A DNA stretch of 34,371 nt, from assembly GCA_015231515.1 (NCBI GenBank), contig JADGBM010000022.1, forward strand, positions 1 to 34,371, in the 5' to 3' direction. This DNA comes from Desulfobulbaceae bacterium (lineage in GTDB: Bacteria; Desulfobacterota; Desulfobulbia; Desulfobulbales; VMSU01). A model generated the notes under the pieces. That model saw only the letters and a list, made by a program, of their open reading frames with translations. It was not told the DNA's origin and searched no databases. The position numbers and the translations under genes were made by a program. Shown one piece after another: positions 1 to 34,371 of this stretch. Position 1 is the first letter of the stretch, and each line of letters begins with the position of its first letter.

Positions 1-550
1 GATGCTTTTGTATATATTCAATAAACTCGTTATCAAACTCCCACATCCGGTAGTCCGTGGTGAGCATGATGCCAGACTTTGGTTTTTTTCCCGTTTTCTT
101 GCAAATAACTTCTTCAGCAATACGGTTAATCCAGAACCCAGGTTGTGCGGGCACGTCTTTGGGCAGATAATGCTTACTTGTTCCTTCATCACGGATGCTC
201 GCGGTTGGAATTATAATATCACCAACATCAACATCATCATCAATACCACCGCACATTCCGAGCATTAAGACACATTCGAGTTTATCAAGATAAGACAAAC
301 AATGCATGATGATGCCAGCTGAGGGTGAACCAACCCCATGATTAATAATTGAGATATTTGACTTATTATCATGAACAACATTCCAGTAACCTGACTTAAC
401 TGGCGATGAAGTTATATTTGCAAAATCCTCAACATAACGCTGAAAATTACAGAGAAGAATATACGATCCAAAATCTTCAACCGACGAACCGGTATAGCGT
501 TCCAAAGTATTGCGTGCGTAGCTATCCGGCCTTAATTGACTCGAGCTCAT
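1..550 (-). CDS. amn: AMP nucleosidase (3' end cut by window edge)
   Basis: The reading frame opens at an ATG at 550 and runs without a stop to base 1, so about 183 codons are visible and the C-terminus lies outside the window. A very strong Shine-Dalgarno (AAGGAGG, 555-561 on the complementary strand) sits 4 bases before the ATG. The protein shows RYTGSSVEDFGSYILL near the start, then INHGVGSPS, the phosphorylase-fold segment LGMCGGIDDD, and RDEGTSKHYLPKDVPA, followed by TTDYRMWE. These match the short AMP nucleosidase form (about 260 residues) of the purine nucleoside phosphorylase superfamily. That enzyme hydrolyses AMP to adenine and ribose 5-phosphate in the cytoplasm and is linked to adenylate balance. 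The catalytic C-terminal acidic region is not visible. A related nucleoside phosphorylase is the only serious alternative. The family is a recall-based call; the frame is directly seen. Confidence 0.85.
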   Translation of the reverse strand, partial: MSSSQLRPDSYARNTLERYTGSSVEDFGSYILLCNFQRYVEDFANITSSPVKSGYWNVVHDNKSNISIINHGVGSPSAGIIMHCLSYLDKLECVLMLGMCGGIDDDVDVGDIIIPTASIRDEGTSKHYLPKDVPAQPGFWINRIAEEVICKKTGKKPKSGIMLTTDYRMWEFDNEFIEYIQKH

Positions 551-712
551 CAACCCTCCTTATTACCTTCTGACTTTTAAATAACGGCACGCCAATTGAC
601 AGCCCGCCAATAATACATTCAACAAATAAACGCATCGACTACGACTTACACGACACTCTATTAAACTTTGCACATTGACCTCACAAGGTTAATGCATTAC
701 CTTCAGGATACT

Positions 713-817
713 ATGAAACCATTAGACAGGATACCCAAATTCTACATACTGCTCATAGTTGTGACAGCCTGGATGTTTATTACTTCCATCTTTGGTGGCA
801 ACTCCCCGGGTACATGA
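713..817 (+). CDS. Possible 34-residue single-pass membrane peptide
   Basis: A short frame starts at ATG 713, preceded by AGGA with 4 bases of spacing, and ends at TGA 815-817. The product begins MKPLDRIPK, continues with a hydrophobic stretch FYILLIVVTAWMFITSIFG (about residues 10-28) and ends in the short tail GNSPGT. A basic N-terminus followed by one membrane segment is a common layout for bacterial small membrane proteins with the N-terminus inside. It lies in the 367-base gap between the AMP nucleosidase gene (opposite strand) and the zinc-ribbon gene. I do not recognise a family. It could be chance, because one hydrophobic frame of this size is not rare. Confidence 0.35.
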   Translation: MKPLDRIPKFYILLIVVTAWMFITSIFGGNSPGT

Positions 818-917
818 ACGACTCCGCCATTATCCTCTCAGTTTGAGACTACCAACAACTCGTCACCTGTCGTTAATTAACAATTTAAATTATTTTTTGT
901 AAATGGAGGAATACCAA

Positions 918-1565
918 ATGAGTATTGATGCATGTTTGAAATATGCAGACGAAGAACACATCTGTCCACACTGCAATACGAAGCTTAGTTGCTGCAACAC
1001 TCCACCAATGCATGTCGGTGATGGTTTGGGCTGGGGCACTGACATTTTCTTTGTATGCTTAAACAACAACTGCTCCTTGTACGTCAATGGCTGGAAACAT
1101 GTGGAAGAGCAATACGGCAAAGTATCTTCGTTCCGCTACATGAAACTTCCAAACGAAGAGAAGGGCTCACCGATGATGGTTGGCAGTCCAATAGCCTTTA
1201 CTGGGTCTATTGTCGATTTTGAAGCGTTGAAGAAGAAAAGTACACGTTACCAGACCGAAAAAACGGCTATCGAAAAGCTCAAAACCTGTGTGCAGGAAAA
1301 AAATCTGGAACCGGTTCTTTTCCTTATAACCGATGAAGACTCAAACTTAGAAGAACGACGTAAAGCCTGCCAGTTATTAGAGGAAATTTGCGATATTTCA
1401 TGTATTGATCCTATTCGCAACCACAAATTTCGTCATACCGAAATTCAACAAATTGCCAATATCGGCATCTCAAAAATGCTGAAGAAAACTTTCCAGAAGG
1501 AGTGTCCACACTGTGCTGAAATCATCAAAGCACAGGCAGCAATTTGTAAACATTGTGGCAAATAA
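918..1565 (+). CDS. Zinc-ribbon protein of unknown function
   Basis: The start at ATG 918 is chosen over an in-frame ATG at 903 because GGAGGA (905-910) lies 7 bases before 918 and overlaps the earlier ATG. The 215-residue product has no signal peptide. It has a cysteine pair at the N-terminus (CPHC, residues 16-19, followed by CC at 25-26) and FFVCLNNNC near residue 43. It ends in a clear four-cysteine zinc ribbon, CPHC (196-199) and CKHC (210-213), of the type often fused to bacterial hypothetical proteins. The middle (about 85-190) is charged and helical and might be HEAT-like. The function is unknown; nucleic-acid or protein binding is a guess from the zinc ribbon. It stands alone, upstream of tRNA-His. 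Confidence 0.85.
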   Translation: MSIDACLKYADEEHICPHCNTKLSCCNTPPMHVGDGLGWGTDIFFVCLNNNCSLYVNGWKHVEEQYGKVSSFRYMKLPNEEKGSPMMVGSPIAFTGSIVDFEALKKKSTRYQTEKTAIEKLKTCVQEKNLEPVLFLITDEDSNLEERRKACQLLEEICDISCIDPIRNHKFRHTEIQQIANIGISKMLKKTFQKECPHCAEIIKAQAAICKHCGK

Positions 1566-1588
1566 TTATTAATTCACACGGATAATAC

Positions 1589-1617
1589 TTGCTATCCAAT
1601 TCTCAATTTTGTATAAC
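1589..1617 (+). promoter_or_regulatory. Sigma-70-type promoter for tRNA-His
   Basis: TTGCTA (1589-1594) and TATAAC (1612-1617) are separated by exactly 17 bases. The predicted transcription start would fall near 1624, about 30 bases before the mature tRNA 5' end, a normal leader for RNase P processing. Confidence 0.6.
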
Positions 1618-1654
1618 AGTTTTCGTTAATCGCAGTGGTGACAATTTTCCATAT

Positions 1655-1732
<78 letters not shown>

Positions 1733-1740
1733 GTAAATTC

Positions 1741-1775
1741 AAGGGATTTGGCAGAAATGTCAAATCCCTTTTTTT
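1741..1775 (+). terminator. Rho-independent terminator of tRNA-His
   Basis: AAGGGATTTG (1741-1750) pairs perfectly with CAAATCCCTT (1761-1770). The stem can extend inward through GCA/TGT around a GAAA loop, and a run of T follows (to 1775). It lies 8 bases after the encoded CCA. Confidence 0.93.
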
Positions 1776-2071
1776 GTTTTGGGTGCCGATGGGGGGTCCA
1801 TTACAAGCGGCAGAACCCACCTCTTTGCTCTTGCGCGAGCGAAAGACGAAGTCGAAAAAATAATTACCCACTGAAACCCATAGAATTCCGGATAACTGAA
1901 CAGTTTTTCCGGAATATCCCGGTTAAGGCAACAATCACTTTTTCATCAAACCGACATAACCAACCGAAATATAAGGATTATTTTTTATTGAGAAGCAGGG
2001 AACAACTCTTGCAAGAAGTTACGTGAAATTATCTAATTTACCAATTCAGCAACTTTAAATATACTAAAAAA
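1776..2071. other. Gap of about 300 bases with one strong hairpin
   Basis: I see no convincing gene here. The frame that crosses it starts inside tRNA-His. The main structure is an imperfect inverted repeat at 1885-1925: ATTCCGGA and TCCGGAAT enclose a second pair AACTG/CAGTT with a two-base loop, forming a roughly 13-bp stem with a small asymmetric internal loop. It has no T run and lies about 150 bases before the PilZ gene. Its role is unknown. Confidence 0.4.
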
Positions 2072-2437
2072 ATGACAAATAAAGAGCGCAGACAGTTTCC
2101 TCGATACACGGTTCCAGGAAAAACCATAGCCATTACTCCGCATAATCTTGGTCAGGTTCTTGATATCAGTCTCGATGGCTGTGCAATTAAATATATTGGC
2201 GAAGATACTCTGCTGAACTCTAATGACTATATTGATATCCTGATGAAAGAAGCAAAAAACAAAGGGTTTTACCTGGAAAAAATTCCTATAAACATGGTCT
2301 GGGAAAACAGCCCTGACTTTTCAGCGTTTAGTACTATAGTTGTCAAAAAAGTTGGAATGAAGTTTAAAGAGTTATCAGCAATCCAACAGCAAGAACTGCA
2401 AATTTTTATCGAGAATTATGGTATTGCAGAGGCTTGA
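2072..2437 (+). CDS. PilZ-domain protein (c-di-GMP receptor)
   Basis: The 121-residue protein is essentially one PilZ domain. The first c-di-GMP binding motif, RRxxxR, is at residues 6-11 (RRQFPR). The second, DxSxxG, is at 31-36 (DISLDG). Both are intact, so dinucleotide binding is expected. The C-terminal half (about 60-115) carries the remaining beta-strands and a helix ending in a QQQEL segment. There is no membrane segment or second domain, so it is probably a cytoplasmic adaptor acting on motility, adhesion or exopolysaccharide. The upstream sequence is A-rich with no clear Shine-Dalgarno. The REC-HD-GYP protein 2 kb downstream could degrade the same signal. A short palindrome (GATTAG-TG-CTAATC, 2494-2507) lies between it and the convergent S4 gene. 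Confidence 0.9.
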   Translation: MTNKERRQFPRYTVPGKTIAITPHNLGQVLDISLDGCAIKYIGEDTLLNSNDYIDILMKEAKNKGFYLEKIPINMVWENSPDFSAFSTIVVKKVGMKFKELSAIQQQELQIFIENYGIAEA

Positions 2438-2524
2438 ACAAACAAGTCGAAATTTGAGATATACAACGTAACTTCCCCAAAACAGCTACTTAAGATTAGT
2501 GCTAATCAGGAAAAAGATAACGCA

Positions 2525-2731
2525 TTACTCCACCACCACCGAGATTTCTCCCACCGTCACGACGTCGCCTGATGTCAGCTGTGCCCCTCTACGTATCTCA
2601 ACGTGACCGTTAACCCTCACATCACCACCTTGAATCATGACCTTGGCCTCACCTCCAGTCGAGGCAATATCGGCAAGCTTCAACAACTGCCCCAAACGTA
2701 TGGTCGTGTCTCGTATTTTTATTTTTTTCAT
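2525..2731 (-). CDS. S4-domain RNA-binding protein (YbcJ-like)
   Basis: The 68-residue protein is a free-standing S4 domain. It contains IRLGQLLKLADIASTGGEAK followed by QGGDVRVNGHVEIRRG and a final beta-strand, matching the layout of E. coli YbcJ (about 70 residues). S4 domains bind structured RNA, and small solo members are thought to act on rRNA, tRNA or ribosomes. The exact target here is unknown. It starts at ATG 2731, only 33 bases from the divergent YgiQ-type gene, so the two must share very compact, overlapping control sequences. Confidence 0.88.
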   Translation of the reverse strand: MKKIKIRDTTIRLGQLLKLADIASTGGEAKVMIQGGDVRVNGHVEIRRGAQLTSGDVVTVGEISVVVE

Positions 2732-2764
2732 ATTAGCGTTCTCGATAATTGGTTATAGTAATCC

Positions 2765-4516
2765 ATGATATCCTTTCTTCCCACCACTTTAACAGAACTC
2801 AAAAGTTTAGAATGGCCACAACTTGACATCATACTGGTGACAGGCGACACCTATATCGACAGCCCCTATATCGGTGCTGCCCTAATCGGTAAACACCTTG
2901 TCTCCCACGGTTTCAAAGTAGGAATTATCGCCCAGCCAGATGTTAATTCGGAGGCCGACATAACCCGTCTAGGCGAGCCAAAACTGTTCTGGGGTGTGAC
3001 CAGCGGCAGCATTGACTCAATGGTCGCCAACTACACCGCCTCAAAGAAACGGCGTAAATCCGATGACTTTACCCCAGGCGGCCTTAACGACAAACGTCCT
3101 GACCGGGCAGTAATCGCCTACACTAACCTGATCAGACGATACTTCAAAAACACTGCGCCAATTGTGCTAGGGGGGATAGAGGCTAGCCTCCGGCGCATAG
3201 CCCATTATGATTTTTGGACAGATAAGGTCAGAAAATCAATTTTATTTGATTCAAAGGCCGATATCCTCATTTACGGCATGGCTGAAAAGTCAATTTATCA
3301 CCTGGCCAACAATTTACAAGCAGACAAATCGTCCAAAAATATACCCGGACTGTGTTACATCGACAGCTCAGCTCCAACTGATTTTATCGAACTGCCGACT
3401 TTTGACGAATGCACTACCGACAAAGATCAGTTCAGCCGGATGTTTAATGAATTCTACAAGAACAATGACCCCTTGACGGCATCAGGCCTTTACCAGCAAT
3501 ACGACAGTCGCTACCTGATTCAAAATCCTCCATCACCCCATTTATCAACTCATGAACTCGACAGCATTCATGAAATTAATTTTTCCCGTAATGTCCACCC
3601 CTATTATGCGAAGCTTGGTAAAGTTAAGGCCCAGGAGACCATTAAATTTGCCATCACAACACATCGAGGCTGCTATGGTGAGTGTAATTTTTGTGCTATT
3701 GCCGTCCATCAGGGCAGAACAGTTATCAGCCGTTCCAGTGAGTCTATCATCAATGAGGCCAAAAAACTTTCCGCACATCCAGAGTTCAAAGGAAATATCT
3801 CAGACGTTGGTGGACCCACAGCAAACATGTACGGTTATGAATGCAAACAAAAGCTTACGATTGGTGCGTGTAAAAACAAACGATGCCTGTACCCGCAGAT
3901 CTGTAAAAACCTTAAAGCAAACCATAAACCCTACTCTAAACTTCTCGACTCCATAATGACCTTGCCCAACATTAAAAATGTTTTTGTTGCCTCCGGCATC
4001 CGCTATGACCTTCTTTCTTCCGACTCCAGTGGAGATCAGTGCCTCTCGCAGATCGTCCGGCACCATACCTCCGGCCAAATGAAAATTGCACCAGAGCATA
4101 CAGTTGACAAAATTCTGGCCGTTATGGGTAAACCTGGCTCTTCAGAACTACTGAAGTTCAAGAAAAAATTTGATCAGTTATCGTCTGGTGCCGGCAAAAA
4201 GCAGTTTCTTACGTATTATTTTATAGCAGCACACCCTGGAAGTACACTGGAGGACATGACTAAACTCAAGAGTTTTTGCTTCAAAGAGCTGAACTGTTCG
4301 CCAGAGCAAGTCCAGATTTTCACACCTACTCCTTCAACATATTCAACGCTTATGTATTGGACCGAAAGAGATCCATTTACTGGCAAAAAATTGACGGTTG
4401 AAAAGAGTGCTGCTCGCAAGGAAAACCAGAAGACAACACTGACAAAAAAACCAGGTACTAAAAGTAATGGTATTGCTGGCCGAGGAAATGGTATAAAAAT
4501 AAGAAAGTGGAAATAA
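2765..4516 (+). CDS. YgiQ-family radical SAM protein
   Basis: The 583-residue protein follows the YgiQ layout. The N-terminal region (about 1-150) begins with LDIILVTGDTYIDSPYIGAA and VGIIAQPD, a cobalamin-binding-like fold. The radical SAM core has the CxxxCxxC cluster motif at residues 303-310 (CYGECNFC), which binds the 4Fe-4S cluster that cleaves S-adenosylmethionine. Further cysteines at CKNKRCLYPQICKN and the segment APEHT lie C-terminal to it, followed by a basic low-complexity tail rich in K, T and G, usual for the family. The substrate is not established. The N-terminus is about 30 residues shorter than the E. coli protein. No strong ribosome site precedes ATG 2765, so the start is moderately certain. 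Confidence 0.9.
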   Translation: MISFLPTTLTELKSLEWPQLDIILVTGDTYIDSPYIGAALIGKHLVSHGFKVGIIAQPDVNSEADITRLGEPKLFWGVTSGSIDSMVANYTASKKRRKSDDFTPGGLNDKRPDRAVIAYTNLIRRYFKNTAPIVLGGIEASLRRIAHYDFWTDKVRKSILFDSKADILIYGMAEKSIYHLANNLQADKSSKNIPGLCYIDSSAPTDFIELPTFDECTTDKDQFSRMFNEFYKNNDPLTASGLYQQYDSRYLIQNPPSPHLSTHELDSIHEINFSRNVHPYYAKLGKVKAQETIKFAITTHRGCYGECNFCAIAVHQGRTVISRSSESIINEAKKLSAHPEFKGNISDVGGPTANMYGYECKQKLTIGACKNKRCLYPQICKNLKANHKPYSKLLDSIMTLPNIKNVFVASGIRYDLLSSDSSGDQCLSQIVRHHTSGQMKIAPEHTVDKILAVMGKPGSSELLKFKKKFDQLSSGAGKKQFLTYYFIAAHPGSTLEDMTKLKSFCFKELNCSPEQVQIFTPTPSTYSTLMYWTERDPFTGKKLTVEKSAARKENQKTTLTKKPGTKSNGIAGRGNGIKIRKWK

Positions 4517-4531
4517 TACGGACGGGGATTT

Positions 4532-5599
4532 TCAATTATCGGAAAATTTTACCTTTAGAACTAAAATCTCGTCGAGACTGTCCAGAAAGCGATCCAACAG
4601 TGTCGCATCAAAATGAGTCCCCCTACCCTCACGAAGAATTTCAGTTGCTTTCTCAGTTGACATTGCCGCCTTATAAACACGATCGGAGGTAAGTGCATCA
4701 AACACATCACAGATAGCAGAAATGCGACCTTCAATAGGTATAGTATCACCAACTAATCCAAGTGGATACCCTCCACCACCAACCTTTTCATGATGGGTTC
4801 GCGCTATTGAGGCCCCCAGGTTAAGTAGTTCTGAGGTCGATCCTTTTAATATGCGATAACCAATTTCTGAATGTGTTTTTATTGTATCAAACTCTTCTTT
4901 TGTTAATGCTCCCGGCTTAAGCAATATCGTATCGGGGATTCCTATTTTGCCAACATCATGCAATGGACTGGCAATTCGTATTTGCTCACAAAAAACGGCA
5001 TTAAGGCCTGACTTTCTGGCAAGAACCTCACAGTAATGGCCCATTCGGATCGTGTGCTGTGCCGTCTCATTATCACGAAACTCAGCAGCCTTAGCCAAAC
5101 GAATAATTGTCTCTTCGCGGGAGTTACGAATTTCGACATCTGCAAGCTGTAACTTCTTGGTGCGCTCATAGACCAGCGCCTCAAGCCCATCACTGTAGAG
5201 ATGGTTCTCTATCTCAAGCTCGCGCCTGCGCAAGGCATTTGAGATATTAATCAATAGTTCATTGCGCTCAAACGGCTTAATAATATAGCCGTATGCCCCG
5301 AGTTCCAGAGTGTTGACAGCCACTTTCCGGTCATCAACAGCAGTGGCCATTAGAACTGCAATGTTTCTATCCACTAGAAAAACTTCACGCAGGAGATCGA
5401 TCCCTGTTTTATTAGGCATATTGATATCAGATATTATAAGGGAATATTCTTCCTTACCAAGAAGCTCCAAAGCTTCATCAACTCCCGAAGCCGTTTGGGT
5501 ATCATATCCATCTGCCATGATAATCTGTGAGATGAGCTCGCGAATAGGTTCTTCATCGTCAACTATTAGAATTTTTTTGGTCGTATTACGATCAGCCAT
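4532..5599 (-). CDS. Response regulator with HD-GYP c-di-GMP phosphodiesterase domain
   Basis: I chose ATG 5599 because the receiver domain begins there; a GTG at 5653 would add 18 residues with no domain. Residues 1-125 are a REC domain with acidic pocket DDE at 14-16, phospho-acceptor D58 (SDINMP) and K108 in IIKPF. After a helical linker (125-165) an HD-GYP domain spans about 165-350. It has H214-D215 (PLHDVGKIG), THSEIGYRIL, HHE at 269-271 and GGGYP ending at 279. HD-GYP proteins hydrolyse c-di-GMP to pGpG or GMP using a di-iron or related metal site. The usual W-D after HHE-x is replaced by V-G (HHEKVGGGGYP), but the metal ligands look intact. It converges on the YgiQ-type gene with 15 bases between stops. 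The partner kinase is not in the window. Confidence 0.88.
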   Translation of the reverse strand: MADRNTTKKILIVDDEEPIRELISQIIMADGYDTQTASGVDEALELLGKEEYSLIISDINMPNKTGIDLLREVFLVDRNIAVLMATAVDDRKVAVNTLELGAYGYIIKPFERNELLINISNALRRRELEIENHLYSDGLEALVYERTKKLQLADVEIRNSREETIIRLAKAAEFRDNETAQHTIRMGHYCEVLARKSGLNAVFCEQIRIASPLHDVGKIGIPDTILLKPGALTKEEFDTIKTHSEIGYRILKGSTSELLNLGASIARTHHEKVGGGGYPLGLVGDTIPIEGRISAICDVFDALTSDRVYKAAMSTEKATEILREGRGTHFDATLLDRFLDSLDEILVLKVKFSDN

Positions 5600-5931
5600 A
5601 TAAATACTTTTTATCGTGAAGTTGTGTAGGCTTTGCTGTTTATAAAATTTCACAAAACAGTAATAAAAGTAACAATGAGTGCAAGCTATAAAACTAATGG
5701 CACTGAGGCCAACTCTTCAGCGCCATTTTCTTATTCTATGAGTTCAGGCAAAGCTTGTCAAAGATATTGATTTTTTTTTTGTATTTTTTTTACTGAAACC
5801 CTTCTTCCATACTCATCCGATTTACAGCTGGATGCTTTAACAGTCAGAAATATTTTGGCTCTCCTAACATCAGAACTCTTGATCTGCGGGAATGGCCGGT
5901 GGCACCATAAACAGATTTTTTTTGCAAATAT
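5600..5931. other. Non-coding stretch, T-rich
   Basis: I find no supportable gene in this stretch. It has two long T runs (around 5769-5792) and an otherwise unstructured sequence. It holds the upstream region of the HD-GYP gene at its left edge and merges on the right with the broken-gene scar that begins at 5932. It may itself be decayed coding sequence. Confidence 0.4.
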
Positions 5932-6105
5932 CTATCCGGCGGGCCTGCCGGCAAGCTCATAAACAAGAAGTAGATCCGTACCAGGATAAATCACCTTTGC
6001 CTCATTAAGTTTATCGAATAATTTTTCCAATTCTCGATTCGCTGCCGGCCTTGACGCACTGTATACGCGAATTTTCAATTTCTTCTTTTCTGGCTCTGAT
6101 GGAAA
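5932..6105 (-). pseudogene. C-terminal remnant of an unrecognised protein
   Basis: On the minus strand a frame reads from 6105 down to a TAG at 5934-5932. It gives about 57 protein-like residues, including EKKKLKIRVYSASRP, ELEKLFDKLNEAK, VIYPGTDLLLVYELAG and a final RPAG. The frame has no start codon and is closed upstream by the TAG at 6108-6106, which is also the last codon of the adjacent transposase remnant. It therefore looks like the tail of a gene cut by that element. The YPGTDLxLVYEL ending reminds me of tails seen in some transposase-like proteins, but I cannot assign a family. Confidence 0.45.
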
Positions 6106-6359
6106 CTAAGAGGGACACTTCCCATATTTGTTGTTGCACTCCGCACCCCGACTTGGTCGCCCTGCTTTTTTCACCCTGATCTTACGGTTCAGTTCATTTT
6201 CTATGGTATCGATAAAGCTCTCCTTGCTAAGCGTAACTTTGCGGATGGCGTCATTTTATGTCAGTTTTCATCGTCAAAAAAGACCACCGAACGGTTATTG
6301 CCACGCAGGGTGATGTGATGGGGATTCCCAGGGGCTATGATGCGGGCGATTCTTGGCAT
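6106..6359 (-). pseudogene. Internally deleted REP-associated tyrosine transposase (RAYT, Y1 family)
   Basis: From ATG 6359 the minus strand encodes MPRIARIIAPGNPHHITLRG followed by NNRSVVFFDDEN and a stop. This is the recognisable N-terminus of the IS200-like Y1 transposases of the RAYT group, where the HH pair binds the metal for the HUH nuclease. After the stop, the next stretch in another frame reads KVTLSKESFIDTIENELNRK and then a basic KKAGRP segment, the typical C-terminus of the same family, ending KYGKCPS and TAG at 6108-6106. The central part with the catalytic tyrosine, about 100-150 residues, is missing. This is one gene with a large internal deletion and a frame change, not a functional transposase. 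Confidence 0.82.
6112..6129 (+). repeat. Left 18-bp inverted repeat of the RAYT scar
   Basis: GGGACACTTCCCATATTT, an exact inverted copy of 6396-6413. Confidence 0.85.
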
Positions 6360-6395
6360 GTGGGGAAGGTAACTTGAAACAGAACAGGAGTGAAG

Positions 6396-6413
6396 AAATA
6401 TGGGAAGTGTCCC
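6396..6413 (-). repeat. Right 18-bp inverted repeat of the RAYT scar
   Basis: AAATATGGGAAGTGTCCC on the plus strand, the exact reverse complement of 6112-6129. Confidence 0.85.
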
Positions 6414-6519
6414 TTTTCATCCAAAACGAAGTTCAGTCAACTTTTCACTTACACAATCACCTAACAACACGAAAACCCGGATAGCCAACTTTATAAACAG
6501 ATGCGCGCACAATCAATTA

Positions 6520-7281
6520 TTAAAAGCATAATCGGTCATTTGCTTGCGGTACAAACCATTCTCTATCCCCGGCGGCCTGGTTCAATCTATCTTTAATCTT
6601 GGCAAGATTACTTCTTCTCTCCAAAACATTCACATGAACGACTGCCAGACGCTTACATTTTACAGCACGGGCAAAATCGACAACATGAGCACTACTGCAG
6701 TGGCCTGGAATACTATCTTCAAATGAATAACACTCATGGACAACTAAATCACAATCCTGAGCCAATGCCACAGACGATGCGGTGGGACGCCCATCCCCGC
6801 TGTAAAAAAGCGCCTTCCCCTGACAACTAACCCGCACTGCCATAGCTGGCTGAGAATGATCAACAAGTGCGGCAGAGAGTTCAAACTCACCAATTGATGC
6901 GAGGTCTCCTGAACACATTTCAACGCACTCCACGTCAAACGAAAATTTTTTTCGACATAGAGGATATGCCATTTCCATAATCGCATCAAACTTGGCAGTT
7001 ACTCCCTGCGGGCCATAAATATGTACCTCCCCCGCCCTTTTCATCGCATTCATTTGCAACAGCAGTAAAGGCAAGCCAAAAATATGATCACCATGAAAAT
7101 GCGAGATCCATATCCCTTGTAACTCTTCAGGATCAGAACATTGGCCAAAATATTGATGTGCAGTCGTAAAACCGCAATCCAAAAGAAGCCCAGCCCTTCT
7201 CTTTGAATCAAAAACCAGAATTGAGGTATTGGGTTCAACAGGGTCACAGGCTTCACCAACACCAAGAAACAGTGCTTCCAT
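6520..7281 (-). CDS. Metallo-beta-lactamase-fold hydrolase, RNase Z-like
   Basis: The 253-residue protein has the metal-binding motif HFHGDH at residues 61-66, preceded by a LLLDCG turn and followed by FYSGDGRPT, which carries the bridging aspartate. Near the C-terminus are VHECYSFED and AHVVDFA, and the conserved histidine of VVHVN. This order (HxHxDH, GD, HE) is that of the ribonuclease Z / ElaC group, which trims tRNA 3' ends, and of related phosphodiesterases. It is shorter than typical RNase Z (about 300) and lacks an obvious extended flexible arm, and the tRNA genes seen here encode CCA. A general phosphodiesterase role is therefore as likely as tRNA processing. It is divergent from the SNF2 ATPase gene. 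Confidence 0.8.
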   Translation of the reverse strand: MEALFLGVGEACDPVEPNTSILVFDSKRRAGLLLDCGFTTAHQYFGQCSDPEELQGIWISHFHGDHIFGLPLLLLQMNAMKRAGEVHIYGPQGVTAKFDAIMEMAYPLCRKKFSFDVECVEMCSGDLASIGEFELSAALVDHSQPAMAVRVSCQGKALFYSGDGRPTASSVALAQDCDLVVHECYSFEDSIPGHCSSAHVVDFARAVKCKRLAVVHVNVLERRSNLAKIKDRLNQAAGDREWFVPQANDRLCF

Positions 7282-7332
7282 CGATTAATCCTTTATGATC
7301 TTACGTTTATTCGGTATAGTGAGCTCTTGCCC

Positions 7333-7382
7333 TTTGAACCTCACCCAGCATCGCTGGGAGGATAAGACCTTTTTAGTTCAAA
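7333..7382. promoter_or_regulatory. Nested inverted repeats in a divergent promoter region
   Basis: TTTGAAC (7333-7339) pairs with GTTCAAA (7376-7382). Inside them CCCAGC (7344-7349) and GCTGGG (7353-7358) form a tight hairpin with a three-base loop. The structure lies between the RNase Z-like gene and the SNF2 gene, in the leader of one or both. It has no terminal T run in the right place for a simple terminator. Confidence 0.4.
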
Positions 7383-7448
7383 ATCAATTTTATGCCTCTT
7401 TGGACTGTGCATTACAACGACACTTTTTCACCGATGTTATAACGAAGG

Positions 7449-7458
7449 GTGTTAACAC
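7449..7458. promoter_or_regulatory. Perfect 10-bp palindrome, operator-like
   Basis: GTGTTAACAC is a perfect palindrome 12 bases before the SNF2 start codon. Its size and place suit a dimeric repressor site, but no regulator is identifiable. Confidence 0.3.
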
Positions 7459-7470
7459 GAGTAGCCATTA

Positions 7471-10400
7471 ATGACTAATTGTAAAAATTTCTCGCCCAAA
7501 CAGCAGCTACTTTACGCCAAATATCAGGCTCTGACGCGCTTTGCCAAAGTGGTTATGCAGTTAAGCGCCATTATCAGTGAGCCAACAACTGTCTCATCGT
7601 TGCTCCGCTGTTTGTACCGCTGCTCAATTGATACCGGCGTTAATCGCCAGAATTTTTCCCGTGAAATTCATAAATCAATTGAGTTACTCATATCGACTGA
7701 GCTTCTGAACAGTAAGCACGAATGCAACACCAGTATGGTTGAGATTATCTGTAGAGAAGCAGTGCACGAAAACTTCTTCAAGGCTCTGTCGGCAGCTGTA
7801 AAACAAGAGTTTATTGATACGATTACCAACGAACCAATCAAGAGCTCTTCTCCTGATTCAATATCCCGTGAGCTCCGAATCGATCTCTACAACAGCGACA
7901 TCGACTCATTCCACAAACATCTCATAGGCTATTATCAAAAAAATCCTTCAGAGGAACATCCCATTGCGGCCATTTGCAATAATCCCTTTTCTGATACTTG
8001 GTTTGCAACACTGCCGGATCACGTCCAGCTTCTTGCCCTCAACGAAATACTTAAAGATGCCATTAATCAACTTAAACCAATTCACGATGTCCTTGCCTAC
8101 CTGAAAACCCCTTCGCCTACTGGCGCCCCGGCTCCTATTTCACGCCACAGCTCTTTTTCCTATCTTTATATCTCGGCGTTATTGTTTCAGGGTGAGTCTG
8201 ATGATGCCAGTAAATTTCTTGCAGATATCGCAGAACACGGACAAGCCTTTGGTCTTGATGGCTGGATCAAATTTATTCAGGGAGACATAAATGGCGCACG
8301 CACTTCATTTGAAACAGATATTGCTGCCCTAAAGACGGCAAACAACAACCAGCAGGCCTATTTCACCGGTTTTGAAGGAGTTATCTACTGTTTTGCCCAC
8401 CTGCACGATGCAAAGGAGTTTCGCTTAAACTTTCTTCGAGAACTACAGATTTCATTAGACCATTTACAACCGGGTAATAATTTTAGACATACGTATGACA
8501 CCATATATCAGATTGCGGATCTACAGGAAAGCCCATCCGAACATTTCACTGTGTTCAGTGATGCCTTTACTGATCCAACCAGCATTGACTGCCTGGTCAC
8601 CGCCCTAGGGTCATTTTGGATTGAAAGTCGGCTCTCTCCGGCATTACAAATTAAGGCCGCCAACTTCTTCGAGGCCGCCCAAAAATCTGGTTTTAAGTGG
8701 ATTGCCCGTGAATTTGCTGAAATTCTTTACCGCACAACCAGAGAACCGCAATACAAAAACTTCTTGAGCGATTTCAACGCAACCCACAAAGGCCAACCCC
8801 TGGTAGACTCGATTTCCTACGAACTTCCGTGGAAAAGAGCGCTTAAAAACCTGCAAAAATTATCTTTAACCCATAACCGATCCTTGCCGGTCAAGCAGAC
8901 ACGCTTAGTCTGGTATTTACGAACAAACTCCGATCAAATTACTGAGATCATACCAAAACTTCAGAAAATCAATCTTGATGGTCAATGGAGTGTAGGCAGA
9001 AGTATCGCCCTTCACAAACTGTCAGTACTCCATGAAACAACCTTTCTAACGGATCAGGACAAACAGATTTGTGCAACACTCAAACACGTTAAAGACTCGA
9101 AACATGGCCTCACCTACTCCTTTGATCTTGAGCAGGCGCTTATCGCCCTTATTGACCACCCATTAGCCTATCACCTGGCTCCGTACCCCGTGCAAGTTGA
9201 AGTCATCAAGCGCCAGCCGGATCTTCACATTCAGCAGGATCGCGACTTCATAAACATATTTTTCCTACCGTTCCCCGAAGAGAATCAAAGAGTTGTAACG
9301 CACTTTGAAACCCGTAACCGCCTCGGTATTTACTCGATTACACCTGAAATCCGAAAAATATCTGAAATCGTTGGCTCCTTCGGCTTACACGCCCCTGCCA
9401 ACGAAAAAAACTCCTTCCTGCAGGTCCTTGGCAGTCTCGCCAACCACTGTAATATCCATACCAATTTCGATGCCGCCAGTCTTTCATTGGAAAGCATTGA
9501 AGCTGATCAACGCATCTACTGCCAACTCTCCCCTTCCGGCGCCGGCTTCAATGTTTCACTCCTCTGTAAACCTTACACAGATGGCAACCGATATTTTAAA
9601 CCTGGAGATGGGGCTCAGGTAATTATCTCGAAATTAGACGGAAAAACCATACAGATAATTCGCAATCTTAAACTGGAAGAGAAAAATGCTCTCCTGGTGG
9701 AGCAATCCTGTCCGTCTCTTCAGGATAATGAAGTCGGAGAGTGGGAATGGAGCCTGCAGAGCTTGACTGATTGCTTACAACTTTTGGAAGAACTGGAACT
9801 GCTGACCGATAAAATTGTCGTTGAATGGCCTAAAGGCAAACGTTTAAAAATTATTCAATCCGTACATGCCAACCAGCTCATGCTTAAGATCAACAAGCGC
9901 CGAAATTGGTTTGAAATCTCTGGTGATTTGACCATTGATGAGGACACCGTCTTGAGCCTCAACGACCTTTTGGCCCGGATTAGGCAAAGCAAATCGAACT
10001 TTATCCCCCTGTCGGAAAACAACTACATCGCGCTGTCGTCCGAGCTAAAATCACATTTGCAAAAAATAAGCTCCATTGCCTGGAACGATAATGACACCTT
10101 ACGATTCTCACCAGTTGCAGCTATGCTGCTGCACAACTCAGACTTCCCGGAAGACACACTTATTGCCGACAATCACTGGCACGACTTAAAATCAAAGATA
10201 GCCGAGTGCAACGATACTATTGCTCAACTGCCATCAACAATTAACACCACTCTGCGCACGTATCAAAAAACTGGTTTTGAATGGTTGTCAAAACTCGCCT
10301 ATCTTGGCTTTGGAGCTTGCCTTGCCGATGAGATGGGCCTGGGAAAAACCATCCAGGCTTTATCGTTTATCCTTGATCAGGCCCCCAATGGTCCTTGCCT

Positions 10401-11628
10401 GGTTATCGCACCAACCTCTGTCTGTTTTAACTGGATTGATGAGGCGTCAAAATTCACACCCACACTCAACACAGTAACCCTACCGTCTTTCGGTCGCGAG
10501 AAAACTGTACGCAAACTTAAAAGCTACGATGTGCTCATCACCAGCTACGGACTGCTTCAGCAGGAACAAGAGCTTTTAAGTGAGGTCCAGTGGCAGGTTA
10601 TCGCACTCGACGAGGCGCAAGCAATTAAAAACATGACCACGAAACGGTTTAAAGCGGCTTTAAGTTTAAATGGAAAACATCGAGTTGTAACCTCAGGCAC
10701 TCCACTAGAAAACAATCTCGGTGAACTCTGGAGCATTTTTCGTTTTATAAACCCAGGGCTTTTAGGTTCCATATCACAGTTCAACAAACGTTTTGCCGGG
10801 CCCATAGAAAAAAACTCAGATCTACATGCCCAAAAACAACTCAAGAAAATTGTCTCACCTTTCATTTTACGCAGGCTGAAAACTCAAGTGCTTGAGGAAC
10901 TTCCATCTCGAACCGAGGTGAACCTACAGGTACAACTTTCAGAGGAAGAGAAAACCTTATATGAATCGTACAGGAGGGAGGCCGTTGAAAACTTGACCAA
11001 CGACACGTCCCCAAACGGTCATCGGCATATTAAAATCCTTGCCGAAATCATGAAACTCCGGCGCTTGTGCTGCAATCCAAATCTCATAGCGCCTGAACTG
11101 AAACTCAATAGCTCCAAACTCACAGTATTTGACTCGATACTCACCGACTTATTATCCGGTGGTCACAAGGTTCTTGTTTTCAGCCAATTTGTCGACCACT
11201 TAAAAATCCTCAGAAAATATATAGAGTCACGCAATATACACTATCAATATTTAGATGGGAGCACCTCGACAGCTCAGCGCAGAGTTTGTGTAAAGGCCTT
11301 CCAGGCTGGAGAAGGCGATGTCTTCCTGATCAGCCTCAGAGCTGGTGGCTTAGGCCTTAACCTGACCGCGGCAAATTATGTAATCCACATGGACCCATGG
11401 TGGAATCCAGCCGTAGAAGACCAGGCCTCTGACCGAGTTCATCGAATAGGGCAGAAACTTCCGGTCACAATTTATCGTTTAATTACACAAAACACTATCG
11501 AAGAAAAGATTGTTGAACTCCATCAGCACAAAAGAGAACTGGCAGAAAACCTTCTCAAAGGGACAGAACTTTCAAACAAAATTTCGTCCGACGAACTCAT
11601 TAAAATTCTCAGCCACGAGACTATCTGA
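7471..11628 (+). CDS. Large SNF2-family ATPase (DEAD/DEAH-like helicase)
   Basis: The protein has 1385 residues. The ATPase motor is C-terminal: Q-motif-like RTYQKTGFEWL near 930, Walker A DEMGLGKT at 953-960, Walker B DEAQ at 1047-1050 followed by AIKN, then SGTPLENNLGELW. The second RecA lobe contains VFSQFVDHL, SLRAGGLGLNLTAANYV, DPWWNPAVEDQA at 1309-1320 and HRIGQ at 1324-1328. These are diagnostic of Swi2/Snf2 ATPases, which translocate on double-stranded DNA and displace or remodel bound proteins such as stalled RNA polymerase. The first 900 residues contain no domain I can name; parts near 180-460 look TPR-like and helical. There is no strong ribosome site before ATG 7471. The gene stands alone on the plus strand, with a weakly linked SH3 gene following. 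Confidence 0.92.
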   Translation: MTNCKNFSPKQQLLYAKYQALTRFAKVVMQLSAIISEPTTVSSLLRCLYRCSIDTGVNRQNFSREIHKSIELLISTELLNSKHECNTSMVEIICREAVHENFFKALSAAVKQEFIDTITNEPIKSSSPDSISRELRIDLYNSDIDSFHKHLIGYYQKNPSEEHPIAAICNNPFSDTWFATLPDHVQLLALNEILKDAINQLKPIHDVLAYLKTPSPTGAPAPISRHSSFSYLYISALLFQGESDDASKFLADIAEHGQAFGLDGWIKFIQGDINGARTSFETDIAALKTANNNQQAYFTGFEGVIYCFAHLHDAKEFRLNFLRELQISLDHLQPGNNFRHTYDTIYQIADLQESPSEHFTVFSDAFTDPTSIDCLVTALGSFWIESRLSPALQIKAANFFEAAQKSGFKWIAREFAEILYRTTREPQYKNFLSDFNATHKGQPLVDSISYELPWKRALKNLQKLSLTHNRSLPVKQTRLVWYLRTNSDQITEIIPKLQKINLDGQWSVGRSIALHKLSVLHETTFLTDQDKQICATLKHVKDSKHGLTYSFDLEQALIALIDHPLAYHLAPYPVQVEVIKRQPDLHIQQDRDFINIFFLPFPEENQRVVTHFETRNRLGIYSITPEIRKISEIVGSFGLHAPANEKNSFLQVLGSLANHCNIHTNFDAASLSLESIEADQRIYCQLSPSGAGFNVSLLCKPYTDGNRYFKPGDGAQVIISKLDGKTIQIIRNLKLEEKNALLVEQSCPSLQDNEVGEWEWSLQSLTDCLQLLEELELLTDKIVVEWPKGKRLKIIQSVHANQLMLKINKRRNWFEISGDLTIDEDTVLSLNDLLARIRQSKSNFIPLSENNYIALSSELKSHLQKISSIAWNDNDTLRFSPVAAMLLHNSDFPEDTLIADNHWHDLKSKIAECNDTIAQLPSTINTTLRTYQKTGFEWLSKLAYLGFGACLADEMGLGKTIQALSFILDQAPNGPCLVIAPTSVCFNWIDEASKFTPTLNTVTLPSFGREKTVRKLKSYDVLITSYGLLQQEQELLSEVQWQVIALDEAQAIKNMTTKRFKAALSLNGKHRVVTSGTPLENNLGELWSIFRFINPGLLGSISQFNKRFAGPIEKNSDLHAQKQLKKIVSPFILRRLKTQVLEELPSRTEVNLQVQLSEEEKTLYESYRREAVENLTNDTSPNGHRHIKILAEIMKLRRLCCNPNLIAPELKLNSSKLTVFDSILTDLLSGGHKVLVFSQFVDHLKILRKYIESRNIHYQYLDGSTSTAQRRVCVKAFQAGEGDVFLISLRAGGLGLNLTAANYVIHMDPWWNPAVEDQASDRVHRIGQKLPVTIYRLITQNTIEEKIVELHQHKRELAENLLKGTELSNKISSDELIKILSHETI

Positions 11629-11728
11629 TCTATTTTTTTATCCAGCATCACCCTTTGCCATAAAAATACTTGACTAATCTTGGGCTGTTAGGCCATATAA
11701 AAAAAACATGCTCATAAAGGAAATAAAA

Positions 11729-12457
11729 ATGAAAAACCCAATCAAGTTACGTTTAGTATCTATATTGACAGCCGGCTTGCTTTCCTTACTGATTACGACA
11801 CTATCACAGGCAGAGATTCGTTACGTTGTTGATGTTCTTGTTGTTTCATTACGTGAAGGCCCAGACAACTCTTTTGCTTCGTTGAAATCGCTCAAAACAG
11901 GAGACTCTTTCACACTTCTTGACGAACAGGAAAACTTCATTAAAGTTGAAACCAAGGAAGGTCTTGTCGGCTGGCTCCCAACCCAATACACGACTGCCAA
12001 GCCGCCAAAAGCATTTCTGGTAGACAAATTAACTCAGCAGGTTGAAAAAATTAGCAAAGATAAAGAAAACCTCGAAAATAAAACAAAACAATTAGCTGAG
12101 CAATTGGCCAGTAAAGAACAAAAAATCAACGAGGTCGAAAACAGGTATTCCTTAATCAAAAAAACTGAGAACTCGGACTTAATCTCCCTGCAAAAACAAC
12201 TTGATGAAATCACTAAAGAGTATGAATCCTTAGTAAGTCAGTCGGAGACTACAATCAAAACTGCCAATGAACGTGATTTCCTTGCAAAAAATAATGCTGC
12301 ACTGCTTGCAAAGGTTGCCTCTCTTGAAGGGGAGAACACAAATCTAGCCAACAAGCAGGCTCTTTACTGGTTTCTCGCTGGCGGTGGGGTGTTTATTATT
12401 GGTTGGATAATTGGCCGGGTATCATCGAGACGTCAACGCAATTCGTTGACCCTTTAA
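11729..12457 (+). CDS. SH3-domain, coiled-coil, membrane-anchored protein (YgiM-like)
   Basis: ATG 11729 is preferred over the in-frame ATG at 11708 because AAAGGA (11716-11721) lies 7 bases before it and a clean signal peptide then starts the protein. The 242 residues comprise a signal peptide (1-28, ending LSQA), a bacterial SH3 domain (about 29-88, with LREGPDNSFASLKSLKTGD and GLVGWLPTQY), a long charged coiled coil (about 95-205), and a C-terminal membrane helix (LYWFLAGGGVFIIGWIIG) followed by a basic stop-transfer tail. This is the 'SH3 and anchor' architecture of E. coli YgiM. The domain should face the periplasm and may contact cell-wall peptides. The family's function is not known. 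Confidence 0.87.
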   Translation: MKNPIKLRLVSILTAGLLSLLITTLSQAEIRYVVDVLVVSLREGPDNSFASLKSLKTGDSFTLLDEQENFIKVETKEGLVGWLPTQYTTAKPPKAFLVDKLTQQVEKISKDKENLENKTKQLAEQLASKEQKINEVENRYSLIKKTENSDLISLQKQLDEITKEYESLVSQSETTIKTANERDFLAKNNAALLAKVASLEGENTNLANKQALYWFLAGGGVFIIGWIIGRVSSRRQRNSLTL

Positions 12458-12509
12458 CAGACTACGTTCAACTATTTTCATTTTTATCTTTACAGAGATC
12501 AATTATTTT

Positions 12510-12534
12510 AATTAACTATTATAGTTAGTTAATT
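12510..12534. repeat. AT-rich inverted repeat
   Basis: AATTAACTA (12510-12518) and TAGTTAATT (12526-12534) are perfect inverted copies with a 7-base loop. It lies between the SH3 gene and the small hypothetical gene. It is too AT-rich to be a convincing terminator and could be an operator or a weak transcription end. Confidence 0.4.
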
Positions 12535-12580
12535 AATTATGTCCGATCGACAAGATAAAGGCGTGGAGGAGATTAGTAAA

Positions 12581-12772
12581 ATGGATGGACAAATTATGCC
12601 GGGGTGGTTCAGGCATCCAAAACTTGGCCTGATCAAGGTGATTACAAACGAAAACCAGGAATGGGTATACCAGTGTTTTTCTGATAGCGGCAGCAGGGCG
12701 CTATCGAAAGAAAAGAAACTAGACAGTTGGATATGGGCACTCTGCGAGCAGGATTTCACAACAAAATCATAA
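12581..12772 (+). CDS. Small hypothetical protein, 63 residues
   Basis: The start at ATG 12581 is chosen because GGAGGAG (12565-12571) is 9 bases upstream. An ATG at 12539 in the same frame has no ribosome site and would add 14 residues. The product starts MDGQIMPGWFRHPKLGLIKV and is rich in tryptophan (four) and charged residues, with no membrane segment, cysteine pair or known motif. The GWFRHPKLGLIKV opening followed by an EWVYQCF strand suggests a small beta-rich fold. I do not recognise it. It is convergent with aspC, and the hairpin after its stop is oriented mainly to end aspC. Confidence 0.6.
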   Translation: MDGQIMPGWFRHPKLGLIKVITNENQEWVYQCFSDSGSRALSKEKKLDSWIWALCEQDFTTKS

Positions 12773-12795
12773 CACGACTTAATCTCCGTATAATC

Positions 12796-12836
12796 AAAAA
12801 AAGGGGTACGAATGTCGTAAAAACCATTCATACCCC
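12796..12836 (-). terminator. Rho-independent terminator downstream of aspC
   Basis: GGGGTA-C-GAATG (12803-12814) pairs with CATTC-A-TACCCC (12825-12836) with one mismatch. The A run at 12796-12802 becomes a T run after the stem on the minus strand, so the signal ends transcription coming from aspC. It may also stop plus-strand reading in part. Confidence 0.8.
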
Positions 12837-12858
12837 ATTCTCATAACAACTAACTTTT

Positions 12859-14064
12859 TTATGACAATTTTGCCAGGGCTTCCTTGAGCCGGATCATACC
12901 CTTTTCCAAAACATCCATTGAGGTTGCAAAAGAAAACCGCACAAAATCATCGGCACCAAACGCTGCCCCCGGCACAGAAGCAATCAGGGCTTCGTCGAGC
13001 AAATAATCAGACATATCGACAGAGTTGCCAATGGTAGTGTCACCATATTTTCTGCCAAAATAATGTGAGAAATTGGGGAAGACATAAAAGGCCCCGTTTG
13101 GCTTTACACAGCTGACCCCCTCGATAGACTGCAACTCATCAAGAACATATCTGAGCCGTGGCTCAAATGACTCCTTCATCCTGACCGGGAAACCCTGGTC
13201 ACCTGAAACAGCAGCCAGAGCCGCCTTTTGAGAGATAGAGCTTGGATTGGAAGTGCTCTGACTTTGAATTTTGTTCATTGCCGCAATAACATGCTTTGGC
13301 CCAGCGGAGTAACCAATGCGCCAGCCGGTCATAGCAAAGGATTTACTCACGCCATTAAGAATAATTATCTGATCCTTCAGTTCAGGAGAAATATCCAGAA
13401 TATGCGGAAGTTTACCTTCCGAATAAACAATTGTGTCATAAATATCATCAGAGATCACGACTAAATTGTGTTTAAGCGCATATTCAGCCACGAGTGCCAG
13501 ACCAGCTCTTGAAAAAATAGCTCCAGTAGGGTTGGAGGGGCTGTTAAGTATAATACCCTTGGTTTTGCTACTGACGCATTTATCCAGCTCTTCTTTGCGG
13601 ATGTCAAAATTATGTTCTTCGCTTAACTGAAGGTAAACAGGCTTGGCACCTGCCAATTCGATTATTGGCGGATACGATACCCAATATGGCGTTGGGATTA
13701 TAACTTCATCACCCGGCCCGAACAAGGCCTGTCCCATGTTGTAGAGGCCATGCTTGCCACCGCAGCAAACCTGAATCTGATCAGGCTCATACTGCCAGCC
13801 CTTGTCTTCAGCAAAACGGTGACAAATTGCTTCGCGCAGTTCAATAATACCAGGTACCGCTGTATAGCGCGTAAAACCTTCGTCAATTGCTTTTTTAGCT
13901 GCCAGGCACACATGTTCAGGTGTTTCAAAGTCAGGCTCACCAACACTGAAATTCAAAACATCGGAACCGGCAGCCCTCAGTGCCTTTGCCTTCGCATTGA
14001 CAGCTAATGTCGGTGAAGGTTTAATCTGACGCATACGCTCAGCAACTTCTATTTGTGTCGCCAT
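12859..14064 (-). CDS. aspC: Aspartate aminotransferase (class I, PLP-dependent)
   Basis: The 401-residue protein is a fold-type I aminotransferase. It shows NFSVGEPDFETPEH (substrate-binding N-terminal segment), CGGKHGLYN near 102, SPSNPTGAIF with N178, SDDIYD at 205-210, the pyridoxal-phosphate lysine K241 in VSKSFAMTGWRIGY, and the C-terminal arginine segment FVRFSFA that binds the substrate carboxylate. Subgroup Ib aspartate aminotransferases have this pattern; some also transaminate prephenate, which I cannot exclude. The reaction interconverts aspartate and 2-oxoglutarate with oxaloacetate and glutamate. GGGAGA lies 11 bases before ATG 14064. It follows truA after about 100 bases and ends at a clear terminator. 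Confidence 0.92.
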   Translation of the reverse strand: MATQIEVAERMRQIKPSPTLAVNAKAKALRAAGSDVLNFSVGEPDFETPEHVCLAAKKAIDEGFTRYTAVPGIIELREAICHRFAEDKGWQYEPDQIQVCCGGKHGLYNMGQALFGPGDEVIIPTPYWVSYPPIIELAGAKPVYLQLSEEHNFDIRKEELDKCVSSKTKGIILNSPSNPTGAIFSRAGLALVAEYALKHNLVVISDDIYDTIVYSEGKLPHILDISPELKDQIIILNGVSKSFAMTGWRIGYSAGPKHVIAAMNKIQSQSTSNPSSISQKAALAAVSGDQGFPVRMKESFEPRLRYVLDELQSIEGVSCVKPNGAFYVFPNFSHYFGRKYGDTTIGNSVDMSDYLLDEALIASVPGAAFGADDFVRFSFATSMDVLEKGMIRLKEALAKLS

Positions 14065-14162
14065 TTTTGTATATCTCCCAAGCCGGCCAGCCGCCGAAAT
14101 TAACAGTTAAGAATAAATCTATAAATTATGAGTTACTTAATCCAAAGTTTTAAAGAAAACAA

Positions 14163-14930
14163 TTAATAAAATACTTCAGTTAAAATCAACCCGTGCGCCG
14201 GAGCGGTTGCATCAGCACAAGATCTATCTTTTGAGGCAAAAACCGCTGCAAATTCATTGACCGTGCGTTTACCCTGGGCTGTTCTAATAACTGTGCCGAC
14301 AATATTACGGACCATATGGCGGAGAAAACCATCGCCAGCAATTGTGATAGCATAGTGGCTCTCATGGGCGGGATCACATTTAATCTCTGCCCGAAAAATA
14401 GTTCGAACTGCCCCTCGACCACCATCAAAACTTCGATCTCGAGATCCGACCGCCTCAAAACTTAAAAAATCATGCTCTCCAACCAGCAAATCAAGACACT
14501 GCTGCGCTATATTCTGGTCAAAATCACCGGGGAAATGGGCCATATAAAGCCGATCGCCTGGATACATTATCGATGCGCAGCTAAATTTATAGCAGTACTC
14601 CTTGCCGACACAGCTGAACCGTGCGTGAAAATCATCCCTCTCTTCAGTTACAGCAAGAATTCGAATATCCCTTGGCAAAAGTCTATTTAAGCCTTTTAAC
14701 AATCCATGGCTGGCAATTGCAGAATGCGTAGAAAAACTCGCAGCCATACCGAGGGCATGAACTCCGGCATCTGTGCGCCCTGCTCCGTGAAGAGTTATCG
14801 ACTCCTGGGTCATAGTCTTGAGGCACCCTTCAATGACGCTCTGAATGGTGGAATCAGTAAGTTGTCGCTGCCAGCCGCAATAAGAACTCCCATCAAAGGC
14901 AATAATGAGCTTAAGACATCGCACAGACAA
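14163..14930 (-). CDS. truA: tRNA pseudouridine(38-40) synthase TruA
   Basis: The 255-residue protein carries the TruA signature AGRTDAGVHALG with catalytic D54, the N-terminal YCGWQRQ motif, and the C-terminal FLRHMVRNIVGT segment. It isomerises uridines 38, 39 and 40 in the anticodon stem-loop of many tRNAs. The start is a TTG at 14930, 11 bases after the argC stop; AGAGG from the end of argC serves as its ribosome site, so translation is probably coupled to argC. A GTG two codons later is an alternative. Length is normal for the family. Confidence 0.94.
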   Translation of the reverse strand: MSVRCLKLIIAFDGSSYCGWQRQLTDSTIQSVIEGCLKTMTQESITLHGAGRTDAGVHALGMAASFSTHSAIASHGLLKGLNRLLPRDIRILAVTEERDDFHARFSCVGKEYCYKFSCASIMYPGDRLYMAHFPGDFDQNIAQQCLDLLVGEHDFLSFEAVGSRDRSFDGGRGAVRTIFRAEIKCDPAHESHYAITIAGDGFLRHMVRNIVGTVIRTAQGKRTVNEFAAVFASKDRSCADATAPAHGLILTEVFY

Positions 14931-14941
14931 CTTAGGCCTCT

Positions 14942-15979
14942 TTATGGAAAGAGAGGAACAGCCTCAAGACCGGAAGCCTCATCAAATCCACACATAATAT
15001 TCATGTTCTGCACGGCTTGACCGGCAGCGCCTTTAACTAAATTATCTATGGCGGAAACGATAATTACCCGACCAGTACGAGGGTCATAGGTAGGAGCGAT
15101 ATCACAGAAATTACTTCCCCGGACATATTGCGTGGCAGGAAAACTTCCTCGCGGACAGATACGGACAAACCGTTCACCTGCGTAGAAATCAGTGTACAAC
15201 GCCTGCAGTTTCTCGTTTGTAAGGTCACTGGTCACTGTGGCATAAATTGTGGTGAGAATGCCTCGAGACATGGGCACCAAATGGGGTGTGAAGGAGATTA
15301 CAATCTCCTGGCCAGCTAACTCGCTCAACTCCTGTTCAATTTCAGGGGTATGCCTATGAGAGGCAACCTTATAGGCACGAAAACCGTCTGTAACTTCACA
15401 GTACAATGTTCCTACTTGAGCACTCCTCCCAGCGCCAGAAGTCCCTGACTTTGAGTCAACAATAATGGTCTTCACATCAACAAGCTTATTTTTCAGAAGA
15501 GGCGCTAATCCCAAAATCGTACTGGTAGGATAACAACCAGGATTGGCAATAAGTCGTGAACCCGGAATCGCATGTCGATGAATTTCGGGCAAGCCATAGA
15601 CAGCTTCGGCCAGATACTCAACTGCGCAATGTACCTGATACCATTGCTCATAAACCTGGCTATCGTGAAGCCTGAAGTCGGCGCTCAAATCGACAACTTT
15701 TTTCCCTGCTTCAAGCAGCCCCGGAATAATATTCATAGCAGTCTGATGCGGAACAGCAGTAAAAAAAACATCTGCTTTAGCAGCAAGATCGGCACCTGTA
15801 CTATTTTCACAAATTAAATCAGTACAGCCCGCCAGACTGGGGTAGACGTCAGAAAGCTTTTTACCGGCATACTGACGGGATGTAGCCACAGTCAGTTCAA
15901 CGTTCCCGTGCCTGGAAAGTAAGCGGGCAAGCTCAACACCTGTATACCCAGACGCACCTATAATACCAACACGTGTCAT
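14942..15979 (-). CDS. argC: N-acetyl-gamma-glutamyl-phosphate reductase
   Basis: The 345-residue enzyme catalyses the third step of arginine synthesis, NADPH-dependent reduction of N-acetylglutamyl phosphate to the semialdehyde. The NADP-binding loop [10 protein letters not shown] is at 8-17. The catalytic cysteine is C149 in NPGCYPTS, and the later GxSGAGR-type segment ([10 protein letters not shown]) and [10 protein letters not shown] are typical of the long-form ArgC. GAGGA lies 7 bases before ATG 15979. It sits directly downstream of the ribosomal protein pair rplM-rpsI but is separated from it by a terminator, an order I recall from related deltaproteobacterial genomes. Confidence 0.95.
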
Positions 15980-16090
15980 TTTTTTATCCTCACAATAGTA
16001 GTGACTGAAAGCGTTAAGCCTTGAGCTGCTGCCCCTTGCAGTTGATGCATCGAATCGCCATTTGCATTCCAGTCATTTGCAGAAACAAAA

Positions 16091-16120
16091 ACAGGGAAGA
16101 GCATAAATGCTCTTCCCTGT
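16091..16120 (-). terminator. Terminator of rplM-rpsI
   Basis: ACAGGGAAGAGCA (16091-16103) pairs perfectly with TGCTCTTCCCTGT (16108-16120) around a TAAA loop. On the minus strand it is followed by TTTTTGTTT. It lies just after rpsI and before argC. Confidence 0.93.
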
Positions 16121-16148
16121 TGATACATACCAAGTAAAAATCTGTTTT

Positions 16149-16544
16149 TTAACGTTTCGAAAACTGAAAGCTGGCGCGAGCACCCTTCTTGCCATATTTT
16201 TTTCTCTCTTTAACGCGTGAATCACGTGTTAAGAAACCGGCTTTTTTCAGTGAACCTCTAAACTCAGCATCAACTTCTAAAAGTGCTCTGGAAATTCCAT
16301 GACGCAGTGCATCTGCCTGAGCAGATTTGCCGCCACCTTTAAGCGTTGCCATAACATCATATTTCTCAAGGGTATCAGTAATAACAAAAGGAGAATCAAC
16401 CTTCTGTTTGGTATCACCAATGTTGCCAAAATAGACTTCAGCATCCAACTTATTTACTTTAACATCACCTGAACCCGGCTTCAGCCAAACACGCGCCACA
16501 GCTGTTTTGCGTTTTCCGGTTGCATAGAAATTAGTATCTGCCAT
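16149..16544 (-). CDS. rpsI: Ribosomal protein S9 (uS9)
   Basis: The 131-residue protein begins with [20 protein letters not shown], contains [20 protein letters not shown], and ends with the basic tail ASFQFSKR that reaches into the 30S P site and contacts tRNA. Length and ends are standard for bacterial S9. It is translated from the rplM message, 20 bases after the rplM stop, and the unit ends at the strong hairpin at 16091-16120. Confidence 0.97.
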
Positions 16545-16564
16545 CGGTATTTTCTCCGTATCTA

Positions 16565-16993
16565 TTATAATGCTAAGGTTTCGGGTTGTTGCGCTTCATG
16601 TGGATGCTCTACACCAGCATACACCTTAAGCTTCTTCAATTGCTGTCTGCCAAGAGAGTTCTTAGGCAACATTCCTTTGACAGCAAAAGTAAGCATATCT
16701 GTTGGTTTCTTTTCCAGCAACTCACTAGCCGTTGTTTCGGTTAAGCCACCCATATATCCGCTGTGACGATAATATTTCTTATCCTTCATTTTATTACCGG
16801 TAAGTTTAACCTTCTCGGCATTAACAACAACAACATAGTCGCCATTGTCCATAAATGTTGAATATGTAGGTTTATTTTTACCCCTGAGTATTGTCGCAAT
16901 CTCAGAGGCTAAACGGCCAAGTACTTTCCCTTGAGCGTCAACTATAAACCATTTTTTTTCGATTTCATTGACCGGGGTCAAATAAGTTTTCAT
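16565..16993 (-). CDS. rplM: Ribosomal protein L13 (uL13)
   Basis: The 142-residue protein shows [47 protein letters not shown] and [19 protein letters not shown], all hallmark segments of bacterial L13, a large-subunit assembly protein. It begins at ATG 16993 and leads the rplM-rpsI pair. Its promoter must lie in the about 80 bases before the tRNA-Gly terminator, which contains an AT-rich TTATAG-like element but no strong -35. Confidence 0.97.
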
Positions 16994-17071
16994 GGTGCAC
17001 GCCTTTTCTATAATTTTTACGCCTTGCCGTTAACAGAAACTGAGCCGGGCAAAGAATTTAATTCAATGAAA

Positions 17072-17100
17072 AAAAGGTTCGAAGTGTATTCGAACCTTTT
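17072..17100 (-). terminator. Terminator of tRNA-Gly
   Basis: AAAAGGTTCGAA (17072-17083) pairs perfectly with TTCGAACCTTTT (17089-17100). The minus-strand transcript ends in a T run (TTTTTTT) after the stem. It separates tRNA-Gly from rplM. Confidence 0.9.
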
Positions 17101-17105
17101 AAATA

Positions 17106-17180
<75 letters not shown>

Positions 17181-17217
17181 ATTCTTCAAACAAGCAATTC
17201 TCATCGCAGAAACGAAG

Positions 17218-17248
17218 ATTATATACCCACATAAGGGTACAATGTCAA
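17218..17248 (-). promoter_or_regulatory. Sigma-70 promoter for tRNA-Gly
   Basis: On the minus strand a perfect TTGACA (17248-17243) is followed after 17 bases by TATATA, overlapping TATAAT (17223-17218), about 38 bases before the tRNA 5' end. This is the strongest consensus promoter in the window. Confidence 0.75.
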
Positions 17249-17316
17249 CATAAAAACCTGTTTTTTTCTTTCAAAAAGATTATACGGTTCTATTAATCCT
17301 TTTTTTAATAATCAAG

Positions 17317-17346
17317 TTGATTCTTTGATTGCCTCACTGTTATATT
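17317..17346 (+). promoter_or_regulatory. Putative promoter of the hisB unit
   Basis: TTGATT (17317-17322) and TATATT (17341-17346) are 18 bases apart. The start of transcription would leave a leader of roughly 90 bases before the hisB ATG at 17445. Confidence 0.45.
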
Positions 17347-17444
17347 TTATATGCACTACTTGCCCAGTATATTTTATAAGACACATAGCCCGACTGAGTT
17401 CGCACCTCTTTTTATTACGAATATGCGCTAACCAAGGAGACCAA

Positions 17445-18044
17445 ATGCCAGCTGCATCTCAACGTAAAAGCACCATTAAACGAACCACCAAAGAGACTGA
17501 CATCGACCTCACTCTTTCAATAGATGGTTCAGGTAAAGCCGACATCGCGACCGGTGTTCCTTTCATGGACCATATGCTTACCTTATTTGCCGTGCATGGC
17601 TTTTTTGATCTCACCGTTAAAGCCTCTGGTGACACAGCGGTTGACGACCATCATACCGTAGAAGATTTAGGTATCTGTTTAGGTCAGGCGGTTAAAAACT
17701 CTCTTAATGAGTACAACTCCATAAAACGCTATGGTGAGTTCTCCGTACCAATGGATGAAGCATTAGTCAGAGCGACAATGGATCTATCAAACCGCCCTCA
17801 CCTGCACTACGAGGTGACAATTCCTGAACCTAAAGTTGGCACTTTTGACACCGAACTTGTCAAAGAGTTCCTGAGGGCCTTTAGTCTGCACGCCGGCATG
17901 ACTCTCCATATTGATATGATTCGCGGTGAAAACAGCCACCATATTATTGAGGCAACTTTTAAGGCCGTGGCCAAGGCACTCGACATTGCAACCACCATCG
18001 ATACCCGTGTGAAGGGCGCCCTATCCTCAAAAGGAACTCTATAA
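17445..18044 (+). CDS. hisB: Imidazoleglycerol-phosphate dehydratase
   Basis: ATG 17445 is chosen because AAGGAG (17434-17439) lies 5 bases before it; upstream frame sequence to 17325 has no ribosome site. The 199 residues match a monofunctional IGPD. The two metal-binding histidine pairs are at 69-70 (DDHHTVED) and 165-166 (NSHHIIEA), and the N-terminal half has ATGVPFMDHML. The enzyme dehydrates imidazole glycerol phosphate in histidine synthesis, using two manganese ions per site. There is no phosphatase domain, unlike the E. coli fusion. Other his genes are not nearby; it heads a three-gene cluster with a lipoprotein and a ttcA-like gene. Confidence 0.96.
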   Translation: MPAASQRKSTIKRTTKETDIDLTLSIDGSGKADIATGVPFMDHMLTLFAVHGFFDLTVKASGDTAVDDHHTVEDLGICLGQAVKNSLNEYNSIKRYGEFSVPMDEALVRATMDLSNRPHLHYEVTIPEPKVGTFDTELVKEFLRAFSLHAGMTLHIDMIRGENSHHIIEATFKAVAKALDIATTIDTRVKGALSSKGTL

Positions 18045-18061
18045 TTTTACTACCAACCCAG

Positions 18062-18709
18062 GTGAAACCATTGAAACAGTTACGTTCATCCATCCTGCTC
18101 AGCTTATGTATTCTCACTGCCTGTGTTGCAAAAGATACCGACACCACAGAGATTCAGCAAATAGATAGACAGATTTCTACTATCGCAATACTACCAGTTG
18201 TTTCTGTTGCGGAAAAATCAGATTCATTCTCTTATAGTCAGCTGAAAAAACAGGAACGCGGCGTCGAGGTGCTCACCGAAATAGTCTATGATTATTTTAC
18301 TGATTACAACAACATTACAATCCTTAACGATGAAAAGGTCGACTCATTTGATGTCAGTTATACCGCCAACCGGACTGCTCAGGCACTTTCCATTGCCAAA
18401 AATTTAGGTGCGGATGCCGTCATGACAATTAACATGAACCGCTACATTGACCGTGATGGTGGCAAATATTCCGTTCAACACCCCGCCTCGGTCTCATTTG
18501 ATTACCGACTTATGCATGCCGGCAACGGCCAGACGCTGTGTTCCGGGGTTTATGACGAAACCCAAAAATCATTAACCGATAATCTGCTGTCCTTTAAAAG
18601 TATCTTCAAACGTAAACTCCAATGGGTCACTGCTGAAGAGCTCGCCCGTGAAGGCATATTTGCCACGTTTGGAGACTGCAAATACCTTTTCAAACCAAAA
18701 CTCGATTAA
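18062..18709 (+). CDS. Predicted lipoprotein of unknown function
   Basis: The product has a lipoprotein signal: a short basic start, hydrophobic SSILLSLCI and the lipobox LTAC, with the lipidated cysteine at residue 21 counting from GTG 18062. A TTG at 18071, 8 bases after AGG, gives an equally good or better signal (cysteine 18). The mature part (about 195 residues) has a strand TIAILPVVSVAE, a helix ending in YDYFTDYNNITIL, and LGADAVMTINMNRY. This alternation is like small periplasmic or outer-membrane lipoproteins that build on an alpha/beta domain. No family is recognised. It lies 17 bases after hisB and 24 before the ttcA-like gene, so it is probably cotranscribed. Confidence 0.8.
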   Translation: MKPLKQLRSSILLSLCILTACVAKDTDTTEIQQIDRQISTIAILPVVSVAEKSDSFSYSQLKKQERGVEVLTEIVYDYFTDYNNITILNDEKVDSFDVSYTANRTAQALSIAKNLGADAVMTINMNRYIDRDGGKYSVQHPASVSFDYRLMHAGNGQTLCSGVYDETQKSLTDNLLSFKSIFKRKLQWVTAEELAREGIFATFGDCKYLFKPKLD

Positions 18710-18733
18710 TATATTGATATAAATCGGCCCAGC

Positions 18734-19462
18734 ATGCCATCACACCTGCCAAAAGACATTAATAAACTCGTTGGCAAGGCTATGCATGACTACACCATGC
18801 TGAGCGAGGGCGATCGCCTCTTAATCGGCGTATCCGGTGGCGTCGACAGCCTGGTCGTTTCGTGGCTTCTCGATATCTGGCGGCGCAAGGCACCAATCCA
18901 TTACGAAATTCAGACAGTACACCTTGATCTTGGTTTTGAGAAGAATGCCCATCAAGCAGTTGAAGAGCAACTCAAGCACCTCAATCTACCATTTACGATC
19001 GCCAAAACATCCTATGGCATCGACTCCTACACCAGCGCCCCTGACAATGCCTGTTTCAACTGTGCCCGCCTTAGACGAAATCACCTTTTTGACATGGCTA
19101 AAGATCAGGGCTACAGCGCCATTGTTCTTGGTCACCATAAGGATGATATTATTGAAACGTTTTTCCTCAACATGCTTTATGGCGGGAATATCAGCACAAT
19201 GCTCCCCAAGCAGATGCTTTTCAATAACAGTCTCAAAATAATCCGCCCAATGTCCTATCTAACCAAGGCCCAGGTCTACAATCTCGCCACTATCGCCAAC
19301 ATTGTACCAGTCAAAAATCCATGCCCAATGTCCGAAAAATCAAAACGTGAAGAGATTCGGTCACTGCTAGACAGCCTATACAAACAAAATCCGTCCTTTC
19401 GTAACACCATTTTTTCATCATTATCCAACGTTCGCACCGATTACCTCTTAAAGCAACAATGA
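18734..19462 (+). CDS. ttcA: TtcA-like tRNA 2-thiolation protein (PP-loop ATPase)
   Basis: The 242-residue protein has the PP-loop SGGVDS at 34-39, which binds ATP and adenylates a tRNA base, and a CxxC pair C107/C110 in NACFNCARLRR. GHHKDD follows at 133-138, with a third cysteine C197 in VKNPCPMSEKS. The cysteine arrangement and the segment FLNMLYGG match TtcA, which uses a 4Fe-4S cluster to make 2-thiocytidine at tRNA position 32. It is shorter than E. coli TtcA (311), as in many anaerobes, and other TtcA/TtuA subgroups cannot be excluded. There is no good ribosome site, so translation may be coupled to the lipoprotein gene. Confidence 0.87.
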   Translation: MPSHLPKDINKLVGKAMHDYTMLSEGDRLLIGVSGGVDSLVVSWLLDIWRRKAPIHYEIQTVHLDLGFEKNAHQAVEEQLKHLNLPFTIAKTSYGIDSYTSAPDNACFNCARLRRNHLFDMAKDQGYSAIVLGHHKDDIIETFFLNMLYGGNISTMLPKQMLFNNSLKIIRPMSYLTKAQVYNLATIANIVPVKNPCPMSEKSKREEIRSLLDSLYKQNPSFRNTIFSSLSNVRTDYLLKQQ

Positions 19463-19588
19463 GAACATCCTGTCCTTCTAACCGTAAAGTGCAATGTTGT
19501 GGCGGATCACCTAAAAGAAATCGCCAATGGCGATACAAACATCACAATTGGCGACTCGGTAATCCTAAAGAACAAAGGAGGCTGAACG

Positions 19589-20563
19589 CTATTTTCTCAA
19601 CATCCGGGCCGCATCTTTTGCACCATAGGTAATAATGATATCAGCGCCAGCCCGATGAATACTTAGCAAGGTCTCCATCAGCACCTTATCACCATCAATC
19701 CAGCCGTTGGCAGCTGCGGCTTTTATCATGGCATATTCACCACTCACATGATAGGCGGCAATCGGGTGATCGAACTCATCATGCATTTTTGAAATAATAT
19801 CAAGATAGGCAACTGCCGGCTTAACCATTATGATATCAGCGCCCTCCTCCACGTCAAGTGCCGCCTCACGGTATGCCTCTCGAACGTTTGCCGGATCCAT
19901 TTGATAGCCGCGTCTATCTCCAAATTGCGGCGCCCCATCTGCTGCCTCTCGGAATGGGCCGTAAAACGACGATGCGTATTTTACGGCATAGGACATAATA
20001 GGAATATTGCTGAAATTATTCTCATCAAGCGTTGCTCGGATCTCAGCAACTCGGCCATCCATCATATCTGACGGGGCAACCATATCCGCACCGGCCTCGG
20101 CGTGAGACAACGCTGTTTTGCTGAGAATCTCAAGTGTAGCGTCATTATCGACATCACCATTAATAATCACTCCACAATGCCCGTGGTCTGTGTACTCACA
20201 TAAGCAGACATCTGTGACAACCATAAGCTCTGGCGCTTTTTTCTTTAACTCTCGTATAGCCTGCTGCACAATCCCATCTTTAATGTGGGCTCCTGTTCCG
20301 ACAGCATCTTTGGAGGCCGGCAAGCCAAAAAGGAGCACACTTTTAACGCCCGCCTCCAGACAATCTTTAGCCTCAGCCGCCAGTTGATCAACAGACTGAC
20401 GAAAGACACCAGGCATTGACGAAATCTCCTTTTTAACTCCCTTACCTGGTTGCACAAAAAGGGGATAGATAAATTGGGAGGGTGAAAGCCTGGTTTCACG
20501 GACCATTGATCGAAACAACTCGTTTTGTCGAAGACGCCGGGGGCGGTAATCAGGAAAAATCAT
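19589..20563 (-). CDS. hemB: Porphobilinogen synthase (delta-aminolevulinate dehydratase)
   Basis: The 324-residue enzyme joins two 5-aminolevulinate molecules into porphobilinogen, the second step of tetrapyrrole (heme, siroheme, cobalamin) synthesis. Both active-site lysines are visible: K195 in [15 protein letters not shown] and K248 in [12 protein letters not shown]. The cysteine triad C120, C122 and C130 in [14 protein letters not shown] marks the zinc-dependent type. It is the last gene of the long minus-strand series, 95 bases after the ClpX-like gene. It converges on the ttcA-like gene with about 125 bases between. Confidence 0.96.
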
Positions 20564-20658
20564 AGTGTGTCCTTATAAAGGGTTGCAGTTCATTCTCTAT
20601 AGTTATGTAGTCAAAAACAGAAAAAACGTATCAAAGTTCAAAAATAGAGATTTTTATT

Positions 20659-22428
20659 TTACAGCTTAAAACTCGTTTCAACAAGTTCATTAATAAACTT
20701 CTGTGGATCGCGAACACCATCCTCGCTCACAACTATTGTCTGAGCATGCTTCTTCTGCACGAGCAGTTTTGCACCGTACTCAATTGAGCTCAAAATACTC
20801 TCGCAGAGTGAATCTATGGTCGCTGGCTGGCATGGTTTCTGATCCAGCATGTAGTCAACAGCCCTATCATCAAAGACAATGTGAAGTTGGCAGTGTTTAG
20901 ATAAAATCTCCTGCCAGCCCCTGACATGGTTAATCAGAGAGACAAAATATTCACAAACCTGGTCAGGCTCGGAGTTTTCTTCAATAATATGCTGAGCAAT
21001 CAAGGCCCTTCGTTCAGCGCTAAAAGGTATATTGAATCTCTTAAAAAAATCACTCTTTTTATCTTTCAGAAACCTAACAACTCTTTTCTTTTCTTTTTCA
21101 AACAACCGGCTGTATTTTTTTTGGTGCCGGAGCCGTTCACCCTGATGATCAACAATTTTCTGCAACTGCCCCTCAGGATCAGCAACGACTGACTCATCGA
21201 CAACAAAATATTGAATATCGGTTGACGGCAGTGCCTTTTCAAAGGGCAGCAAAATTGATTCAACAACGCTAACCAGTCCACGAGCCCCAGTGTTTTCGGC
21301 AACAGCCAGTTCTGCAATCCTCGTATAAACACTCTCCTCAAAAATGAGTTTAATCCCGTACACCACAAAATCCTGTTTCTTTGAGTTGATGATGGCGCAA
21401 TTAGGATTTTTCATGATAGCCACCAGATCATCTTTGCTCAGGCTCTCCAGAACAGAAGTAATTGGCAGCCTGCCAATAAATTCACTTTCAAAACCGAAGG
21501 AGATCAGATCCTCAGAGGCAACCTTCTTTAAGATATCTTTGCTTTTTTTGCTGCTGGCAAACTCTCCTTCAAAACCAATGGTTTTCTGGTGGAGACGATT
21601 ATGAATAATCTCATCCAGTCCATCAAAGGCCCCACTCATTATGAACAGGATATTCTTGGTATTAATTGTCTTTTTTTCTCGTTTACCGGAGGCGCGAAAC
21701 TGCTCCATCGCTTCGATCTGTGAGATCATGTCATGGGGAACCTTCATATCAACTTCAGTCTCCTCCATTAATTTAAGCAGAGCCCGCTGAACACCACTGC
21801 GTGAAACATCTAAACCCTGCCGATTTGAGGCCCGGGCAATTTTATCAATCTCATCAACATAAACTATCCCAAACTGGGCTTTACCAATGTCGTCGTCGGC
21901 CTGCCTCACGAGATCACGCACTAGGTCATCAACATCGCCGCCAACATAGCCTGTCTCACTAAACTTTGTAGCATCACCCTTCACAAAGGGTACGCCAATT
22001 TTATCAGCAATCAGCTTAACCATGTACGTTTTACCAACCCCGGTGGGGCCGATAAGCAAAATATTATTTTTTATCGAACCAACAGGTGTTCGAAAGGGAT
22101 GCTCTCTTTTTGCTGAAAAACGAATTTTATTAAAATGAGTGCATATTTTGGTAGCTAAAACGTCTTTAGCCTTACGCTGCCTAATTATATATTCATCAAG
22201 AAACGCAACCAGCTCCTCAGGTTTCAGGTTGAAATCAAAAGGGAGATCAGTTGCCTTCTTAGTTGTTTCTTTATTCCCATCCGTGTCAGGGTGAGGAAGT
22301 AAACCAGCCGAAATAATCTTAACCTTTTGGCCATATTTCCGGGTAAGATAGTCGCCAATCTCTTTTTCAAGCTCTTTCTGATCAGGCAGATGGGTATTTG
22401 ATTCCTCAGGGTCTTTAAAGTCATTCAT
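20659..22428 (-). CDS. ClpX-like AAA+ ATPase with unusual C-terminal extension
   Basis: The AAA+ core (about 65-420 of 589) is clearly ClpX-type. It has Walker A GPTGVGKT at 127-134, pore loop GYVG at 160-163, Walker B VYVDEID at 189-195, VSRSGVQRALLKLMEE, arginine-finger region EFIGRLP at 316-322 and sensor-2 GARG at 381-384. The N-terminal zinc-binding domain of true ClpX is absent; the first 60 residues are acidic and polar. An IGF tripeptide at 284-286 sits where ClpX carries the loop that docks on ClpP. About 160 residues (430-589) beyond the core are basic and helical, with no match known to me. It probably unfolds proteins, perhaps for ClpP, but this is inference. It follows ntrX after a 220-base gap. 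Confidence 0.85.
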   Translation of the reverse strand: MNDFKDPEESNTHLPDQKELEKEIGDYLTRKYGQKVKIISAGLLPHPDTDGNKETTKKATDLPFDFNLKPEELVAFLDEYIIRQRKAKDVLATKICTHFNKIRFSAKREHPFRTPVGSIKNNILLIGPTGVGKTYMVKLIADKIGVPFVKGDATKFSETGYVGGDVDDLVRDLVRQADDDIGKAQFGIVYVDEIDKIARASNRQGLDVSRSGVQRALLKLMEETEVDMKVPHDMISQIEAMEQFRASGKREKKTINTKNILFIMSGAFDGLDEIIHNRLHQKTIGFEGEFASSKKSKDILKKVASEDLISFGFESEFIGRLPITSVLESLSKDDLVAIMKNPNCAIINSKKQDFVVYGIKLIFEESVYTRIAELAVAENTGARGLVSVVESILLPFEKALPSTDIQYFVVDESVVADPEGQLQKIVDHQGERLRHQKKYSRLFEKEKKRVVRFLKDKKSDFFKRFNIPFSAERRALIAQHIIEENSEPDQVCEYFVSLINHVRGWQEILSKHCQLHIVFDDRAVDYMLDQKPCQPATIDSLCESILSSIEYGAKLLVQKKHAQTIVVSEDGVRDPQKFINELVETSFKL

Positions 22429-22538
22429 AATGTAAGTTCTTCTGCTCTATTTTAATATTGATATGAACTAAGCGCCTTACAGGCGGGCTTTAGATTTTTA
22501 CTTAAGCAGCAACAGATCTGAGCAATTTTCACCTTCAC

Positions 22539-22585
22539 AAAATCCCCATAAGTCCCCCTGTCATAGGGGGATTCAGGGGGATTTT
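22539..22585. repeat. Dispersed palindromic repeat, possible terminator after ntrX
   Basis: Outer arms AAAATCCCC (22539-22547) and GGGGATTTT (22577-22585) enclose inner arms AGTCCCCCT (22551-22559) and AGGGGGATT (22565-22573), which pair with one wobble. This G5/C5 double-hairpin with A/T ends resembles a palindromic repeat common in intergenic regions of deltaproteobacteria. It lies 64 bases after the ntrX stop and could end that operon, although the flanking T run is short. Confidence 0.6.
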
Positions 22586-22648
22586 CTTATCATGCAAAAA
22601 TGGAAATTCTTATACTATTCAGTTAGCCCTTGCTGTGGGCATTAATCA

Positions 22649-24073
22649 TTAATCCGTTTCAAACGATTTCAATTTCTTGTGCAGGTGACTTCGCTCCATC
22701 CCTATCTTCTCTGCGGTTTTTGAGATGTTACCCCTGTTTTCTTCTATAACCAGATTAAAATACAGCTTTTCAAACTCCTTCTTGGCATCCTTAAAACTAC
22801 TTTTCTTCAGCCGTTCAATAAAATCGGAGGTCTCAGCAACAGATGAATCGCCGGGTCTGTTGGTAACATATGTCCTCTCAGCTGCAACCTGCTGTTTAGC
22901 GTCCAGGGAGATGCTCAGCATCTGACAAATAAGCTCCGGCTTCACCTCATTTTCCGGTGACATAATAACCACACGTTCAATGAAATTTCTCAACTCACGC
23001 ACATTGCCTGGCCAATCATGCTGCTTCATCAACTTAATGGCCTGCTTGGTAAAAACTTTTTCAGGAAGACCTTTCAGGGCAAACAGTCGAACAAAATTTT
23101 CGACAAGTTCTTCTATATCTTCGAGCCTATCACGCAGGGGAGGGGTATTAATTGGCACAACATTTAAGCGCCAGTAAAGATCTTCCCGAAAATTACCACT
23201 GGCAATCTCATCGGCCAGATTCTTATTTGTTGCTGCCAAAACACGTACATCGACTGATATTGTCTTGGAACCGCCTACCCGCTCAAATTTTTGTTCCTGT
23301 AAAATCCGTAAAATTTTCGCTTGGGTTTTCAAGCTCATATCGGCAATCTCATCTAGAAACAAGGTACTGCCGTTTGCCAGGTCGAACGTCCCCCTCTTTG
23401 AGGCATTCGCACCTGTAAAAGCCCCCTTCTCATGACCAAACAACTCACTTTCAATCAGCTCCTCCGGGATAGCTGCACAGTTGACTTCGATCATCGGTTT
23501 TTGAGAGCGTTGTGATTTCCGGTGTAGTGATTGCGCCACCAACTCTTTGCCTGTACCGTGTTCACCAAGTATAAGCACCCAGGCGTCAGTGGGGGCAACT
23601 CGCTCAATAACTGCCTTTAATTCTGATATTTTGGGCGAACTGCCGGTAATTTCCTGATCGCTGGAGGTCTGCTGGCGCAGTATTGCATTTTCCTTTTCAA
23701 GCTGGGAAAGCAGCATTGCGTTTTTTAACGATAAAACGATCTTGTCATAACTTGGTGGTTTCTCTATAAAATCAAAGGCACCGAGTTTTGTTGCCTGGAC
23801 AGCTGTGTCGATATTGCCATGTCCCGATATCATAATTACCGGCAGATGAGGATGAGACTCCTTGATACGTTCAAGAGTTTCTATACCGTCAAGGCCTGGC
23901 ATCCAGATGTCCATGAGCACAATATCAACCTGCTCCTGCTCAATAATAGTTAAGGCTTCCTCACCAGAGTGAGCACTCAAGGCCGCATACCCCTCATCAC
24001 TTACAATACCAGTCAAAGATTCGACAATACTAACCTCGTCATCAACAATCAAAACGGTCACTGTCTTTTCCAT
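22649..24073 (-). CDS. ntrX: Sigma-54-dependent response regulator, NtrX/NtrC family
   Basis: The 474-residue protein has three domains. REC (1-120) has the acidic pair D11-D12, phospho-acceptor D55 (LMDIWMPG) and K105. The sigma-54 AAA+ domain (about 143-380) has GEHGTGKE at 170-177, the sigma-54 contact motif GAFTGA at 217-222 and Walker B LFLDE at 238-242, then REDLYWRLNV. The Fis-type helix-turn-helix at the C-terminus is GNISKTAEKIGMERSHLHKK. A GKT-type proline pair (KPP) follows the REC lysine, as in NtrX. It activates RNA polymerase at -24/-12 promoters when its kinase phosphorylates it. It begins 10 bases after ntrY and is surely paired with it. Confidence 0.93.
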   Translation of the reverse strand: MEKTVTVLIVDDEVSIVESLTGIVSDEGYAALSAHSGEEALTIIEQEQVDIVLMDIWMPGLDGIETLERIKESHPHLPVIMISGHGNIDTAVQATKLGAFDFIEKPPSYDKIVLSLKNAMLLSQLEKENAILRQQTSSDQEITGSSPKISELKAVIERVAPTDAWVLILGEHGTGKELVAQSLHRKSQRSQKPMIEVNCAAIPEELIESELFGHEKGAFTGANASKRGTFDLANGSTLFLDEIADMSLKTQAKILRILQEQKFERVGGSKTISVDVRVLAATNKNLADEIASGNFREDLYWRLNVVPINTPPLRDRLEDIEELVENFVRLFALKGLPEKVFTKQAIKLMKQHDWPGNVRELRNFIERVVIMSPENEVKPELICQMLSISLDAKQQVAAERTYVTNRPGDSSVAETSDFIERLKKSSFKDAKKEFEKLYFNLVIEENRGNISKTAEKIGMERSHLHKKLKSFETD

Positions 24074-24083
24074 AACGTCAACT

Positions 24084-26312
24084 TTATATATCCTGGATTA
24101 AAGGTAACTCTACCACAAATCGAGCACCTGATGGTTGATTGTCAATAACTTTCAAGTAACCAGCGTGATCAGATACAACGGTACTGGCAATGGCAAGCCC
24201 CAACCCTGTACCCGTTTTTTTGGTTGAAAAATAGGGCTCAAACAGCCTCACCTTGTCCGCATCACTGACACCGGGCCCATTATCAGCAACCTCAATAAAA
24301 ATAAGTTTATCAACACTGTTTTTACGGATCAAAATTTCAATGGCGCTGTGGTCACTCTGCTCACAGGCAGCAACCGCATTGTCGAGCAAGTTAACCACCA
24401 CGCGTCGCAGCTGCTCGACATCAAACATGAACAAAGGCATTTCATCATAAGTAAATTGAAAAGCTATTTTCTTGTGAGCCTCCTTGTACAAAAAGAACAC
24501 CTCGTTCACCATCTCGACAAGATCACTCCTGGTTTTACGAATAGCCGGCATTCGAGCAAAACTGGAAAACTCACTGACGAGGCGTTTGAGTTCATCGACT
24601 TGAGTAATAATGGTTCGAGTACATTGATCAAAAATATCCCCTTCAATCAGATGCAAATACCTTTTGCGCAGGCGCTGGGCCGACAGCTGTATCGGGGTCA
24701 ATGGATTTTTCACCTCATGAGCTATCCGGCGGGCAACCTCGCGCCATGCAGCCATTCGCTGGATTTTCTCAATCTCAGTCAAGTTATCAAAGACAATCAC
24801 GATCCCGATAGGCTGTTTATCATCGTTTTCCAGTTTAGTAAAATTAACTCGCAAAGAGAGCGTTTCGCCATCAACCGTTATTTTCAATGGGCGCTGAATT
24901 GAACTTTTTCCCGAGTCGGCAAGCTCAATGAAAAAGCTTTCAAGAATGCCCAGATGATTCAGCCGCAAAATTGATTTATAACTTTTACGGACAACATCTT
25001 CCCTGCGTATCTTCAATAAATCTTCAGCGAATTTATTAATTGTAATAACCCGCCCATGAGCATCCAGAGAGATAACTCCGGTTGTTACATTCTGTAGAAT
25101 AATTTCAGTGTGCCGCCTCCGCTTTTCAGTTTCATCATTAACGCTTTTCAAGGCAAAGTGGGCTTCTTCAACTTGTGTTTTACTGGAGAGCAGATCTTTG
25201 ATCATCATGTTGAAGGAGTCAACCAGCATTCCCATTTCATCGCCGGAATCCTTTTCCAAAACAAAATCAAGTTCACCATCAGCCACTCGCTTGATGCCTT
25301 GAGCCAGTTTACCCATAGGACGGGTTAATCCACCGGCCACATAAAAACCAAACCAGATGGCGCTGAAGATTATGAGCAAGGTCACAATCAGTAACATCAC
25401 CAACAGACTGGTTTTAATCGGCTTTTTCAGGAGCAGCAACTGTTTGTACCCCTGGATGCCTTTTGAAATGACCTCCATGCGCTCAAGACGATCGCGGGGA
25501 ATCAGTTTAGAGGTAACCAATACATAGGGCTCAGATCCAGGCTCCGGTTTAAATGCTGCCAGACCGCGTACAAGTTCACCGGCATCAATGACCTGAGCGG
25601 CATTCACACCTTTTTCGCCTGAAATACTGCGCCGAAAAAGGTCCGCCGGAATGAGGGGATTTTCATACGGGGTCTGATCTTGAGCCAATACATTAAGCAA
25701 CACTGAGTTATCCGCTGCCAGAACCGAGAGGCCGGAGAGACCATGCAGAGCAATTTGTCTTTGAAGGTAGCTCGAGACAGTATCAAGATTCGAAAAATCC
25801 CGTTTGGCTAAAGACACCGACACTGTCTCTCCCCTCGTATCCACAAAATCGGCAACATCCTGATAGAAATCCTGAGCAAGATTCAAGGATTGTTCCAGAG
25901 AGTTATCGACATTAATATTGAACCAGTAATCCATACTGGTCGAAACAAACTGCAAGGCAATAAAGAATAAAAGTGTCGTTGGGATCAAAGAAAGAGATAC
26001 AAACGATATAACCAGCTTTGTGCGCAACCTCGTACCTAAAACATTACGACGCCGCTCAAAAACAAGTTCCACGAGATTCCGCAGAACCAAAAAAACCATA
26101 AGGAGCAATAAAATTATATTGATATTAATCAGGGCAAAGACAAGAACATTACCACTGACGGGGAAAGGCACAGTACCCAGTTGATAAACGTGCCCTTCGA
26201 GGTAGGTGGCAATCAGAAAAAGAACCAGACAGCCTGCAATTACGTAGCGTATCCGCCGCTGCCTTCTCTTTCTTCGTATTTCTATTTCCTGGTCAAGAGT
26301 GGTTGTATTCAC
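24084..26312 (-). CDS. ntrY: NtrY-like membrane sensor histidine kinase
   Basis: The 742-residue kinase begins with three membrane helices (about 22-40, 55-78, 98-122) after a very basic N-tail. A roughly 175-residue extracytoplasmic segment follows, then another helix (about 301-326). A HAMP domain (327-380), a PAS domain (about 400-510), the dimerisation helix with H532 (RRIAHEVKNPLTPIQLS) and an HATPase domain come next, with DNGPGV and GTGLGLAIAS. This is the NtrY order, including the PLTP after the phosphorylated histidine. It should phosphorylate the adjacent NtrX; the signal is unknown. A DUF4390 gene lies immediately upstream, as in several NtrYX loci I recall. Confidence 0.93.
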   Translation of the reverse strand: MNTTTLDQEIEIRRKRRQRRIRYVIAGCLVLFLIATYLEGHVYQLGTVPFPVSGNVLVFALININIILLLLMVFLVLRNLVELVFERRRNVLGTRLRTKLVISFVSLSLIPTTLLFFIALQFVSTSMDYWFNINVDNSLEQSLNLAQDFYQDVADFVDTRGETVSVSLAKRDFSNLDTVSSYLQRQIALHGLSGLSVLAADNSVLLNVLAQDQTPYENPLIPADLFRRSISGEKGVNAAQVIDAGELVRGLAAFKPEPGSEPYVLVTSKLIPRDRLERMEVISKGIQGYKQLLLLKKPIKTSLLVMLLIVTLLIIFSAIWFGFYVAGGLTRPMGKLAQGIKRVADGELDFVLEKDSGDEMGMLVDSFNMMIKDLLSSKTQVEEAHFALKSVNDETEKRRRHTEIILQNVTTGVISLDAHGRVITINKFAEDLLKIRREDVVRKSYKSILRLNHLGILESFFIELADSGKSSIQRPLKITVDGETLSLRVNFTKLENDDKQPIGIVIVFDNLTEIEKIQRMAAWREVARRIAHEVKNPLTPIQLSAQRLRKRYLHLIEGDIFDQCTRTIITQVDELKRLVSEFSSFARMPAIRKTRSDLVEMVNEVFFLYKEAHKKIAFQFTYDEMPLFMFDVEQLRRVVVNLLDNAVAACEQSDHSAIEILIRKNSVDKLIFIEVADNGPGVSDADKVRLFEPYFSTKKTGTGLGLAIASTVVSDHAGYLKVIDNQPSGARFVVELPLIQDI

Positions 26313-26358
26313 AATTTAAAAAGGGCTACGGGTTAAGGAAAATGTCACAGTTGCGGGT

Positions 26359-26925
26359 TTAATATTTAAATCGAATTTTATACCACTCGGTTGAGAAATC
26401 CCAGAAATCGCCAAAAGGGATCAGGTAATGAATATTAAAAGGCAGCGTATTTTTGGCAAGTACCGCCCGAACCTCAAGAACATATTCCCGGTCTGGCACG
26501 AGTCGGTCGAGCTTAACCACAGTCAAGCCATTGAGTTCTTCCATTAGAAACATGGCATTTTCGAGGTTGTTGGTAACTGTCTGCCGGCCATCTCTCTCTT
26601 CGAGGGTGACAGTATAGTTTTTTTTCAGATTATCATAGGCCATGGTATGCTCAATGCTGTCAGAATAGATCTCTTTGTCTGGCCAGCCAGAACGAATCAT
26701 CGTCAGTTGAACCTCAAATGAAAATACAGCCGGCAAACCATTTTGCACACCCTCAATGATATCCTTACTGAAAGCGTCTTCAACCTTCAGATATAAAAGC
26801 AGATCTGTACTCGAGTTGGTGACAACGATATCTTTAATGCCCACTTCCTGGGCCACAGAAAGCTGCTGCAAGGGGCCTGCAAACAGAAAAATGCTAAGCA
26901 AAACTAAAACTTTCAGTATCGGCAT
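26359..26925 (-). CDS. DUF4390 family secreted protein
   Basis: ATG 26925 is chosen because it begins a good signal peptide (MPILKVLVLLSIFLFAGPL, cleavage after about residue 25). A longer frame from 27066 overlaps hflX and has no signal. The mature part, about 163 residues, is rich in beta-strands: IKDIVVTNSSTDLLLYLKVE, EGVQNGLPAVFSFEVQL, VTLEERDGRQ and the ending DFWDFSTEWYKIRFKY. These are typical of DUF4390 proteins found next to NtrYX. It probably acts in the periplasm, possibly as a partner of NtrY's extracytoplasmic domain, which is inference. It lies 16 bases after hflX and 46 before ntrY. Confidence 0.85.
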   Translation of the reverse strand: MPILKVLVLLSIFLFAGPLQQLSVAQEVGIKDIVVTNSSTDLLLYLKVEDAFSKDIIEGVQNGLPAVFSFEVQLTMIRSGWPDKEIYSDSIEHTMAYDNLKKNYTVTLEERDGRQTVTNNLENAMFLMEELNGLTVVKLDRLVPDREYVLEVRAVLAKNTLPFNIHYLIPFGDFWDFSTEWYKIRFKY

Positions 26926-26941
26926 TTTTTTATAAATCAAC

Positions 26942-28594
26942 TTACCAGGCCTTACCTTGAGGAAGACGCCACTGTCGAATAATGAGTTCATGGGCCTTAT
27001 GCAAAAACTCACCAAAGGTATCCGGCTGCAGAGCAGATATGGATACGGCGTTATATTTTTTTTCAATCACAGCAATTGATTCGGGGTCAATTTTATCAAT
27101 TTTATTGAGAACCATCAAAGTCGGGACCTGCAAGTTCAACTCCGCAATAAGATCTTCGACAACGCGTATCTGATCCTCAAATCGCGGGTTGTGCACATCA
27201 ACAACATGCACAAGAACATCAGCATCATAAAGTTCTTCCAGCGTTGCCTGAAAGGCCTTCAGGAGCTCCTCCGGCAGATCACGAATAAAGCCAACGGTGT
27301 CAGTTATAATCACCTCAACATCTTGGGGAAAACGCAGCCGCCTGCTGGTCGGATCCAAGGTGGCAAAAAGCTTATCTTCGGCGACAATATCACTGTTCGT
27401 CAATGAGTTGAGCAAGGTTGACTTGCCGGCGTTAGTATAGCCAACTAAAGAGATGACCGGAACATCTTTTTTTCGACGCCTCTCTCGACGCCTGTAGCGC
27501 TCTTCACTGACAGCCTTTAACTTTTTGCCCAGCACATTTAAACGATCTTTAATTCTTCGTCGATCAACTTCAAGTTTCGTCTCTCCCGGCCCGCGGGTGC
27601 CGATACCACCAGAGAGCCTTGACAGTGAATCGTCCCGGCTCTCCAGACGCGGCAGCATATATTTCAGCTGAGCCATCTCTATTTGAAGTTTGCCCTCCCG
27701 GGAAAGTGCCCTTCTGGCAAATATATCGAGTATAAGCTGCGTTCGGTCAATCACTCTGAGTTCAGTTAACGTGGTTATTGAGTTAACCTGACTTGCGTTA
27801 AGCTCCTGGTCAAAAATCAACAAATTAGCATTCAGCAACAGGGCCTGGAGCATAACTTCACTCAACTTCCCCTTGCCAAGAATATATCGGGAACTCACCT
27901 GTTTACGACGCTGGATAATTGAGCCGAGCACAACAACTTCATCAGAACGAGCCAACTCCTGGAGTTCATCGACGGAATCTTGAGCGATTGCCTTTGGTAG
28001 GGTTGAAACACTCACCAGGATTGCCCTGTCCTCCCCTGCCTGTTGCTTAGCATCAATATGGACCCGGGCAAACTCATTTTCAAGGGCAGTAATCAGCTCA
28101 AGACAGGTGGAGTTTTGCTGGGAGGGCACAACCGGTTCCAGAAAAGACCAGTTGTGACCATTGACCAAGGTTGGAGTCAGGTGAACAGAGTATAAACGTT
28201 CAGGAAAACCATCTGCAGTTATTTTGATTACGGACATCAAGTCAAACCTGAGAAAGAGAAGATCCATCAGATCGTCTTCAGAGATCCCTTCCCCTGTCAG
28301 ATGCGTATGGACAAATCGCAAGCCCTTCAAACGTTTACCGGCGGAACGGGAGCTTGACAAAACAGGAATTACAATCTGTTTTTTATCGCCGACAATAACC
28401 GACTCAACCTGGCCCTTACGATTAATCAAGACACCAATCTGACGGCCTAACTCAAAAGACAACTCAGCCAACTCTCTGGCCAGTTCAGGACTGACGATCA
28501 GTTCAGGAGGAACTCGACGCCGGGAAATACGGTCGAGTTTATCGTGCTGTGCGGTTTTGAGGCCTGCTGTATGACCAAAAATAGTACTTATAAT
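26942..28594 (-). CDS. hflX: HflX GTPase, proposed AUU start
   Basis: HflX binds the ribosome and splits stalled 70S particles using GTP. The G domain has GYTNAGKST (about 385-393), DTVGFIRDLP and NKID. The HflX N-domain shows RYILGKGKLSEV and GGIGTRGPGETKLEVDRRRI with the usual coiled-coil segment RYRRRERRRKK. The frame continues upstream of the first ordinary start (TTG 28471) with family-like sequence: ISTIFGHTAGLKT, then RRRVPPEL, then SPELARELAEL. No ATG, GTG or TTG occurs in that stretch. ATT at 28594 aligns with the usual initiator Met, and TAGGTGAT, a good anti-Shine-Dalgarno match, immediately precedes it. The selB TAG is 5 bases upstream. A sequence error T for G is the main alternative. 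Length would be 550 residues. Confidence 0.8.
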   Translation of the reverse strand: MISTIFGHTAGLKTAQHDKLDRISRRRVPPELIVSPELARELAELSFELGRQIGVLINRKGQVESVIVGDKKQIVIPVLSSSRSAGKRLKGLRFVHTHLTGEGISEDDLMDLLFLRFDLMSVIKITADGFPERLYSVHLTPTLVNGHNWSFLEPVVPSQQNSTCLELITALENEFARVHIDAKQQAGEDRAILVSVSTLPKAIAQDSVDELQELARSDEVVVLGSIIQRRKQVSSRYILGKGKLSEVMLQALLLNANLLIFDQELNASQVNSITTLTELRVIDRTQLILDIFARRALSREGKLQIEMAQLKYMLPRLESRDDSLSRLSGGIGTRGPGETKLEVDRRRIKDRLNVLGKKLKAVSEERYRRRERRRKKDVPVISLVGYTNAGKSTLLNSLTNSDIVAEDKLFATLDPTSRRLRFPQDVEVIITDTVGFIRDLPEELLKAFQATLEELYDADVLVHVVDVHNPRFEDQIRVVEDLIAELNLQVPTLMVLNKIDKIDPESIAVIEKKYNAVSISALQPDTFGEFLHKAHELIIRQWRLPQGKAW

Positions 28595-28599
28595 ATCAC

Positions 28600-30512
28600 C
28601 TAGCCACGTAAAACTCTTTTGTCTCCCACACGTATGGTCACTTTTTCTTTATCAAAAAACTCCATTAGCGGAATAGAAAACTTACGGGTCAGCCCGGTTA
28701 ACTCTTTAAAGGCTGCGGCATCAATTTCATTGTTCTTTTTCAAATAATCCATCAGGGAGCCCTTGAGCTTTTCCAGGGAATCGTGATGAAAGTAAAGATC
28801 TTCGCTAACACGTACCAGTTTCATATCCTGAACAAGCAGCACCATAACCTCTGTTAACAGACCAGATGAATAGTTATGAAATGTCGCCAGGAGTTCCTTC
28901 TTCGTGGGTGGGGACAGACCAGCCGCCTTAAAACTCTGTTCAAGATCAAGGCGCAGGGCCTTTTCGTCTTCTTTTAAAGAAACTTTATGGCCGGAAAGCC
29001 GCACGAAGGCATTATCAACGACAATATCGTTGCCCTTTGCAAGTGTTTGCAGAACCAGGTTGAAAAGTTTTTGCCCTATACCATTATATAGTCGACTTCG
29101 AAGTTCCTCCTTCCCTATCCCTTCCTTGAGGGGATTGTCCAGATGAAACTTGGACAAGATCGACTTTGACAAGTCGCAGAGGGCAACCAAAACTGCACCG
29201 CTGATCATCAGTTTTTTTTCGGAGTCAACAACAACAATTTTACGCGAAGAGATCGGGGTGTTTAAGAGCTTCTTTAACCTGTTGCCAAATATGCCAAGAC
29301 GGGCTTCAAGCTCGACATGGGTCAAACCAGTAATGCCTGCCTCATTGAGGTGCAAGAGGGCAAGTTGATCAGGTTCACCATCATGATACAGGGCAAAGGC
29401 CGTTTTATTATCTTCTTTAAATCTTCGGCGCTTTCTGGCTGGACAGTTGTTAAAGACGGTCCCCCCCCAATTGTAAGAACCGGAGAGTACCGCCGGACGA
29501 CGTACCTGTCACCAGGCCAAGAGGTAACCGGTTCCTCAAGAAGGAGCTGGACGTTGACGATGGTGCCGGGCTCAGCCGCTTCAGTGTCGAGCAGCACAAT
29601 TCGGCCCATCACCTCAGCTGTTCCGATATGTACCCTGACACGAGTCCTGTTTTTCAGCGGCTTTTCATTACTGCTGAGATAGGTGAAGTCACAATCCAGC
29701 ATAAAAGACGGGATAAGAGAATCAGGTGTCGCAAGCATATCCCCGCGATCAATAAGCTCCTTTTCCAAGCCTTGAATATTCAAGGCTGTACGATGTCCGG
29801 CCTCAGCCACATCGACGCTGTTGCCATGAACCTGAATACCACGAATTCGGGCCTTTTTCTGGGAAGGATAGATACAGACATCATCACCAACTGAAATCGA
29901 ACCGGACATCGAGGTTCCAGTTACAACGGCACCAAAGCCTGTCATAGTGAAAATTCTGTCGATGGGCAGACGAAAGGGGCCAGTTGCGGCGCCAAATTCC
30001 GACGAGCCGACAATGGCGTCAAGCTGCGACTTAAGTGCTTCAATACCAGCACCTGTTGTTGAAGAGACCTTTGCCACAGGCGCATTTTCGAGGAAACTGC
30101 CCTTAAAAAAATCAGCAAGCTCCTCTTCGACCATTTCAAGCCAATCCGGCTCAACCATATCGATCTTGGTTATGATCAGGATGCCTCGTTTTACGCCGAG
30201 CAGAGAGCATATTTCAAAATGTTCCCGTGTCTGCGGCATAATACCTTCATCGGCTGCAACCACAAAGGCGACAAGATCAACACCGCTGGCCCCGGCAACC
30301 ATATTTTTAACAAATTTTTCATGACCAGGAACATCAACAATGCCAAGCCGATGACCACACGGCAAATCGAGGAAGGCAAAACCTAACTCAATGGTAATCC
30401 CCCGCTTCTTCTCCTCTTTAAGTCTATCTGTTTCGATACCGGTCAATGCGCGGACAAGACTTGTCTTGCCATGATCAACATGGCCAGCAGTCCCCAGTAC
30501 AATCTCACGCAT
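28600..30512 (-). pseudogene. selB: Selenocysteine elongation factor SelB, split by a frameshift
   Basis: The gene reads as two overlapping frames. Frame one from ATG 30512 encodes about 348 residues of a SelB translation factor: GHVDHGKTSL at 10-19, [28 protein letters not shown] and domains II-III ending SPVLTIGGG. It then runs out of frame to 29322. Frame two, entered from the same place, gives VFNNCPARKRRRFKEDN and the winged-helix C-terminal half, ending KFSIPLMEFFDKEKVTIRVG to 28600, a normal SelB end. One G more in the run of eight at 29461-29468 would restore a 637-residue protein. SelB delivers selenocysteinyl-tRNA to UGA codons at a SECIS hairpin. It may be functional if the run is an assembly error or is slipped by the ribosome. 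The gene follows the MBL hydrolase after 3 bases. Confidence 0.9.
29461..29468 (-). other. Eight-G homopolymer at the selB frameshift
   Basis: The plus strand has eight C (29461-29468), read as eight G on the coding strand after ATT. Nine G would encode the conserved I-G-G-G followed by T-V-F-N-N. With eight, the frame is lost at once. The tract is a candidate sequencing or assembly error, slippage site or phase-variable locus. Confidence 0.85.
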
Positions 30513-30515
30513 TTT

Positions 30516-31154
30516 TTAAAAATCTCCGGTGAGGAAGGGGTTGGTTGCGGCTTCAGTCGAAATTGTTGAAGAGTCTCCACCATAACCATGTCCAGGCCAG
30601 ACGATGGTGTCACCAGGAAGGGTCAACAGTTTTTTACGAATTGAGTTCATAAGGGTCTTTGTGTCACCACCGGGGAAGTCGGTTCGTCCTACACCGCCGA
30701 CAAAAAGGCTATCCCCTGTAAACAGATGCGGCTTGCCATAAAGGCAGATTCCACCAGGGGTATGGCCAGGGGTGTGAATTACTGTGAGCGTCTCTTCTCC
30801 AAAAGACAGACTCTCACCATCTGTAACTTTTTTATCTGGGGGTGGTGAGGCAGGCAGTCCAAGCATAGAGAAATATTTTTTAACCTCAGACTTAGCAAAG
30901 AAATCAGCATCATCCTTATGGATGATGATCAGGGCCCCGGTTGCCTCTTTCAGTTTCGCATTGCCACAGTCATGATCAGGATGTCCATGGGTATTAATAA
31001 TATACTCCACGGTCGCGCCCTCGTCCTTGACTGCTTTGAGGATGCGTGACTCGTCACCACCAGGATCGATAATCACAGCCTTTTTTGTTTTTTCGCAAAC
31101 TGCCAGATAACAACACACACTCATAGAACCAACAACCAACTGCCGTACAATCAT
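30516..31154 (-). CDS. Metallo-beta-lactamase hydrolase, glyoxalase II-like
   Basis: The 212-residue protein has the metal motif THGHPDHD (H56, H58, D60, H61), then HTPGHTPGGICLY, FTGDSLFVGGVGRTDFPGG and the final WPGHGYGG. This set defines the glyoxalase II-like group that hydrolyses thioesters or, in related forms, works as persulfide dioxygenase or flavin-linked enzyme. The substrate is unknown. There is no signal peptide; N-terminal cysteines (CC at 14-15) are not in a known motif. ATG 31154 follows AAAGG by 9 bases. The gene ends 3 bases before selB, so the two are cotranscribed. Confidence 0.88.
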   Translation of the reverse strand: MIVRQLVVGSMSVCCYLAVCEKTKKAVIIDPGGDESRILKAVKDEGATVEYIINTHGHPDHDCGNAKLKEATGALIIIHKDDADFFAKSEVKKYFSMLGLPASPPPDKKVTDGESLSFGEETLTVIHTPGHTPGGICLYGKPHLFTGDSLFVGGVGRTDFPGGDTKTLMNSIRKKLLTLPGDTIVWPGHGYGGDSSTISTEAATNPFLTGDF

Positions 31155-31187
31155 ATCATTGCCTTTACGTTATACTGAACCACTTAA

Positions 31188-32153
31188 TCAGCAGTCGCAC
31201 TTTTGAGGATCACAAACACCGCCTCCACAGCCACAGGCCCCGGCGATATTAAGAGAAACAGGAGCAGAACCGGACTGTTTTTTGATCACATTGTCGATCA
31301 CTACTGCAAAGGCCTTGACTGCTGGGCTATCAGACTCAGAGGTCAGATACGGATTACCATCATCACCACCAAGCACGACACGCGGATCCATAGGCACACG
31401 TCCGAGAAAATTAATATTAAAATCCTTAGCCGTTTTTTCCCCACCACCACTCTTGAACACATCAACTGTTTTATTGCAGTGCGGGCAAATCAAGCCGCTC
31501 ATATTTTCAACCAGACCGACGATATTCATCTTAACATGTTTACAGAAATTAAGCGATTTCCGCACATCTGCCAAGGCAATATCCTGAGGCGTTGTAACCA
31601 CTAGAGCCTGCGCGTCGGGGATGGTATTGGCAATAGTTAACGGCTCATCTCCTGTGCCAGGGGGAGCATCAATGACCAGGTAATCCAGTGTTCCCCAATC
31701 AATATCAGCAATAAACTGGCGTATCGCCTGAATCTTGAGAGGGCCGCGCCAGATGATAGGATCGTCTCGATCTTCCATCATATACTCAAGTGAAATAACC
31801 TTGAGATTTTCACCAAATTTCATCGGGGGAAGCAAGCCGCCATTCTGCTGGGCATCTTTAAGGTTCTCGGTCAGATTCAACATCCGGCAGATATCCGGCC
31901 CATGCAGATCAACATCCATCAATCCGACTTTATAGCCTCTATTTGCTAAGCCAAGCGCCAGATTTGTAGAAACCGTACTTTTACCGACACCCCCTTTACC
32001 ACTCATCACCAGAATTTTATGTTTAATTCTACTTAAAGAAGTTTTAATCGAAACTTCCTGCTGGGCAATATGGGCTTTCGCCTGTTCCTGTGTCTTGCTT
32101 GATCCACAACCGGAACTTTTTTTACTATCACAACTACCGCATGAACTACCCAT
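31188..32153 (-). CDS. mrp: Mrp/NBP35-family ATP-binding iron-sulfur carrier
   Basis: The 321-residue protein has the deviant Walker A SGKGGVGKST at 51-60 and DVDLHGP at 80-86. The nucleotide-sensing segment IDAPPGTGDEP, the family CxxC (C223-C226, CPHC) and MDPRVVLGGD follow. It also has a cysteine-rich N-terminus (SSCGSCDS, GCGSS) and a C-terminus with CGCGGG and VCDPQKCDC. Mrp proteins bridge a 4Fe-4S cluster between two CxxC motifs and deliver it to apoproteins; terminal cysteine clusters are common in Desulfobacterota. GGAGGAG lies 7 bases before ATG 32153. It begins the tightly spaced run with the MBL gene 33 bases downstream, and a structured leader candidate lies upstream. Confidence 0.92.
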   Translation of the reverse strand: MGSSCGSCDSKKSSGCGSSKTQEQAKAHIAQQEVSIKTSLSRIKHKILVMSGKGGVGKSTVSTNLALGLANRGYKVGLMDVDLHGPDICRMLNLTENLKDAQQNGGLLPPMKFGENLKVISLEYMMEDRDDPIIWRGPLKIQAIRQFIADIDWGTLDYLVIDAPPGTGDEPLTIANTIPDAQALVVTTPQDIALADVRKSLNFCKHVKMNIVGLVENMSGLICPHCNKTVDVFKSGGGEKTAKDFNINFLGRVPMDPRVVLGGDDGNPYLTSESDSPAVKAFAVVIDNVIKKQSGSAPVSLNIAGACGCGGGVCDPQKCDC

Positions 32154-32193
32154 TACTGAACTCCTCCATTATATATAAAATACCATTCGGGTG

Positions 32194-32282
32194 TAGACCC
32201 TATGGTGGTCAACCCTCGTTCGCAACTCCTTGACACCCCGTAGCATCAACAACAGTTGCAGATGCTTCCCATATAGGGTCTA
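32194..32282 (-). promoter_or_regulatory. Candidate structured leader RNA of mrp (three-way junction)
   Basis: The gap of 210 bases before mrp contains three nested inverted repeats that fit one fold. P1 pairs TAGACCCTAT (32194-32203) with ATAGGGTCTA (32273-32282). P2 pairs AGCATCAAC (32242-32250) with GTTG (32255-32258) and GATGCT (32261-32266), leaving a two-base CA bulge and an AACA loop. P3 pairs GGTG and TCAA (32204-32212) with TTGA and CACC (32230-32237), leaving one bulged base. On the minus strand this would be in the mrp 5' leader, 40 bases before its start codon. It has no terminal T run. It may instead be a small mobile repeat; I recognise no known RNA family. Confidence 0.45.
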
Positions 32283-32363
32283 AAAGGATACAGTTGTTTA
32301 AGTCAGAACAAGCCTTATACCGCAAAGCTGATCATTTTAAAACTTCATTTTTCAGCTCTTTGT

Positions 32364-34371
32364 TCAGGTGCGGTCAGGATCAAGCAAAATACGACAATCG
32401 GCAACCGAGCATCCCTTCCCCCTTCGATGGACTATCAAGGGGTTGATATCAAGTTCGGCTATCTCCGGATTTTCCGTAGCTAGGGCAGAAAGCAGGGCTA
32501 AACATCGTTCAAGCTCATCCGTATCACATGGTTCGGCTCCACGAGCTCCGTTCAACATCGGATAGGCCTTTGTGGAGCGCACCATATACCGGGCCGCGTT
32601 ATGTCGAATCGGTGCCAGACGAAAGCTGACATCCTTAAATATCTCAACAAAAATTCCTCCCAGACCAAACATAAGAAGCGGACCAAACACTTTATAGCGA
32701 TTAATGCCAAGAATTACCTCGACCCCCTCCGGGGCCATCTGCTGAACAAACACTCCGGTAATTTCAGCATCAGGTGCGTTTCCTTTAACTACTGAGACAA
32801 TCGTTTCAAACGCTTTAGCTGCTTCTTCAGGTGTTTTTATGCCAACCATTACCCCGCCCAGATCGGACTTATGCACGATCTGGGGAGAAACAATTTTAAA
32901 TACCGATTTACCAAACTCCGTAACCGCTTGAGCGGCTTCCTGAGCTGTGGTGGCCAAGGCCGCCGGCAGCACCGGAAACCCATAGGCCTTTAAAATTTTA
33001 TTTCCTTCGACCTCCCCAAGATACATCTGCCCGTTGGCAAGGGCATCATCAATTATCTTGCGGGCGGTCGCCCGGTCTGGAGATATGGCTATTTCACTGA
33101 GATGCTGACGGTTAATCCATTTGGAATGCCGATACAACGCCCCCATAGCCCGAGCAGCCATTTCCGGAAAATGATAATGAGGCATCTTATTAGTTTCAAG
33201 AAAATCAATGGCCTCGCGGACATCCATCTCACCCATAAACGAGGTTAATACCGGCTTACCGCTCTTTTTGGCCAGGGCGGGAATAATTTGGGCGGTGGCA
33301 TAGATATCCGTCATAGACTGCGGTGTTAATATAAATATTACACCATCAACATTTTCGTCTTTTAAAACGGCCTCAAAGGCCGCCCGGTATCGATCAACAC
33401 CAGCATCTCCGATCACATCTACAGGATTATTGGTATTGGCCGTCTTAGGCAGGGCACTTTGCAAGGCCTCTTTGGTTTCAAGTGAAAACTCGGCCAAGGT
33501 TAAGCCCACATTGACAGTGATATCTGTGGCAATAATTCCGGGTCCGCCAGCATTGGTAATAATGGCAACACGGTTTGATTTTGGCAGTGGCTGAGTTGCA
33601 AAGGCAATGGCATAATCAAAAAGGTGACTAATGGTCTGGGCACGGTAGATACCGCTCTGCTCAAACAAGGCATCATAAATTGCCTCGGAACCAGCCAATG
33701 AACCGGTATGAGAGCTGACGGCTGCAGCCCCTGCAGATGTTCGTCCTGATTTAACAGCAACTATCGGTGTTGGATTTTCGCCTCCGGTAATCTCTCTAAC
33801 AACCTTTACAAACTCAAAACCATGCCGAAGATCTTCCACATACATCATAATAACCTTGGTCTGGGGGTCTTCATGCAGATATTTCAATAGGTCAAGCTCA
33901 TCAATGTCAGCCTTATTGCCGACTGATACAAACTTTGAAAACCCTATTTTCTTACGAGCAGCATAGTCGAGAACTGCTGTACATAGTGCTCCCGACTGAC
34001 TGATAAACCCGATATTACCGGGTAACGGAGGTCGTCTGGCGAAACTTGCATTAAGGCCAAATGAAAGATCCGTGTTGATTACCCCCAGACAGTTTGGCCC
34101 TATCAGACTCATGTTGTATTCATGGCATATTCCAATAAGTTCCTGCTCCAGCAGCAGGCCACTCGCGCCAATTTCCCGAAACCCAGCGGTTATACAGATA
34201 AGCCCCTTCACCCCTTTCTGACCCGCTTCTCTGGCAACAGAGGCAACCATAGTGGAGGGTACGATAATCACAGCTAAATCCACACTCCCGTCAATTTCAG
34301 CCAGTGAGGCATAGGCACGGACCCCACAAATCGAAAGTGCTTTAACGTTTACCGGATAGCTCACCCCCCTG
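32364..34371 (-). CDS. ADP-forming acyl-CoA synthetase / acetyltransferase-like protein (N-terminus cut by window edge)
   Basis: The frame is open to the right edge. Residues V-S-Y-P-V-N-V-K-A at the edge correspond to the usual YPVNPK segment, so about 50 N-terminal residues are missing. The GTG at 34364 is not a real start. The CoA-binding domain shows IGPNCLGVIN and FISQSGALCTAVLDYA, then SHTGSLAGSEAIYDAL with the histidine of the phosphorylated loop. The C-terminal ATP-grasp domain has KIVSPQIVHKSDLGGV, FGLGGIFVEIFKDV and LDINPLIV. Such fused alpha-beta proteins make ATP (or GTP) from acyl-CoA, ADP and phosphate, or run in reverse. Close homologs include protein acetyltransferases, but no GNAT domain follows here. 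It lies 210 bases upstream of mrp. Confidence 0.9.
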   Translation of the reverse strand, partial: RGVSYPVNVKALSICGVRAYASLAEIDGSVDLAVIIVPSTMVASVAREAGQKGVKGLICITAGFREIGASGLLLEQELIGICHEYNMSLIGPNCLGVINTDLSFGLNASFARRPPLPGNIGFISQSGALCTAVLDYAARKKIGFSKFVSVGNKADIDELDLLKYLHEDPQTKVIMMYVEDLRHGFEFVKVVREITGGENPTPIVAVKSGRTSAGAAAVSSHTGSLAGSEAIYDALFEQSGIYRAQTISHLFDYAIAFATQPLPKSNRVAIITNAGGPGIIATDITVNVGLTLAEFSLETKEALQSALPKTANTNNPVDVIGDAGVDRYRAAFEAVLKDENVDGVIFILTPQSMTDIYATAQIIPALAKKSGKPVLTSFMGEMDVREAIDFLETNKMPHYHFPEMAARAMGALYRHSKWINRQHLSEIAISPDRATARKIIDDALANGQMYLGEVEGNKILKAYGFPVLPAALATTAQEAAQAVTEFGKSVFKIVSPQIVHKSDLGGVMVGIKTPEEAAKAFETIVSVVKGNAPDAEITGVFVQQMAPEGVEVILGINRYKVFGPLLMFGLGGIFVEIFKDVSFRLAPIRHNAARYMVRSTKAYPMLNGARGAEPCDTDELERCLALLSALATENPEIAELDINPLIVHRRGKGCSVADCRILLDPDRT

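Follow-up and report, generated by a model that had tools for sequence, protein, structure and literature searches.

The locus examined here raises the question of what an elaborate inverted repeat represents when it lies in the leader of mrp, a gene that encodes an Mrp/NBP35-type ATPase in a member of the Desulfobulbaceae. The stretch of DNA that was analysed, which we call the window, is 34,371 nucleotides long, and near its right end a gene for an ADP-forming acyl-CoA synthetase-like protein (with CoA-binding, Succ_CoA_lig and ATP-grasp domains) is followed by mrp, both on the minus strand and separated by 210 bases. A preliminary description of the sequence placed three nested inverted repeats at positions 32194–32282, interpreted them as a three-way junction and proposed that they form either an RNA acting in cis on mrp or a small repeat element. 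Our analysis indicates that this 89-base structure is very probably the core of one copy of a family of dispersed, small, non-coding and non-autonomous mobile elements that insert 3′ of TTTAG. The features of the locus are as follows.

31188–32153, minus strand: mrp, Mrp/NBP35-type ATPase (open reading frame; PF10609, E 1.6e-97).
32364–34371, minus strand: upstream gene, ADP-forming acyl-CoA synthetase-like protein (open reading frame, truncated by the window end).
32179–32287, minus strand: whole element matched by the covariance model R1 (target T-run, P1, interior and 3′ hairpin).
32280–32285, minus strand: insertion target TTTTAG (family boundary TTAG; present in empty sites).
32273–32281, minus strand: P1 5′ arm AGACCCTAT, its AG part of the target (sequence, R1 and covariation).
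32195–32203, minus strand: P1 3′ arm ATAGGGTCT (sequence, second copy and R1).
32242–32266, minus strand: P2 hairpin AGCATCTGCAACTGTTGTTGATGCT, in a position matching the family hairpin AACATCTACG-NAAAA-CGTGTATGTT.
32204–32237, no strand assigned: P3, GGTGGTCAA / TTGACACC, present in the sequence and without family support.
32180–32194, minus strand: 3′ hairpin ACACCCGAATGGTAT, degenerate (family form ATACCC-GAA-GGGTAT).

All three inverted repeats were located where they had been reported. In the closing stem, P1, positions 32194–32203 (TAGACCCTAT) pair with 32273–32282 (ATAGGGTCTA), and the A at 32194 adds one pair to P1 in the copies of the source genome. P2 is formed by AGCATC/GATGCT around CAAC/GTTG (32242–32266), while the arms of P3, GGTG(G)TCAA/TTGACACC, bring together 32204–32212 and 32230–32237. 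The three-way junction holds as a DNA fold of the plus strand, but not as an mrp-sense RNA: the minus-strand transcript would fold into one long imperfect hairpin with the same closing stem (−37.4 kcal/mol, z −3.7). The interval first given was also too short, as the conserved part reaches to about 32179 and starts at the target TTTTAG (32280–32285). The start codon of mrp is 25 nt downstream of the end of the modelled element. Promoter and terminator identities were considered for the structure and dropped, as no terminator was found near the mrp copy and the promoter search around it gave one weak match against 0.9 expected, which is chance level.

The nesting of the stems had been considered improbable by chance. 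For the closing stem alone this does not hold, because the window contains four perfect 10-bp inverted repeats with arms 40–100 nt apart against 2.1 expected under a first-order Markov model, and taken by itself the stem is not significant. The structure is nevertheless real because it belongs to a repeat family, as seen from a second copy with the same arms and from a match to the model R1. Together with the covariation across the family these contradict a chance inverted repeat and leave it a negligible probability.

A BLAST search with a 109-base stretch returned one copy in the source genome and only weak, short matches in relatives. The single-copy status that this implied was wrong, since a search with the arm pattern AGACCCTAT...ATAGGGTCT revealed a second copy on contig C137, with identical 10-bp arms and a different interior. 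The window copy and the C137 copy share the 3′ flank TAYACCCGAANGGTAT, a small hairpin outside the interval originally described, and a search with this 3′ motif found more copies in the source genome and in related genera, several of them arrayed in tandem at intervals of about 110 bp. Further copies lie on C57, C59 (two tandem units), C137, C2, C40, C11 and C34, and the arms on C59, TAGATCCTTT/AAAGGATCTA, represent a compensatory change. A search with the exact-arm pattern across 84,980 genomes and viral contigs yielded 10 stretches, apparently chance matches or other repeats (for example a Pseudomonas REP pair), and no matches came from phage and plasmid collections or from two viral patterns.

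The covariance model R1 was built from nine aligned copies from other genomes, with the copies of the source genome left out. In the 34-kb window it has a single match, at 32179–32287 on the minus (mrp) strand (30.9 bits, E 2.2e-5), of which the target and P1 form the independent part, the seeds having been found via the 3′ hairpin motif of the source genome. An order-wide R1 search recovered the window copy at the same place, and in 91.6 kb of unrelated loci the best score was 8.9 bits. Across the order, R1 has matches at E ≤ 1 in 41 of 251 genomes, the weak ones of which may be chance; some genomes have at least 11–15 copies among the best 15 candidates scored per genome.

The element has a unit of about 90–190 bp, and its core, which starts at TTAG and stops where P1 ends, measures 87–95 nt (about 92, mostly 91–94) in 47 copies. 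In the nine-copy alignment P1 is paired in 98.8% of cells with both-side changes in four of the nine pairs, giving a covariation score of 0.287 against 0.110 for shuffled and at most 0.089 for slid controls. Over 47 copies P1 is 97.9% paired, with double changes in six of the nine pairs, and P1 and P2 together reach a covariation score of 0.388 against 0.157 (shuffled) and at most 0.121 (slid). The arms of P1 vary among copies and match within each, as in GACCCTTT/AAAGGGTC, GAGCCTCT/AGAGGCTC, GTGCCTTA/TAAGGCAC and others. In 19 chosen copies of the GACCC subfamily P2 (AACATCTACG-NAAAA-CGTGTATGTT) reaches 84% pairing, against 63% over all 47 copies, whose middle aligns poorly. RNAalifold over the 47 copies predicts P1 only, and P3 is absent from the consensus. 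The original observation is thus partly real: the closing stem is conserved and covaries strongly, P2 is probably conserved, with moderate support from the family, and P3 is not.

P2 lies near the left end of the unit and CCAGC/GCTGG near the right end. The 3′ tail is composed of one to three small hairpins and takes the form TTATACCCGAAGGGTAT, TTATACCCCTCAAGGGGGTACTGAAAAGAGTCCAGC..GCTGGGTTAG or, when short, TTATCCAGC..GCTGGGTTAG; the letters at the foot of the 3′ hairpin vary (CTTAT in the short form, AGAGT in the long form), and complete copies terminate in GGTTAG or GGCTAG. The interior is not conserved as protein, which suggests a family without coding capacity. In the mrp copy P1 is intact, P2 is present and the 3′ hairpins have decayed. 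The tail hairpin seems to be common to different families. At L154–L158 (genomes G229, G050, G225 and G230) the 3′ motif, TTATACCCGAAGGGTGT, recurs behind another short element, AAGCTGAGTTGAGCAGCTTGCCTGCTCAAACGAAAC.

Of 58 copies, 46 have a T directly before TTAG, and an open frame of 90 or more codons terminates exactly on the TAG of the element at 21 of about 55 sites. In genome G014 copies share 95% identity across 141 bp that run from TTAG through GGTTAG, and the flanks on its contig C221 are unrelated, while copy pairs in G001 have 92–93% identity. Several unlinked copies with sharp boundaries mark this as a mobile element. Empty sites were sought by searching the joined flanks of the G244 copies in sister species. 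The site on G244:C120 is empty in G242:C2 and G243:C41 (where CAGCTTGTTTAG runs directly into AT), that on G244:C55 is empty in G242 and G243, and that on G244:C255 is empty in G243:C16; the empty sites retain TTTAG without the element. These copies moved after the split of the sister species, into TTTAG sites that already existed. Comparisons at G244:C145, G245:C103 and, for C55, in G033 were left unused, the junctions aligning poorly. For the mrp copy no empty site can be demonstrated, since the mrp leaders of relatives cannot be aligned. The proposal of a small repeat element is borne out by at least five copies in the source genome and many in related genomes, with precise boundaries and empty sites. 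Many unlinked copies with target duplications, or a lack of compensatory changes, had been named in advance as evidence against the structure; the copies are indeed many and unlinked, yet compensatory changes exist between loci.

Several loci hold more than one unit or a second repeat. The tandem junction GGGTTAGACCC in G012 may have arisen by entry of a new copy downstream of the 3′-terminal TTAG of an older one. L145 (G244:C242) holds four tandem units spaced about 110 bp apart, in which a 5′ arm able to pair with the 3′ arm of its unit persists in the first alone and was lost from the later ones, and partial units also trail arrays in L146 and L147. In the source genome a 29-base perfect direct repeat of the unit start (L093:1880–1908 and 2009–2037, on G000:C137) follows the element as a remnant of a tandem unit, and on G000:C59 (L163) short near-repeats (GCGAAAATAAG) adjoin a truncated second copy. 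In two different families, represented by G027 (L203/L204) and G012:C41 (L225), the stop codon of the same PfkB-type gene is occupied by copies, through either descent or two insertions at the same TTTAG. In G014:C241 (L208) and G014:C170 (L209) elements appear to be nested in a GTAAC-type repeat, with flanks AGTTACAG... and GCTGAATAGTTAC.

The other suggestion for the mrp structure was that it regulates the gene in cis as a leader RNA, of a riboswitch-like or protein-binding kind. The element does occupy the interval that separates mrp from its upstream gene, on the strand of mrp, the fold of the mrp-sense strand beats shuffles (z −3.7) and P1 is conserved through pairing. The leaders of 28 mrp orthologs, inspected by eye, are however without such an element, and R1 matches in those genomes lie elsewhere. 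The genes beside family members are mutually unrelated (porin, FtsX permease, TrpE-like, PII, PfkB, YchF and FlgA), other copies are absent from sister species, and Rfam gave no match at gathering score over the window copy or over copies in ten loci. The cells of P1 that are not Watson–Crick comprise five G-T and four A-C, small counts without an excess of G-U, and so do not point to selection on a single RNA strand. This explanation was dropped after the comparison of mrp leaders, as the element is not conserved upstream of mrp orthologs, and we regard it as very unlikely.

The interval in front of mrp tolerates insertions, because the leaders of some relatives carry other small inverted repeats. 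These are of a different kind (GTAAC...GTTAC, for example TGTAACTATTCAGCTGC) and occur in L026, L034, L036 and L024; comparison of L024 with L025 suggests that about 55 bases were cleanly inserted into the mrp leader. The mrp copy is most likely an old intergenic insertion with no dedicated regulatory role, and a side effect of the element on mrp expression is possible.

The family resembles bacterial MITEs such as RUP, Correia/NEMIS, ERIC/RU-1 and YPAL in being small, non-autonomous repeats with paired ends and empty sites, some of them at gene ends. Most bacterial MITEs have fixed terminal repeats, TA ends and target duplications (PMC2229807). A classical MITE of this kind, with the terminal inverted repeats of a DDE insertion sequence and TA target duplication (IS630-like), is suggested by the symmetrical arms of the source genome, TA-GACCCTAT...ATAGGGTC-TA, which are perfect and flanked by TA at both ends on C22 and C137, and many bacterial MITEs look similar (PMC2229807). 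Unlike those, the arms here covary copy by copy, differing among copies while matching within each, so that a fixed sequence is not kept. The mobile unit moreover extends past the second arm, running 3′ of it to GGTTAG, the TTTAG target is one-sided, and GGCTAG at the 3′ end against TTTAG at the 5′ end argues against target duplication. The classical MITE is unfit because the mobile unit exceeds the arms and there is no clear target duplication, and it is scarcely more probable than a leader RNA.

Two further systems share some of the properties of the family. Like REP/BIME sequences with their RAYT (TnpA-REP) proteins, the element is non-coding, intergenic, palindromic and multicopy, with its structure kept and its sequence varying. 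REPs are 20–40 bp long and carry GTAG or a similar sequence at one foot (PMC3733652, PMC6006769), whereas the present unit is 90–190 bp with an insertion boundary at TTTAG, and there are no copies at 30 Y1 loci. Like integron attC sites it has a folded single-strand structure, a variable middle and tandem units, and the junction GTTAGAC happens to fit GTTRRRY. An attC identity was rejected: there is no matching R″ box, the base before TTAG is T and not G, and the empty sites show that TTTAG belongs to the target.

The closest parallel is with IS200/IS605 elements, in which the target is chosen by pairing with letters internal to the element and hairpins lie near the ends (PMC6006769). As in these and in their non-autonomous derivatives, the PATEs, insertion takes place 3′ of a short, fixed, one-sided target without clear target duplication, small hairpins lie near the ends, the last tetranucleotide resembles the target, and target letters pair with letters inside the element (principle in PMC6006769). 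TTTAG is retained at the left flank in both empty and filled sites, as expected of IS200/IS605 elements, and the target AG, although it lies outside the element, pairs with the CT of an internal CTTA in 46 and 47 of the 47 copies, G-U included. Unlike IS200/IS605, the family has a 9-bp stem joining both ends, which is not a standard feature of that group, a TTTAG target, a very short unit and no Y1 transposase near its copies. Y1 transposases occur in 16 of the 17 genomes tested, including genomes without copies. An R1 search of 30 Y1 loci found no element ends, and G001, a genome 84% complete, has six copies and no Y1 match, for which reasons the family cannot be filed as an IS200/IS605 element. 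No mobilising gene was found.

An IS200/IS605-like single-strand mechanism is our best inference for how the dispersed elements move. The unit begins directly 3′ of TTTAG, and the outer pairs of the nine-pair P1 include the target AG. The DNA would move as a folded single strand, the target being recognised by pairing with CTTA/CTA inside the 3′ arm of P1, in principle as for IS200/IS605, and an enzyme acting in trans would provide mobilisation. The GGTTAG or GGCTAG end makes each complete copy a fresh target, so that tandem units become possible.

Two other readings are less probable. The family could be a structured RNA mobilised via reverse transcription, or the guide RNA remnant of a TnpB/IscB-type element, as P1 covariation and P2, the several 3′ hairpins and insertion after T-rich TTTAG (in one case behind the T-run of a terminator downstream of a cobalamin riboswitch) might suggest. 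The exceptions in P1 are without strand bias and nothing in Rfam resembles the family, and this origin seems unlikely, if less so than a classical MITE. The riboswitch is at L150:816–1025 on the minus strand of G016:C25, upstream of a copy that directly follows a terminator-like T-run. Slightly better placed, though still a long shot, is a novel type of mobile element whose 3′ P1 arm would act as a long internal guide stem, pairing both with TTTAG and with the element's own left end. Similarly speculative is the rest of that reading, in which the folded strand defines both target and ends and the enzyme is linked to no known transposon.

The motif was not found in the literature searched, and the family of dispersed non-autonomous elements appears to be undescribed, a novelty that is provisional as the comparison was made without ISfinder, Dfam and most subscription papers. 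Its set of traits is unusual, combining an end-joining stem that covaries copy by copy with a one-sided TTTAG target and tandem growth. The target puts the element on TAG stop codons and leaves the gene unharmed, and the element's own 3′ end restores the target for tandem growth. Small structured leader repeats are easily confused with riboswitches, and here it is the family-wide evidence that tells them apart. How a non-coding element is recognised and moved when it has no fixed terminal repeats can be put to a concrete test in this family.
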